The notes under the pieces were generated by a model that saw only the letters and a list, made by a program, of their open reading frames with translations, did not search any database and was not told the DNA's origin. This document shows, one piece after another, positions 1 to 56,288 of a stretch of 56,288 nucleotides of DNA. Made by a program: the position numbers and the translations under genes. This DNA is from an uncultured Flavobacteriales bacterium (GTDB lineage Bacteria; Bacteroidota; Bacteroidia; Flavobacteriales_D; CAJJDF01): the NCBI GenBank assembly GCA_905182785.1, contig CAJJDF010000053.1:1-56288 (forward strand). Reading direction: 5' to 3'. Position 1 is the stretch's first letter; the number at the start of each line of letters is the position of its first letter.

Positions 1-656
1 ACAGCTCCAGCAACTTGCCAAAAGATATTCTTAGCTTGAGCACCACCAATCAAGGTAATGTTTACTGCTGAACTCATAATAAGAGTCTGTGAAACCTGAA
101 ATATCCAGATATCGTCAGGACCACCTGAAATAGTTATACTCGATGGAATAACTAATGGACTTGTCCATTTATAAAGTCCAGGTGTAAGCGTAAAGCCTCC
201 TATATTTCCTGCACCCAATTCCAAGTAATCAGGATTACTTCGTCCTGCGGCATCAATATATGCTGCTCCCATATCTGCAACAGCTGAAGTTAATCTAGTC
301 GCATTATTTACAACACAAGGTAATGGACCTGCAGCATTTACAGAGTATATTGTACCAGCTACTTCTGTACATGTTACCAAAATTGCAGCTCCAGTAATTG
401 GACTTGATCCAACATCTCCTGTAATAATTGAAGGATAAACATCAGTAATTCCAGACTGCGATAATATTGCAAACTCTCCGGCAAGTCCTAGATTTACTTC
501 TTTCAATGGTGCTTTAGGAACCGCAGAACTTTCAATTGATAAAGTTGAAGATAAGATATCATTTTCTGAAGACAAGACTTCTTTTTCCTTTTGACAACTT
601 GATAATAAACCTATGATAAATATTGTTATAATAGGTGATATTTTGGTTAAATACAT
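1..656 (-). CDS. DUF3494 ice-binding-like lipoprotein, C-terminus cut by window edge
   Basis: The ORF starts at ATG 656 and is open to the window edge, giving 218 residues. The N-terminus MYLTKISPIITIFIIGLLSSC is a lipoprotein signal with a lipobox Cys, so the product is probably outer-membrane anchored or exported. After a Ser/Glu-rich linker come the family hallmarks of DUF3494 (PF11999): LGLAGEFAILSQSGITD, TGDVGSSPITG, a segment ending LELGAGNIGGFTL, TPGLYKWTSPLVI, GGPDDIWIFQVSQTL and GGAQAKNIFWQVAGAV. The family folds as a beta-helix that binds ice and is common in polar and sea-ice bacteria. Roughly the last 15-30 residues of the domain, and any further domain, lie outside the window. 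Ice binding is inferred from the family, not seen. Confidence 0.88.
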   Translation of the reverse strand, partial: MYLTKISPIITIFIIGLLSSCQKEKEVLSSENDILSSTLSIESSAVPKAPLKEVNLGLAGEFAILSQSGITDVYPSIITGDVGSSPITGAAILVTCTEVAGTIYSVNAAGPLPCVVNNATRLTSAVADMGAAYIDAAGRSNPDYLELGAGNIGGFTLTPGLYKWTSPLVIPSSITISGGPDDIWIFQVSQTLIMSSAVNITLIGGAQAKNIFWQVAGA

Positions 657-702
657 ATTTTAATATTTTAATAAAGACAAAATTGTCCTCATATTATTTT
701 GG

Positions 703-710
703 CAAATGTA
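703..710 (-). promoter_or_regulatory. -7 element (TACATTTG) of the ice-binding gene
   Basis: On the minus strand TACATTTG matches the Bacteroidota -7 consensus TAnnTTTG exactly. It lies 46 bases before the ATG at 656. A clear -33 TTTG at the usual spacing is not present; a 10-bp inverted repeat occupies that place (719-745). Confidence 0.5.
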
Positions 711-718
711 ATATAATT

Positions 719-745
719 GTTTGGAATACTTGCATTATTCCAAAC
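719..745. repeat. Inverted repeat, candidate operator of the ice-binding gene
   Basis: The perfect 10-bp arms GTTTGGAATA and TATTCCAAAC are separated by 7 bases (cttgcat). The repeat sits just upstream of the TACATTTG element, over the -33 region, where a repressor or activator would act. It has no T-tract, so it does not look like a terminator. Confidence 0.5.
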
Positions 746-957
746 GATTAGCCTACACTAAAAACAGTGGTTGGATGTACTTTGTCAGATTAATTTTTTT
801 AATTGAGGCAATTTGGTTATTAATACTATTGCCAACAGAATGAACTAGAGGAAATAACAAAGAAGGAAATGATTAAAGAACATCTTAAAATGTTGGTTTT
901 AGAAATATAAGTTCAGATGTTTTGAATCAGGATTTATTGGATTAATAAATAATAATT
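746..957. other. Rest of a 301-base gene-free stretch
   Basis: The gap between the ice-binding gene and the next gene holds the promoter and inverted repeat listed separately. In the remainder I see only a short plus-strand reading frame ending at 910 (NELEEITKKEMIKEHLKML, then VLEI and a stop). It looks coding-like but has no start, so it may be the tail of a lost gene. Confidence 0.3.
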
Positions 958-1392
958 TTAACTATTTGGACCGCCAGAAAAATTCGCTTCCATATAATTT
1001 ACTCTTAAATTACCTATTTTTCTTAAAAATTTTGTGTTAGCTTTTTTTAGGAAAAATCGATTGAAATTAATGAAATTTCCTTCGGCATGAATACTATCAT
1101 AATCTGTTTGGTATAATACTAATTTATAGTACGGAATTACCCAAATCCAATGTGTCAAATTATCCTTAAAGTGAACAATTATTCCTTTAGGCCTTAACTC
1201 TAAGCTACCGTATTTAATATTCTGAAATTTAGAAAGTTTCTCAAATATTTCTTGACTCGACTTCTCAATTTTCATCCTATGTGAGCCAATTCCTTTCATT
1301 AATAATCTAGCCTTAAATGAAAATGGCTTTCCTACCAATTCATTCATATCTTTGGTAATTCTTACGGGTCTTTGTGAATAATCTTCTAGCAT
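958..1392 (-). CDS. Hypothetical protein, 144 aa
   Basis: I recognise no family. The protein is soluble, basic and aromatic-rich, with no signal peptide or membrane segment. It contains an alternating stretch with a WIWVIPYYKLVLY core and ends in a flexible NFSGGPNS tail. The ATG at 1392 is the only good start, and the composition is that of a real protein of this genome. It stands alone between the ice-binding lipoprotein gene (same strand) and the UbiB remnant (opposite strand). Small standalone proteins of this kind are frequent in Flavobacteriia, but no function can be given. Confidence 0.6.
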   Translation of the reverse strand: MLEDYSQRPVRITKDMNELVGKPFSFKARLLMKGIGSHRMKIEKSSQEIFEKLSKFQNIKYGSLELRPKGIIVHFKDNLTHWIWVIPYYKLVLYQTDYDSIHAEGNFINFNRFFLKKANTKFLRKIGNLRVNYMEANFSGGPNS

Positions 1393-1559
1393 AGAGTAAA
1401 ATTAAATCAAAAAATAAACAGATGCTTATAAAACAGTATTTTCTTGAAATTTCTTAAATCATTATTCTCGGTTTACTAATTCTCTAAATTAGTATTTATA
1501 AGATTCAAGTTTATTATCTTTATATTGATTTAAAAAATGGAAGTTTACAGAAAATAATA

Positions 1560-1865
1560 ATGGATAAAATTAAAAATCAGGCCTCCACCTTATCTACTTT
1601 ACCTTCCAAAGTTAATAAATACTTAACTAAAGCAAATCATGGAGAATTAGAATTTGAAATCTCAAATTTGGATAAAAACACCAATAAATTATATACTGTA
1701 AGTCAAAAGATTCTTTTTGGTTTATTAGCTAGTATTTTTTTTAGTGCCATGTTAGCAATATATACGAGGTGATTAATTACGAAAATAATTTTTAAAATAT
1801 TAGCAATAGTCTGTGGGAGTATATTAATAATATTACTTTTTAAGAATAAAAAAACAAACCTTAAT
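1560..1865 (+). pseudogene. C-terminal remnant of a UbiB/ABC1-family kinase, split by an in-frame TGA
   Basis: The 70-residue ORF 1560-1772 matches the C-terminal tail of UbiB/AarF (ABC1) atypical kinases: a LSTLPSKVNKYL segment, a GELEFEIS strand, an amphipathic stretch and a first membrane helix (LFGLLASIFFSAMLAIY). The family ends in two membrane helices. Here a TGA at 1770-1772 follows the first, and the second (IIFKILAIVCGSILIILLF) continues in the same frame with no other stop up to the yggS ATG at 1866. The whole kinase domain, about 450 residues in the family, is missing upstream. I read this as a decayed gene end; a small expressed membrane protein is the alternative. Confidence 0.55.
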
Positions 1866-2525
1866 ATGAATCATTCTTTAGTCGAAAATTTAGAGAAAAT
1901 AAAGTCTACTCTTCCTGCTTCCGTTACCTTGGTGGCTGTTTCTAAAACTAAACCAATTTCTGATATAGAAATTTTATACCAAGCTGGGCAGAGAATTTTT
2001 GGTGAAAACCGAGTGGAAGAATTGGTAAAAAAGCATGCAGATTTACCACATGATATAGATTGGCACATGATAGGTCATTTACAAAGTAAAAAAGTAAAAA
2101 AAATTGCTCCATTTATTGGATTAATTCATGGGGTAGATAGCATGAAATTATTAGAAGAAATAAATAAACAGGCAAAAAAAAATGAAAGAGTAATAGATTG
2201 CTTGTTACAATTTCATATTGCTAAAGAGGCTACTAAATATGGCTTAAGTCTTAGTGAATTCAATGAATTTTTAAAATCAAAGAAATTTAATGAACTAACT
2301 AATATTTCTGTGAAAGGAGTTATGGGAATGGCAACTTTTACAAAAGACGAAAAAGTGGTAAGAAAAGAATTTCAATCGTTAATAGATATCAGTAAGATAG
2401 TGAAAAATCAATTTAATACTGCTAGTATAATATCTATGGGAATGAGTGGAGATTATTTACTTGCAGTAGAAGAAGGTAGCACAATGATAAGGGTTGGAAG
2501 CAGTATTTTTGGTGTTAGAAAATGA
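1866..2525 (+). CDS. yggS: YggS/PLPBP-family pyridoxal-phosphate homeostasis protein
   Basis: This is a PLP-binding protein of the YggS/PROSC family, a single alanine-racemase-like barrel without known catalysis that buffers PLP and affects amino-acid and keto-acid balance. At 219 residues it is full length. Motifs seen: the PLP lysine in LVAVSKTKP (Lys27), FGENRVEEL, WHMIGHLQSKKV, the loop GVMGMATFT, and the phosphate-binding end MGMSGDYLLAVEEGSTMIRVG followed by SSIFGVR. ATG 1866 fits the usual N-terminus. The frame is also open upstream through the UbiB remnant back to its TGA at 1770, so a longer membrane-tethered product is formally possible but unlikely. Confidence 0.93.
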   Translation: MNHSLVENLEKIKSTLPASVTLVAVSKTKPISDIEILYQAGQRIFGENRVEELVKKHADLPHDIDWHMIGHLQSKKVKKIAPFIGLIHGVDSMKLLEEINKQAKKNERVIDCLLQFHIAKEATKYGLSLSEFNEFLKSKKFNELTNISVKGVMGMATFTKDEKVVRKEFQSLIDISKIVKNQFNTASIISMGMSGDYLLAVEEGSTMIRVGSSIFGVRK

Positions 2526-2600
2526 CAAAAATCATAAGTTATTCACACTATTTGAAGGATAAAAAATGGTAATAAAAGTATATCTGTAAAAAAAAAGAAG

Positions 2601-2608
2601 TAAATTTG
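2601..2608 (+). promoter_or_regulatory. -7 element (TAAATTTG) of the desaturase gene
   Basis: TAAATTTG matches TAnnTTTG and lies 28 bases before the ATG at 2637, giving an expected leader of about 20-25 bases. No convincing -33 TTTG is visible at the usual spacing. Confidence 0.45.
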
Positions 2609-2636
2609 CATTATAACTAATTAAAGTTAATAATAT

Positions 2637-3740
2637 ATGAGTACAAAAACAGAACCTCTTAAGCCTCTAAGGTTTTCACAAACAATAGGAAAGGATTTTT
2701 CAAAAACCCTAAACAAAAGAGTAAGAGCTTATTTTAAAGATAATAACATTACAAAATATGCAAATTCTACTATGGTTATTAAAACCATTTTTATGATTTT
2801 GCTATATTTGGTTCCATTTTCACTAATGGTGTTTGGTTTAGTTACTAATTTTTGGCTTATTTTCTTAATGTTCGCAATTATGGGGTTAGGAATGGCAGGA
2901 ATAGGGTTTTCTATTATGCATGATGCTAACCATGGAGCTTATTCAAAAAATGAGAACGTAAATAAATGGGTAGGAAGAATCATTAACCTTGTAGGTGGAT
3001 ATGCACTTAACTGGAAAATACAACACAATGTTCTACATCACACTTACACCAATGTTCACGAATACGATGAAGATATTAATACGATTGGTTTATTAAGATT
3101 TTCACCTGATGATGAAAGAAAACCTATTCATAAATATCAATATTTATATGCTTGGTTCTTCTATGGATTAATGACTGTAATGTGGATGACTACTAAAGAC
3201 TTCCAACAGCTTAAAAGGTATAAAGACAAAGATTTATTAAAAACTTTTAATACTACTTACAAAAAGAATATATTAGTTTTAATAATTAGTAAATTAGTGT
3301 ATTACGCATTTGTAATTGCACTGCCAATAATAGTTTTACCAGTTTCTTGGTATTGGATAGTATTGTTTGTTTTTGTGATGCATTATATTGCAGGATTTAT
3401 TTTGGCAATTGTTTTTCAGCCAGCTCACGTCATTCCAGAAACAGAATTTGTGAAATCTACGGATGATTTAACAATCGAAAATAATTTTGCTATTCACCAA
3501 ATGGAAACTACGTGTAACTTTGCACCTGACAACAAAATATTAAGCTGGTTTGTTGGAGGATTAAATTATCAAGTAGAGCATCATTTATTCCCTACAATTT
3601 GTCATGTACACTACAAGAAACTATCTAAGATAGTAAAAGAAACTGCCGAAGAGTTTAACGTGCCTTACAACAGTCACAAAACTTTTTTTCAGGCAATAAA
3701 GTACCATACAAAAATGTTGAAAGACTTAGGTAGAGCGTAA
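2637..3740 (+). CDS. Membrane fatty-acid (acyl-CoA/acyl-lipid) desaturase
   Basis: This is a di-iron membrane desaturase that introduces a cis double bond into fatty acyl chains and so sets membrane fluidity. All three histidine boxes are present: HDANHG (residues 95-100), HNVLHH (130-135) and QVEHH (312-316). The QxxHH form of the last box is typical of the linoleoyl-CoA/delta-5/delta-6-like group. Hydrophobic pairs lie at about 48-95 and 215-270. Length 367 is normal; ATG 2637 follows a TAAATTTG element. The substrate and bond position cannot be read from sequence. With an ice-binding gene 2 kb away, a role in cold adaptation is plausible but inferred. Confidence 0.9.
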   Translation: MSTKTEPLKPLRFSQTIGKDFSKTLNKRVRAYFKDNNITKYANSTMVIKTIFMILLYLVPFSLMVFGLVTNFWLIFLMFAIMGLGMAGIGFSIMHDANHGAYSKNENVNKWVGRIINLVGGYALNWKIQHNVLHHTYTNVHEYDEDINTIGLLRFSPDDERKPIHKYQYLYAWFFYGLMTVMWMTTKDFQQLKRYKDKDLLKTFNTTYKKNILVLIISKLVYYAFVIALPIIVLPVSWYWIVLFVFVMHYIAGFILAIVFQPAHVIPETEFVKSTDDLTIENNFAIHQMETTCNFAPDNKILSWFVGGLNYQVEHHLFPTICHVHYKKLSKIVKETAEEFNVPYNSHKTFFQAIKYHTKMLKDLGRA

Positions 3741-3761
3741 TTAAAAATTATAATTAATATT

Positions 3762-3794
3762 AAAGACTTGTTCATTTGGACAAGTCTTTTTTTG
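3762..3794 (+). terminator. Rho-independent terminator of the desaturase gene
   Basis: A perfect 10-bp stem (AAAGACTTGT / ACAAGTCTTT) with an 8-base loop is followed by a T-run, 22 bases after the desaturase stop. Confidence 0.85.
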
Positions 3795-3830
3795 TGCTTC
3801 AATTTTCTCTCAAAAAACTAGAATATACCT

Positions 3831-3878
3831 ACACTCTATTGAATGAAACAAATACTTTTATTCATTCAATAAAAGTGT
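3831..3878. repeat. Long inverted repeat between two convergent terminators
   Basis: The arms ACACTCTATTGAATGAA and TTCATTCAATAAAAGTGT pair over 11 perfect base pairs (TATTGAATGAA / TTCATTCAATA), then a small bulge and 5 more pairs, around a 13-base loop. No T-tract follows on either strand. It lies between the desaturase terminator and the terminator of the OmpA-like operon. It may be a small mobile-element remnant or a structured RNA; the function is unknown. Confidence 0.5.
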
Positions 3879-3940
3879 AATTGGTGAAGTATACGAATAG
3901 AATTTTTGCCCAATGAATAATTGCTCTCTTAACCATAAAA

Positions 3941-3971
3941 AAAACTCCGAGATAATTACTCTTGGAGTTTT
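3941..3971 (-). terminator. Terminator of the sorting-domain/PorP/OmpA-like operon
   Basis: Arms AAAACTCC and GGAGTTTT enclose a partly paired interior. On the minus strand the hairpin is followed by T residues. It lies 42 bases past the stop of the OmpA-like gene. Confidence 0.75.
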
Positions 3972-4012
3972 AAATTATTTATTAGAAATCATGTTAGAGT
4001 TTTTATTGTGTA

Positions 4013-5701
4013 TCAATAAGCAATAACAAATTCAATTCTTCTATTTTTAAAATGATCATCCTCTTTACACCTAATTCCGTCTCCACAGTTGCTTAGTAAA
4101 TTATTTTCACCAAACCCATGGTATTTTATTTTACTCTCTGGAATTCCATTTTTAATCAGATAATCTTTTGCAGAAAGAGCTCTTTTAATAGAAAGTCTCT
4201 CGTTATAAGATTTACTTCCTCTAGCATCCGTGTATGCATTAAGAATAATATACTTTGCATTATTATCATTCGTATATTTTATTAGTCTATCTAATTTGTT
4301 TCGCGAGTATTTATAAACTGTATAAGAATTATATGCGAAATATATATTTTCAAAACTTTCTTTTCTATCAAATTTTATTACTTCAGTTACCTTTTTTACT
4401 TTTGGTATCTCTTTTATTGTTGGATTAATTACAACTAATTTTTCTGTACTATCTAGCTTATTTACTAATACATCAATGTGGTCTACTAGTAATATATCAC
4501 TAAATATAGCATCATTTTCTATGTCAAATTTTTCCACTACAAATCCACTATAATAATTAACAGGTAAATCAAACAGCCTAGAAAATTCATTATTGTTAAA
4601 CCCTAATTTATATTTTTTCCCTTTTTCTAAATTGATGAAATTAAACTCTCCCTTTCTTACTTTACTTGTTTTAATTTCATTTCCTTCTTCATCAATCAAT
4701 ATGGTTTTTCCAGAAGTTAAAAACTCACCTTCATTGGATATTTTTACTAATAAATCATATGTTTTTTCATACTCTACATTTGTTATTGTAAAACTATAAA
4801 TATCATCATCACTTGCCAATGCATTATTTCTGTTAGAAGTAAAATATCCTTCAAACTCTAATTCATTGTGATTAAAACAAATTGCGTAATCATCATAATT
4901 CGTATTTGCACCAACTAATTCAGTAGGGTATTTTGTTAAAATCTCAGATTCTTTAACAAAATATAGATCTAAATCTCTTCCTTTTTGTCTTCTTTGTCCA
5001 TTAGAAGCAAAAAATAATATCCCGTTTTTTACATAAGGAAATAACTCCGAATTAATAGAATTCAATCTCTTTCCTAAATTTACGGGGATACCCCAAGATT
5101 CATCTGCTTTTTTTGAACAATAATATATATCACCTTCACCTAAACTTCCGGGCATTGTAGATACAAAATATAGTCTTTTTGTTGCATTAGAATAAGCTGC
5201 ATGACCTATACTATAAACAGGGTTATTATAAGTAAATTCTTTTAAATTAGATATTATTCCATCCTTAAATTCTCCTTCCAATAACCTTAATCTATTCTGA
5301 TTAAGTGTATTTAGTTTCTTACCTCGTTTCATGCCTTTTTTATCCAAGGCATTAATCGTAATGTAAATTCTATTGTTTATTTCATCCACATAGCATGGTC
5401 CTTCATTATAATTAGTGACAATTGTCAATTGCTTAGTTAGACTAACTTTATTTTTATCACCTTGCTTCATATCTAAATTAGCACTGTCAAGCATAAATAA
5501 ATCATAATACCGACTGTGTGTATTTAAATAATTTTTGTTTTGGAAAAAGAGCAAATTCCCGTTAGAGAAATAACAAGAAATTTCTGATAAAGAGGTGTTA
5601 AAGTTAAGCTTATTTGCTTCAACCATAATTCTACTCATATCCTGAGAATAAGATAAAGTAAGAGATAAAAATGTTATTATTACAATAATATTTTTACTCA
5701 T
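4013..5701 (-). CDS. OmpA-like peptidoglycan-binding protein with WD40-like (PD40) repeats
   Basis: The N-terminus MSKNIIVIITFLSLTLSYSQ is a signal peptide. Residues of about 30-300 are beta-rich and include PD40-type strands (RLYFVSTMPGSLGEGDIYY, LFPYVKNGILFFASNG). A carboxypeptidase-regulatory-like segment lies around 320-375. The C-terminal ~110 residues form an OmpA/MotB domain (NAYTDARGSKSYNERLSIKR) that would bind peptidoglycan. This architecture matches the OmpA-family proteins found with PorP/SprF, such as PorE of T9SS, and would tie the outer-membrane complex to the cell wall. Its ATG overlaps the PorP/SprF stop by one base (TAATG), so the two are translationally coupled. The exact cargo or partner is unknown. 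Confidence 0.85.
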   Translation of the reverse strand: MSKNIIVIITFLSLTLSYSQDMSRIMVEANKLNFNTSLSEISCYFSNGNLLFFQNKNYLNTHSRYYDLFMLDSANLDMKQGDKNKVSLTKQLTIVTNYNEGPCYVDEINNRIYITINALDKKGMKRGKKLNTLNQNRLRLLEGEFKDGIISNLKEFTYNNPVYSIGHAAYSNATKRLYFVSTMPGSLGEGDIYYCSKKADESWGIPVNLGKRLNSINSELFPYVKNGILFFASNGQRRQKGRDLDLYFVKESEILTKYPTELVGANTNYDDYAICFNHNELEFEGYFTSNRNNALASDDDIYSFTITNVEYEKTYDLLVKISNEGEFLTSGKTILIDEEGNEIKTSKVRKGEFNFINLEKGKKYKLGFNNNEFSRLFDLPVNYYSGFVVEKFDIENDAIFSDILLVDHIDVLVNKLDSTEKLVVINPTIKEIPKVKKVTEVIKFDRKESFENIYFAYNSYTVYKYSRNKLDRLIKYTNDNNAKYIILNAYTDARGSKSYNERLSIKRALSAKDYLIKNGIPESKIKYHGFGENNLLSNCGDGIRCKEDDHFKNRRIEFVIAY

Positions 5702-6726
5702 TAATCGAAAGTTTTTGGTGAAATAACAGCAATAGGTCTGAAAGGACCAATGTATGACATTGCAAATTCTGGTCCCCCTCTATATAAACTAGCTTGCGAT
5801 AATTTAGAAAGAGTAAAATCGTAACTTATACCAACCGTGATTTTCTTATGTATTGTTACTTTTACTACCGGAATAATAGCATCTCCAACTCTATAATAAG
5901 CTCCTAAATATACATTTATATTATTATAATATCCTGTATACTTAGATACAATTCCAAAATCTTTTCTAAAAAGTCCACCTACAACTATTTCTTTAGCTCT
6001 TTTTTGTATAGATGCAAAAACTAACAACTTATAACCTAAATTTATATTATTAGGTAAATTAAACTCCTTGGAACTATTTAATGTAACTCTAATTGGAATC
6101 ACTCTATTTACACCTAAAATGTTTGTTTTTGGTCTTGCCAAATGAAACGCAGAAATACCTATTTCTAACGGATATAAATCATCATCAAAAGCTCTAAATA
6201 TCAACCCTGCAGATAAATCAAAGGCTTTTTCTGCATATCCCACAAAACTTTCTCCTGATATAATTCTTTCATCAAACTCTACTCCATTGTATTGGCTTCC
6301 CCAATTTAACCCTACATAATTTGCTGACATATCTAGGTAAGAAATCCCCAACCCCAAAGTCAAATCTGAATTATCGGATATATAAACCGTTTGAGAAATA
6401 TCTAAATCAATTCTGGTCGATTTTATTTTTGAAGATCCTGCTTGATCTTGAAAAGCTGAAATTCCTAAACCTGTTGCTTTTAGACCCATATAGTTCTTGA
6501 AAATTATAAAATCGGCAGAAGCTGCATACGTTTCATATACATTTCCAAGAGTTGCCCATTGGTTTTTGTAATTCAAATTGAATCGATAGTTCCCTTCATA
6601 CATTCCAGCATAAGCAGGACTTAACAATAATGGATTCTCCATAAATTGAGAAAAATGAATGTCCTGTGCCTGAACATTTTTTAATCCAAACAATAAGAGT
6701 AATAGTATTGCGTAATTTTTTATCAT
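5701..6726 (-). CDS. PorP/SprF-family outer-membrane protein
   Basis: The signal peptide (MIKNYAILLLLLFGLKNVQA) is followed by QDIHFSQFMENPLLLSPAYAG, the classic start of the PorP/SprF family (IPR019861). The rest alternates in beta-barrel fashion and contains family marks (YKNQWATLG, LGLGISYLDMSANY, a late YRVGDAIIP). Length 341 is typical. PorP of Porphyromonas and SprF of Flavobacterium are T9SS-associated outer-membrane proteins; paralogues are usually paired with one large surface protein, here probably the sorting-domain protein encoded 4 bases upstream. A second, decayed PorP/SprF copy lies at 9400-10071. Confidence 0.93.
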   Translation of the reverse strand: MIKNYAILLLLLFGLKNVQAQDIHFSQFMENPLLLSPAYAGMYEGNYRFNLNYKNQWATLGNVYETYAASADFIIFKNYMGLKATGLGISAFQDQAGSSKIKSTRIDLDISQTVYISDNSDLTLGLGISYLDMSANYVGLNWGSQYNGVEFDERIISGESFVGYAEKAFDLSAGLIFRAFDDDLYPLEIGISAFHLARPKTNILGVNRVIPIRVTLNSSKEFNLPNNINLGYKLLVFASIQKRAKEIVVGGLFRKDFGIVSKYTGYYNNINVYLGAYYRVGDAIIPVVKVTIHKKITVGISYDFTLSKLSQASLYRGGPEFAMSYIGPFRPIAVISPKTFD

Positions 6727-6730
6727 ATAA

Positions 6731-7957
6731 TTATCTTACTAATGTTATATCTCCTTTTAGAGTAACAACTTCTGATTCTTCAAAAATTTTAGCTTCCAAA
6801 TAATAAACATAAACTCCTCCTATAGCTCCAGAACCTCTAAACTGACCATCCCATCCCATAGAATTGTCATTTGATTCAAATACTTTTTCACCCCATCTAT
6901 TATAGACTATAAATGTCATTGACTCAACTCTACTTCCATAGACATAAAGAATATCATTCAATCCATCTCCATTGGGAGAAAATATTTGAGGTACATAAAC
7001 ATTAATTTGATCTTCTATTGAAAGGGAGTACACATCATTACTAAAGTCAAATCCATTTATTTCCTTTCCTTTGTCAGGAAATCCTATTGAAGATAAAACA
7101 GCAGGTGTAAAAGTGCTGTAGTCTGAAATAGACCATCTTGGGATAGAGTTATTCCACAAAGCTACACCATTAAAAGCGTGAGAAGTGGGGTCATCAGAAT
7201 CAAAATAATAGATTTTTGCTTTTCCATTTGTTGTCCCATAAAACCTTGAAATATGGTGATAAAACTCCTTATTTAAACTTAATATTTTTGGGTCTTTTTG
7301 TGTTGTGGGAAATGGTCCAGTAGAACCTGTAACTGAAGTTCCTGTAAAATCAAAATTTGCATCTCTTGCTGCTAGTCTTACTCCAATTACCGAACTATCG
7401 CTATTACTTGGAATAAAAGATACAGCTCTAAGGTTATTTAATAAAGTATTAGAACCTACTGGGAATAAGTATTCTGCAGTTCTATCCGTACTTCTCGTAA
7501 CGTATCCTCCAATGGTATCTCCTGATATAAAACCAGTACTCCATAACAGAGAATTTGGATCTGTATTATAAAGCTGAAGTATGTTATCGTTAAGTGCTAC
7601 TTCAGAATCCGTAATATCCAATTCATTTTCTACCCAAACATCTACAAACATTGATTTTATAGCAACATTTTGAGTCACTAAATTGTAAAACTTAGTTGGG
7701 GTAGCTCCAAGAATAGATTGATTTACTCCAAACAGATTAACTGTTCCTGGATTAGAATTTAAAAAAACATTAAAAACAGAATTATTTATCCAATCATTCT
7801 GAACGAATAAAGTACCTGAATTATTAATAACCCCAGTATTTGTGATTAGTACATCTCCTTCCACATAAAAAATCGCATTTGCATCTAGATGGATTATTCC
7901 ATCATGATTAGTAAGCACAGATTGTGCACTACTTGATACAAGTAGAATGAATAACAC
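6731..7957 (-). CDS. Secreted protein with gliding-motility-associated (T9SS type B) C-terminal domain
   Basis: Residues of about 15-110 look like repeated short beta segments of an adhesin-like protein. The C-terminus carries the type B sorting domain: IFSPNGDGLNDILYVYG, YNRWGEKVFESND, WDGQFRG and a final GDITLVR. It is therefore likely exported by T9SS and handled by the neighbouring PorP/SprF. The best conventional start is GTG 7957, but the signal peptide looks cut there: the same frame continues upstream to 7990 as TSIFKKIIPAAVLFILLV with the expected basic residues, yet offers no ATG, GTG or TTG. The true start may be ACG 7990, or an ATG lost by mutation or sequencing error. At 408 residues it is short for this class. 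Confidence 0.85.
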   Translation of the reverse strand: MLFILLVSSSAQSVLTNHDGIIHLDANAIFYVEGDVLITNTGVINNSGTLFVQNDWINNSVFNVFLNSNPGTVNLFGVNQSILGATPTKFYNLVTQNVAIKSMFVDVWVENELDITDSEVALNDNILQLYNTDPNSLLWSTGFISGDTIGGYVTRSTDRTAEYLFPVGSNTLLNNLRAVSFIPSNSDSSVIGVRLAARDANFDFTGTSVTGSTGPFPTTQKDPKILSLNKEFYHHISRFYGTTNGKAKIYYFDSDDPTSHAFNGVALWNNSIPRWSISDYSTFTPAVLSSIGFPDKGKEINGFDFSNDVYSLSIEDQINVYVPQIFSPNGDGLNDILYVYGSRVESMTFIVYNRWGEKVFESNDNSMGWDGQFRGSGAIGGVYVYYLEAKIFEESEVVTLKGDITLVR

Positions 7958-8041
7958 TGCGGCAGGAATTATTTTCTTAAAGATACTCGTAAATTAATTT
8001 AGTGATTAATTTTTTGTAAAATTAACAAATAAAAATCTGTT

Positions 8042-9217
8042 TTACAGATTTTCAATAATCATTGCAGAAGCACCACCTCCTCCGTTACAGATTGCAGCAG
8101 CACCTATTTTTCCGTTATTCTGTTTCAATACATTTAATAGAGTTACAATAATTCTTGAACCTGAATTTCCTAGTGGATGCCCCAAAGATACTGCTCCTCC
8201 ATTAACATCTACCTTTGTTGAATCCAAATCTAACTTCTGAATATTTGCTAAACCAACTACAGCAAAAGCTTGGTTTAACTCCCAGTAATCAACATCCATT
8301 GTTGATAAGTTTGCTTTTTTAAGAGCTATTGGCAATGCTTTTGAAGGTGCAGTTGTAAACCATTCTGGTTCTTGAGCTGCATCAGCATAACTAACTATTT
8401 TTCCTATTGGTTTTATTCCAAGTTGTTCTGCTTTTTCTTTCGAACAAATAATTAATGCTGAAGCTCCATCATTTAGTGTAGAGGCATTAGCTGCAGTAAC
8501 TGTTCCATCTTTTTGAAATACTGGTCTTAACGCAGGTATTTTATCTAATTTTACTTTTTTGTATTCTTCATCCTCTGATACAACTATTGCATCTCCTCTT
8601 CTTTGAGGTACTTCTACAGGTACTATTTCATTATCAAATTTCCCTGTGCTCCATGCTTTTTCAGCTCTTTTGTAAGACTCTATTGTAAATTCATCTTGTG
8701 CTTCTCTAGAAATATTACATTCCTTTGCACATAATTCGGCTGCGTTACCCATGTGGTAATCATTATACACATCTGTCAATCCATCTAGAATCAATCCATC
8801 TTTCATTGTGATATTTCCTAGTTTTTGTCCATTTCTTGCATTCATATAATGAGGAACCATACTCATATTCTCCATTCCTCCTGCTATTACTAAATCATTA
8901 TCTCCTACTAATATAGATTGAGCAGCCAATGAAATAGATTTCATTCCTGATGCACATACTTTATTTATTGTAGTTGCTGGAACAGTATTACTAATTCCTG
9001 CAAACATAGCAGCTTGTCTTGCTGGAGCTTGTCCTAATCCTGCTTGTAATACATTACCCATAAAAACTTCATCCACTTCATTTGGATTAATATTCACTTT
9101 TTCTAAAGCACCTTTAATTGCTGCGGCTCCAAGCCTAGTTGCAGGCACTGTAGATAAAACTCCTCCAAAACTTCCTATTGGTGTTCTTACTGCTGATAAT
9201 ATATATATTTCTTTCAT
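8042..9217 (-). CDS. Thiolase (acetyl-CoA C-acetyltransferase)
   Basis: Biosynthetic/degradative thiolase that condenses two acetyl-CoA to acetoacetyl-CoA or runs the reverse reaction. Length 391 is standard. The nucleophilic cysteine is Cys88 (NKVCASGMKS), the active-site histidine His347 (GHPLGNSG) and the second cysteine Cys377 (CNGGGGASA). The N-terminus RTPIGSFGG and the loop GGMENMS are also conserved. It is monocistronic, with its own -7 element and a perfect 26-bp palindrome upstream. It resembles AtoB/PhaA-type enzymes more than FadA, but there are no neighbouring fatty-acid or polyhydroxyalkanoate genes to decide the pathway. Confidence 0.95.
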   Translation of the reverse strand: MKEIYILSAVRTPIGSFGGVLSTVPATRLGAAAIKGALEKVNINPNEVDEVFMGNVLQAGLGQAPARQAAMFAGISNTVPATTINKVCASGMKSISLAAQSILVGDNDLVIAGGMENMSMVPHYMNARNGQKLGNITMKDGLILDGLTDVYNDYHMGNAAELCAKECNISREAQDEFTIESYKRAEKAWSTGKFDNEIVPVEVPQRRGDAIVVSEDEEYKKVKLDKIPALRPVFQKDGTVTAANASTLNDGASALIICSKEKAEQLGIKPIGKIVSYADAAQEPEWFTTAPSKALPIALKKANLSTMDVDYWELNQAFAVVGLANIQKLDLDSTKVDVNGGAVSLGHPLGNSGSRIIVTLLNVLKQNNGKIGAAAICNGGGGASAMIIENL

Positions 9218-9240
9218 TATTTTATGTTAATTCGGTTCGT

Positions 9241-9248
9241 CAAAATTA
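9241..9248 (-). promoter_or_regulatory. -7 element (TAATTTTG) of the thiolase gene
   Basis: TAATTTTG on the minus strand fits TAnnTTTG and lies 23 bases before the thiolase ATG. The palindrome at 9258-9283 begins 9 bases further upstream. Confidence 0.5.
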
Positions 9249-9257
9249 TAAAAAATG

Positions 9258-9283
9258 TTGCTTAAAAATTAATTTTTAAGCAA
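9258..9283. promoter_or_regulatory. Perfect 26-bp palindrome, candidate operator of the thiolase gene
   Basis: The half-site TTGCTTAAAAATT is followed directly by its exact reverse complement, with no spacer. The palindrome covers the -17 to -42 region of the inferred thiolase promoter. The adjoining A-run (9284 onward) is on the wrong side for a thiolase-strand terminator. A dimeric regulator such as a TetR-type factor is a reasonable guess, but the binding protein is unknown. Confidence 0.55.
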
Positions 9284-9399
9284 AAAAAAACTAGATAAAG
9301 CTATCAAAGATTTTAATCATTATTTTTTATTTTTTTAAATATTCTTATTTAGCTTTTTTTTAACAATAAAACCAATGATATAAAGCTATTCTAACTAAA

Positions 9400-10071
9400 T
9401 TAAAATCTTCTTGGAGTTCTAGATCCTTTTCGTAAGAAATCTAAATCATAGTTAATCATGATTTCGTGAGTTCCTGTATTGTAATCTCCTAATTGCTATA
9501 CTATGTAATCTTAAGCATAACCAGCTCTAAATTTTTGGTATAAAATGGTATACCAAATTACCTGTAAATGAATCATCAGCACTATATCCTTCTTCTATCC
9601 ATAATTTCTCATAAAGAAAAAGTTTACATTTACATCTGCTGATAAAGGTAAATCCTCAAATGATTTCACCATAAAAGATTGGAGATTTTCTACTACACTG
9701 TTCAAATCAAATGCGTATCCTACTGTTAAGAAAAAGTGTCTGTCTTGAATAGGTTCTAATTCTCCACCTCCTTGAAAAAATGCTTTGTAAGTGTTTCAAA
9801 TAACTTTTGGTGCTGACAGTCCTACATAATATTTTTCTAAATGTAAGTAAACTTCATATCCAAAGTTTGGCATTAATTGATTCCTTATTGTGGTTGTATA
9901 TTGAATGTCATCTGTATTTGCAACTCTCAATTTCCCAAAATCTACAGAGAACATCTCTAATCCACCCCTTTTAATCCAAAATCGAATCTTCTTTTTGATG
10001 AAACATCAATTCTATAAAAAAAAGTGTTTTTTGTGGGTCCAATTTGATCTTGAATTATAGTTGTTTACAAT
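9400..10071 (-). pseudogene. Decayed PorP/SprF-family gene
   Basis: Reading the minus strand across frames recovers the last two thirds of a PorP/SprF protein: DQIGPTKNTFFYRIDVSSKR, DFGLKGG, FSVDFGKLRVANTDDIQY, LMPNFGYEVYLHLEKYYVGL, SAPK, DRHFFLTVGYAFDLNS, LPLSADVNVNFF, GNLVYHF, RAGYAYDY and QLGDYNTGTHEIMINYDLDF, ending TPRRF and a stop at 9400. It is broken by a frameshift after DFGLKG, a TGA after SAPKVI, a frameshift near NVNFF, and in-frame TAA and TAG stops in the RAGYA segment. The signal peptide and about 100 N-terminal residues are not recognisable. It is a paralogue, not a duplicate, of the intact gene at 5701-6726. Confidence 0.85.
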
Positions 10072-10213
10072 TTTACTTTGCTTATTATTCTTTTAGATAC
10101 TCTTTTCATTTATTAAAATGCTTCATCTTGATTATAATAGTTTAATTTTGAACCTTACTAGAGAAAAACCAAAACCCTCTCAGTATTTTACTTAAAAAAA
10201 TAAATGCTTTTTT

Positions 10214-10783
10214 ATGATTGAATTAGAGAATAAATTAATTTCTGAAGAAATATTTTCAAAACAATTTGTTTGCGACCTTTCTGCCTGTAAAGGAGCTTGT
10301 TGTATAGAAGGTGATGCAGGAGCACCACTTGAAAAAGAAGAAAAAATAATAATTGAAAAAAACTTAACCAAAATCATTCCTTACATGCGTCAAATTGGAA
10401 TAGATGCTGTCTCTAATAATGGAGTTTCTTATGAAGATTTTGATGGAGAAATTGTAACCACTTTGGTAAACAATAAAGAATGTGCTTTTGTGTATTTTGA
10501 CGAAACTAATACTGCAAAATGTTCTATTGAAAAAGCCCACAGAAAAGGAGAGATTGATTTCATAAAACCTATTTCATGTCATCTATACCCTATTAGGGTT
10601 AAAAAACTCACGTATTATGATGCCTTAGATTACAATAAATGGGATATTTGTAGTCCAGCTTGTGCTTGTGGTGAAGAGCTAAACGTCTCTGTATTTAGAT
10701 TTTTAAAAGAACCACTTGAACGAAAATATGGTAAGGATTTTTACCAAAAATTAGTTTTAATTGATAAAGAATTATCAAAATAA
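10214..10783 (+). CDS. DUF3109 family protein
   Basis: This protein of 189 residues matches DUF3109 (PF11307). The cysteines stand in a metal-binding arrangement: CDLSACKGACC near residue 20-30, then CAFVYF, C in TAKCSIEKAH, SCHLYPIRV, and C-x-PACAC near residue 155. The spacing recalls the YkgJ-type Fe-S/zinc cysteine box. No signal peptide, so cytoplasmic. The family is widespread in Bacteroidota and its reaction is unknown. It converges on and overlaps by 9 bases the SpoIID-like gene on the other strand. Confidence 0.88.
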   Translation: MIELENKLISEEIFSKQFVCDLSACKGACCIEGDAGAPLEKEEKIIIEKNLTKIIPYMRQIGIDAVSNNGVSYEDFDGEIVTTLVNNKECAFVYFDETNTAKCSIEKAHRKGEIDFIKPISCHLYPIRVKKLTYYDALDYNKWDICSPACACGEELNVSVFRFLKEPLERKYGKDFYQKLVLIDKELSK

Positions 10784-11914
10784 CTTATAGTATTCTACTT
10801 TGCTTATTGGCATAATAGATACATTTTTGTAATAATGGTGTAACACTTCTTTATAGGTATGTGTTTTTGCCATCACTATTCCACCTTCTTGGCATAATCC
10901 TACTCCATGGCCATACCCTCTTCCAATTAAGATAATTTTATCTCCAATGTCGTGCACAGAAAAATAAGTGGATTTTAATCTAAAATTAGACCTAATATCT
11001 ACTAGCCTAACTTTATAATTACCAAACTCATAGAATTCTTTTCTTTGAAATTGATTAAAATTTAAATCGTTAGATTTTACTACCGAAATTGATTTACCCG
11101 TTTTCTTGGAAAGAAATTGTATCCAAGTTATTTTTGATATTGTTTTTTTCCATTTTGCTTGACTAGAATTTAGACAAAAAGTATCCATTATACTTTCCAT
11201 ACATTCAAGTTTTTTACTCCAAACAAAATCCGTAGAAACAGTTTGCCCGCCACAGTTTGAATGAAACAAGGTATTAATATAGGTTAAACTAGAGTCTACC
11301 AATACTTCTTCTGAGGTTGCTTCTACAGCTTGAGTAATCGTTTTTTTGTAATTTATTCCATCATAAACTTGGCAATGAGTATGATCACATAAATCAAACC
11401 CTTCTTGCTTATGTTTTTGATAATGAAGTGCGTAAGTCCTACTTATAACAGCCTGAACTTTATAATATTCCAAACTATAACCATAACCCGCTTCTCCTTT
11501 TATTACTCCCTCTACATACTTATCTATGTTTATTTCGTTTACAATTTTTAGTTCCCCATTTATTGAGTATAAAATAATATTCCCTTTATATTTTCTTTTT
11601 TTTTTTCCGTTAGAAATTATTACACTATTATTCTCACTTCGATAATCTAACCTAAACCAAATTTGATCTCCCAAGTACTTGCCATTCATGTAGGCTTTTA
11701 CTTTATCATTATTAGATTCGAAAGAAATTTTGTCATTTTTATTACTCATAATACCGTAAGTCTCTGATTCTGAATAAAATTCGAACCGACCTATGTTATA
11801 AAAAATATCTACTTTTTTTATGTTTACTTTTTCAAATAATCCAACTCTTATTTCTTTAGCATTAAAAGATAATGCCAAGGAAATAATAAATCCTATTAAA
11901 AAAAGATTTTTCAA
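10775..11914 (-). CDS. SpoIID/LytB domain protein
   Basis: The signal peptide (MKNLFLIGFIISLALSFNA) is followed by a beta-rich region to about 125. The SpoIID domain then follows (INIDKYVEGVIKGEAGYG, KVQAVISRTYALHYQKHK, CDHTHCQVYDG) and ends with GRGYGHGVGLCQEGGIVMA. In spore formers SpoIID is a lytic transglycosylase and LytB an amidase enhancer; in Bacteroidota the protein is periplasmic and probably trims peptidoglycan. Length 379 is typical. Its start overlaps the lpxB stop by 4 bases, so the two are co-translated, a gene order common in Flavobacteriia. Confidence 0.9.
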   Translation of the reverse strand: MKNLFLIGFIISLALSFNAKEIRVGLFEKVNIKKVDIFYNIGRFEFYSESETYGIMSNKNDKISFESNNDKVKAYMNGKYLGDQIWFRLDYRSENNSVIISNGKKKRKYKGNIILYSINGELKIVNEINIDKYVEGVIKGEAGYGYSLEYYKVQAVISRTYALHYQKHKQEGFDLCDHTHCQVYDGINYKKTITQAVEATSEEVLVDSSLTYINTLFHSNCGGQTVSTDFVWSKKLECMESIMDTFCLNSSQAKWKKTISKITWIQFLSKKTGKSISVVKSNDLNFNQFQRKEFYEFGNYKVRLVDIRSNFRLKSTYFSVHDIGDKIILIGRGYGHGVGLCQEGGIVMAKTHTYKEVLHHYYKNVSIMPISKVEYYKLF

Positions 11915-13032
11915 TTTTGGTGTAAATAATGATTGATTAACTCAGCTGTTTTTTTAGAAGCTCCTTCTCCTCCGAGTTTGGTAATGAGATTGGTATAAGA
12001 ATTTTTCATATTTATTCTCCCCTCTCCTTCTAATATAATACTCAATTCATGTGCTAACTTTTCTGAGGTTAAGTCAATTTGAATCAGCTCTTTCACTATT
12101 TCTTTGTCCATTATTAAATTTACTAAGGATATAAATTTAATTTTTACTAATCTTTTTGCGATAGCATAAGAGATTGAATTTGCCTTATAGCAAACTACTT
12201 GCGGCACTTGAAACAATGCTGTTTCCAAGGTTGCAGTTCCAGATGTTATGAGTCCTGCATAACTATTCATTAGTAGAGGATAAGTTTTTCCAAATACTAA
12301 AGAAACTTGCTTATCTCCACTTATATGAGAATGATAAATTTCCTCTCCTTGTGAAGGTGCTCCAGCAATTACAAATTGATAATTAGGATACTTTTCTACC
12401 ACAGATAGCATTATTGGTAATTTTGTATTTATTTCTTGGGTTCTACTTCCTGGCAATAATGCAATTATTGGTCTTTCATCTAACTTATTATTAGCTCTAA
12501 AATCCTCCGATTCATAAGCTTTTTTAAAATTACTTATTTCATCCAACAATGGATTTCCAACAAAATCTACATGATAGTCAAATTTTTCGTAGAATGGTTT
12601 TTCGAAAGGTAATATAACGAAAAGGTGATTTACAACCTTTTTAATCTTTTTAACTCTAGATTGCTTCCATGCCCAAACTTGTGGAGAAATATAAAAGAAA
12701 ACTTTGATGTTATTTTCATGAAGAAACTCTGCAATCCTTAAATTAAATCCTGGGTAATCTATCAAAATTACTGCATCTGGTTTGTATTCTAAAATATCTT
12801 TTTTACAAAACTTTATGTTACTAAGAATTGTCTTTAAGTTCATTATAACTTCTGCAAAACCCATAAATGCTAATTCTTTATAATGCTTTATAAGTGTCAA
12901 GCCTTGGTTTTCCATTTTGTCTCCTCCCCAACCTCTAAACTCTGAATTGGGCTGTAATTTCTTCATCTCAGAAATTAAATTTGCCCCATGCATATCGCCA
13001 GATGCTTCTCCAGATATTATGTAATACTTCAT
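11911..13032 (-). CDS. lpxB: Lipid-A-disaccharide synthase
   Basis: LpxB joins UDP-2,3-diacylglucosamine and lipid X to give the lipid A disaccharide, at the inner face of the cytoplasmic membrane. Length 373. Family marks: the start MKYYIISGEASGDMHGANLI, FRGWGGDKMENQG, ELAFMGFAEVI, VILIDYPGFNLRIA, FFYISPQVWAWKQSRVKKIK, FVGNPLLDE, ALLPGSRTQEI, and TSGTATLETALFQVPQVVCYK. It is the middle gene of the unit 13317-10775 (small membrane protein, lpxB, SpoIID-like). Confidence 0.97.
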   Translation of the reverse strand: MKYYIISGEASGDMHGANLISEMKKLQPNSEFRGWGGDKMENQGLTLIKHYKELAFMGFAEVIMNLKTILSNIKFCKKDILEYKPDAVILIDYPGFNLRIAEFLHENNIKVFFYISPQVWAWKQSRVKKIKKVVNHLFVILPFEKPFYEKFDYHVDFVGNPLLDEISNFKKAYESEDFRANNKLDERPIIALLPGSRTQEINTKLPIMLSVVEKYPNYQFVIAGAPSQGEEIYHSHISGDKQVSLVFGKTYPLLMNSYAGLITSGTATLETALFQVPQVVCYKANSISYAIAKRLVKIKFISLVNLIMDKEIVKELIQIDLTSEKLAHELSIILEGEGRINMKNSYTNLITKLGGEGASKKTAELINHYLHQN

Positions 13033-13050
13033 GGTTATATTTCTTTAGAA

Positions 13051-13317
13051 TTAGTCATAAATAACAAATTTAACTACAAGAAAAATAAAACAGACAAAAG
13101 AGGCTAACATTATTCCTCTTGCTGAATAATCCTTGTCTTTTTTGAAATAAAACTTCATAACCAAAGCATTTATACCTAATGCAAACAATAGTCCTGAACT
13201 CAATACTTGGTCAGTAATAGTTTTATCAAATAAATAAAAACTAAAGTATAATAGACCCACAAACAATAATGGAATTACCCCCCCTATTAATGCTCCTTTT
13301 GCAATTTCTTTCTTCAT
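13051..13317 (-). CDS. Small membrane protein, 88 aa, first gene of the lpxB operon
   Basis: Three hydrophobic helices can be seen: residues about 7-30 (GALIGGVIPLLFVGLLYFSF), 37-55 and 66-86. Short charged stretches include FKKDKDYSAR between helices two and three. I recognise no named family. It ends 18 bases before lpxB, so it is probably co-transcribed with it. The ATG lies only 5 bases after a TATATTTG element, predicting an mRNA with almost no leader. A role with lipid A or envelope lipids is suggested only by position. Confidence 0.75.
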   Translation of the reverse strand: MKKEIAKGALIGGVIPLLFVGLLYFSFYLFDKTITDQVLSSGLLFALGINALVMKFYFKKDKDYSARGIMLASFVCFIFLVVKFVIYD

Positions 13318-13322
13318 ATTAA

Positions 13323-13330
13323 CAAATATA
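13323..13330 (-). promoter_or_regulatory. -7 element (TATATTTG) 5 bases before the start codon of the lpxB operon
   Basis: Exact TAnnTTTG match, with TTAAT between it and the ATG. A TTTTTG stands 15 bases further upstream as a possible -33. Transcription would begin at or next to the start codon. Confidence 0.55.
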
Positions 13331-13406
13331 ATTTTTTGTTACATGCAAAAATAGGATAAATTAGAATTTTGTAAACAAGAAAATGTGTATGAAAATTACA
13401 CAGTCA

Positions 13407-14474
13407 TTAATTTTTTGACCTAAATTGATTAATGTTAGTCGTCACAGAAAAACTATGGGATTTCCCAGACAAATGGTAACTAGAAATACTGTAATTAAGC
13501 CTGAATTTTTGGATTTTAAAACCTATTCCTCCAGAAAATCCAACCAGTCCTGTTTTCTCTGTAAATTTCAATTCTTGTCTTTTTCTGTAATTATATCCAA
13601 TTTGAATATTAAAATTTTTACTTAGAATAAATTCTGTTCCAAACACTACATGACGCATTCCTTTGTCAAAGAAAGTTGGTTCTTTTGCAGGTAATTCCTC
13701 AAATGTATCTGGGTCAAATTCCTTTTTAACATTAGGATCATCATAGGTTAAATCCCATGTTTGTAAATTAGTCAAAGTCAATGAAAACCTAAATGGTGCA
13801 TGCTTTAATTTTTTGGTCATTCCGATTTGAATCTCAAACGGCAACTTTTCTTTTTCACTGTATTTGGAAAAAGCAAAACCAATGTTTTTCATAACAACAC
13901 TTGCAGAAAATTCTTTGGAAGGCTTGTAATAATTCCCTGCTAAATCTAATGCAATTCCATTAGAGTTATAAATATCATAAATAGATTGGAAAAATTTAAA
14001 ATTACCACCTATACTAAATAATGAATCGACTTTTCTTCCAAAACCAATAATAAGTGCTAGGTCATTTACAGAAAAATTTCCTTGTTTAACTCCTGCTTCG
14101 TCTGTTCTTATAAAATCACCATAGTTTGCATACATAAAAGACGCATTAAACGTTCCTATGTTATCAAAATGCTTTGTAAATGAAGTGAATCCATAATTTA
14201 TATCCGAGACATAATTCATATAATTTAAAGAGATAGATCCCGATTTTGTGGAATCTAATAAGGAAGGATTGGAAATATTTAGGTTTACATCTTTGTCGTA
14301 AATAGAAATATTACTTCCACCTAAAGCTTGTATTCTTGAGGAATTGGATAAATCCAAAAACTGGTAGGAAGCTGACCCTCCAAGTTGAGAAAATACGTTA
14401 TTACTGCATAAAATTACAAATAAGATAAATAATGATTGTAGTACTTTTAATTTGATGAAGTTATTTACTTTCAA
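13407..14474 (-). CDS. porQ: Type IX secretion system protein PorQ
   Basis: PorQ is an outer-membrane beta-barrel of the T9SS attachment complex (PorQ, PorU, PorV, PorZ) that processes cargo at the cell surface. The signal peptide ends near Ser-Gln at residue 30, followed by LGGSASYQFLDLSNSSRIQA and LGGSNISIYDKDVNLNISNP, the diagnostic opening of PorQ/PorV-like proteins. Many beta strands follow, and the chain ends in a barrel strand with a terminal aromatic-polar pattern. Length 355 fits PorQ. It is followed by the lpxB operon and preceded by two Kazal-type lipoprotein genes on the same strand. Confidence 0.9.
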   Translation of the reverse strand: MKVNNFIKLKVLQSLFILFVILCSNNVFSQLGGSASYQFLDLSNSSRIQALGGSNISIYDKDVNLNISNPSLLDSTKSGSISLNYMNYVSDINYGFTSFTKHFDNIGTFNASFMYANYGDFIRTDEAGVKQGNFSVNDLALIIGFGRKVDSLFSIGGNFKFFQSIYDIYNSNGIALDLAGNYYKPSKEFSASVVMKNIGFAFSKYSEKEKLPFEIQIGMTKKLKHAPFRFSLTLTNLQTWDLTYDDPNVKKEFDPDTFEELPAKEPTFFDKGMRHVVFGTEFILSKNFNIQIGYNYRKRQELKFTEKTGLVGFSGGIGFKIQKFRLNYSISSYHLSGKSHSFSVTTNINQFRSKN

Positions 14475-14516
14475 GTTTATTTATATTTTTAAGAACCCAC
14501 GTTCTTGATAAAAATA

Positions 14517-14738
14517 CTAATCACATGATCCGTTGACGTAATCTACTCCTGCACATTCAGCATAAGATGAATTGGCATAAGTTTTATTGTTACACCCACA
14601 AACTGGAACATATTCCTGAGTAGTTGGACATCCTTGTTCGAAGAATTCATCACACTTACCTATAGGTTTTTTACAGCTACTTACTAGAATAGTTGCTGCA
14701 AATGCTAAAGCTGCAATTAATAAAATATTTTTTTTCAT
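14517..14738 (-). CDS. Kazal-type protease-inhibitor-like lipoprotein, copy 2
   Basis: A lipoprotein signal (LVSSC) is followed by one Kazal-like domain: CPTTQEYVPVCGCNNKTYAN, then C in AYAEC-like position and a final NGSCD. The pattern C-x7-PVCG-x-NKTY-N-x5-C is that of Kazal serine-protease inhibitors. Being lipid-anchored and tiny (73 aa), it would display an inhibitor in the periplasm or at the surface. It lies 32 bases downstream of a clearly related copy (14771-15010). Confidence 0.82.
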   Translation of the reverse strand: MKKNILLIAALAFAATILVSSCKKPIGKCDEFFEQGCPTTQEYVPVCGCNNKTYANSSYAECAGVDYVNGSCD

Positions 14739-14770
14739 AGTTATGATTTATTAACGTTCAATTTCTTGTT

Positions 14771-15010
14771 TTATTTTTTTTCTTTACATTTTCCTGGCAC
14801 AAAAGTCACATTACTACAATTGGCATGGCATGTATTATAATAAGTTTTATTATCACACCCACAAACTGGATCATAATTCTGAGCGCATACGCAACTTTCT
14901 TCTGTATTTGGTAAACAAGGTTCTGTCTTTTCCGTTACTTGAACTTTGTTTGATTTACAAGAAAAAAATAAACCTAAAACACATGAAAAAATAATTATAG
15001 TATGCTTCAT
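14771..15010 (-). CDS. Kazal-type protease-inhibitor-like lipoprotein, copy 1
   Basis: A lipoprotein signal (MKHTIIIFSCVLGLFFSC) is followed by a Kazal-like domain: CVCAQNYDPVCGCDNKTYYN, then C-x3-C-x8-C. It shares the core PVCGC(D/N)NKTY(Y/A)N with copy 2, so the pair arose by duplication, but the linkers differ. The target protease is unknown. The gene starts 5 bases after a TATATTTG element and lies between lon and porQ. An inhibitor of self or environmental proteases is inferred from the fold. Confidence 0.82.
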   Translation of the reverse strand: MKHTIIIFSCVLGLFFSCKSNKVQVTEKTEPCLPNTEESCVCAQNYDPVCGCDNKTYYNTCHANCSNVTFVPGKCKEKK

Positions 15011-15015
15011 TGAAA

Positions 15016-15023
15016 CAAATATA
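15016..15023 (-). promoter_or_regulatory. -7 element (TATATTTG) 5 bases before the Kazal copy-1 start codon
   Basis: Exact TAnnTTTG match, separated from the ATG by TTTCA. Only one Met precedes the lipobox, so the start is fixed and a leaderless transcript is predicted. Confidence 0.55.
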
Positions 15024-15087
15024 ACTATTTTTTACTATTTAACAACCGCAATAACACGCTTGAATTAACAGCCATTTGTTATTAATT

Positions 15088-17499
15088 TTAAATCAAAGCT
15101 AAGTCGAGTACTTCTAGCATAGAATCTACATAATGAAATTCCAATCCTGATAAATAGTCAGGCTTAATATCTTCAATGTCTTTTTTATTACTTTTACATA
15201 GAATTATTTCTTTTATTCCTGCTCTTTTTGCTGCTAGTATTTTTTCTTTAATTCCTCCTACTGGCAATACTTTTCCTCTCAAAGTAATTTCACCAGTCAT
15301 TGCTAAATTTGTCTTCACTTTTTTATTCATAAATATAGAAGTCAGAGCAGTAAGAATAGTAATCCCGGCAGATGGACCATCTTTTGGAGTTGCTCCTTCT
15401 GGAACGTGCATGTGAACACTGTTATTTTGGAACATTTCTGGTTCAATTCCAATTTTATTGGCATTAGATTTTAAGTATTCAAGAGCAATTACTGCACTTT
15501 CTTTCATAACATCTCCTAAATTTCCTGTAAGAGTTAATTTCTCTTTCCCTGGCGACAAGCTAGTTTCAATAAATAAAATATCTCCTCCATTTTGAGTCCA
15601 AGCCAATCCTGTAACTACCCCAGGAATATCATTTCCTTGGTATTTATCTTTTGGATGTGCTGGGCCTAATATTTTACCTAGTTCATCTTTTGTAATTTCT
15701 ACTGTATAGTTTTCATCCATTGCTAATTGCTTAGCTCTGTATCTTACAAGTTTAGAGATTCTTTTTTCTAATCCTCTCACTCCACTTTCATTGGTGTAAT
15801 TTTCTACTATTGCTTCTAATACTTCGTTACCTATTTCTATTGAACTTTCGCTCACCCCTGTTTCTTTTATTTGTTTTGGGAGAAGAAATTTACGTGCAAT
15901 CATTACTTTTTCTTCAATCGTATACCCATTTATTTCAATAATCTCCATCCTATCGCGTAATGCTGGTTGAATGGTGTTCAAACTATTAGCAGTGGCTACA
16001 AACATTACATTGGATAAGTCATAATCCAAATCCACAAAATTATCATTGAAAGTAGAATTTTGCTCCGGATCCAATACCTCTAATAAAGCAGAAGAAGGGT
16101 CTCCATGAGAATCTCTAGTCAATTTATCTATTTCATCTAATACAAATACTGGATTGGAAGTCTTTACTTTTTTTAAATTTTGTAAAATCCTTCCTGGCAT
16201 TGCTCCAATGTATGTTTTCCTATGCCCTCTTATTTCAGCTTCATCTCTCAATCCACCAAGCGACATTCTTACGTATTTTCTTCCCATTGCTTCTGCAATT
16301 GATTTTCCTAAGGATGTTTTTCCAACTCCCGGAGGACCATATAAACATAGAATTGGAGCTTTCATGTTCTTCTTAAGCTTAAGGACTGCAAGGTGTTCAA
16401 TGATTCTTTCTTTCACTTTTTCAAGTCCAAAATGGTCTCTATCCAAGATTTCTTGAGCTCTTTTTAAATCAAATTTATCTTTGGTTTTCTTTTTCCAAGG
16501 TAAATCTGTCAGTAATTGTAAATAGTTCAATTGTACCGAATATTCAGCAGCTTGAGGATTCATTCTTTCTAGTTTACTCAATTCTTTATAAAAAGTATTC
16601 TTTACTTTTTTACCCCATTTTTTCTTTTCTGCTTTGTGTCTTAAGTCTTCTGCCTCTTGTTGCCCAGGATTATCCCCTAATTCCTCTTGAATTTGACGCA
16701 TTTGTTGGTGTAAGAAATAATCTCTTTGTTGCTTATCTAAATCTGTTCTCACTTTGGATTGAATGTCGTTTTTCAATTCCAATAATTGCAACTCATTAGT
16801 TAAATTTTTAAGAACCAGCTTGGCTCTCGCAGTCATGTCAACTTCTTCTAACATCAATTGTTTCTCACTGACATCTGCATTGATGTTTGAGGAAATAAAA
16901 TTGATCATGAAATTAGGACTCTCAATATTTTTTATCGCAAAAGAAGCCTCTGAAGGAATGGAAGGTGATTCTTTAATTATTTTTAAAGCTAAATCTTTCA
17001 AAGAAGAAAATAACGCGAAAAATTCAGGGTCATTTTCATCTGGTTTTGTTTCTATGATTGTTTTTACTCTCGCTTTCAAATAAGGATCTTCTTGAGTAAA
17101 TGCTTCAATTTCGAACCTTCTTTTTCCTTGAATGATAACTGTTGTACTCCCATCAGGCATTTTAAGATGTTTAAGAATTTGCCCTATTGTTCCTACTCTG
17201 TTAATTTCAGAAGAGTCTGGATCTTCTATTTTATCGTCTTTTTGAGAGACTACTCCCAATATTTTGTTTCCTGCATATGCATCTTTAATCAACTTAATTG
17301 ATTTATCTCTACCTACAGTAATTGGTATTACAACTCCAGGAAATAGTACATTGTTTCTTAAGGAAAGTATTGGCATTTCATCTGGAAATTCCTCTTTGTT
17401 CATTTCATTTTCATCTTCTGAGGTAATCAGAGGTATGAATTCACCTTCGTCAGAAGATTGAGTAAATTGAAATATATTATCTTCGAATGATTCGTTCAT
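15088..17499 (-). CDS. lon: ATP-dependent Lon protease
   Basis: This is cytosolic AAA+ protease Lon, 803 residues, full length. In order: N-terminal substrate domain (from PILSLRNNVLFPGVVIPITV, about residue 43), coiled-coil middle, AAA+ module with Walker A GPPGVGKTS and Walker B FVLDEIDKL, and the protease domain with catalytic Ser710 in PKDGPSAG and the lysine in VGGIKEKILAAKRAG about 43 residues later. The acidic first 40 residues are longer than in E. coli Lon but usual in this phylum. It is monocistronic on the minus strand. No heat-shock-type control element could be identified in the 140-base upstream gap. Confidence 0.98.
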   Translation of the reverse strand: MNESFEDNIFQFTQSSDEGEFIPLITSEDENEMNKEEFPDEMPILSLRNNVLFPGVVIPITVGRDKSIKLIKDAYAGNKILGVVSQKDDKIEDPDSSEINRVGTIGQILKHLKMPDGSTTVIIQGKRRFEIEAFTQEDPYLKARVKTIIETKPDENDPEFFALFSSLKDLALKIIKESPSIPSEASFAIKNIESPNFMINFISSNINADVSEKQLMLEEVDMTARAKLVLKNLTNELQLLELKNDIQSKVRTDLDKQQRDYFLHQQMRQIQEELGDNPGQQEAEDLRHKAEKKKWGKKVKNTFYKELSKLERMNPQAAEYSVQLNYLQLLTDLPWKKKTKDKFDLKRAQEILDRDHFGLEKVKERIIEHLAVLKLKKNMKAPILCLYGPPGVGKTSLGKSIAEAMGRKYVRMSLGGLRDEAEIRGHRKTYIGAMPGRILQNLKKVKTSNPVFVLDEIDKLTRDSHGDPSSALLEVLDPEQNSTFNDNFVDLDYDLSNVMFVATANSLNTIQPALRDRMEIIEINGYTIEEKVMIARKFLLPKQIKETGVSESSIEIGNEVLEAIVENYTNESGVRGLEKRISKLVRYRAKQLAMDENYTVEITKDELGKILGPAHPKDKYQGNDIPGVVTGLAWTQNGGDILFIETSLSPGKEKLTLTGNLGDVMKESAVIALEYLKSNANKIGIEPEMFQNNSVHMHVPEGATPKDGPSAGITILTALTSIFMNKKVKTNLAMTGEITLRGKVLPVGGIKEKILAAKRAGIKEIILCKSNKKDIEDIKPDYLSGLEFHYVDSMLEVLDLALI

Positions 17500-17711
17500 G
17501 TTTTTAAGGTCATTATGACATACTTATTCTGTGTAAATTAATTGAACAAGTGGTCGTATTAGTATATTTTGAATTAAAAAACTTGTAAATCAGTTTTTTA
17601 ACTTTATTTCGTTTCTTTATCTACTTAATATTTTCAAACTATGTGCCAAAAGCATTTAACGGAAATATTGTCGTATTAATTTATTGTAAAAATGTGATTA
17701 TCTTTATCCTT

Positions 17712-18875
17712 ATGAAAATACTACTCGCAACACTCCTTTTTAGTTTCTCTTTTTTATCTTATTCCCAAAATTATGTTGCTGGTAATGTATACTACGGAAA
17801 CGATAGTTTAATCGAATACAGATGTGGAAACTTACCTATTATTCTTTCATCTCCTCATGGAGGTTATGAAAATCCTACAATTCTTCCCGACAGAAATTGT
17901 GTAGGTTGTGTAACGCAAAGAGATTCTTATACGCAAGAATTAACTAGGCAAATAGAAGCTGCAATTCTTTTTAAGACGGGTTGTTATCCGCATGTTATTA
18001 TAAACAAGTTACATAGAAAAAAATTGGATGCAAATAGAGAAATAATTGAAGCTACAGATAGTAATTTTATCACAGAACCTTATTGGCATGAGTATATGAA
18101 TTTTGTAGATTCTGCAAAGAAGTTAGTTTATAAAAAATTTTTGAAAGGTATTTTCTTTGACATTCATGGGCATGGGCACACAATTCAAAGACTAGAACTA
18201 GGATATTTATTATCGGGAACAGAATTAAGAAAAAATGATTCTTCATTAAATTCTTCACCTTTAAATTCCAACACAAGTATTTTAAACTTACGTTATTCTA
18301 ATCTTAGCTCATATTCCCATTCGCAACTAATTAGAGGCTCTGATAGTTTTGGGGCAATGATACAAAAAAGAGGAGTACCAGCAGTTCCTTCCGACTCTAT
18401 TCCTTTTCCTTTGGTTGGCGAACCTTATTTTAATGGAGGCTATAACACAGTAAGGTTTGGGTCTAAGAATGGAGGAACAATTGATGCAATTCAAATAGAA
18501 TCTCATCAAGGTGTAAGGTTTGATTATAATAAAAGGGTTGTATATGCTGATAGTTTAGCTGAAGCAATTTTAGAATATGTGGAGAAACATTATTTTGCTT
18601 ATTTTTCTAAAACATATTGCAGTACAGCTTCTTTAGAGGAAAGAAACGACTTGGGCTATATCTCTATATTTCCAAATCCTACAACTGGTTTAATCTATTT
18701 GAAAGGTTCATCTCCTAATTCGAAAATTGACATTTTTTCAATGGATGGAAAACTTGTAAAATCAATAAATTATACTGAAAATGTTGACTTAAGTAGGTTG
18801 AAAAATGGTGTTTATTTACTTAGAGTTTCTTCTGAAAGAAAAGTAAATACTTTAAGAATAATTAAAAATCAATAA
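17712..18875 (+). CDS. Secreted N-formylglutamate amidohydrolase-like protein with T9SS sorting domain
   Basis: I place the start at ATG 17712 because it gives a clean signal peptide (MKILLATLLFSFSFLSYSQ); the frame opens earlier at 17643. The body shows PIILSSPHGGYENP, a NREI segment, RDSYTQELTRQI and FDIHGHGH, which resemble the metal-binding histidines and Asp of the N-formylglutamate amidohydrolase family (PF05013). The C-terminal ~75 residues are a type A sorting domain (ISIFPNPTTGLIYLKG, GKLVKSIN, LSRLKNGVYLLRVS). It is thus an exported amidase-like enzyme of unknown substrate. The next gene overlaps its stop by one base (TAATG). Confidence 0.75.
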   Translation: MKILLATLLFSFSFLSYSQNYVAGNVYYGNDSLIEYRCGNLPIILSSPHGGYENPTILPDRNCVGCVTQRDSYTQELTRQIEAAILFKTGCYPHVIINKLHRKKLDANREIIEATDSNFITEPYWHEYMNFVDSAKKLVYKKFLKGIFFDIHGHGHTIQRLELGYLLSGTELRKNDSSLNSSPLNSNTSILNLRYSNLSSYSHSQLIRGSDSFGAMIQKRGVPAVPSDSIPFPLVGEPYFNGGYNTVRFGSKNGGTIDAIQIESHQGVRFDYNKRVVYADSLAEAILEYVEKHYFAYFSKTYCSTASLEERNDLGYISIFPNPTTGLIYLKGSSPNSKIDIFSMDGKLVKSINYTENVDLSRLKNGVYLLRVSSERKVNTLRIIKNQ

Positions 18876-19432
18876 TGAACATTATTAATAATCAATCTTT
18901 TGAAAATAAAAATTCACTTGAAAGAGCAGAGTATAATGAATGTAAATTCATTAATTGTGATTTAAATGAACAAGTAATAGCAAACTTTTCTTTTTCAGAA
19001 TGTGAATTTGATAATTGTAATTTAAGTAATTCGAAAATTGACAATTCGAGTTTTAAGCAAGTAAAATTTCTTGACTGTAAACTCATGGGCATTAATTTTG
19101 AATCGGTAAATTCTTTTTTGTTAAAAGTGAAATTTGAAAATTGCCAACTCTCATACTCTAGTTTCTATAAATTAAAAATACCTAAAACTAAATTCATAAA
19201 CTGTTTAATGATGGATGTAGATTTTACCGAAGCTAATCTTACACAAGCTTGGTTTAAGGATTGTGAATTAGCTAATACTGTATTTGATAACACAAATCTA
19301 GAAAAAGCAAATTTCACTACTGCCAGTAATTATAGCATTCATCCAATAGCAAATAACATAAAAAAAGCCAGCTTTTCTCAAGAAGGAATAGCTGGCTTAT
19401 TAGATAATTTTGATATTGTTATTTCTCAATAA
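18875..19432 (+). CDS. Pentapeptide-repeat protein (Qnr/McbG-like)
   Basis: Almost all of the 185 residues follow the A(D/N)LxX pentapeptide rule with many Cys and Phe, e.g. CKFINCDLNE, CEFDNCNLSN, VKFLDCKLMGINF, VDFTEANLTQAWF and NTNLEKANF. The chain would form a right-handed beta-helix. The ending (NYSIHPIANNIKKASFSQEG, then IAGLLDNF) resembles that of the DNA-gyrase-protecting Qnr/McbG proteins, but it is shorter than plasmid Qnr (about 218). No signal peptide. Function other than DNA mimicry is possible. It is translationally coupled to the secreted amidase-like gene. Its last 70 bases contain a terminator for the opposite strand. Confidence 0.85.
   Translation: MNIINNQSFENKNSLERAEYNECKFINCDLNEQVIANFSFSECEFDNCNLSNSKIDNSSFKQVKFLDCKLMGINFESVNSFLLKVKFENCQLSYSSFYKLKIPKTKFINCLMMDVDFTEANLTQAWFKDCELANTVFDNTNLEKANFTTASNYSIHPIANNIKKASFSQEGIAGLLDNFDIVISQ
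19359..19398 (-). terminator. Terminator for the secreted protein gene at 19419, lying inside the pentapeptide CDS
   Basis: Arms AAGCCAGC (19365-19372) and GCTGGCTT (19391-19398) enclose 18 bases; on the minus strand the stem is followed by a run of T. It lies 20 bases past the stop of the minus-strand gene and within codons of the convergent pentapeptide gene. Confidence 0.7.
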
Positions 19433-20219
19433 CCATTCTCTTTGTCATTATAAATCCATCAACTTCGACTATATATAAGTAAATCCCTTTATTTAATGAA
19501 GTTCCATCAAATCTAATTTTATTCTCTCCTTGATTGGCTTTGTAGGTATTTTCATAAACTATCTCACCCAATAAATTCATTACATAAAACTGAACCAAAG
19601 ATTGTTTAGCTATTGAATAGTTAATCTCAGTATAATTTCCAAAAGGATTTGGTCTATTCTGATTTAAAATTAATCCAGATTCTTTTATTACGTTAATTCC
19701 TACAGGAGTAATATTCAATCTATAACCATTTATATCACCTAAACCAGTTTGGGCTAAGGGACCTCCAATTGTTACCCCTTCTAATGTTATTACTAATGGA
19801 AAAACACCAATTACTGATGGTGTCCCAATTATCCTTAAACATCCATAAGTATTTGCATTCCAAATACAATTTGCATTGTCACAATAAATACTATCTGTTG
19901 TAGATGCTGCAGAAGTAAATACCATTCCTGAAGGTAATCCTACTATGTTTTTTAATTCTAGAGTTGATAATTGAATGGCTGGTAAAGTTGGATCCAATTC
20001 ATTGGCATAGAGTGGCAACTTAAAAGACAAAAAAGTGTCATACTGAACATTCATTTTTGCTGGTGGTAAGTTATCGGTTGTATCAGGCATTATTCCCCAA
20101 GAATCAGGTGAAATATATGCATCTAACGCAGTAGTATTTACTGTACAAGTTTGGGAAGACACCAAGGTGGATCCAAACATAAAAAAAGAAAGTAGTAATA
20201 GTTGTAGTTGTTTTTTCAT
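19419..20219 (-). CDS. Secreted protein with T9SS type A sorting domain
   Basis: The signal peptide is MKKQLQLLLLSFFMFGSTLV followed by SSQ. The mature part (residues about 24-185) is beta-rich with paired cysteines (YCDNANCIWNANTYGC) and a NITPVGI segment, and I recognise no enzyme domain. The C-terminal ~80 residues are a sorting domain: NQNRPNPFGNYTEINYSIAK, VMNLLGEIVYENTY, LNKGIYLYIVEVDG, MTKRMVIEK. It is a T9SS cargo of unknown function. It is the last gene of a possible pyrR-pyrB-STAS unit (29 bases after the STAS gene) and overlaps the pentapeptide gene by 14 bases tail to tail. Confidence 0.85.
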   Translation of the reverse strand: MKKQLQLLLLSFFMFGSTLVSSQTCTVNTTALDAYISPDSWGIMPDTTDNLPPAKMNVQYDTFLSFKLPLYANELDPTLPAIQLSTLELKNIVGLPSGMVFTSAASTTDSIYCDNANCIWNANTYGCLRIIGTPSVIGVFPLVITLEGVTIGGPLAQTGLGDINGYRLNITPVGINVIKESGLILNQNRPNPFGNYTEINYSIAKQSLVQFYVMNLLGEIVYENTYKANQGENKIRFDGTSLNKGIYLYIVEVDGFIMTKRMVIEK

Positions 20220-20248
20220 AGGATTTTTATTTAAAATTGATCAAAAAA

Positions 20249-20587
20249 TTAAGCCATTAATTCTTCTGCTTCTTTTATATTTTCTGTAATATTCAAAATT
20301 TTATCTAACTGAGATATCTCTATTAGTTTCTTAACCATTTCTTGCATAGAACACATTACAAATTTTCCGTCAATATCATTACAAAGTCTATTTCCAATTA
20401 GTAATGCACTTAAACCAGAAGAATCACAGTACTTTACATCAGAAAGATCTAATAAGAACTTACTTTCACCTTGCTTATTTAACATAACGAACTCTGACTT
20501 TAGATTTGGAGAAAGTGTACTATCTAGTTTTTCATTATTGATTTTCAATATAGTATAATTTTCTCTTTTCTCTTTTATAATTTTCAT
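20249..20587 (-). CDS. STAS-domain protein (anti-sigma-factor-antagonist-like)
   Basis: A single STAS domain of 112 residues. The conserved loop LSDVKYCDSSGLSALLIGN carries the serine that is phosphorylated in SpoIIAA/RsbV-type antagonists. The chosen start (ATG 20587, MKIIKEKRENYT) fits the family; an upstream in-frame ATG at 20602 would add five residues. No cognate kinase (RsbW-type) or phosphatase is nearby. It lies 42 bases after pyrB and 29 before a secreted-protein gene, so it may be transcribed with them. Partner-switching is inferred from the family only. Confidence 0.85.
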   Translation of the reverse strand: MKIIKEKRENYTILKINNEKLDSTLSPNLKSEFVMLNKQGESKFLLDLSDVKYCDSSGLSALLIGNRLCNDIDGKFVMCSMQEMVKKLIEISQLDKILNITENIKEAEELMA

Positions 20588-20644
20588 ATGTAAATTAATC
20601 ATAATAATTCGAATACAAGATAATAAAAAAAATGCGGATTAGAA

Positions 20645-21568
20645 TTAAATTTTTCCAGCCAATAAATAGATGACTGCCATTCTAATGGCTACTCCATTCT
20701 CTACTTGACTGAGTATTATTGAATTATTGGAATCTGCAATTTCACTCGAGATTTCTACCCCCCTATTTATTGGTCCTGGGTGCATGATTACTATCTCTTT
20801 ATCTAACTCATCCAATAAATCTTGAGTTAATCCATATTGGAGTGTGTATTCTTTCAATGATGGGAAATATTTCACTTCTTGTCTTTCGTGCTGTATTCTT
20901 AGCATGTTTGCAACATCACACCATTCAAGTGCTTTCTTTAGGTTTGTTTCTACTTCTACTCCTAAGCTCTCAATGTGCTTTGGCATAAGTGTTAGCGGTC
21001 CACAAACTTTTACATTAGCACCTAGCTTTTTAAGACAATGTATATTGGAAATTGCAACTCTAGAGTGCAGGATATCTCCTACTATGACGACATTTTTACC
21101 TTTTACATCTCCTAGCTTTTCTCTTATCGAATAGGCATCAAGCAAAGCCTGTGTAGGATGTTCGTGAGTTCCATCTCCTGCATTTATTATTACAGAATCT
21201 ATATGTTTTGAAAGAAATAATGCTGCTCCAGGACTTGGATGCCTTATTACAACCATATCTACTTTCATTGCTAATATATTATTAACCGTATCAATTAAGG
21301 TTTCTCCTTTTTTAACACTAGAACTTGCTGCAGAAAAATTTACAACATCAGCAGAGAGTCTTTTTTCTGCTAATTCAAATGATAATTTTGTTCGGGTAGA
21401 GTTTTCGAAAAATAAATTGGCAATTGTTATATCTCTAAGTGTTGGCACTTTTTTAATTGGCCTATTTATTACATCTTTGAAGTTATCAGCTACTTGAAAT
21501 ATCATCTGAATATCTTCAGGCGTTATGTTTTCTATTCCTAGTAAATGTTTTGTGCTTAATGAATTCAT
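20645..21568 (-). CDS. pyrB: Aspartate carbamoyltransferase catalytic subunit
   Basis: PyrB makes carbamoyl-aspartate from carbamoyl phosphate and aspartate in pyrimidine synthesis. 307 residues, full length. Carbamoyl-phosphate loop FFENSTRTKLSFELAEKR, HPTQALLDAYSI, and the aspartate-side motif MHPGPINRGVEI are intact. No pyrI regulatory subunit is adjacent, so it is probably the class C (trimer-only) type. Its start overlaps the pyrR stop by 4 bases, giving a coupled pyrR-pyrB pair typical of Bacteroidota. Confidence 0.97.
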   Translation of the reverse strand: MNSLSTKHLLGIENITPEDIQMIFQVADNFKDVINRPIKKVPTLRDITIANLFFENSTRTKLSFELAEKRLSADVVNFSAASSSVKKGETLIDTVNNILAMKVDMVVIRHPSPGAALFLSKHIDSVIINAGDGTHEHPTQALLDAYSIREKLGDVKGKNVVIVGDILHSRVAISNIHCLKKLGANVKVCGPLTLMPKHIESLGVEVETNLKKALEWCDVANMLRIQHERQEVKYFPSLKEYTLQYGLTQDLLDELDKEIVIMHPGPINRGVEISSEIADSNNSIILSQVENGVAIRMAVIYLLAGKI

Positions 21569-22107
21569 TTTTTTACTAATATTACTTTGTCTATTTCATC
21601 TGTTTCTTTCCACATCACTTCTACTTTTTCACTAGAAAGTGTATCAATATATTTTCCTACATAGTTAGCCTCTATAGGTAAATTCCTGGTAAATCTTCTA
21701 TCTATCAATACCAATAATTCTATTGAAGTTGGTCGTCCAAAAGTCATTAATGCATCCATTGCGGCTCTTATAGTTCTTCCTGAGAATAATACATCATCTA
21801 CGAGAATAATTCGTTTGTTTTCTATTGAGAAATCTAAATTATTTACGCTAGGAAGTAGTGGCATGTCTTTTCTTCGAAAATCATCTCTAAAAAACGTAGT
21901 GTCAATAGCTCCCGTAGTTACATCTATTCCGCTTAATTCCTTTAATTTTTGTTGCAACCTATTAGCCACAAATATTCCTCTAGGTTGTACACCTATTAAA
22001 ATAGATTCTTCAAATAAATTATGGTTTTCGATTAACTGTCTTGTTAATCTTGAAATAAGAATATTGATTTCTGTCTTATTGAGTATTTCTCTCTCTTTTA
22101 AAATCAT
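21565..22107 (-). CDS. pyrR: PyrR: pyr operon regulator / uracil phosphoribosyltransferase
   Basis: A phosphoribosyltransferase-fold protein of 180 residues. The PRPP loop IILVDDVLFSGRTIRAAMDA is clear, and the segment GVQPRGIFVANRL and the RRFTRNLPIEANYVG region are typical of PyrR. Family members bind pyr mRNA and/or convert uracil to UMP. No classical PyrR anti-terminator hairpin is evident in the 5' region, so whether it regulates the operon is open. It has its own -7 element (22157-22164). Confidence 0.95.
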   Translation of the reverse strand: MILKEREILNKTEINILISRLTRQLIENHNLFEESILIGVQPRGIFVANRLQQKLKELSGIDVTTGAIDTTFFRDDFRRKDMPLLPSVNNLDFSIENKRIILVDDVLFSGRTIRAAMDALMTFGRPTSIELLVLIDRRFTRNLPIEANYVGKYIDTLSSEKVEVMWKETDEIDKVILVKK

Positions 22108-22156
22108 TTAATAGCGGTTGTGTTGCTAAGAGTAATTTATTCATTCAATTACTTGA

Positions 22157-22164
22157 CAAATGTA
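22157..22164 (-). promoter_or_regulatory. -7 element (TACATTTG) of the pyrR-pyrB operon
   Basis: Exact TAnnTTTG match, 49 bases before the pyrR ATG. The promoter abuts the rpsA terminator, whose T-run occupies the upstream side. Confidence 0.5.
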
Positions 22165-22171
22165 ACAAAAA

Positions 22172-22201
22172 AAAACTCTCAGAATAAATTCTGAGAGTTT
22201 T
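22172..22201 (-). terminator. Rho-independent terminator of rpsA
   Basis: A perfect stem of at least 12 bp (AAACTCTCAGAA / TTCTGAGAGTTT) with a 4-base loop is followed on the minus strand by a long T-run. It is 27 bases past the rpsA stop. Confidence 0.9.
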
Positions 22202-22228
22202 AGTATGATTATAAAGAAAATTTAGATC

Positions 22229-24208
22229 CTATTTTCCTTCTAATTTATCTTTTAAACTTTGTAAAGCATCCATATCTCCTAATGTAGATTTAGGACTAGA
22301 GCTCATTTTCTTCATTTGCTTAGTCGTATCTGCTTTAGTCTTTTTAGCTTCTTTAGCTTGTTCTTCTTCAAAAGTACGAGTGTGTGATAAAATAATCTTA
22401 CCGTTAGAGTTATCAAACTCTAAGATTACGAAATCTAATACTTCATCCAATTTAGCTTTTTCACCATCATCTTTCTTCAAGTGTCTTGCTGGTGCATAAC
22501 CTTCAATACCGTAAGGTAAAGAAACTACAGCTCCTGACTTAGGCTCTACTTTAATGATCGTTCCTTGGTGAGTTGATCCTTCAACAAAAACAGATTCAAA
22601 CTGCTCCCACGGTTTTTCTTCCAATTGTTTGTGACCAAGAGATAATTTTCTATTTTCTTTGTCCAATTCAAGAACAATTACTTCTAATTCATCACTCACT
22701 GCACAGAATTCTGATGGGTGCTTGATTTTCTTATCCCAAGATAGATCTGAAACGTGAATTAATCCATCAATTCCTGGCTCAAGTTCTGTAAATACTCCAA
22801 AGTTTGTGAAGTTTCTTACTGTAGACTTATGCGTAGAACCAACTGGGTATTTAGTTTCAATTCCTTCCCAAGGATCTGGAGAAAGTTGTTTGATTCCTAA
22901 AGACATTTTTCTTTCCTCTCTATCAAGAGTCAATACTTGTGCATCTATTTCATCACCAATGTTCAAGAAATCTTGAGCACTTCTAAGGTGTTGAGACCAA
23001 GACATTTCAGAAACGTGGATAAGACCTTCAACTCCGTCAGCAATTTCTACAAATGCTCCGTAATCAGCCATAACTACAACTTTTCCTTTTACTTTGTCTC
23101 CTACAGCCATTTTTTCATCTAATGAATCCCATGGATGTTTCTCTAATTGTTTCAATCCAAGAGCAATTCTTTTCTTGTCATCATTAAAGTCAAGAATTAC
23201 AACATTGATTTTTTCGTCTAATGTTACAATTTCTTCTGGATGTTTGATTCTTTTCCAAGAAAGGTCTGTAATATGGATCAATCCATCTACACCTCCAAGG
23301 TCAACAAATACTCCGTAAGAAGTAACGTTTTTCACGATACCTTGTAATACCTGTCCTTTTTCAAGACCAGACATAATTTGTTTCTTTTGTTCTTCAAGCT
23401 CAGCTTCGATAAGTGCTTTGTGAGAAACAACAACATTTTTGAATTCGTGGTTAATTTTCACAACCTTGAATTCCATGTTCTTCCCTACATACTCATCATA
23501 ATCTCTAATTGGTTTCACATCAATTTGTGAACCTGGTAAGAAAGCTTCAATTCCAAAAACATCAGCAATAAGTCCACCTTTTGTTCTTGATTTTACTCTA
23601 CCAGTAATAATTTCACCCGTTTCAAGACATTCGTTAACTTTTAACCATGCTCTGTGAATTCTTGCAATCTTATGAGATACTTCTAATTGTCCTTTCTTGT
23701 TTTCAAGTTTTTCAACAATTAATTCTACTTCATCACCAATCGCTAAGTCTGGATTATATCTAAACTCATTTATTGCAACAACACCTTCAGATTTATAATC
23801 TAGGTTTATTACAACTTCTCTATCTCCAATAGAAGTAACTTTTCCAGTTACTAATTCTTTATTTTTGATAGATCTAAGAGTTCCTTCGTATTTTTGAGCA
23901 ATTGCTGCAGATTCTTCTTCTGTGTAAGTTTCTCCTGACGCATACATGTCCCAATCGAAGTTTTCTAAATCGATTTTTTCTTCTTCAACTTTCTTTTCAG
24001 TAATGATAGCTTCAACATCTTCATCTTTTGTTTCAGCTACTGCTTCTACAACTTCTTCCGTTTTTGCTTCCACAACTTCTTCAGTTGCTACTTCTACAAC
24101 TTCTTCAGCTGCTACCTCCGTAGTTGCTTCTGTTGTTGTCTCTTCTACTTTGTTTGCCACTGTCTCTGGTGTCGATTCAGGTGCTTTGTCTTCTGTATTT
24201 TCAGACAT
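22229..24208 (-). CDS. rpsA: 30S ribosomal protein S1
   Basis: Ribosomal protein S1, 659 residues. After an acidic Ala/Thr/Val/Glu-rich extension (about residues 1-85), six S1 RNA-binding repeats can be followed: VTGKVTSIGDREVVINLDYK, ITGRVKSRTKGGLIADVFG, LQGIVKNVTSYGVFVDLGG, VKGKVVVMADYGAFVEIADG, HKSTVRNFTNFGVFTELEPG and HQGTIIKVEPKSGAVVSLP. A charged Lys-rich tail follows. The long N-terminal extension is usual in Bacteroidota. In this phylum ribosomes rarely use Shine-Dalgarno pairing, so S1 is of special weight in initiation. The 5' leader is about 90 bases and structured, which suggests autogenous control. Confidence 0.97.
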   Translation of the reverse strand: MSENTEDKAPESTPETVANKVEETTTEATTEVAAEEVVEVATEEVVEAKTEEVVEAVAETKDEDVEAIITEKKVEEEKIDLENFDWDMYASGETYTEEESAAIAQKYEGTLRSIKNKELVTGKVTSIGDREVVINLDYKSEGVVAINEFRYNPDLAIGDEVELIVEKLENKKGQLEVSHKIARIHRAWLKVNECLETGEIITGRVKSRTKGGLIADVFGIEAFLPGSQIDVKPIRDYDEYVGKNMEFKVVKINHEFKNVVVSHKALIEAELEEQKKQIMSGLEKGQVLQGIVKNVTSYGVFVDLGGVDGLIHITDLSWKRIKHPEEIVTLDEKINVVILDFNDDKKRIALGLKQLEKHPWDSLDEKMAVGDKVKGKVVVMADYGAFVEIADGVEGLIHVSEMSWSQHLRSAQDFLNIGDEIDAQVLTLDREERKMSLGIKQLSPDPWEGIETKYPVGSTHKSTVRNFTNFGVFTELEPGIDGLIHVSDLSWDKKIKHPSEFCAVSDELEVIVLELDKENRKLSLGHKQLEEKPWEQFESVFVEGSTHQGTIIKVEPKSGAVVSLPYGIEGYAPARHLKKDDGEKAKLDEVLDFVILEFDNSNGKIILSHTRTFEEEQAKEAKKTKADTTKQMKKMSSSPKSTLGDMDALQSLKDKLEGK

Positions 24209-24300
24209 ATACTAATTTTTGTATCTCGGTTTTCAGCCAAATCGAGAGGGTTTGTTAATTAAATAATAATTAACCTTAGGCTGACTCAGGTTTCCTTTAC
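24209..24300 (-). promoter_or_regulatory. Structured 5' leader of rpsA, candidate autoregulatory RNA
   Basis: The inferred leader can form three stems on the minus strand: AACCT/AGGTT; the perfect GTTAATTA/TAATTAAC stem with a 5-base loop (24256-24276); and TCTCG/CGAGA, ending about a dozen bases before the ATG. Leaders of ribosomal-protein genes often bind their own product. I do not match it to a named RNA family. Confidence 0.4.
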
Positions 24301-24306
24301 GGACTG

Positions 24307-24335
24307 CAAAAGTAAGGATATTTTGTTAATTACAA
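24307..24335 (-). promoter_or_regulatory. rpsA promoter: -33 TTG and -7 TACTTTTG, 18 bases apart
   Basis: TTG (24333-24335) and TACTTTTG (24307-24314) are spaced as in Bacteroidota housekeeping promoters. This is the best promoter match in the window. It places the transcription start near 24300, about 90 bases before the rpsA ATG. Confidence 0.65.
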
Positions 24336-24353
24336 GTTTTTTTACACACTTTT

Positions 24354-25328
24354 TTAACCTAAAAGTGTTGCTTTCTCTGTACTAAGATTCAAGTATGGAT
24401 GTTCGTCTTCTATTTCTTGAATTTTACTCAATAGTTTTTTTTTGAATTTTTTGTGATTTTCTGACTCAGAATTGAAGGGTTTATGGGAAAGTCCTTGCTT
24501 TATTTGAGAGATTCTAAAATTCAATTCTTTTGTTTCTTTAGTCAAAAAAGAATCTCCAAGTTTCTCCCAAATGTAATCTATTGCAACCTCAGAAGGATGT
24601 AACATGTCTTTGGCATAAAAACGATAATCTCTCAATTCGTCCATCATTATTTCATAAGAAGGGAAATAATCGCAGTTTTCATGACTTTCGTTTACCTCTT
24701 TTAATGCCAGATGTAAAGTGGCTTTACTTTGTTGGTTCTCTACTACCCCATCTTTCCAATGTCTCACTGGGCTTATAGCTGTAATGACATTTGCTGTAGG
24801 ATTAATTGATTTAATTTTTAAAATGGATTCGTTTAGCGCTACCACAATTTCATTAATAGATAATAAATCTTTGCTAAACTGGTCTTGTGGAATTTTGTAA
24901 CAGTTAGCTACAACTTCGTTTGTTTCATTTAACTTATAAACCCAGGCTGTTCCTAAAGTTATAATCACAACATTTGCGTCATTCAGATAACTACTTCCTG
25001 TTTCTATTCCTTGGTTTATCTTTTGTATCGTTTCTTGTTTAGATAAAGAAGAAAAACTACTGTGGTGGTTGAAACTAAACTGAATTTCATTGTTAGAATT
25101 CAAATCAAATTCCGTGTATTTTGTATTTTCAACACATTGATTGATTGCTTTACAAACTGATATAGGGTTGAATAAAATCCCAAAGGGATTGACGCAAACA
25201 TCAAATTTACTTTCTTTCAATTTTTCTCCCATATTGTCGGAAAAACAAGAGCCAAAACTTATGATTTTATCCTCGTGTGAGAGATTAAACCGATAACTAG
25301 GAAGTTTTATTTCTGTTTTTAGTTTCAT
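24354..25328 (-). CDS. GSCFA domain-containing protein
   Basis: The name-giving motif is present at residue about 26 (IISFGSCFSDNMGEKL), followed by VCVNPFGILFNPISV, VIITLGTAWVYKL, ISPVRHWKDG, CDYFPSYEIMMDELRDYRFY and DMLHPSEVAIDYIWE. Length 324 is typical of PF08885. The family is SGNH-hydrolase-like, with a likely active-site Ser in GSCF and a DxxHP-type end motif; the substrate is unknown. No signal peptide, so cytoplasmic. It is divergent from the DUF2079 gene across a 73-base gap. Confidence 0.93.
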   Translation of the reverse strand: MKLKTEIKLPSYRFNLSHEDKIISFGSCFSDNMGEKLKESKFDVCVNPFGILFNPISVCKAINQCVENTKYTEFDLNSNNEIQFSFNHHSSFSSLSKQETIQKINQGIETGSSYLNDANVVIITLGTAWVYKLNETNEVVANCYKIPQDQFSKDLLSINEIVVALNESILKIKSINPTANVITAISPVRHWKDGVVENQQSKATLHLALKEVNESHENCDYFPSYEIMMDELRDYRFYAKDMLHPSEVAIDYIWEKLGDSFLTKETKELNFRISQIKQGLSHKPFNSESENHKKFKKKLLSKIQEIEDEHPYLNLSTEKATLLG

Positions 25329-25401
25329 TTGGTAAAGATAAAGTTACTTATTGATTATTAAAAAATTTATATAAATTAGTTGTCTAGAATAATTTAATTC
25401 A

Positions 25402-26844
25402 ATGATTAAAAACAAAAAACTTACAATAATACTTTTTGGATTTGGGATTCTGTATTCTTTAATTTCATTAGTAAATCATTATTTATTAAGAACCTACGCG
25501 CTAGATTTAGGGGCTTACTCCAATGCCCTGTATGATTATTCTCACTTTCAATGGAATGACAGTACTGTGTTTAAAAGCATAAAAGAAAATCTCTTGGCAG
25601 ATCATTTTGATTTATACCTTATTATTTTCTCTCCGCTCTCTCTTGTTTTTAAAACTTATACTCTACTCCTTGTCCAACTTGTCTTTATACTCTTGGGAGG
25701 TTTGGGTATTTATAAATACTTTGTATTTAGTTACAAAAATGAAAAACTAGCAATCTCTGCCACCTTATACTTTTTCCTTTTTTATGGTATTTATTCTGCT
25801 CTTGCTTTTGATTATCATAGTAATGTCATTTCTGCCTCTCTAGTCCCTTGGTTCTTTTATTTTCTAAAAAAGAAGAATGTGTTAAAAACCTCTCTCCTCC
25901 TTACTTTTATCATAATTGGGAAAGAGAATATTTCTTTATGGATGGCATTTATTTGCCTAGGAATGATCATTGAATACAGGAAAAACAAGTATTGGAGAAA
26001 CTATTTATTCTTAGCTTTTACTTTTTGTATCGCCTATTTTTTACTCATCACTTCTGTCGTGATGCCTGCAATTGCTAACGGGAATGAATATCCCCATTTT
26101 CAATATTCTTCTTTGGGTGAAAATTATTTAGCTGCGTTTTTTCATCTCTTCCAACACCCTATCGATTCTTTTGAAACATTATTTACTAATCACACCAATG
26201 ATCTTCACGGAGATTATTTAAAACTTGAATTGTTCGTCATTATTTTCTTCTCTGGCTTATTTCTTCTGATTCGCAAACCATACTATTTATTAATGTTACT
26301 CCCAATTTTTGGACAAAAATTATTCCATGACAATATCAGTATGTGGGGAATTCATGACCAATATAGCATTGAATTTGCTCCAATCATGGCAATTGGAATA
26401 TTTTCTGTGATTGGTGAGTTTTCAAATAAAAAACTCCTGAGAATCAGTTCCTTTTCAGTTATTATTCTCAGTCTATTGTGCACAGTAAGAGTTATGGATA
26501 GCACCTTAATCTACACCAATAAAAATAAAATTAGAGTTTACAAAGCTTCTCATTATTCTAGAGACTATTCTACAAAAGAGGTTAGAGATAAATTAAATGA
26601 AATTCCTAAAGATGCTATTTTAAGTGCACAATCTACTTTTGTATCACAATTGGCTTACAGAGATGACATCTACCAATTCCCAATGATAAAGGATGCAGAA
26701 TACATCATTTTGTCAATTAACGAAGGTTCATACCCTCTTAGCGAAGATGATTTTGAAGTTGAGATTCAAAAAATTAATGAATCTGACAATTGGCACAAAG
26801 AATATGAAAAAAATGGATTTTATATCTATAAAAAAAGCCAATAA
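25402..26844 (+). CDS. DUF2079 polytopic membrane protein
   Basis: A membrane protein of 480 residues with about 10 helices. The N-terminal YALDLGAYSNALYDYSHFQW and the DHFDLYLIIFSPLSLVFKTY region are marks of DUF2079 (PF09852), distant relatives of GT-C glycosyltransferases. The soluble tail (from about residue 365) includes a DAILSAQSTFVSQLAYRDDI segment as in family members. A lipid-linked sugar transferase role is inferred from the fold class only. A terminator overlaps its stop codon. Confidence 0.85.
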   Translation: MIKNKKLTIILFGFGILYSLISLVNHYLLRTYALDLGAYSNALYDYSHFQWNDSTVFKSIKENLLADHFDLYLIIFSPLSLVFKTYTLLLVQLVFILLGGLGIYKYFVFSYKNEKLAISATLYFFLFYGIYSALAFDYHSNVISASLVPWFFYFLKKKNVLKTSLLLTFIIIGKENISLWMAFICLGMIIEYRKNKYWRNYLFLAFTFCIAYFLLITSVVMPAIANGNEYPHFQYSSLGENYLAAFFHLFQHPIDSFETLFTNHTNDLHGDYLKLELFVIIFFSGLFLLIRKPYYLLMLLPIFGQKLFHDNISMWGIHDQYSIEFAPIMAIGIFSVIGEFSNKKLLRISSFSVIILSLLCTVRVMDSTLIYTNKNKIRVYKASHYSRDYSTKEVRDKLNEIPKDAILSAQSTFVSQLAYRDDIYQFPMIKDAEYIILSINEGSYPLSEDDFEVEIQKINESDNWHKEYEKNGFYIYKKSQ

Positions 26845-26864
26845 TTTACTGATCATTGGCTTTT
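26833..26864. terminator. Bidirectional terminator between convergent genes
   Basis: A perfect 10-bp stem (AAAAGCCAAT / ATTGGCTTTT) with a 12-base loop carries A-runs on one side and T-runs on the other. The left arm contains the last codons and the stop of the DUF2079 gene. The right side lies 25 bases past the stop of the minus-strand membrane protein. Confidence 0.75.
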
Positions 26865-26888
26865 AAAATTCTCTTTACTTTACTTGAA

Positions 26889-27740
26889 TTACTCTAGTAA
26901 TCCTTTTTTCTTTTTCTCAATAAATAAATCATCCAGAATATCCGACTCATAATCTTGTAACGGCATTTCATCAACTAATTGATGATAAACTGAAGAGATG
27001 AAGACCATCTCGGCAGAAGAAACAACACTTTGAATTAAGAAAACTAGAGCTATTCCTGCTATGATTCCTACCATTGGATTTATCATTGATAGAATTAATC
27101 CGATTGGAAGCGCAATCAAAAGCATTCCCAAAAATGTTAGAATCCCAAAACTAAAAGATGCTCCTATTGATTCTCCCCATTTATTTTTCACAATACTACC
27201 CGATCTTTTCACAGCTTCTATGGGTCCTAAATTTTCATACGCCAAAACAGGAACTACAAAAAATGTTGCTACTGACCATACCATTCCAATAAGTCCTGAA
27301 ACAATTGCCCCAATACTTCCTGAGTTTTCTTGAATTGCTTTAATTATTAAACCAACAGTTGCTGCTAAAATAGACCAACTGAATATTACAGGAATTCTAG
27401 TCGCACTAAACTTAATACCGTCAGAAAATTTTGGCTCTCCTCCCTGAAAATAAATCCTTGCACAATGCACTAGTCCTATATTGAAAAACACAATTACAAA
27501 ATAAGAAATCAAATAAAATACAAAAGTGATGAGGTAATCGGTTGTAGATCCTTGCTCAAAAAACTCCATATATTCCATTCCATAAGAGGCATAACCTATT
27601 CCTGCAAAACTAGCTAAAACGGAAAAGAGAAATACACTAGATATAATTGGAAATAAAATAAGTTGCTTATTTTTATTAATTATCTTGAGACTAGCTGTCC
27701 CCATTTTCCATCCGTTACTTATTCTACTAAAAACTCCCAT
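26889..27740 (-). CDS. DUF6159-type membrane protein
   Basis: 283 residues with about six membrane helices. The N-terminus (a GWKMGTASLKIINKNKQLI segment), the middle VVPVLAYENLGPIEAVKRS and SGSIVKNKWGES match a family of bacterial membrane proteins now filed as DUF6159. The charged cytosolic tail ends in KKKKGLLE. The function is unknown. It stands alone, between a terminator and the terminator of the LolA-like gene. Confidence 0.75.
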   Translation of the reverse strand: MGVFSRISNGWKMGTASLKIINKNKQLILFPIISSVFLFSVLASFAGIGYASYGMEYMEFFEQGSTTDYLITFVFYLISYFVIVFFNIGLVHCARIYFQGGEPKFSDGIKFSATRIPVIFSWSILAATVGLIIKAIQENSGSIGAIVSGLIGMVWSVATFFVVPVLAYENLGPIEAVKRSGSIVKNKWGESIGASFSFGILTFLGMLLIALPIGLILSMINPMVGIIAGIALVFLIQSVVSSAEMVFISSVYHQLVDEMPLQDYESDILDDLFIEKKKKGLLE

Positions 27741-27801
27741 AATTATTTTTTTTTAACAAGTTAATACTTTTCTAGTTTGATAGAAAAGTATAATCAAAAA
27801 A

Positions 27802-27831
27802 ATAGTCCACAATCAATAGACTGTGGACTAT
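27802..27831 (-). terminator. Terminator of the ftsK-lolA-like unit
   Basis: A perfect 10-bp stem (ATAGTCCACA / TGTGGACTAT) with a 10-base loop is followed on the minus strand by a T-run, 22 bases past the LolA-like stop. Confidence 0.85.
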
Positions 27832-27853
27832 AAAATATTGTTGTTTTTATTTC

Positions 27854-28522
27854 TTAAAACCTCATATCATTCACAGAACAATTTGGGTATTTTGATTTAT
27901 CGAATTTGAATTTAGAGTCATTAATAGTTTTTCCAGATTTAAAATCCTTTATGTTATATACCATATTTACTCCATCTCTTCCTTTGATCTCAACCTTATT
28001 CAATTCGTTTGCTACTTTATCAATAATTAACGTAATAGTATGGTATTTAGATTTTTTAGGGCTGTCTGGAAACAATCTTACTTCTTGTAACGTTTTAGAA
28101 CCTACTTTTCCTTCTCCAATGAATTTGTATTTAAATCCTTTTTCCCAAATAGATAACAACTGTGTTGGACTCATTAAACCACTTCCTTCATCAGCATCTT
28201 CATTTGAAGTTATAGTTACTTCATTTTCTGATTTTACAAATAACCAATTTGATCTTCCATCATTAATTACCTTATAATCTGGTGTGTAATAAGCGTATTT
28301 TTTACCTGACTTATAAGCCGTTCCACTTAATGTTTGAGATTTTATCTTTACACCAGAAAAGGAAGCACTAAAATCAATTACAATGTTATCTATTACTTTA
28401 TGTTTTGCACTCAGTCTATCCAAAATTACTTTTGCCTTTGGATCTTTGTCTGTATATTTTTCTTGGCTTGTAGCTTTAAAGCTTAGTGTTGCAATTGCTA
28501 CGAATAAAAGTATCTTTTTCAT
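27854..28522 (-). CDS. LolA-like outer-membrane lipoprotein carrier protein
   Basis: The signal peptide MKKILLFVAIATLSFKATSQ is followed by a LolA-fold beta sheet: DRLSAKHKVIDNIVIDFSAS, SGTAYKSGKKYAYYTPDYKV, SNWLFVKSENEVTITS, MSPTQLLSIWEKGFKYKFIG, and late LIIDKVANELNKVEIKGRDG. Periplasmic LolA ferries lipoproteins from the LolCDE complex to the outer membrane. At 222 residues it is normal for Bacteroidota. It follows ftsK on the same strand, an order conserved in this phylum. The many lipoproteins in this window are potential clients. Confidence 0.85.
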   Translation of the reverse strand: MKKILLFVAIATLSFKATSQEKYTDKDPKAKVILDRLSAKHKVIDNIVIDFSASFSGVKIKSQTLSGTAYKSGKKYAYYTPDYKVINDGRSNWLFVKSENEVTITSNEDADEGSGLMSPTQLLSIWEKGFKYKFIGEGKVGSKTLQEVRLFPDSPKKSKYHTITLIIDKVANELNKVEIKGRDGVNMVYNIKDFKSGKTINDSKFKFDKSKYPNCSVNDMRF

Positions 28523-28624
28523 TATTTATGTTTATATGGTGTAAAATTAAAAAATATTTATTGAATAAATTTAGCTATTAAAAAATGATAACTAACCCTA
28601 ATTTATATAGGTTTCCTCTGATAA

Positions 28625-31084
28625 TTACAAATCATCCAATAACCGTTCCAAACTAATTTCATCTGCCACAAATACTTTCCTGGCTTTACTTCCTTCAAAT
28701 GGGCCAATTATTCCAGCTGCTTCTAGTTGATCCACAATTCTACCAGCTCTGTTGTATCCAAGCTTAAGTTTCCTTTGTAACAAAGAGGCTGAACCTTGCT
28801 GATGAATCACAATAATTCTTGCAGCTTCTTCAAATTTCTCATCCCTATCTTCGTCATCAAAGCCTCCTTTGGTTGAGGCTGCTTTTTCGTCAATGTATTC
28901 TGGCAATAATAACGCATTTGGATAAGCTCTCTGTTCGCCAATAAAGTTACAAATTTTTTCTACTTCTGGAGTATCAACAAATCCACATTGAAGTCTAATT
29001 ATTTCACTTCCTGTAGAGTAAATCATATCTCCTCTTCCAATTAATTGATCAGCTCCTCCGGCATCTAAAATTGTTCTAGAATCAATTTTAGAGGTAACTC
29101 TAAAAGCTATTCTTCCTGGGAAATTTGCTTTAATTACCCCTGTAATTACATTTACAGAAGGCCTTTGTGTTGCTACAATCAAGTGAATTCCAATTGCTCT
29201 TGCAAGTTGCGCAATACGAGCTATTGGCGTTTCTACTTCTTTACCAGCAGTCATAATTAAATCTGCAAACTCATCAATTACCAATACTATATATGGCAAA
29301 TACTGATGCCCTTTTTCAGGATTTAATCTCCTTTGAATAAACTTAGCATTGTATTCCTTAATGTTTCTTACTTGAGCATCTTTTAATAAATCATATCTAT
29401 TATCCATTTCGATACACAAAGAATTAAGTGTTGCTACAACCTTTCCTGTATCAGTGATAATTGCTTCTTCTTCTCCTGGTAATTTTGCCAAGAAATGTCT
29501 TTCAATTTTATTGAATAGAGTTAACTCTACTTTTTTAGGATCAATTAAAACAAACTTAACTTGAGAGGGATGTTTTTTGTATAAGAGAGAAACTAAAATT
29601 GCATTTAATCCTACAGATTTTCCTTGTCCTGTTGCTCCTGCCATAAGCAAGTGGGGCATTTTTGTTAAATCAGCAACTAAGGTTTCGTTTGAAATTGTTT
29701 TTCCTAAAGCTACGGGTAATTCAAATTTAGAATTCTGAAATTTATCAGATTGTATCAATGCTTTCATAGATACAATTTGCGGATTGGAGTTTGGTACTTC
29801 TATCCCTATTGTACCTTTCCCTGGAATTGGGGCAATAATTCTAATTCCTAATGCTGATAAACTCAATGCTATATCATCTTCTAGGTTTTTTATTTTAGAA
29901 ATTCTTACTCCTGGCGCAGGAACTACTTCATACAAAGTAACTGTTGGCCCTACAGTTGCTTTAATTTTATCAATCGCAATCTTATAATTAGATAAAGTCT
30001 CTACAATCTTGTTCTTATTCTCCTCTAGTTCTTCTTTATTAATACTAATTCCAGAAGTTTGTCCGTGAGTATCCAATAAATCAATTGGAGGTAATTGGTA
30101 GGAAGATAAATCTAATTCTGGATCGTATTCTCCAAACTCACTTACCTTTTTATTAATCTCTTTATCCGTTAAGATTTCTTCTTTAGAAGTTTCTACTTCT
30201 ATTTCAAAATCATCCCCTGAAGCTTCTTTTTTGTCTTCTGATTTTGTAATTTCAGTGCTTAATTCTACTCCCGATTCCGAAACTTCTTCTACCTTAATCT
30301 CTACTTCTGTTTCTACTATTTCAATTTCTTCCTCAGAAATAAGATCTTTTTCCATTTCCACCTCATACTTAGAAACAGAATCTGCTGTAGTTTCTTGTTT
30401 TTCTACTTTTTCAACATGAGATAACCATTGCTTCACTTTTGTTCCAATTTTTTGAAAAATTGTATTGAACATTACTCCAGTAATAGCAGAAAAAGAAAAC
30501 AGTAACAAGAAGAAAGTACCTACTTCGCCAACCAAATCACCTAGCCATTGGTTAATTTGATATCCAAAATTTCCCCCCATAAATAAATTAGATTGAGAGA
30601 AGAAATACCCAAAGAATATTGAGCCCCAGATTAAGGCAACAACACCAATTTTTAAAGCTTTTTTTATTGGGTAGATTATTACATTGAATAATATTTTTAT
30701 TGAAACCAATCCCAAAAATATTGGAATAAGAAATGACATAAAACCAAAACCATTAAAAATAATTCTATGTGAAACAATAGCTCCTAATTTTCCAAGCCAA
30801 TTAACAATTTCGAAGGGTTGATTAGTAAAAACAAAAGTTAAAAAGTTTGCACCTTCCACCTTATCTTGATCCATTTTTCCGGAAAACAGGTAAGAAATAA
30901 ATGCAATGAAAAGGTAAACACAAATCAAGGCTAGAGACAAACCAATAATTCTTTTTGTTTTAGAATTAAGTTTAAATTTTGTTGTAGCTGTTTTGGACTT
31001 TACTCTCTTCGATTTTTTTTCAGTTTTCTCTGGAGCTTCTGATTTATATAAGTTTTTTCTTTTCGCCATTTTATTTAAAGACAT
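28625..31084 (-). CDS. ftsK: DNA translocase FtsK/SpoIIIE
   Basis: FtsK pumps chromosomal DNA through the division septum. The order is: Lys/Arg-rich N-terminus, four membrane helices (about residues 48-215), a long Glu-rich linker (about 230-320), then the motor with Walker A GATGQGKSVGLNA (near residue 482) and Walker B YIVLVIDEFADLI. The C-terminal winged-helix gamma domain (SASLLQRKLKLGYNRAGRIV) recognises KOPS-type sequences. Length 819 is typical. ATG 31084 lies 5 bases after a TATATTTG element, as in other genes here; ATG 31069 (MAKRKNLY) is an equally conventional start. Confidence 0.96.
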   Translation of the reverse strand: MSLNKMAKRKNLYKSEAPEKTEKKSKRVKSKTATTKFKLNSKTKRIIGLSLALICVYLFIAFISYLFSGKMDQDKVEGANFLTFVFTNQPFEIVNWLGKLGAIVSHRIIFNGFGFMSFLIPIFLGLVSIKILFNVIIYPIKKALKIGVVALIWGSIFFGYFFSQSNLFMGGNFGYQINQWLGDLVGEVGTFFLLLFSFSAITGVMFNTIFQKIGTKVKQWLSHVEKVEKQETTADSVSKYEVEMEKDLISEEEIEIVETEVEIKVEEVSESGVELSTEITKSEDKKEASGDDFEIEVETSKEEILTDKEINKKVSEFGEYDPELDLSSYQLPPIDLLDTHGQTSGISINKEELEENKNKIVETLSNYKIAIDKIKATVGPTVTLYEVVPAPGVRISKIKNLEDDIALSLSALGIRIIAPIPGKGTIGIEVPNSNPQIVSMKALIQSDKFQNSKFELPVALGKTISNETLVADLTKMPHLLMAGATGQGKSVGLNAILVSLLYKKHPSQVKFVLIDPKKVELTLFNKIERHFLAKLPGEEEAIITDTGKVVATLNSLCIEMDNRYDLLKDAQVRNIKEYNAKFIQRRLNPEKGHQYLPYIVLVIDEFADLIMTAGKEVETPIARIAQLARAIGIHLIVATQRPSVNVITGVIKANFPGRIAFRVTSKIDSRTILDAGGADQLIGRGDMIYSTGSEIIRLQCGFVDTPEVEKICNFIGEQRAYPNALLLPEYIDEKAASTKGGFDDEDRDEKFEEAARIIVIHQQGSASLLQRKLKLGYNRAGRIVDQLEAAGIIGPFEGSKARKVFVADEISLERLLDDL

Positions 31085-31089
31085 TTGAA

Positions 31090-31097
31090 CAAATATA
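31090..31097 (-). promoter_or_regulatory. -7 element (TATATTTG) 5 bases before the first ftsK start codon
   Basis: Exact TAnnTTTG match, with TTCAA between it and the ATG at 31084. The mRNA would be leaderless from 31084 or have about 15 bases before ATG 31069. Confidence 0.5.
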
Positions 31098-31259
31098 ACA
31101 CATCAACCCACTATAGCATAAGATTGGATTAACAAGTTTTAAAGGATGTATTGTTTACTATTATTTAATTTTTTATATTTAACCAACTCATTTATAATTC
31201 TAATCCTATTCAAGGTAATAGGAATAATTAAAATCTAAGTGAATGAACAATTAATTCCT

Positions 31260-31267
31260 TATTTTTG
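31260..31267 (+). promoter_or_regulatory. -7 element (TATTTTTG) of the surface operon 31286-35571
   Basis: Exact TAnnTTTG match, 18 bases before the ATG at 31286. It overlaps the upstream in-frame TTG codons, arguing that translation starts at 31286. Confidence 0.45.
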
Positions 31268-31285
31268 TTGAAAGAGTATTTTTAT

Positions 31286-32866
31286 ATGACCAAACACTTA
31301 CTATTTATAACATTAACCCTTATTTTACTTTTTAATTGTAAAAGAAAAGAAGATACTTCGTGGGATATTGATGTATTATCGCCAGTTGTTAAGACAACTT
31401 TAACTATTGATGACTTGTTAGAAGACTCTATCCTATCCATTAATTCTGATAACACGGTAGATTTAGATTATAAATTTTCCTTTTCTCCCATTAACGAAAA
31501 ATTCTTTTTAAAAATACCTGATACAATAATAAAAACTGTCTATGGTTTTCCTTTTTTATCTCCTGTAACTTTATCTCCAGGTTTTCAGTTCGTAAATGAT
31601 CCTGCCGAGAATGAATTTGATTTGGGAGATGCAAAAATTAATTATATGGAAGTTTCTACAGGTGAACTTAACTATAGAATAGAGAGTGAAATTGCAGAAG
31701 TTACTTTTTATACTTACACCATTCTAAAAACGGATGATGGAAGCGGAAATACATTTACACAAACTATTTCTGTTCCTGCCGGTTCACGAACTTCTCCAGC
31801 TGTAGTTTCTGGAACCTTTAAATTTGATGGTTATTCTTTTGACTTAACTGGTGCCTCTGGAAATAAATTTAATACATTTGAATCAATCGTTCTTGTAAAT
31901 ATCGATAATGCAGGAAATCCCGTTTCTGTTTCAAATTTAGATTCTATAAGGATACAGAACAAATTGGTATCTCTTAAACCTGCTTATGTAAGAGGATATT
32001 TAGGACAAACCTCTTTTACTGATGGGCCCACTGCCAATAATTTTACGATATTTGATCAAATCATTAGCGGAACACTAGACCTAGACTCCGTAAATATCTA
32101 TACCGAATTAAAAAATTATGTTGGTGCTGAAGTACAAGTAAAAATGAAACAAGTAATTTCTACTAATACTGCAACAGGTAATAATGTCCCTTTAACACAT
32201 TCTAGCATTGGGAATACTATAAATTTGAATAGAGCAATTGACAATGGAAATAGCATAACTCCTTCCATTTATAAAATTGATTACACCAAAGCAAATTCTA
32301 ACATAGATTTAGTGATAGAAAACTTAGCAGATATTATGACAACTCATGTAGAAGCTAGTCTAAATCCTCTTGGAAATATTTCGAGTGGAAATGATTTTCT
32401 TTATTTTGATAAAGTTATTGATGCTGACTTTCATATAAATTTACCTCTAAAGTTTATTGCAAATGACCTGAGATTAAGACAAGAAATAGAGTTGAATATA
32501 GATGAAAATAGCAATCCTGTTCATGAGGCTCTTATTTCTATTTATGCAGAAAATGGATTTCCTTTTGATGCTGATGTACAACTATACTTACTAGATTTAA
32601 GTAACAATATAATCGATTCCATTCAAATTTCAGGGTTTATTGCTTCTGCAATTACTGATATCGATAATAAAGTAGTAAGTCCAATAAATTCTGTGTTGAA
32701 GTATGCAATCTCTGCCAAAAAGATGAATATAATAAATGAAAACTCTAGAATAATATTAGATATTATTTTTAATACAAATAGCACAACACACACCACTATT
32801 TACAAAGATTATTACATGAAATTGAAGCTTGTTACAGATATGAACTTAGAAATAAACTATAGATAA
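31286..32866 (+). CDS. Lipoprotein of unknown function, first gene of a surface operon
   Basis: I choose ATG 31286 because it gives a lipoprotein signal (MTKHLLFITLTLILLFNC, lipobox LLFNC) and lies after a TATTTTTG element; TTG codons upstream fall inside that element. The mature protein (about 508 residues) is beta-rich and secreted, with SWDIDVLSPVVKTTLTIDDL at its start and many Asn/Ser turns. I recognise no named domain. It starts a three-gene unit with a predicted outer-membrane barrel (next base after its stop) and a T9SS-exported protein, so a joint role at the cell surface is likely. Confidence 0.8.
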   Translation: MTKHLLFITLTLILLFNCKRKEDTSWDIDVLSPVVKTTLTIDDLLEDSILSINSDNTVDLDYKFSFSPINEKFFLKIPDTIIKTVYGFPFLSPVTLSPGFQFVNDPAENEFDLGDAKINYMEVSTGELNYRIESEIAEVTFYTYTILKTDDGSGNTFTQTISVPAGSRTSPAVVSGTFKFDGYSFDLTGASGNKFNTFESIVLVNIDNAGNPVSVSNLDSIRIQNKLVSLKPAYVRGYLGQTSFTDGPTANNFTIFDQIISGTLDLDSVNIYTELKNYVGAEVQVKMKQVISTNTATGNNVPLTHSSIGNTINLNRAIDNGNSITPSIYKIDYTKANSNIDLVIENLADIMTTHVEASLNPLGNISSGNDFLYFDKVIDADFHINLPLKFIANDLRLRQEIELNIDENSNPVHEALISIYAENGFPFDADVQLYLLDLSNNIIDSIQISGFIASAITDIDNKVVSPINSVLKYAISAKKMNIINENSRIILDIIFNTNSTTHTTIYKDYYMKLKLVTDMNLEINYR

Positions 32867-34081
32867 ATGATTAAAATTTATTCATCCCTATTATTTGTCA
32901 ATTCTCTTTTATTTGGAATGTCTGCATTTAGTCAAGATTCTATTATAATTCCTGGAAATAAATTGCCAAGCATGAGGTTTGAAGCTTCTACAGAATTGAA
33001 TTATGGCTCTACCAATTTGAACAATGAATTTATACAGAAATTACTTTTTGGAGGAAAGATTGGAACTGATATAAAAGACAAAGCACTTAATAAAATTAAT
33101 AATAAAGGGAGGTTTGGAGTTGAAGTAAATTACGACATTAAGTATGTGAATTTAAAAGATACCTTATTCGAAAAATTACCCAACTACAACTATTATATCG
33201 GTTTTGGAAGTTATAACAACATAAGTGCGACTTATACTAAAGATTTATTTAGTACAGTTTTTTATGGCAATAAAGAATTCGAAAATCAATCTGCAATTTT
33301 AGGCAGATCCAGTTTTATATCTACAAAGTTTGAGAAAATTACTGTCGGTTTAGTTTCAAAAGATAATAAAACATCTTACGGAGTTTCGCTTATCATTGGA
33401 GACAGAATAAACAGCTATAACTTCAGGAAGGCGGATATGTTTACTCATCCTGAAGGAACGAATATCACACTAGATTATGATGGAACCGTAAAATTATCTG
33501 ACGGAAATAGTACGGGGAGTTTTATGAGTTTTAGTGGAGCTGGGCTTGGGTTAGATTATTCAAAAGAATTACTGAACCACAAAATTGAAATTACAAATTT
33601 TGGTTTTACAATTTGGTCAAAGAACAGTAGATACTCAAATACAGCAAAACAATACGATTTTGATGGCGTAGAAATTGATAATCTATTAAAGGTTACTTCA
33701 GATGAGTTGGAGTTTAATGCAAAAGCAATTTTACCTCAATTAGAGAAAAAACCATTTGTTACTTTATTACCAACCATAATTAGTTTTAGAAATATAATAG
33801 ATGAGAAAAAAGAATTTCAACCTACCTACAGAATACGCTATAAAATACTCTCAAATTATTTTCCATATTTCAATGCTGGATTAGTTTACAAAGTAAATCA
33901 ACATTTTTGGCTAAAAGGAACAGCTGCATATGGAGGATATTCAGGAATAAGAGCCGAATTGGGAGCGTATTTTGATTATAAATATTTTAGAGCTGGAATT
34001 GAATCTCAAAACGTAACGGGAATTTTCATGAGAGAAGGAAACGGGAATGGATTGAGGCTTTATTTAAACACAACATTTTAA
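32867..34081 (+). CDS. Predicted outer-membrane beta-barrel protein (DUF5723-like)
   Basis: The signal peptide ends at AFSQ (residue 23). The remainder alternates hydrophobic and polar residues in beta-barrel style (GRFGVEVNYDIKYVNL, NYYIGFGSYNNISATY, FWLKGTAAYGGYSGIRAELG) and ends with a strand closing in an aromatic residue (LRLYLNTTF), as barrel proteins do for BAM recognition. The layout agrees with DUF5723, but I am only moderately sure. ATG 32867 directly follows the stop of the lipoprotein gene, and the T9SS gene starts 2 bases after its own stop. Confidence 0.78.
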   Translation: MIKIYSSLLFVNSLLFGMSAFSQDSIIIPGNKLPSMRFEASTELNYGSTNLNNEFIQKLLFGGKIGTDIKDKALNKINNKGRFGVEVNYDIKYVNLKDTLFEKLPNYNYYIGFGSYNNISATYTKDLFSTVFYGNKEFENQSAILGRSSFISTKFEKITVGLVSKDNKTSYGVSLIIGDRINSYNFRKADMFTHPEGTNITLDYDGTVKLSDGNSTGSFMSFSGAGLGLDYSKELLNHKIEITNFGFTIWSKNSRYSNTAKQYDFDGVEIDNLLKVTSDELEFNAKAILPQLEKKPFVTLLPTIISFRNIIDEKKEFQPTYRIRYKILSNYFPYFNAGLVYKVNQHFWLKGTAAYGGYSGIRAELGAYFDYKYFRAGIESQNVTGIFMREGNGNGLRLYLNTTF

Positions 34082-34083
34082 AA

Positions 34084-35571
34084 ATGGAATCGAAAAAAAT
34101 AATATTCTTAGTTGCATTTTTTCAAATTATTGGAACATTTTGTCTTGCTCAAGTAAAATTTGAAATTACCTACAGCTCTGGACGAAACGATCAAGCTAGA
34201 GCAATAACACAAACTATGGATAGCGGATATGCTGTAGTTGGTTCTACAGTCAGTTACGAAGGAAACACAGATGTTTATTTGATGAAAACAGATCAGTTTG
34301 GTGTTTTTTTGTGGGCAAAAAGATATGGAGAACTGGGAATGGAATGGGGGCAAGATATTGTGGAAACAACTGACAGTGGATTAGCAATTTTAGGATATGG
34401 CCATAATAATGGTGTTTATGATATGTTATTCATAAAAACAGATAAAAATGGAGACAGTATTTACACTAAATTTATTGGTGAAACAGATTGGGATTTTGGA
34501 TACGCACTGAAACAAACTCCAGATAAAGGATTTATTCTTGTTGGCGAAACATACAAAACTGGAACCTCTAAAGCATACCTTGTAAAGCTAGATTCAAATG
34601 GAAATACAGAATGGAAAAAAACATTTGGAGGAGTACTTAAAAGTAAATTTGAAGATGTGATAATTGCTCGCAATGGAGATTTTTTAATGGCCGGAGAAAC
34701 AAAAGCTTATGGAAATGGAAGACAAGTTTATTTGGTAAGAACCGATAGTTTAGGAAATCTCATTTGGGAAAAAAATTATGGAAACCCTGGAACAGATTTT
34801 GCAAAAAGTATTACACAAATTAATTCTGGTGATTTTGTTTTTGCAGGAGGAACAAACACACCTCCTTATACAGATTTGGATAATTGGGCAGGAAAAATAG
34901 ATTCTATGGGTAACCTGATACAAAATCAAGTTGTTATCGATTATTCTCCTACTCCACCTTCTACACAAAATAACGATTGGAATGAAACTGTGGTAAAACA
35001 TAACGATTCACTTGTATTTGCAGGACAAAGAAGTTACGGTACTGGAGAGCCTGGAAATATATACATCTATAGGTATTCTAACGAAATTAATACCAGTGGA
35101 TACAAAGACGATTTTCAAAAATTTATGTCTCCTAATATTGAAACTGCCTACGATTCTAAAATGACTTACGACAATGGAGTTATTTTTGCCTGTACAGCAG
35201 AATTTATTGATACGAGTGAATCCAATATTTATTTAATAAAACTGGACAGCACCATGGCTTATCCTCATCCTTATTACAACAGTATTTCTCACCAGTATGA
35301 CTATACCTCAATCTCTGAAAAAGTAAAAGAAACGGAATTCTCAATCTATCCAAATCCTTCTAGTTCTTTTTCTACCATTAACTTAGAGAAATTTAAGAAA
35401 GAATTGGTGACGGTTACCATTTTTGATTCTTATGGGAAATTGATACTAAATAAATCTACTTCTGAAACAAATTATTTAGTTGATGTTTCAAGATATAATT
35501 CAGGAATCTATTTTGTGAGAGTAAATTCAAAAGATGTTGTAAAGACAAAAAGACTTGTTATTTCTAAATAA
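34084..35571 (+). CDS. T9SS-exported protein with beta-propeller-like repeats
   Basis: The signal peptide ends near CLAQ (residue 23). Residues of about 28-400 consist of repeats of roughly 50 residues built on GG/GY-x-Y/F-x-DxYLxKTDxxG (e.g. DSGYAVVGSTVSYEGNTDVY, then LMKTDQFGVFLWAKRYGE; KGFILVGETYKTGTSKAYLV). This is typical of delta-60-like propellers. The C-terminal 75 residues are a type A sorting domain (FSIYPNPSSSFSTINLEKF, FDSYGKLILNK, YNSGIYFVRVNS). It is the third gene of the surface operon and overlaps the M16 peptidase gene tail to tail by 8 bases. Confidence 0.88.
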   Translation: MESKKIIFLVAFFQIIGTFCLAQVKFEITYSSGRNDQARAITQTMDSGYAVVGSTVSYEGNTDVYLMKTDQFGVFLWAKRYGELGMEWGQDIVETTDSGLAILGYGHNNGVYDMLFIKTDKNGDSIYTKFIGETDWDFGYALKQTPDKGFILVGETYKTGTSKAYLVKLDSNGNTEWKKTFGGVLKSKFEDVIIARNGDFLMAGETKAYGNGRQVYLVRTDSLGNLIWEKNYGNPGTDFAKSITQINSGDFVFAGGTNTPPYTDLDNWAGKIDSMGNLIQNQVVIDYSPTPPSTQNNDWNETVVKHNDSLVFAGQRSYGTGEPGNIYIYRYSNEINTSGYKDDFQKFMSPNIETAYDSKMTYDNGVIFACTAEFIDTSESNIYLIKLDSTMAYPHPYYNSISHQYDYTSISEKVKETEFSIYPNPSSSFSTINLEKFKKELVTVTIFDSYGKLILNKSTSETNYLVDVSRYNSGIYFVRVNSKDVVKTKRLVISK

Positions 35572-36790
35572 AAGTTAGGGAACTAAATTTATCTTCCACC
35601 AAAATTTCGTTTGCAATACTTTGTACTTCTGTACTTGTGATTGCATCAATTTTTTCGAAAATCTCTACGTTTGTATCTACTTTATCAAATATCAATATAG
35701 ATTTACCCAAAGCGAGCATAAGCCCTACCCTATTTTCTTGTGCCAAAGCAATGTGACCTTTTAGCTGTTGTTTAGCCAAATGCAGTTGGTTTGTCCCCAA
35801 TTCTCTGTCTCTAAGCTTAGCAAATTCTTTGTGAATTAACTTTACAATTTTAGAATGAAATTTTTTCTCTGCACTAAAATAAACCTGAAATATTCCTGTA
35901 TCGGTATAAGGAATAAAATTAGATTCAATGCTGTAAGTCAATCCGTATTTTTCTCTAATATTTAGGTTCAACCTGTTGTTTAATCCTTGGCCACCCAGCA
36001 CATTATTCAATAAAATTAATCCTCTTCTTTTTTCATTATGCATGTCGTAAGCAAGGTTCCCAATCATTGTGTGCACCTGATGAGTATCTCTTTTTATCTC
36101 ACTCTGTACGGTATTATAACCTGTAAAAGGATGTCTCTTTTTTGCAGTATTCTTTTCAAATTCTACTCCGAAATATTTATCGCAGAGCCTGATAAATTTA
36201 TCCAACTTTATGTTTCCTACCGAACTAATAGAAATATTATCTGCCGTATAATTTCTTTCTATGAATGCTTGAATGTCTTTTTTCTCAAATGAATTGACAC
36301 TGTCCACAGTTCCCAAAATATTTCTCCCTATTGGATGTCCTTTAAAAACCTGATCCTCAAAATCATCAAAAATTTGCTCGGAAGGAGAATCCATGTAAGA
36401 ATTTATTTCATCAATAATTACATCTTTCTCTTTTTGAATTTCATGAGTTGGGAATGAAGAATTAAATAAAATATCTGCAATTAATTCTATTGCTCTTTCG
36501 TAATAAATATTTAAAAAAGAACCGTAAATACAAGTTTCCTCTTTGGTGGTGTAGGCATTTATTTCACCTCCTACAGCATCTAATCTACTCAATATATGGA
36601 AAGGCTTACGCTTTGCAGTTCCTTTAAAAATACAATGCTCAATAAAGTGAGCTAGACCTTGCTCTCCTTCCAGTTCATCTCTAGACCCTGCGTTAATTGT
36701 AATCCCAAAATGAGAAACTTCAGCAGTATCTACTTGCTGATGAATGCATTTTATTGAATTTGATAAATTAAATTGATTTAAATTTTCCAC
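35564..36790 (-). CDS. M16 family zinc metallopeptidase
   Basis: The inverted zinc motif HFIEH is in GLAHFIEHCIFKGTAKR, and the third ligand lies in DVIIDEINSYMDSP about 75 residues on. The second, inactive-type half follows to residue about 408, so this is a single-chain member of about 46 kDa, like the processing-peptidase subgroup. No signal peptide, so probably cytoplasmic. I set the start at GTG 36790: the longer TTG start at 36796 would lie inside the TATATTTG promoter element, and no ATG is suitable. GTG follows that element by only 3 bases, predicting a leaderless mRNA. Confidence 0.9.
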   Translation of the reverse strand: MENLNQFNLSNSIKCIHQQVDTAEVSHFGITINAGSRDELEGEQGLAHFIEHCIFKGTAKRKPFHILSRLDAVGGEINAYTTKEETCIYGSFLNIYYERAIELIADILFNSSFPTHEIQKEKDVIIDEINSYMDSPSEQIFDDFEDQVFKGHPIGRNILGTVDSVNSFEKKDIQAFIERNYTADNISISSVGNIKLDKFIRLCDKYFGVEFEKNTAKKRHPFTGYNTVQSEIKRDTHQVHTMIGNLAYDMHNEKRRGLILLNNVLGGQGLNNRLNLNIREKYGLTYSIESNFIPYTDTGIFQVYFSAEKKFHSKIVKLIHKEFAKLRDRELGTNQLHLAKQQLKGHIALAQENRVGLMLALGKSILIFDKVDTNVEIFEKIDAITSTEVQSIANEILVEDKFSSLTFI

Positions 36791-36793
36791 GTG

Positions 36794-36801
36794 CAAATAT
36801 A
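36794..36801 (-). promoter_or_regulatory. -7 element (TATATTTG) 3 bases before the M16 peptidase GTG start
   Basis: Exact TAnnTTTG match. It contains the in-frame TTG that a gene finder may take as the start, which argues for GTG 36790. Confidence 0.5.
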
Positions 36802-36907
36802 GAATTAATAGAACTCATGAACTTGTATTTTTATCTTTTTTTAAAATGTGCTTTTATTTAATGGATTATGTGGTTTCATTAAAGATTTTTCTATTTTTAT
36901 ACCAAGG

Positions 36908-37309
36908 ATGAAAAAAATAGAAATACTTACTTCCAACAATGTTTCCATTCAATATGAATTGGCTACTTTAGCACAAAGAATATTGGCTTTTTTGTTAGAT
37001 AGTATAGTGTTAGTAGTTTCTTATTTTATCTGTGCGTTAATTATTGCAATCACAACTCTTAACAGTAACTTTTTGAGCGAATTATCAATTTGGATCTTGA
37101 TCATACCTGTCTATTTCTTCTACAATATTTTCTATGAAGTCTATTTTGACGGGCAAACTATAGGAAAAAAAGCTTTAAACATAAAAGTAAAAAAAGTAGA
37201 ACGATCAAATCATATACTACTCATAAAAAACACAATTGACAGAGTAAATAAACATCTAAATGATGCCAACAAACAGCTTGCTAAAGATTACATTGTACTA
37301 ACCAGATAA
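36908..37309 (+). CDS. RDD-family membrane protein lacking its second half, probably inactive
   Basis: Start at ATG 36908 (MKKIEILTSNNVSIQYELAT) gives the usual N-terminus; the frame is open further upstream to a GTG. The RDD helix RILAFLLDSIVLVVSYFIC and the family mark DGQTIGKKALNIKVKKVE are intact. The expected second membrane pair with its QRLGD-type motif is missing: the chain jumps to a tail (RVNKHLNDANKQLAKDYIVL) that looks like the normal C-terminus of these proteins. At 133 residues it is about 100 shorter than relatives, consistent with an in-frame internal deletion. It directly precedes rsmI. Confidence 0.7.
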   Translation: MKKIEILTSNNVSIQYELATLAQRILAFLLDSIVLVVSYFICALIIAITTLNSNFLSELSIWILIIPVYFFYNIFYEVYFDGQTIGKKALNIKVKKVERSNHILLIKNTIDRVNKHLNDANKQLAKDYIVLTR

Positions 37310-37312
37310 CAC

Positions 37313-37990
37313 ATGCACGGAAAATTATTTTTAGTCCCTACTCCTATCGGAAACCTTGATGATATGACTTTTAGAGCCGTAAAGGTGTTGAAAGAAGTTT
37401 CACTCATCTTATGTGAAGACACACGAACGAGTGGAAAATTGATGAAACATTTTGAGATTGGAACTCAACTAAAATCCTTTCACCAGCACAATGAACATAA
37501 CTTGGTAAGTGAAATGGCCAAACAAATGAAATTAGGGCAATCCTTTGCTTTGATATCGGATGCTGGAACTCCAGGAATATCTGATCCCGGTTTTTTATTG
37601 GTAAGAGAATGCATTGCTAATAACATTGAAATAGAATCATTGCCAGGAGCTACTGCTCTAATTCCTGCCTTAGTAAACTCAGGATTACCGTGTGATAGAT
37701 TTGTATTTGAAGGATTTTTACCGCACAAAAAAGGAAGACAAAAGCGAGTGCAAGCTTTATTAGAAGAAACTAAAACGATTGTTTTTTACGAATCTCCTTA
37801 CCGTGTGATAAAGACTTTTAATTTATTGAAAGAACATTTTGGAGGAGAAAGAAGAGCTTCTTTTTCTAGAGAAATTACTAAACTACACGAAGAAACCTTT
37901 AGAGGAACAATTGATGAAATAATTGCACACCTAGAAGCTAAACAAGCTATAAAAGGAGAATTTGTTTTGGTTGTAGAGGGGAAAAATTAA
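37313..37990 (+). CDS. rsmI: 16S rRNA (cytidine-1402-2'-O)-methyltransferase
   Basis: RsmI methylates the ribose of C1402 in the 16S decoding centre using SAM. The tetrapyrrole-methylase-type fold shows the start LVPTPIGNLDDMTFRAVKVL, CEDTRTSGKLMKHF, ALISDAGTPGISDPGFLLV, LPGATALIPALVNSGLP and FEGFLPHKKGRQKR. Length 225 fits the short Bacteroidota form, which lacks the C-terminal extension of E. coli RsmI (286). It begins 3 bases after the RDD stop and ends 3 bases before the TrmH-family gene. Confidence 0.95.
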   Translation: MHGKLFLVPTPIGNLDDMTFRAVKVLKEVSLILCEDTRTSGKLMKHFEIGTQLKSFHQHNEHNLVSEMAKQMKLGQSFALISDAGTPGISDPGFLLVRECIANNIEIESLPGATALIPALVNSGLPCDRFVFEGFLPHKKGRQKRVQALLEETKTIVFYESPYRVIKTFNLLKEHFGGERRASFSREITKLHEETFRGTIDEIIAHLEAKQAIKGEFVLVVEGKN

Positions 37991-37993
37991 TAA

Positions 37994-38494
37994 ATGCCGA
38001 CACAACTCTCACATAACGAAATAAAAAACACTGCAACAAATAAAGAAATTATTGTGGTAGCAGATGAAATGCGTTCGCCCGAGAATGTGGGAATGATACT
38101 GCGTGTTTCCGAAGCTTTTGGGAGTAAAAAAGTAATCTTCTTAGGAGATTCACCTACTTTAGAAAAAAGAAAGGTAAAACGTACTTCTCGCAGTGCAGAA
38201 AAAGGCTTAGCCGTTTCATTTAATCAATTGCCACAAGAAATAATTAAAGATTTAAAAGCTAGAGGTTTTAAATTAATTGGAATCGAAATTACGGATAATA
38301 GTTCTGCGATTAAAGAGTATGACTTTAGTAAGATAAACAAACTAGCTGTATTTATTGGGAATGAAAAAGAGGGAATAAATTCAGCAATTTTGAAACAATT
38401 AGATTCTATTCTTCATTTTGATTTATTTGGAAAAAATTCTTCTATAAATGTAGTGAATGCGCTTTCTGTGGCACTTTATGAAATAACTAGGTAG
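37994..38494 (+). CDS. TrmH/SpoU-family RNA 2'-O-methyltransferase
   Basis: A short SPOUT methyltransferase of 166 residues. The three family motifs are seen: VVADEMRSPENVGMILRVSE (motif 1), LAVFIGNEKEGINSAIL (motif 2) and SSINVVNALSVALYE (motif 3, knot). It lacks the N-terminal RNA-binding extension of RlmB. The target (tRNA or rRNA) cannot be told from sequence. The tight spacing after rsmI suggests an RNA-modification pair in one transcript. An inverted repeat starts 9 bases past its stop. Confidence 0.92.
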   Translation: MPTQLSHNEIKNTATNKEIIVVADEMRSPENVGMILRVSEAFGSKKVIFLGDSPTLEKRKVKRTSRSAEKGLAVSFNQLPQEIIKDLKARGFKLIGIEITDNSSAIKEYDFSKINKLAVFIGNEKEGINSAILKQLDSILHFDLFGKNSSINVVNALSVALYEITR

Positions 38495-38502
38495 TCTTTT
38501 TT

Positions 38503-38575
38503 ACTCCCTTGAGGGAGGTTAGGTGGGTGATTATTCATCTGAAAATTCACCCCCTTTAATCCCCTCAAGGGAATA
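38503..38575. repeat. GC-richer imperfect inverted repeat (REP-like)
   Basis: Two 28-base arms (38503-38530 and 38548-38575) are imperfect reverse complements, each holding its own CCCTTGAGGG-type palindrome; they are separated by 17 bases. The element is far more GC-rich than its surroundings. Its form (TCACCC...CCCTCAAGGGA) recalls short interspersed repeats seen between genes in Bacteroidota genomes. It may also end transcription of the TrmH-family gene. No second copy was seen in the window. Confidence 0.6.
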
Positions 38576-38665
38576 AGATAAAAAAAATAATTATTAATAA
38601 AAAAAACAAACTGGTTTACTAATATTTTATCTTCATTTGTAATCCAATAATAGGTAGGAATTTCC

Positions 38666-38673
38666 TATATTTG
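38666..38673 (+). promoter_or_regulatory. -7 element (TATATTTG) of the phosphoglucomutase gene
   Basis: Exact TAnnTTTG match, 20 bases before the ATG at 38694. A TTTG at 38636-38639 is a candidate -33 but at a longer spacing (26) than usual. Confidence 0.5.
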
Positions 38674-38693
38674 CAACCGATAAAAACGAAACT

Positions 38694-40100
38694 ATGATAG
38701 AACACAAAATAAAATTTGGAACAGACGGATGGAGAGCAATAATCGCAGAAAACTATACGGTAGAAAACGTAGCTAGAGTTTCTGAAGCAACTGCAAAATG
38801 GGTAAAATCTAACTTCCCTGAAAATCCAAGTATTGTTGTTGGACACGATTGTAGATTTGCTGGAGAACTATTTGCAGAAACTGCAACTAAAGTTTTTATC
38901 AAAAATGGAATAAAAGTAATTCTTGCTAAAGATTTTGTTTCTACACCTATGGTTTCTTTAGCTTGTGTGAAATTAAAAGCTTCTTTGGGAGTGGTAATTA
39001 CTGCAAGTCATAATCCACCTTCTTATAACGGATACAAACTAAAAGGAAGTTTTGGAGGTCCACTTTCACCAGAACATGTTCAAGAAGTTCAAGATATGAT
39101 TCCAGATGCTAGTGATGCTAGTTTTCAAGATGTCTTATTAGAAAACAATCCATTGTTGGAGTACAATGACATGGAAACAATGTATGTGGAAGAAGTTGAA
39201 GCCAACTTTGATTTAGAAGCAATAAAGAACTCAGGATTACAATTTGGATATGACGCTATGTATGGTGCAGGACAAAATGTATTGAGAAGATTGTTACCAG
39301 AAACTTATTTCTTGCATTGCGATTACAACCCTTCATTTATGGGACAAGCGCCAGAGCCAATTCACAAAAACTTAATTGAATTTTCTGAAGTAATTAGACT
39401 GTCAGGTGATATTGCTTGTGGACTAGCTACAGATGGAGATGCTGATAGAATAGGATTATACGATAGCAGAGGAAATTTTGTAGATTCTCATCACATTATG
39501 CTTATCATAGTTAACTATTTATTCAACCACAAAAAAATGACTGGAAAAGTCTTGACTGCGGCTTCTTCTACACCTCGTTTGGGTAAAATGGCTAAGCAGT
39601 TTGGATTAGATTTTGAAGTGGTGAAAGTTGGATTCAAATACATTGCAAGCATCATGCTAAAAGAAGATGTGTTGCTAGGTGGAGAAGAGTCTGGAGGAAT
39701 TGCTATAAAAGGACACATTCCAGAAAGAGATGGAATATGGATGGGATTAGTAATTTGGGAATACATGGCTAAGTCAGGTAAATCATTAGAAGATTTGATT
39801 GACGAAGTTTACAAAATTGTAGGACCTTTCAAATACCAAAGAGATGATTTACACATTACCGAAGAATTAAAAGTTGCTATAATGGCAAAATGTGAAGAAG
39901 ATGGATTTTCTTCTTTTGGAGATTACAAAGTAACTTCTATTGACAAAACAGATGGTTTCAAATTCTTTTTTGACAATGACGAATGGCTAATGATAAGAGC
40001 TTCTGGGACAGAACCTGTTCTTAGAACTTACGCAGAAAGTGATGATTTGGCTGGAGCTCAAAAAATATTAGCTGCTTGTAAGGAAGAAATTGGGGCATAA
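38694..40100 (+). CDS. Phosphoglucomutase/phosphomannomutase family protein
   Basis: An alpha-D-phosphohexomutase of 468 residues that interconverts sugar 1- and 6-phosphates through a phosphoserine. Seen in order: KFGTDGWRAIIAENYT, active-site Ser105 in TASHNPPSYNGYK, metal loop TDGDADRIGLYD, sugar-binding GGEESGGIAIKGHIPERDG, and phosphate loop RASGTEPVLRTYAESDD. It supplies activated sugars for glycosylation and lipopolysaccharide; whether it prefers glucose, mannose or glucosamine cannot be read. It has its own -7 element and stands 53 bases before a GT39-like gene. Confidence 0.95.
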   Translation: MIEHKIKFGTDGWRAIIAENYTVENVARVSEATAKWVKSNFPENPSIVVGHDCRFAGELFAETATKVFIKNGIKVILAKDFVSTPMVSLACVKLKASLGVVITASHNPPSYNGYKLKGSFGGPLSPEHVQEVQDMIPDASDASFQDVLLENNPLLEYNDMETMYVEEVEANFDLEAIKNSGLQFGYDAMYGAGQNVLRRLLPETYFLHCDYNPSFMGQAPEPIHKNLIEFSEVIRLSGDIACGLATDGDADRIGLYDSRGNFVDSHHIMLIIVNYLFNHKKMTGKVLTAASSTPRLGKMAKQFGLDFEVVKVGFKYIASIMLKEDVLLGGEESGGIAIKGHIPERDGIWMGLVIWEYMAKSGKSLEDLIDEVYKIVGPFKYQRDDLHITEELKVAIMAKCEEDGFSSFGDYKVTSIDKTDGFKFFFDNDEWLMIRASGTEPVLRTYAESDDLAGAQKILAACKEEIGA

Positions 40101-40153
40101 GTTAATTTAGTTATCTATTTTAGTTATTTTTATTCAATAACTGTACTCAATTA

Positions 40154-41569
40154 ATGACTCAACCAAAACTTTCGTTTTACTTTTATTTAATTGTAATATT
40201 CCTATTTATAGGTATTACCTCAATGTCTTTGTTTTCTGAAGGAATGTTCATGGACGGATTGCTGTACTCAGCAATTTCTAATAACATGGCCAATGGATTG
40301 GGAAGTTTTTGGCAACCGTATTTATCCAATTCAATATTTCCAGAATTCTACGAACACCCTCCATTAGCAATTGGTTTACAAAGTCTTTGGTTTTCGCTAT
40401 TTGGTGATTCAGTTCTAGTAGAACGATTTTATTCTCTTTTTACTTATCTACTTACCGGGATAGGACTAGTTTCAGTTTGGGTTCAATTAGGGAAATCGAT
40501 AAAAACAGGATGGATTCCTTTGTTTTTTTGGTTAATGGTTTCTAATGTTATTTGGGCTGTTTCCAATAACATGCTAGAGAATACGATGGCAATATTTGTT
40601 ATATTCTCAGCTTGGAGTTACCTGAAAGGAATACAGAAACAGAATTTTCTATTTATTATATTGGCTGGATTCCTATTGAGTTTAGGGTTTTTGACTAAAG
40701 GTTTTGTTTGTCTTTACATTTGGGCTTTTCCTCTGGGAATGTATATTTGTACAAAGAAAATAACGATTACTAAAGCTATTTATCAAACATTAATTTTAGT
40801 TACTTCTACCCTTTTACCCTTTCTCTTTTTATATCTGTTTTCTGAGGCTGCCAATCACAACCTAACTTCCTATTTCAATAAACAAGTAATGGGAAGTATA
40901 AAAAACGTATCGAATGTAGATACAAGGTTTTCAATCATTATGGAGTTTTTTCAACATATAATACTCCCCTTATCAATTGCTATACTTGTTTTGATAATAG
41001 CTAAGGTTAAAAAACAAAATTTAAACGGGATTAAGGAAAATAAAAAAACAATTTATTTGCTTACATTCATTCTAATGTGTGGAATATTACCCATAATGGT
41101 AAGTATGAAACAAAGAGGATTCTACATACTAACAGTTTATCCATTTTTTGGTTTAATTTTAGGTTTAATTACGTTACCAATAGCTGAAAAAATATTAATT
41201 AAATGGGGAAGTAAATACCTTGTAAGATTAATAATAAAAGGCTTTACAGTTTTATTTATTATTGCAAGTGTTACTTTAAGTGTGTTCCAGATTGGGACAA
41301 CTAAAAGAGATATACTTGAAGTAAAGGACAGCAAATTAGTTGTCGAATTTATTGGACCAAATCAATCTATAGACATTTGCCATTCTCAATATGGTAACTG
41401 GAGTAAACATGGATATTATGCTAGATACGGTAATATAACATTGGAAAGAAAAGACGAAAAAAATCAGGAATGGTTTTTGGTAAATGAAGGAGAATGTTCT
41501 CCAGATCTTAATTTATACGAAGAGTCTCCTTTGAAATTATTTATGCACAAACTTTATCACAAAAAATAA
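40154..41569 (+). CDS. GT39/ArnT-like membrane glycosyltransferase
   Basis: A polytopic membrane protein (471 residues, about 11 helices). The first loop carries an acidic motif (FMDGLLYSAISNNMANGLGS) and EHPPLAIGLQSLWFSLFGDS, as in the PMT/ArnT group of GT-C enzymes that use polyprenyl-phosphate sugars and a D/E-rich external loop. The LENTMAIFVIFSAWSYLKG and LTKGFVCLYIW segments also fit. The acceptor is unknown; candidates are lipid A or secreted proteins. It lies downstream of the hexomutase gene in the same direction, so a joint sugar pathway is possible. Confidence 0.85.
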   Translation: MTQPKLSFYFYLIVIFLFIGITSMSLFSEGMFMDGLLYSAISNNMANGLGSFWQPYLSNSIFPEFYEHPPLAIGLQSLWFSLFGDSVLVERFYSLFTYLLTGIGLVSVWVQLGKSIKTGWIPLFFWLMVSNVIWAVSNNMLENTMAIFVIFSAWSYLKGIQKQNFLFIILAGFLLSLGFLTKGFVCLYIWAFPLGMYICTKKITITKAIYQTLILVTSTLLPFLFLYLFSEAANHNLTSYFNKQVMGSIKNVSNVDTRFSIIMEFFQHIILPLSIAILVLIIAKVKKQNLNGIKENKKTIYLLTFILMCGILPIMVSMKQRGFYILTVYPFFGLILGLITLPIAEKILIKWGSKYLVRLIIKGFTVLFIIASVTLSVFQIGTTKRDILEVKDSKLVVEFIGPNQSIDICHSQYGNWSKHGYYARYGNITLERKDEKNQEWFLVNEGECSPDLNLYEESPLKLFMHKLYHKK

Positions 41570-41631
41570 ACAATGGAAAGGATAACAGAATTCTTTACTC
41601 CTTTTTTTATATTTAAGAAATAATAAAAATT

Positions 41632-42957
41632 ATGAAAAAATTACCTCTGCATGTAAAGATTTTAATGGGAATGATCCTAGGAGTTGTTTTTGGGTTTATA
41701 ATGATGAAGGTAGATGGAGGAAAGTCTTTCACCATAGATTGGATAAAACCTTTAGGAACCATTTTTGTTAATTTGCTAAAACTTATCGCAATCCCCTTAA
41801 TTGTAGCCTCTTTACTAAAAGGAATTTCCGATTTGAAAGACATTTCTAAGTTTGCAAAAATTGGAGGAAGATCAATTTTAATTTATGTTGGGACTACTAT
41901 TATTGCCATTACAATTGGACTATTTGCAGTAAACATTGCAAAACCAGGAAGTGGAATATCGGACGAAACTATTGCCACTTTAATAGAAACTTACGCAGGA
42001 AATTCAAATATAGAGGGTAAAATAACTACGGCAGCATCACAACAGCAATCTGGCCCTTTAGATTTTTTAGTTGATATGGTTCCAAGTAATTTATTTAGTG
42101 CATTGAGTGATAACGGAAGTATGCTGAAAGTAATTTTCTTCATCATTTTCTTTGGAATAGCTATGCTTTTGGTTCCTGAAAAAAGTGCAAAACCAATAAA
42201 AGAATTTTTTGATGGATTGAATGACATTGTACTTAAAATGGTTGACTTAATAATGCTTACAGCTCCATTTGCTGTGTTTGCATTACTAGCAACTGTTATA
42301 GTATCAGCAGAGAGCTGGGAAATAATTGTTGCCTTAATGAAATATGCTTCTACTGTAATTGTTGGTTTATTATTAATGGTAGGATTCTACCTTTTATTGG
42401 TTGGATTAATTGTGAAGAAAAATCCATTTTGGTTTTTAAAACAATTAGCTCCAGCTCAATTGTTAGCATTTACTACAAGTTCAAGTGCTGCAACACTTCC
42501 TGTAACTATGGAACGTGTAGAAGAACACTTGGGAGTAGACAAAGAAGTATCCAGTTTTGTTCTTCCTGTAGGTGCGACAATTAACATGGATGGAACCAGT
42601 TTGTACCAAGCAGTTGCAGCCGTTTTTATTGCTCAAGCTCTTGGAGTAGATTTAACCTTTGGCGATCAAATTACAATTGTGATTACAGCACTTATGGCTT
42701 CTATTGGTTCTGCGGCTGTTCCAGGTGCAGGAATGGTTATGTTAGTGATTGTATTGCAAGCTGTAGGAAAATTCTCTCCAGAACAAATTGCAATTGGGTT
42801 AACACTTATTTTTGCTGTAGATAGACCTCTTGATATGCTAAGAACGACAATCAATGTGACAGGAGATGCAACAGTGTCAATGTTGGTAGCTAAATCTATG
42901 GGGAAATTACACGACCCAAAACCTAAAAACTGGGATGACAACTTAGAAAACCTGTAA
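41632..42957 (+). CDS. Dicarboxylate/amino acid:cation (Na+ or H+) symporter
   Basis: A DAACS-family (TC 2.A.23) carrier of 441 residues for glutamate, aspartate or C4-dicarboxylates. The signature stretches are intact: AFTTSSSAATLPVTMERVEE (hairpin HP1), NMDGTSLYQAVAAVFIAQ (helix 7, Na+/H+ site), SIGSAAVPGAGMVML (HP2) and DRPLDMLRTTINVTGDA (helix 8 with the Arg/Asp/Thr substrate site). The gene ends 96 bases before a strong hairpin terminator. I cannot choose between Na+ and H+ coupling. Confidence 0.95.
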   Translation: MKKLPLHVKILMGMILGVVFGFIMMKVDGGKSFTIDWIKPLGTIFVNLLKLIAIPLIVASLLKGISDLKDISKFAKIGGRSILIYVGTTIIAITIGLFAVNIAKPGSGISDETIATLIETYAGNSNIEGKITTAASQQQSGPLDFLVDMVPSNLFSALSDNGSMLKVIFFIIFFGIAMLLVPEKSAKPIKEFFDGLNDIVLKMVDLIMLTAPFAVFALLATVIVSAESWEIIVALMKYASTVIVGLLLMVGFYLLLVGLIVKKNPFWFLKQLAPAQLLAFTTSSSAATLPVTMERVEEHLGVDKEVSSFVLPVGATINMDGTSLYQAVAAVFIAQALGVDLTFGDQITIVITALMASIGSAAVPGAGMVMLVIVLQAVGKFSPEQIAIGLTLIFAVDRPLDMLRTTINVTGDATVSMLVAKSMGKLHDPKPKNWDDNLENL

Positions 42958-43052
42958 CTATTTAATTTTTTTTGGGAATAGTAATATTATATATATAAAG
43001 CTTGGGAATTATTTTTAATAAATAGACCAAACAAAAAAACTGGAATAATAAA

Positions 43053-43078
43053 AAAAGGATTCCCGAAGGAACCCTTTT
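43053..43078. terminator. Terminator with UUCG loop, serving the small gene and possibly the symporter
   Basis: An 11-bp stem with a single A-C mismatch closes a 4-base loop. Read on the minus strand the loop is C(UUCG)G, an extra-stable tetraloop, and is followed by seven T, so it is a strong terminator for the minus-strand unit from 43375. On the plus strand four T follow, enough for weak termination of the symporter mRNA. Confidence 0.85.
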
Positions 43079-43085
43079 CTTTATC

Positions 43086-43171
43086 ATCTAACTACTACTA
43101 ATAGTAGATAACTATTGTCACGAACCACCGTGACTGTTTTTGGAATGAAACTATTAAAAACATTCCAAAAA
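43086..43171 (-). ncRNA. Chain of three hairpins in the 3' region of the 46-aa gene
   Basis: Read on the minus strand after the stop at 43185: stem TTTTTGGAATG / CATTCCAAAAA with a 13-base loop (43137-43171), stem GTCACG / CGTGAC with a 6-base loop (43117-43134), and CTACT / AGTAG (43096-43108) within the wider ATCTA / TAGAT pairing (43086-43110). The terminator follows at 43053. Together they form a compact structured 3' untranslated region of about 100 bases. It may act as an sRNA in its own right; this is inferred from structure only. Confidence 0.45.
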
Positions 43172-43184
43172 AGGTCTAAATATG

Positions 43185-43325
43185 TTAGTTATTAAAAGTT
43201 ACAAGTTGCAACTTAAGAGAATTCATGTATTCTAGTTGTTCAATGTATTCTTTTACCAACCCTCTATTCATTAATTCGATTGCTCTGTCTCGAGCCATTT
43301 GGTACTTTAGTTTTAAGTTAATCAT
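43185..43325 (-). CDS. 46-residue small protein under a sigma-54-like promoter
   Basis: The ORF runs from ATG 43325 to TAA 43187-43185. The peptide starts MINLKLKYQMARDRAIELMN and continues RGLVKEYIEQLEYMNSLKLQ, then LVTFNN. It reads as two amphipathic, charged helices separated by a RG turn, without a signal or membrane segment, the pattern of a small regulatory or binding protein. Its own promoter (43360-43375), about 23 bases of leader, and a strong terminator 107 bases past the stop support a real gene. The plus-strand frame over it is a low-complexity shadow. I recognise no family. Confidence 0.65.
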   Translation of the reverse strand: MINLKLKYQMARDRAIELMNRGLVKEYIEQLEYMNSLKLQLVTFNN

Positions 43326-43359
43326 ACTAATTAGTTTTATGGTTTCTGATTGTTATATT

Positions 43360-43375
43360 ACAATAGACGTGCCAA
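43360..43375 (-). promoter_or_regulatory. Sigma-54 (RpoN)-type -24/-12 promoter
   Basis: On the minus strand the sequence TTGGCACGTCTATTGT matches the RpoN consensus TTGGCACG-N4-TTGC at all but the last base, with exactly 10 bases between the -24 GG and the -12 dinucleotide. Transcription would start near 43348. Upstream, at 43411-43436, direct GTTAAAA copies 10 bases apart and a GTTAAA/TTTAAC palindrome could serve an enhancer-binding protein; this last point is weak. Confidence 0.6.
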
Positions 43376-43583
43376 CCTCTGTTTTATTTCATCCTATCTC
43401 TTGTAATTTATGTTAAAATTCGTTAAAACATTTAACACGGAAAGTAACTTATGATACACTTACAATTATAACGGTTGTAACGTACTAATATTTTAAGAGA
43501 ATATAATTTTAACAAAATTTAAGTTTCTTTAGTCTGTAAAGAATAGTCAAACTTTTCACCTGTTTATATATGTACGAATGAAA
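43376..43583. other. Gene-free stretch upstream of the sigma-54-like unit
   Basis: AT-rich, with only short open frames on both strands. Apart from the GTTAAAA copies at 43411-43436 I see no gene, repeat or RNA structure. Confidence 0.3.
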
Positions 43584-43865
43584 CTAGTAAATGGTTTGTT
43601 TTGGTCTTAAATTAATTCCTTTTATTGTATTTAGAATTATTTCTAACGACTTATGAAATTCTTCTTTCTGATTTATAGATAAATGCTTTTCGCTTAATTC
43701 CAAAATAGTACTTATTATATCGAATTCTTTTTGCTATTCTTCCATTTGATGATTAAATAATTCTATTTCTAATGATTTATTTAATCGAGATAAATCTGTT
43801 GGATAACTATATCCTCTCTTATTTCTTCTAATTGCAATTTCATTTATAAATATATAAATTGGCTA
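43584..43865 (-). pseudogene. Interrupted ORF of unknown family
   Basis: One frame gives about 90 coding-like residues (NEIAIRRNKRGYSYPTDLSR, LNKSLEIELFNHQMEE, then after a stop QKEFDIISTILELSEKHLSI, EEFHKSLEIILNTIKGINL), broken by a single TAG at 43734-43736 and lacking an ATG at the head. Composition and helical pattern argue that it once was a gene. I do not recognise the protein. Confidence 0.4.
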
Positions 43866-43933
43866 AATATTTATAAAATAAATAGAAATTGGCTCTAACC
43901 TTTGAGCATTTAATCATAGACTGCTTACTGTAT

Positions 43934-43979
43934 GATTGCCATTACGCTAGCGCTAAATGTCAATCTGCGGGGGTTATTC
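43934..43979. repeat. Left copy of a palindromic inverted repeat bounding a lipoprotein gene
   Basis: This copy is the reverse complement of the right copy (44461-44506) at roughly 36 of 46 positions. It is itself an imperfect palindrome: GATTGCCATTA, a CGCTAGCG core and TAAATGTCAATC. Its inner edge, GGGGGTTATTC, covers the stop codon of the enclosed gene. Confidence 0.65.
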
Positions 43980-44447
43980 AAAGTTACCTAGTATATCCTT
44001 ATCACAAATTAAATTAACACTATCTATAGTGTTTGATGTATTTAAGATACACTCTATATAATTAATTTTCATATTATAGTAATAATTACTATCACTGGAA
44101 GATCTTAAATCAAATTCTCCTAGCTTCGCTACACATTTTTTAGTGTTGTTTTTAATAAATCGGTTTAAAGTATTCAAGGTATTTAATCGTTCTTTTCTAT
44201 TACTATTATTTTTCATTAGTTTATTAGACATATAATCTAAGTGTATCATAAACTCATTTACAGCTTTAAAAACCTCTCTTTGATAGTCGTCATTTTTATC
44301 TTCACTTATGAATTTAAATAATGAAGTTGCATTTTGATAACACTCTATCTTTTTATCAATTATTTTGTAATCAATATCATTTTTCGTTGTGCATTTCAAA
44401 GAAATTACTATTAAAATACATACAAATATAAAAACTGTTTTTTTCAT
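43974..44447 (-). CDS. Small lipoprotein of unknown function inside an inverted-repeat cassette
   Basis: The N-terminus MKKTVFIFVCILIVISLKC is a lipoprotein signal with lipobox LKC. The mature ~138 residues are helical, polar and Lys/Asn-rich (ECYQNATSLFKFISEDKNDD, LNTLNRFIKNNTKKCVAKLG), with three further cysteines. I recognise no family. The gene is monocistronic, and both edges are marked by the palindromic repeats at 43934 and 44461, the left one overlapping the stop. This suggests that the gene moved as a unit. Its Lys/Asn-rich composition is somewhat more extreme than that of neighbouring genes. Confidence 0.7.
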   Translation of the reverse strand: MKKTVFIFVCILIVISLKCTTKNDIDYKIIDKKIECYQNATSLFKFISEDKNDDYQREVFKAVNEFMIHLDYMSNKLMKNNSNRKERLNTLNTLNRFIKNNTKKCVAKLGEFDLRSSSDSNYYYNMKINYIECILNTSNTIDSVNLICDKDILGNFE

Positions 44448-44460
44448 ATACTTTTTTTTA

Positions 44461-44506
44461 GAAACCCCTGTAAATTGTCATTTGAGCTTTAGCGGTAATG
44501 GCAATC
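44461..44506. repeat. Right copy of the palindromic inverted repeat bounding a lipoprotein gene
   Basis: It reads GAAACCCC, TGTAAATTGTCATTT, GAGCTTTAGCGG and TAATGGCAATC, and aligns with the reverse complement of the left copy; the ACCCC-side lies inward in both. The core is a weaker palindrome than in the left copy. It lies between the lipoprotein ATG and the stop of the alpha-2-macroglobulin gene, and no T-run follows it on either strand. Confidence 0.65.
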
Positions 44507-44523
44507 GGTTTAATGCTACAAAC

Positions 44524-47500
44524 TTAATTCCTAACAACCTCAACCCACTTTCCTGGCTTCACAGAACTGATGGAATTGTCATACATAGCTTCACACAGGA
44601 TAGATGGTAAATAAAATTTACCGTCATAAGTAGCATTTAGATGAACTGTGAATGTTTTGGATTTACTACTTCTCAAAGAAAAATAAGTGTACACTCTATC
44701 GTCTCTCACATCTTGATAATCGTAAGACGAATTGGCTTTATTGTGACTCGTAGTAGAGTTTGACATTCTTGCATTGTGAATCTCCCAACCAGATGGGAAT
44801 ATTTGTGACAATGCCATTTCTTGTAAATCTCCTTTTACTCCTGGATTGTAAACCGTTACACTCATCTTGAAATCTGTTCCTTGTTTTATCTTTGTAGGAT
44901 CAATAGAACTTCCGCTCATGTCTCTGTAAGAAACTGTCATTTTCAAGTTATTGTCCTTGTTTAGGTCGTTACTTTCTATAGGAATTCCTTCTGTAATTAC
45001 TCTTACATATAACAAAGCATCACCCGTATTTTTCATCTCAACTTTTCCTTCTGTATTTCTCACATTAGGCCTTCTGTCTTGGAATATAGTTTTATCCGAA
45101 GAGATAGATTTTGTTTTTCCATCATTCAATTCATAACTAAACTTCATCAACTTACTGGTAGAGTTTGTCTCAATAAACTTACTCATTGCGATAAGTGAAT
45201 AAGCAGTTGTTTGTGTACTCATCCATCTGTCTTCTCCCAATCTATTTGCAACTCTCTTTGCAATAGTTGCAGCTTTGGCTTTTTCATCCATAATACTCAA
45301 TACTTCAAGAATCATAGCTTCGTCTCTTGTGCTCGATCCATAAGAATAAGATAACTCTGAGTAGTCTTCAATATTAGTTGGTGCATCAAATATCATTTTC
45401 TTAGCCGTTTTACTTTGGTTAATCAATTGATACGCTCCAGCCAATCGCCATTTTGCTGTAGTAGATAAATCAGAATATTCTCTTAGTCTGTTCATTGCTC
45501 CTAGCTCTGCCGATTTCCCTAAAGCCAATACGTATAACCTGTAGGATTGAGTCAATTCACTACTTTGATATCTGTAATACTGATTGGTTCTATTTGGCTT
45601 TCTCCAGTTTCTAGATTGTGTTTTTAAATAAGAAAGCAGTTTCTTTTTCATTCCGTAAGGAAGTGTGTATCCTTTCTTCTCTGCTTCTAGTAAGAAATGA
45701 GACGCATAATTACTTCCCCAATCATTAGTTTGTCCTTCTCCTGCCCAATAAGAGAATCCTCCAGAGGCTGTTTGGAAATCTTGCAATCTATAGATAGCTG
45801 CTTTTATATTTTTCTCTATTTCTGTTTTCCTTGTAGAAGTTAGTTTTGTGAATTTCTCTAAGTACAATTGTGGAAATACCGAAGAGGTTGTCTGCTCCAC
45901 ACATCCATGAGGATATTTAATTAAATAATTCAATCTCTTCTCTAAATCAATTGCTGGGAATGAAGAAACTTCCAAAGCAACTTTGTTCGTTCCTTGTATT
46001 CCTTTAAACGCCAAATTCGAATTCCAAGTTTGTCCTGCTTCTAGCACTGTTTCTTGAACATCAGTTACGGAAGGATTTGCTGGACGTACATCTATTTCAA
46101 AGTCGTAAGTTGCTCTTTCTTTTCCACTGGTTGCTATAATGCTTACTTTTCCTAATCCAATTTTATTAGCCGTTTTCATTTTGAAACGAACTACTTGGTC
46201 TCCTATTTTATCAAAAGTTAAGTTTTGAGTTTTGTCGTCTAACTCAAATAAGTCATTAGTGCTAACAGATATCTTTACGTTCTTCACGTGTTTTTCCATA
46301 GCAAATACATCTATAGGCAAAGTAATGCCTTCTTTTGGGCCTACAACTCTTGGTAACGTTCCTAATACCATAAGTGGGTTACGCACTGGAACTGTTTTTT
46401 CTGCCTTCCCATATTTCAACTCTTGTCCTGCAACAACCATCACTCTTACCGAACCTACATAGTTTGGAATCTTTACTTTGTGAGTGTTACTTCCACTAGA
46501 TAATTCGAAAGGTCCAAGGAAACGAACCATTGGAACAAAACGATTTGCCTTGGCACTTTTCTTATCCATGCTTATTTCTCCACCTCCACCAATTGCAAGT
46601 ATCTTATCTTGCTCTAGCTTAAATGCATTTAAAACATAGTCATAAATATCCCAAGATTTCACTCCCAATGCTTCTCTAGCATAAAAAGTATTCCAAGGAT
46701 CTGGTGTTTTAAACCCTGTTAAATCCAATAAACCTTCATCTACGATTGCCAAAGTATAAGACATCCTTTTGCCTTCTTTTTCTTTTACTTTTATTGTAGC
46801 TGTAGTTTCTGGTCGCAATACATCTGCCATTGTAATTACAGGTTCTAGGTGTGTACTTTCGTTTTCTATAGAAATAGGAACAATCCCATACATTCTTAGT
46901 GGCACATTATCCAATGTATTCTTGTGAGGTTGCAACATGGTAATATGCACATACACGTTTGGAGTCATTTCTCCTGTTACTTTAAATGAACCTTTTGTTT
47001 CTTTGTCAGAAGTCTTAATCCACATTTTCTGAACAATTTTAGAACCATTCTCTACACTGATTAACGCCCTTCCTCCTTCAAGTGATGGAAACGAATATTT
47101 TACTTCTTCTCCTACTTTGTATTTCTCCTTATCGGTAGAGAAAGCAAGCATTGTCATAAATTCTTTATCCATTTCATTGGATCTTCCCCAATACCTTTGA
47201 TCTGCATAGAAAATCTTACCTGTAGAATGTCCCGAATTTTTGTCTTTTACTACGATTAGATACCTTCCCCAGCTAGTTGGTTTAAAACTGATAGCACCTT
47301 TCCCACTTCTTACTTTTACGGTTTGTGTCAATTCTGCAACAGTTCCCGAACGAGAAATATAACTCGATAGATTATTGTCGTATCTATCCCACCAATATCT
47401 CCATTCTATCTTATAAATCCTTACATCCAAATTAGCTGATACTGGTTTACCTGTTTCGGTAACATTAGCTAATTCTATTTTGTGTGTTTTGTTTATTTCT

Positions 47501-50073
47501 AAAGTTCCAGAATACAAACTACCCTTTGGTACTTTTACTCCAGCATATGAAGTATAAGGCGAATATTTCATAGATTTTCTATTGATAGAAAATCCTCCTC
47601 CTTCTTCAAACACTTTTGTTGTGAAATGGGCATTAAGCATTCCTGGAGCAGCAGAGTTAACATTTATTTTTAAAGGAAATTTAGCCTCTCCGTTTTCATC
47701 CAATCTCGAGTTGAATACTGTGTAATCGTTAGAATAGAATCTCTTAATAGGATCGTCAAATTTATATCCTTTGAATTTATCAAATCCAGTTCCAGATTGA
47801 TCAATAGAAACATCTACTTTTGTTTTCAGTTTATTGGCTGGTGATCCGTGAAGCCAAGTTGCTTTTAGGTTTATTTCTGTATTGTCTTTTTTAGATATAA
47901 ATTTCTTTTCTGTTTCAAGCTTTACTTTTAATCTATTTGGCTTTACTGTTTCAATTTTTAAATAGCGTACAAATTTTCTATTCCCTACTTTTACCTGAGC
48001 TCTATAGTTTCCCGTTAAAGCTTCTTTGGTTGTAGCCGTTCTAAAATCATAAATCCCATTCACAGAAGTCGTTCTCACCTTCCTTGTGATTAATTGATTT
48101 TTTGGGTTATGTAGTGTAAATTCTACTGGATGATTATTAGGTAATACTTCGTTTTTGTCTTCTAACATAAATGACAAATAAATAGAATCTCCTGGTCTCC
48201 AAACTCCTCTTTCTGTGTATACAAATCCTTTTACCCCTTTTTGCACAGTAGACCCACTCACATCAAATTTAGAAAGAGATAATGATTCTCCATCTCTTAG
48301 TCTGATGTACCCTCTTTGATTCACACTAGATGCTACCACAATAAATGGTTTTTCATCCAATTGAATTGTTGCCATTCCTGCTCCATCTGTTCCTAGTGTT
48401 CCAATAAGCTGCTGTTGGTAGTTATAAATCTTTAAATCTACACCAGACATTGGAGCTGTTGTATTGATGTCATTTATGATTAAGTGTAATCTATTATCCG
48501 AACCTGCTTTAGCAATAATCCCAATATTGGATAGAATTATATTTTTTGTAAATCCTTTATTCCTGTAATACATAGAATGACAAGGATTATTTCTTTCGCT
48601 ATAGTTATAGTCGTATTCGTAATACTCATAATCGCCATAATAATCGTAATCGTAGCTTCCCCAATCAGCTTCTGTCCATTCTTTTTCAGTAGAGACTGAC
48701 TCAAATTGTTCTAGCTCATCTTCTCCCTCTTCTTTTTCGCATCCATAATTAGAATATTCTTTCTTGAATCGAATATGAATTTGATAAATCGCTCCTTCGC
48801 TTTCATCAATTATTGAAGATAAGTCAATAGAAAATCTATTCCATTTATTAAGATCTACTCCTGCTTTTTCTAGGTTTAGTTTTTTAGTAATGACTTTACT
48901 TCCTACTCTCTTCAGTTGTTCGGAGCCATTTAGATTATTGATTTGAAAAAACTGTAATAAGTTGTTCTCGTAAATCTTAGTTAGAACCACATCTACTGCT
49001 TTTAGATTCACAGCTTCAAATGGAAATATCATTTTTCCTTCACTTGGAATTATTACTCCTTCACCAAACTCTTTTACATCTGGTTTTAATGCTTCAAAAG
49101 TTAACTCATTGCTATAATCCTTACCTAATTTAAACCCTTCTTTATTTTTAATCCCTGCATAAACTTTCAGCTCTCTCGTTCCTGTAATTTGTGAAGAAGA
49201 GTACACTTTTATATCGTGCCCATCAATTACAAATTCAAGATTCCCTGCGCTTTTAAGAGTAATTAATCCACTTAAATTCTGATCTTGTTTTAGTTCGTCT
49301 GTAAAATGAATAGTTACGTATTGCTGAGGCGACTGAATAACCTTAGATTCAGAAATTCTAAATGATTTTTGAGAATATACTGTAAATGAATTTTTGTAAT
49401 TATTATCCACTCCTACTGCTTCTCCATTAAAATTAAGTTCTACTTCAGAATCTATGTTTATATCCCTTACTATTTCTCCTATTACAAGTCTGTATTCATT
49501 ATGTTGTAATTCTAAAAATGAGATGGGTAAAGTATTTCCTTTTTGAGTTGCCGTCATTCCTTTTGCTAAAGAAAGAGAGTCTACTTCATCTGCAAAAGAA
49601 ATTACCCCCTGTAACTCTTGTATTCCTCTATTAGTTGGAGAAGTTGTACTCAATCCATTCATTGAGATTTGGTAACTCTGAGAAATTGTTCTAAACTTAA
49701 AAACAAATTTTTCTAATTCTTTTGGGACTTGTTTTATTGCCTTAAGATTGAAATTTACAAGGTAATCTGTAGCAGGCTGTAACTCATTTTCTGGCACAAA
49801 CTCCAAGGTTCTGTTATCAACCCAAATTGTTTTCCCTTTTATACTAGGAGAAAAAGTAAATACAGATTTCTCTAATTCTTTATTTAAGTCAAATTCTTGT
49901 CCTACACTCTCTGTCAATTTAATACGAACAGTAGACTTTTTTTTAATAATTCCTGAAGTATAAGCCGAAATAAAGCTTGAAAACGCCTGATTGCTAGATA
50001 TTTCTTTCTTTATACCTTTTCCACAAGAGAAAATTAAAAAAATAGCTAGGGCAAAAAAAAGTGGTTTTTTCAT
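44524..50073 (-). CDS. Bacterial alpha-2-macroglobulin lipoprotein with thioester
   Basis: A very large (1849 residues) lipoprotein: signal MKKPLFFALAIFLIFSC, then tandem macroglobulin (MG) beta domains, an acidic and Tyr-rich insert at about residues 455-505, further MG domains with GVWRPGDSIYLSFMLEDKN, the central A2M region (LAIVDEGLLDLTGFKTPDPW), the thioester domain with CVEQ (Cys1391-Gln1394) in YPHGCVEQTT, and a C-terminal receptor-like domain. Such proteins trap proteases in the periplasm. The intact Cys-x-Glu-Gln motif means covalent trapping is possible. In many bacteria the partner is penicillin-binding protein PbpC, which is not adjacent here. Confidence 0.96.
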   Translation of the reverse strand: MKKPLFFALAIFLIFSCGKGIKKEISSNQAFSSFISAYTSGIIKKKSTVRIKLTESVGQEFDLNKELEKSVFTFSPSIKGKTIWVDNRTLEFVPENELQPATDYLVNFNLKAIKQVPKELEKFVFKFRTISQSYQISMNGLSTTSPTNRGIQELQGVISFADEVDSLSLAKGMTATQKGNTLPISFLELQHNEYRLVIGEIVRDINIDSEVELNFNGEAVGVDNNYKNSFTVYSQKSFRISESKVIQSPQQYVTIHFTDELKQDQNLSGLITLKSAGNLEFVIDGHDIKVYSSSQITGTRELKVYAGIKNKEGFKLGKDYSNELTFEALKPDVKEFGEGVIIPSEGKMIFPFEAVNLKAVDVVLTKIYENNLLQFFQINNLNGSEQLKRVGSKVITKKLNLEKAGVDLNKWNRFSIDLSSIIDESEGAIYQIHIRFKKEYSNYGCEKEEGEDELEQFESVSTEKEWTEADWGSYDYDYYGDYEYYEYDYNYSERNNPCHSMYYRNKGFTKNIILSNIGIIAKAGSDNRLHLIINDINTTAPMSGVDLKIYNYQQQLIGTLGTDGAGMATIQLDEKPFIVVASSVNQRGYIRLRDGESLSLSKFDVSGSTVQKGVKGFVYTERGVWRPGDSIYLSFMLEDKNEVLPNNHPVEFTLHNPKNQLITRKVRTTSVNGIYDFRTATTKEALTGNYRAQVKVGNRKFVRYLKIETVKPNRLKVKLETEKKFISKKDNTEINLKATWLHGSPANKLKTKVDVSIDQSGTGFDKFKGYKFDDPIKRFYSNDYTVFNSRLDENGEAKFPLKINVNSAAPGMLNAHFTTKVFEEGGGFSINRKSMKYSPYTSYAGVKVPKGSLYSGTLEINKTHKIELANVTETGKPVSANLDVRIYKIEWRYWWDRYDNNLSSYISRSGTVAELTQTVKVRSGKGAISFKPTSWGRYLIVVKDKNSGHSTGKIFYADQRYWGRSNEMDKEFMTMLAFSTDKEKYKVGEEVKYSFPSLEGGRALISVENGSKIVQKMWIKTSDKETKGSFKVTGEMTPNVYVHITMLQPHKNTLDNVPLRMYGIVPISIENESTHLEPVITMADVLRPETTATIKVKEKEGKRMSYTLAIVDEGLLDLTGFKTPDPWNTFYAREALGVKSWDIYDYVLNAFKLEQDKILAIGGGGEISMDKKSAKANRFVPMVRFLGPFELSSGSNTHKVKIPNYVGSVRVMVVAGQELKYGKAEKTVPVRNPLMVLGTLPRVVGPKEGITLPIDVFAMEKHVKNVKISVSTNDLFELDDKTQNLTFDKIGDQVVRFKMKTANKIGLGKVSIIATSGKERATYDFEIDVRPANPSVTDVQETVLEAGQTWNSNLAFKGIQGTNKVALEVSSFPAIDLEKRLNYLIKYPHGCVEQTTSSVFPQLYLEKFTKLTSTRKTEIEKNIKAAIYRLQDFQTASGGFSYWAGEGQTNDWGSNYASHFLLEAEKKGYTLPYGMKKKLLSYLKTQSRNWRKPNRTNQYYRYQSSELTQSYRLYVLALGKSAELGAMNRLREYSDLSTTAKWRLAGAYQLINQSKTAKKMIFDAPTNIEDYSELSYSYGSSTRDEAMILEVLSIMDEKAKAATIAKRVANRLGEDRWMSTQTTAYSLIAMSKFIETNSTSKLMKFSYELNDGKTKSISSDKTIFQDRRPNVRNTEGKVEMKNTGDALLYVRVITEGIPIESNDLNKDNNLKMTVSYRDMSGSSIDPTKIKQGTDFKMSVTVYNPGVKGDLQEMALSQIFPSGWEIHNARMSNSTTSHNKANSSYDYQDVRDDRVYTYFSLRSSKSKTFTVHLNATYDGKFYLPSILCEAMYDNSISSVKPGKWVEVVRN

Positions 50074-50204
50074 GGAATAATTTTAATTAAGGTTAGCGAA
50101 TACAAAATGTAACGTACTAAATATAATTAAATTATACCAAGCTCAGAAATTATCTGAAGATATTAAATTAACAACTATTTTATAGGGTTAATAAACTTGA
50201 AATA

Positions 50205-50699
50205 TTAATCGTCCGATTTTGGGAATAAATTATACAAGTTACCTAAATAGACTTTAGTAATAAATAGATTCTGATTAAAATCATCCATTTTATTAGTGTC
50301 AAAAGTTAGATCTATCAGAAAAGTTAGAGGCTGTAAACATTCGATAAAAATAGAGCTAATTTCACCTTTCAAATTTTCTGATAAGAATATAGCATCTTCT
50401 ATTTTTAATAAAAAAATCTCTTTGTAATTATTTAAATCCTTAATTTTAATTTCTGCTTTTTCTAATTTAATAGAATAAGCTATTAATTCCTCAATTTTAT
50501 CAAACCCCTCTTGAATCATAAATGAATTAGAAAAATCCATGTCTCTAAGATGCGGCAACATGTGTTCACTTTCTTCTTCTGATTCAACTACTTCAGTAAT
50601 TTCTGCTTGGGTAACTTTAATATCATCTAAACTGAATGGGACTGGACTAGAGGTACATGAAAAAGTAAAAAGAAGAAAGGATAGTGCGATTAATCTCAT
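50205..50699 (-). CDS. Small lipoprotein of unknown function
   Basis: A lipoprotein signal (MRLIALSFLLFTFSC) precedes an acidic linker and a helical body (about residues 60-164) with no recognisable domain: EGFDKIEELIAYSIKLEKAE, FLLKIEDAIFLSENLKGEIS. The start overlaps by one base (TAATG) the stop of the GT87-like gene upstream, so it is translated with it. It may sit in the outer membrane as an accessory to a glycan system, but that rests on position only. Confidence 0.72.
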   Translation of the reverse strand: MRLIALSFLLFTFSCTSSPVPFSLDDIKVTQAEITEVVESEEESEHMLPHLRDMDFSNSFMIQEGFDKIEELIAYSIKLEKAEIKIKDLNNYKEIFLLKIEDAIFLSENLKGEISSIFIECLQPLTFLIDLTFDTNKMDDFNQNLFITKVYLGNLYNLFPKSDD

Positions 50700-52069
50700 T
50701 AAGTAATTGTTTTTAAAGTTTTGTTTTTATTTCTTGATTCAAAAATAAAGAAAATTATGACAATAGCATACTCAAAGAAAACTAAATAATAATACCAATT
50801 ATAACTATGAAAATCAGAATTGGTTGCTAACTCTACCACAAAGTTACTATAGGCAAAATAACTTAAAAAAATAAGTAGGGACCACAAGAGGTAAGCTTTG
50901 TTAAAAATAAAAACAGAGAATACAACTAAGTTAATCACATACCAAGGATGAATTGTTGATGCCAATAAATAAAATACAAACAACAAACCAGAAGCGTATT
51001 TTGCAAACAAAGCCAAATCGAATTCCTTTACTCCCTTCTTTTTGTACAATAAAAATGTAAACCAAAGTGCTGTTAATAAAACTACAATTGGCGTAATTAT
51101 TCCAATAAAACTCGTCTTATACCCTAAAAAAAAATAACTTATCGATTTAAACAAGTAGTAAAAACTAGCATTAAATTCAAACGATTGAAAGTATAAATTG
51201 AGACTCTGACTAAAATTATCTATTACTGCTTGAGAAATAAATGGTAGAACTAACAAAACGGTTGTTACTCCTATTCCAACATATAATTTTAAACTTTTTT
51301 TGAAACCCAAAAGAGGTAAGAACAAAGGTAAAATTAATAAAGGAACTATCTTCACACTTACTGCTAGTCCGATAAAAATTGAAGCAACTATTATTTTATT
51401 TTTCATAATAAAATAAATCCCTGAAAACAAAAAAAATAACATCACTCCTTCAAAGTGCACATTTCCTGTAAGCTCAATAATCACTAAGGGATTAAGTGCA
51501 TAAATTTGAGCCAGGTTTTCTTTTAATTTCAATTTCCTCAGCATAAGTATAAGAATATAAATGAGCCCAATATCAAACAATAAAATAATGAGTTTCATGA
51601 AGAACAATCCAAGTCGCCAATTGTTACCCGAAAGTAATATAGAAGCAGAAAAAAAGAACTGATTGAGAGGTGGATAAACCGTATAATAGCCTTTGGAATT
51701 TAAATTTTTGTATAAAACATCTAAATTTTCATTGTTAATCTCTTTGTTTTCTAGGATTTGAATGGGTGTATTTTCATAAGGATTTACTCCTTCAGTCATT
51801 ACAATTCCATCCCATAAAAAACGGTTGTAATCGTCAGAAAAATTAGGGATATCAAACAGTAAAAAGGCCCTGAAAATAACAGCAAAAACTACTATTTTTT
51901 TCACTGTTAATGATTTGATTTTTAACCAATAAAAATAGATAAATCCTAAAATTATTACTCCTAAAATTAGCTTAAAAAACTCACTCCTTTCTATTCCGTA
52001 GTACAAGAATAAATAGCCCAATAAGGAGAATAAAAAAAGGAGATAGTTTAGGTTTTTCTTCGAAATCAT
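50699..52069 (-). CDS. GT87/DUF2029-like polyprenyl-phosphate mannosyltransferase
   Basis: A polytopic protein of 456 residues with about 11 helices. The first periplasmic loop has an acidic motif and aromatic run (FSDDYNRFLWDGIVMTEGVN), followed by the GYYTVYPPLNQFFFSASILL segment, as in GT87 (DUF2029) GT-C enzymes. They transfer mannose from a polyprenyl-phosphate donor. ATG 52069 lies 5 bases after a TATATTTG element, so the mRNA is predicted to be leaderless; no other start fits better. Confidence 0.82.
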   Translation of the reverse strand: MISKKNLNYLLFLFSLLGYLFLYYGIERSEFFKLILGVIILGFIYFYWLKIKSLTVKKIVVFAVIFRAFLLFDIPNFSDDYNRFLWDGIVMTEGVNPYENTPIQILENKEINNENLDVLYKNLNSKGYYTVYPPLNQFFFSASILLSGNNWRLGLFFMKLIILLFDIGLIYILILMLRKLKLKENLAQIYALNPLVIIELTGNVHFEGVMLFFLFSGIYFIMKNKIIVASIFIGLAVSVKIVPLLILPLFLPLLGFKKSLKLYVGIGVTTVLLVLPFISQAVIDNFSQSLNLYFQSFEFNASFYYLFKSISYFFLGYKTSFIGIITPIVVLLTALWFTFLLYKKKGVKEFDLALFAKYASGLLFVFYLLASTIHPWYVINLVVFSVFIFNKAYLLWSLLIFLSYFAYSNFVVELATNSDFHSYNWYYYLVFFEYAIVIIFFIFESRNKNKTLKTIT

Positions 52070-52074
52070 GTAAT

Positions 52075-52082
52075 CAAATATA
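52075..52082 (-). promoter_or_regulatory. -7 element (TATATTTG) 5 bases before the GT87-like start codon
   Basis: Exact TAnnTTTG match, separated from the ATG by ATTAC. No -33 TTTG at normal spacing is apparent. Confidence 0.5.
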
Positions 52083-52191
52083 CTATAAAATAAACAGTTA
52101 GATGTGTATAAAACTAAGACTACTTCCGTTTAACATTGCACTAACCTTTTTACTTTTACAAACGTACTTAGTTTAAATAGACCAAAACAAT

Positions 52192-53067
52192 TTGCTGAAC
52201 AATCAAGAAATATTAGCTTTAATTAGTTTGTTAGACGATCCTGACGAATTTATTTATAATGAGGTGAAAAATAAAATCATGTCATTGGGAGAAGAGACTA
52301 TTCCATTTCTTGAGGAATATTGGGAAAATAACCCAATGAATCACGAATCACAAAGTAGAATTGAAGAAATAATTCAACAAATACAGTTTGATGCTACCTA
52401 CAATGACTTAGAGAAATGGGTAAATTCTGAAGAACCTGATCTACTAAAAGGAGCTTTATTAATTAATCAATTTCAATATCCTGATTTGGATATCAAGCCA
52501 ATTATCGAAACAATTGAAAAAATAAAACAAGACATTTGGTTGGAAGTAAATAACAACCTTACGAGTTTCGAAATCATTAAGGTTGTCAATAAGATATTGT
52601 TTGAGGAATATGGTTTCACTGGGAATAAAAAGAATTATCACTCTCCTCACACTTCATTTTTGAGCAATGTAATCGAAAGTAAAAAAGGAAATCCTCTATC
52701 TTTGTCTATTGTTTATCTTTTAGTTACGCAAGATTTAGGCTTCCCTATTTATGGAGTTAATCTACCTAGTCATTTTATCTTATGCTACCTAGATGAACTA
52801 AACACTAACGTTCACCTTACTGAAATGGAAACAGAAGATGTTTTGGTTTATATTAATCCTTTTAGCAGAGGAACCTTAATTGATAAAGGGGAAATTGATT
52901 ATTTTATCACTCAATTAAAACTTCCTCAAAAGGAAGAGTTTTATTCTCCGTGTACCAACAAGGACATCATTAAAAGAATGATAAATAACCTTATATTTTC
53001 TTACAAAAAAAATGGATATTCTGACAAAGCTAAAATAATGCAGAGCTTACTTGGCTTATTCAGTTAA
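52192..53067 (+). CDS. SirB1-family transglutaminase-like protein
   Basis: A 291-residue soluble protein. The first ~100 residues are helical and HEAT-like (LISLLDDPDEFIYNEVKNKI). The SirB1/transglutaminase-like core follows: INKILFEEYGF-type helix, then NVIESKKGNPLSLSIVYLLV, GFPIYGVNLPSHFILCYLD and YINPFSRGTLIDKGE. The usual catalytic Cys is not obvious, as in many SirB1 proteins, and the tail is TPR-like. The start is TTG 52192: the frame opens at a TAA upstream and contains no ATG. The role is unknown. It converges on the ABC ATPase gene with 4 bases overlap. Confidence 0.85.
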   Translation: MLNNQEILALISLLDDPDEFIYNEVKNKIMSLGEETIPFLEEYWENNPMNHESQSRIEEIIQQIQFDATYNDLEKWVNSEEPDLLKGALLINQFQYPDLDIKPIIETIEKIKQDIWLEVNNNLTSFEIIKVVNKILFEEYGFTGNKKNYHSPHTSFLSNVIESKKGNPLSLSIVYLLVTQDLGFPIYGVNLPSHFILCYLDELNTNVHLTEMETEDVLVYINPFSRGTLIDKGEIDYFITQLKLPQKEEFYSPCTNKDIIKRMINNLIFSYKKNGYSDKAKIMQSLLGLFS

Positions 53068-53768
53068 TCGAAATCTGGTGATTTAATTTCTATTGCTGAT
53101 TTTTCTACTATTTTTTTATCTTTTAGCAATAAAGCTTTGTCGCAATAATCATTGCAAAATTCAATGTGGTGTGTAGAAACTAGAATGGTTTTATTCTGTT
53201 CTTTAGCCAATTTCTTTAACAAATTATAAATAATTAATTTGTTTTTTACATCCAAAAAAGCAGTGGGTTCATCCAATAAAATTACGGGGGTTTCTTGAGC
53301 CAAAGCTCTTGCTATCATTACTTTTTGAAACTGACCATCACTTAAATTATCAATTTGTTTATTCTCTATTTTATATAATTCTAATTGAGAGATGTAAGAA
53401 TCAATGATAGCATTATCTTTCTCAGTTAATTTTCCAAAACGATTGGTATGCGGCATTCTTCCCATAGCAACCATATCTCTTACCGTGAATCCAAAAATAT
53501 GAGTTCGCTCTGTATAAACTACGCCAATAGAGTGTTGTAAATCCCTTAATGCAAGATTTTTACCCTTAAATCTTATTTCTCCAGCCAGTGGCAATTGCTC
53601 TTTGAGAATGGTTTTAAATAAAGTAGTTTTCCCTGTTCCATTTAATCCCATTAAAGCTACTAATTCTCCTTCTTGTAAGGATAAATTGATTGGATTGGAC
53701 AGAGTATTATCTGTATAGCCAATTTCTAAGTTATGAAACGTTATGATTGTTTTTTCTTGATTCATCAC
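53064..53768 (-). CDS. ABC transporter ATP-binding protein, iron/cobalamin type
   Basis: The ATPase subunit (234 residues) of a FecE/BtuD-type importer. Walker A GLNGTGKTTL (residues 41-50), the signature LSDGQFQKVMIARAL, Walker B VILLDEPTAFLD and the switch histidine in LVSTHHIEF are all intact. It starts within the 3' end of the permease gene with a 4-base overlap, so the two form a coupled pair. No periplasmic binding protein gene adjoins, so the substrate is uncertain: Fe-siderophore, haem or cobalamin. Confidence 0.93.
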   Translation of the reverse strand: MMNQEKTIITFHNLEIGYTDNTLSNPINLSLQEGELVALMGLNGTGKTTLFKTILKEQLPLAGEIRFKGKNLALRDLQHSIGVVYTERTHIFGFTVRDMVAMGRMPHTNRFGKLTEKDNAIIDSYISQLELYKIENKQIDNLSDGQFQKVMIARALAQETPVILLDEPTAFLDVKNKLIIYNLLKKLAKEQNKTILVSTHHIEFCNDYCDKALLLKDKKIVEKSAIEIKSPDFD

Positions 53769-54730
53769 ACCATTTTATTTTTAAAAATAATCCATACTAC
53801 TATAGGTGCACCAATAAAGCTTGTAACGGCATTTAAAGGTAAAGAACCATCTAGTCCTGGTAATCTTGAAATGATGTCACAAATTAACCCCAAACTAGCC
53901 CCCGTCAATAAAGTAAATGGAATTACCAGTCTATGGTCTGACTTCTTGATGAAATTTCTTGCCAAATGAGGTGTTGCAATTCCTAAAAAGGCAATTGGTC
54001 CACAAAGTGCAGTAATAATCCCTACTAATAATCCAACTATAAGAATAATAATTAATCTAATTCTCTTATAATTCAAGCCCATAGAAACGGCATATTTTTC
54101 TCCCATCAACAATAAGTTTAATGGTTTTTGAATGAGAAAAATAAAAAACATTAACACTAAAATAGGAAGGTAATAAACCCATAAAGTGGAATACTCAATT
54201 TCTTTGTTAAAACTGCCTAACCCCCAATAAACAAAAGATTGTAAATTGGTTTTGTCTCCATAGAAACTAAATACATTGACTACTGAAGAAACAAAATAAC
54301 CCACCATTAAACCTACGATAAGTAAGGTGTTACTTTTCTTTAAAAATTTAGAAACAAAAAGTAATAAAAAAGTAACAGCCAAAGCTCCTAGTATTGCCAA
54401 AAGAGAGATAGAAAACTTTTCATTAAAAGAAGAAATACCCAAGGTATTAATTACAAAAATACCCAAAGCAACTCCCAAAGTAGAACCAGAAGAAATTCCT
54501 AATACAGAGGGTCCTGCAAGAGGATTCCTAAAAAGAGTTTGCATCAACAAACCGGCCACAGATATTCCTGCACCTGCAATAATTGCAGTTATTGTTCTTG
54601 GAATTCTTAGTTTGAAAATAATCTCGTTATCGGCATCAAAAGAAACTAAAACTGAGCCTAAAGCGACTCCCAAAAAAGACAATCCTAGCAATAGAATTAG
54701 TAATCCAATTATTTTTTTTGAAATTGTCAT
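53765..54730 (-). CDS. FecCD/BtuC-type ABC transporter permease
   Basis: The membrane subunit of an iron-chelate/haem/B12 importer, 321 residues with about 9-10 helices. FecCD marks: LRIPRTITAIIAGAGISVAG, LFRNPLAGPSVLGISSGSTL, CGPIAFLGIATPHLARNFI and LPLNAVTSFIGAPIVVWIIF. I place the start at ATG 54730 (MTISKKIIG): the longer TTG start (54736) falls inside a TATTTTTG promoter element. The ATG follows that element by 3 bases, again predicting a leaderless mRNA. Confidence 0.93.
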   Translation of the reverse strand: MTISKKIIGLLILLLGLSFLGVALGSVLVSFDADNEIIFKLRIPRTITAIIAGAGISVAGLLMQTLFRNPLAGPSVLGISSGSTLGVALGIFVINTLGISSFNEKFSISLLAILGALAVTFLLLFVSKFLKKSNTLLIVGLMVGYFVSSVVNVFSFYGDKTNLQSFVYWGLGSFNKEIEYSTLWVYYLPILVLMFFIFLIQKPLNLLLMGEKYAVSMGLNYKRIRLIIILIVGLLVGIITALCGPIAFLGIATPHLARNFIKKSDHRLVIPFTLLTGASLGLICDIISRLPGLDGSLPLNAVTSFIGAPIVVWIIFKNKMV

Positions 54731-54733
54731 TTT

Positions 54734-54741
54734 CAAAAATA
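54734..54741 (-). promoter_or_regulatory. -7 element (TATTTTTG) 3 bases before the permease start codon
   Basis: Exact TAnnTTTG match. It includes the in-frame TTG that would otherwise look like a start. Confidence 0.45.
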
Positions 54742-54756
54742 AGCCTAAATGAATTG

Positions 54757-54789
54757 TTTTTGAATAAAAAGAAGGGTTTTATTCAAAAA
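54757..54789 (-). terminator. Inverted repeat downstream of the SGNH/PKD gene, possible terminator
   Basis: Perfect 13-bp arms TTTTTGAATAAAA and TTTTATTCAAAAA enclose 7 bases. It starts 12 bases past the stop of the minus-strand gene at 54801. The stem is AT-only in its centre and no T-run follows, so termination is uncertain; it could also bear on the permease promoter. Confidence 0.4.
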
Positions 54790-54800
54790 ATAAAATAATT

Positions 54801-56054
54801 CTAATAAATAATCACTTTTTCTATTTTTCGCAATCCATCTACTTCCATTTCTATGTAATAGATTCCTTTATTAAAACTAGAAAGGTCAATTTGTGTTCTT
54901 CCATTGCTGAAACCAATAGATTTAATCAACTTTCCTGTAGTAGAATATACCTTTATTATTGATTTAGAATTAGTGTTGGATTCTAAAGTAAATAGTCCGT
55001 TCTCACTAGGATTTGGATAAATTGAAAAAAGTGTGTTTTGCTTTTCATTTACTCCTACTCCAGCCACAGTTATTATATTTTTTATCGTGTCACTAATCCC
55101 ACATTTTTCTGTAATTAATATAGCAGTAAAAGTCCCACTTGCGGTATAAGTATGAGTTGGATTTACTAAAGAAGATGAATTTCCATCACCAAAATTCCAA
55201 GTGTGAGATGAAGATTTTTTAGAACTATCAGAAAACACAACTGTTGCTCCAGATTGATTGTAACTAAACCCTGCTTCGGGATCGAAATTTCCCACATTCC
55301 ATTTGGATAGACTATCGTAACAAACCAATTTTACTGCATTTCTTATGGCTATTGCATCTGCTGCAGATAGGGTTGAGTTATTCGTTATTAATGTTGGATC
55401 TGCACGGAAAATAACAGAGAAAAATGTACAAGCTGCAGCATAAGAACCTTTAATACTGGGATGAGAATTATCAGAAGAATATAAATTGATTGTAGGATAA
55501 TTTTTAATGATGTAATTCCAAACGGCTCCAACTGGCGAAACAAAAGCATCATTTTGTTTTCCCATAGTGTTATAACTCACGGCCAATGCACTATCCATTC
55601 CGTCATAAGTGCAAAGCCAAGGTGCAATTCCACAATTTCCCGCATCTCCAAATTTTCTTCCCCAGGTCATATAAAATATAGGTTGTGTACAGGAATCACT
55701 CATTCTTATAGTATCACACAATCTTTTGGCATAAGGATAAACATTAGCCGAAACAGAGGCGTGACCAAAAGATGGCTTTTGACTTTGTTCTTGCAATACC
55801 ACATAATCCCAGCTGTTGCTATAAATAGCATTAATAACTGCAGAGTTAGAAATGTGGTTTATCAACTGAGCTCCTCCAGGTGTTTGTGAAGAAAAATTAA
55901 GAGTGAAACCTGCTGATGTTGCTAAATTAGAAGTTAATAAAGGAAGATTATTAACTCCTGTGTAACTGTTTCCAATAAATAGGACAGATTTTGATTGGGA
56001 GTTTCCATTGATAGTAATTGAAAACAAAGCGATAAGTATAAATATATTTTTCAT
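54801..56054 (-). CDS. Secreted SGNH-hydrolase-like protein with PKD and T9SS sorting domains
   Basis: The start is set at ATG 56054, which gives the signal peptide MKNIFILIALFSITINGNSQ; the frame opens at an ATG 27 bases upstream. An SGNH/DUF4886-like domain (residues about 20-245) has the nucleophile motif LFIGNSYTGVNNLP, a DYVVLQEQSQKPSF segment and the catalytic pair in DNSHPSIKGSYAAA. A PKD domain follows (about 260-335: WNFGDGNSSSLVNPTHTYTA), then a type A sorting domain (FSIYPNPSENGLFTLE, LSSFNKGIYYIEMEVDG). It is an exported esterase-like enzyme of unknown substrate. Confidence 0.88.
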   Translation of the reverse strand: MKNIFILIALFSITINGNSQSKSVLFIGNSYTGVNNLPLLTSNLATSAGFTLNFSSQTPGGAQLINHISNSAVINAIYSNSWDYVVLQEQSQKPSFGHASVSANVYPYAKRLCDTIRMSDSCTQPIFYMTWGRKFGDAGNCGIAPWLCTYDGMDSALAVSYNTMGKQNDAFVSPVGAVWNYIIKNYPTINLYSSDNSHPSIKGSYAAACTFFSVIFRADPTLITNNSTLSAADAIAIRNAVKLVCYDSLSKWNVGNFDPEAGFSYNQSGATVVFSDSSKKSSSHTWNFGDGNSSSLVNPTHTYTASGTFTAILITEKCGISDTIKNIITVAGVGVNEKQNTLFSIYPNPSENGLFTLESNTNSKSIIKVYSTTGKLIKSIGFSNGRTQIDLSSFNKGIYYIEMEVDGLRKIEKVIIY

Positions 56055-56073
56055 GATTCTATTACGAATAGAA

Positions 56074-56288
56074 TTATGCACGGTTGCCTAATTCTATCAC
56101 CTCCATATTTTGAGGTTTTTTATTTATAATATCAAATCTAATTAATGTTTTTACTTTATGAATACCATGAATACCAGCTGCACCAGGATTAATATAAAGG
56201 AACCCAAATCTCTTGTCGTAGCCCACTTTAAGGATATGTGAGTGTCCACAAACAAAAATATCAGGTGGGTTTCTTTTTAGATTTTCTC
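56074..56288 (-). CDS. YfcE-like metallophosphoesterase, 3' part only
   Basis: The reading frame enters from the window edge and stops at 56076-56074, giving about 70 C-terminal residues. The sequence NPPDIFVCGHSHILKVGYDK holds the GHSH metal ligands of the YfcE/MJ0936 phosphodiesterase family, followed by LYINPGAAGIHGIHK (the NPGS-like motif) and a closing strand. Phosphodiesterase activity is inferred from the family. The SGNH/PKD gene starts 19 bases downstream on the same strand, so they may share a transcript. The N-terminal two thirds lie outside the window. Confidence 0.88.
   Translation of the reverse strand, partial: ENLKRNPPDIFVCGHSHILKVGYDKRFGFLYINPGAAGIHGIHKVKTLIRFDIINKKPQNMEVIELGNRA

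Follow-up and report, generated by a model that had tools for sequence, protein, structure and literature searches.

Results

A sigma-54 promoter, a 46-codon ORF and a structured 3′ region

The window, a 56,288 nt stretch of an uncultured Flavobacteriales genome, carries on its minus strand a compact unit in which a -24/-12 element and a leader of 23 bases precede an ORF of 46 codons, with three hairpins and then a terminator with a UUCG loop behind it, each located where the initial annotation had placed it (Table 1). The box reads TGGCACG-TCTA-TTGTA (43374-43359), with the -24 GG and the -12 element at the correct spacing; it is contained in TTGGCACGTCTATTGTA on the minus strand, and nowhere else does the window match TGGCAYRNNNNTTGYW exactly. 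From the -24/-12 spacing, the transcript would start near position 43348. The initial annotation had regarded the last base of the -12 element (TTGT rather than TTGC) as a mismatch. The T is indeed present, but it is not a defect, since T is the commonest base at this position (93 of 130 aligned boxes of the microprotein family). Upstream of the unit, also on the minus strand, positions 43580-43842 appear by eye to hold a decayed ORF with in-frame stops.

Table 1 Features of the unit in the window
Feature	Position	Strand	Sequence or form	Remarks
Sigma-54 -24/-12 promoter	43359..43374	-	TGGCACGTCTATTGTA	Box kept upstream of homologue ATGs
5′ leader (predicted)	43326..43348	-	23 nt, A-rich	Without Shine-Dalgarno sequence
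Microprotein gene	43185..43325	-	MINLKLKYQMARDRAIELMNRGLVKEYIEQLEYMNSLKLQLVTFNN; 46 aa and stop, ATG start	Homologues, purifying selection, predicted structure
Hairpin H1	43137..43171	-	Stem UUUUUGGAAUG / CAUUCCAAAAA, loop UUUUUAAUAGUUU	One compensatory pair among congeners
Hairpin H2	43117..43134	-	GUCACGGUGGUUCGUGAC	Same sequence in three species; a single site in each genome
Hairpin H3	43083..43112	-		Sequence diverged among congeners, hairpin there retained
Intrinsic terminator	43050..43081	-	C(UUCG)G loop, seven T	Sequence diverged among congeners, hairpin and T-run retained

The ORF is a conserved gene

Homologues of the 46-aa protein are present in five of the six genomes of the window's family. 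Across the window's order, a single-sequence search detected homologues in 34 of 399 genomes, and a profile search at E ≤ 0.01 detected them in 61 of 399, a few chance matches included; at least eight families of the order are represented. A further 80 named loci, including those of Tenacibaculum, Polaribacter and Lutibacter, belong to the Flavobacteriaceae, in another order; we assigned family f17 to the Flavobacteriaceae because its proteins are identical to those of named Tenacibaculum, Polaribacter and Aureibaculum loci. The microprotein family is seemingly absent from the 199 genomes of genus g75, which, judged by its size and abundance, is probably Flavobacterium. The gene and H2 are both missing from a fourth congener, G001 (96% complete), through either a loss or an assembly gap. 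Separately, we discarded the weak protein matches L095, L098, L099 and L117-L122 as chance, because they lie in long ORFs or lack a sigma-54 box.

The conserved ORF is roughly 30-56 residues long, mostly 45-50, and is built around a core of A15, M19, G22, Y27 and L31, of which M19, G22 and Y27 show no variation among the aligned sequences and A15 almost none. Its length is tightly kept, with 83 of 145 homologues being exactly 47 aa. Comparisons inside the genus give a pN of 0.09-0.16 against a pS of 0.79-0.82, and the median dN/dS is 0.14 over 832 unsaturated pairs of 47-aa ORFs, mostly from Flavobacteriaceae. These values bear on a reading in which the unit encodes a noncoding small RNA and the ORF is spurious. 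The strong folding of the 3′ half would fit such an RNA, as would the fact that no annotation family includes the ORF; however, conservation of the protein over many families, pN far below pS and the number of ORFs of one exact length make this reading scarcely credible, and we rejected it on the grounds of codon-level selection and the tightly kept ORF length. We conclude that the ORF is a real gene under strong purifying selection, and from that selection we read that it is probably translated.

AlphaFold2 predicts a single antiparallel helical hairpin (helices H2-21 and H24-45; mean pLDDT 93). A Foldseek search against the PDB returned nothing significant; its best match, to McsA (E 3.1), and a PDB profile match to kinesin light chain were set aside as what any helical hairpin yields. 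No family in Pfam, NCBIfam or PHROGs corresponds to the window protein, and the earlier statement that no annotated gene family explains the unit is thus upheld for both Pfam and NCBIfam. We interpret it as a single-copy gene belonging to a microprotein family of Bacteroidia that has not been described before.

The sigma-54 promoter is conserved together with the microprotein

If the promoter belongs to the gene, as the initial annotation had proposed, the same element should precede the homologues in related genomes. We called a box at a score of ≥9 of 12, located 30-75 nt before the ATG. Such a box is present at 61 of 65 homologues outside the Flavobacteriaceae and at 67 of 80 within them, counts that refer to related sequences rather than independent events, against a background rate of 2-3% obtained with column-shuffled motifs or random positions. 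We used these two controls in place of a reversed motif, whose 18 of 65 matches do not give a clean estimate because GCACGG recurs within the box. The distance from box to ATG is mostly 45-50 nt, and the few Flavobacteriaceae homologues without a box include several labelled Lutibacter.

The protein searches were made without using the sigma-54 box. When homologues are grouped by strength of the protein match, the box is found at 34 of 34 with at least 60 bits, 18 of 19 at 40-60 bits, 4 of 4 at 25-40 bits and 7 of 8 below 25 bits; given that the searches are independent of the promoter, the box also validates the very weak matches. Box-bearing homologues span families f1, f2, f3, f4, f8, f9, f10 and f12 of the window's order as well as the Flavobacteriaceae. 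Because the box is kept before nearly all homologues in both groups, we conclude that the conserved core consists of the promoter and the protein, which together form an ancient unit of Bacteroidia.

The window's genome also has the machinery that such a promoter needs: it encodes RpoN (PF04552, E 1.2e-52), and two strong PF00158 matches correspond to enhancer-binding proteins, neither of whose genes is adjacent to the microprotein unit. The presence of both components, which had been named as a check on the proposal, together with conservation of the promoter with the peptide, bears out the description of the locus as a self-contained sigma-54 unit. A search upstream of the homologues for shared enhancer dyads found none in common outside the Flavobacteriaceae; the dyads conserved in the Flavobacteriaceae overlap an apparent sigma-A promoter of the divergent gene, and may belong to that promoter. 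Other good sigma-54 boxes in the window's genome lie upstream of secreted or envelope-type genes, at L034 (secreted protein), L036 (VWA-like), L037 (thioredoxin-like) and L039 (DUF3108-like), all named by eye. The strict sigma-54 pattern has no match at chaperone genes in this genome.

The 3′ hairpins are conserved within the genus and differ between lineages

The 3′ region of the unit in the window folds much more stably than shuffled sequences (z = -7.9; 0 of 200 shuffles), as do those of two congeners (z = -9.3 and -5.6). H1 and H2 are conserved in all three congeners possessing the gene. Between G000 and G003, H2 is identical at 18 of 18 positions and H1 at 31 of 33, whereas identity at third codon positions is just 50-57%. 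Each genome has a single H2, at the microprotein unit only, and this hairpin stays with the unit even though the downstream neighbour differs between congeners. Eight pairs have changed on both sides, a number reached in 4 of 500 shuffles; this covariation comes from three sequences only and is weak. H1 contributes one compensatory pair, and the H3 and terminator hairpins are retained although their sequences have changed. In Rfam, no family matches at the gathering score, and we treat three sub-threshold matches as chance. The 3′ elements do not pair with the unit's own leader consistently better than shuffled sequences do. On the plus strand, H2 (43117-43134) and the T's behind it are scored as a terminator, so that H2 could also serve transcripts of the SDF-family symporter gene at 41632-42957.

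Outside the genus, the microprotein ORF is followed by a plain terminator, by a different element, or by an S4-domain (Hsp15-like) gene with which it forms a short operon. The sister family f10 has its own 3′UTR element, TAGGTTAAAGGTTGRAA, located directly before the terminator (loci L012, L018, L019, L020, L025 and L029). It occurs once per genome, at the microprotein locus, in five of the six genomes that have it, and twice in the sixth, G091. The second G091 copy (L232, C4:28958) is likewise followed by a terminator, and lies 17 kb from the gene with no small ORF in the stretch read; it is possibly a detached RNA copy of the element. In f10 genus g32, a hairpin has the same GGUGGUUC loop on a different stem. 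Family f4 has no terminator after the microprotein ORF, which runs into the S4-domain gene, and in the Flavobacteriaceae there is often little sequence before a convergent serS (assigned by eye). The 3′ hairpins expected in homologues are found as H1 and H2 in three congeners, but most relatives lack the chain. We conclude that the hairpin chain is not ancient but lineage-specific.

These observations bear on the suggestion that the locus specifies a dual-function RNA, that is, a microprotein mRNA whose 3′ end (H1, H2 and the terminator), whole or processed, would act as an sRNA on other mRNAs of the sigma-54 response by base-pairing or protein-binding. The near-identity of H1 and H2 beside diverged third codon positions argues for a function of the RNA, as do the compensatory pair in H1, the H3 and terminator hairpins kept despite changed sequence, the confinement of H2 to the microprotein locus, and the separate elements of f10 and g32. 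However, the 3′ elements differ by lineage and are missing from most, Flavobacteriaceae loci often lead straight into serS, and weak covariation, inconsistent leader pairing and the lack of an Rfam family also speak against it. We therefore hold this suggestion tentatively as an account of the locus; a regulatory RNA would be at most a lineage-specific addition. In the window's genus, a dual-function RNA is plausible from the sequence comparison, and would be additive to the role of the protein.

Gene neighbourhoods

A nadD-like gene lies upstream of the unit at 24 loci (some of them duplicate fetches), mostly in the order yicC-gmk-nadD. In f4, the microprotein ORF ends 16-45 nt before the Hsp15-like gene (S4 domain by Pfam), with no terminator between them, and an acetyltransferase-like gene (by eye) comes after the S4 gene. 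In f3, the unit is beside lysE-type or DUF3108 genes. In f8, it is directly downstream of a gene for an NtrC-type enhancer-binding protein, on the same strand, in three distinct genomes.

The f8 arrangement could suggest that the microprotein is a feedback regulator, tuning the response through contact with RpoN or with the sigma-54 activator, and a small helical hairpin such as that predicted could bind an AAA+ or receiver domain. However, adjacency to the activator gene is limited to f8, with the unit elsewhere following yicC-gmk-nadD, lying beside lysE-type genes or preceding serS, and in the window's genome it is next to neither activator gene. We consider a role of this kind improbable.

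Discussion

A proposed role in the sigma-54 stress response

The best explanation for the data, to which we give a probability of about 0.6, is that the microprotein, a helical hairpin located in the cytosol, is induced by stress as part of a sigma-54 proteostasis and envelope regulon. Protein-folding or envelope stress would lead an enhancer-binding protein to open the sigma-54 promoter, giving a transcript of ~300 nt. The soluble helical hairpin would then bind a partner, which could be a ribosome or nascent-chain factor, a chaperone, a protease or the activator itself, and the microprotein would thus act as a small adaptor of the response. In the window's genus, the two sequence-conserved 3′UTR hairpins would probably stabilise the mRNA or form a regulatory RNA end.

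In F. psychrophilum, sigma-54 promoters have been mapped (PMC9723704) before the gliding operon and before groESL, dnaK, grpE-dnaJ, htpG, clpB, lon and skp, and a survey of Flavobacteriia found heat-shock genes to be enriched for sigma-54 promoters (PMC12316311). Given the operon with an Hsp15-like gene in f4 and these published regulons, we infer that the microprotein is an effector of the same response. The proteostasis link draws on neighbours in a family other than the window's and on the regulon of distant flavobacteria. In the window's genome, the other sigma-54 boxes before secreted or envelope-type genes speak for the proposed role. Counting against it are the lack of chaperone genes among the strict sigma-54 matches of that genome, the seeming absence of the microprotein family from g75, probably Flavobacterium, the genus of the published regulon mapping, and the failure of the searches to yield a significant structural match or an enhancer site. 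A broader version, in which a Bacteroidia-wide, sigma-54-controlled folding-stress microprotein replaces or supplements parts of a sigma-32-type heat-shock response, with lineage-specific 3′ regulatory RNAs, strikes us as rather unlikely.

The role of sigma-54 is poorly understood in Bacteroidota, and COG-based regulon surveys overlook genes without a family. A conserved promoter before a family-less protein of ~46 aa points to an overlooked basic stress-response protein. With its sigma-54 promoter kept nearly wherever it is present, the microprotein is a good marker of the sigma-54 regulon, and it offers a handle on the role of sigma-54 in the phylum: one promoter and one 46-residue protein that can be deleted and tagged. 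The varying 3′UTR elements would provide a natural case of RNA function added to the end of an mRNA.

Comparison with known systems

DUF6435 (PF20027) has weak profile similarity to the microprotein family (matches for 8 of 41 members, with E 0.0011 at best), although the window protein itself has no profile match at the gathering score. The Hsp15-like S4-domain heat-shock protein is co-oriented directly behind the microprotein in f4, but it is a separate, larger protein (123-124 aa) and does not adjoin the gene in the window. Dual-function and 3′UTR-derived sRNAs, for example that released from glutamine synthetase mRNA (PMC9731577), resemble the unit in combining a short coding part with a structured, conserved 3′ end; the 3′ end of the microprotein mRNA differs in not being conserved across the family. 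The sigma-54 (SM4) regulon of F. psychrophilum (PMC9723704) likewise places Bacteroidota -24/-12 promoters on proteostasis and envelope genes, and it includes one small transcript, Rfp36 (THC0290_N_0510). The 199 genomes of g75, probably the genus of that species, yielded no homologue of the window's peptide.
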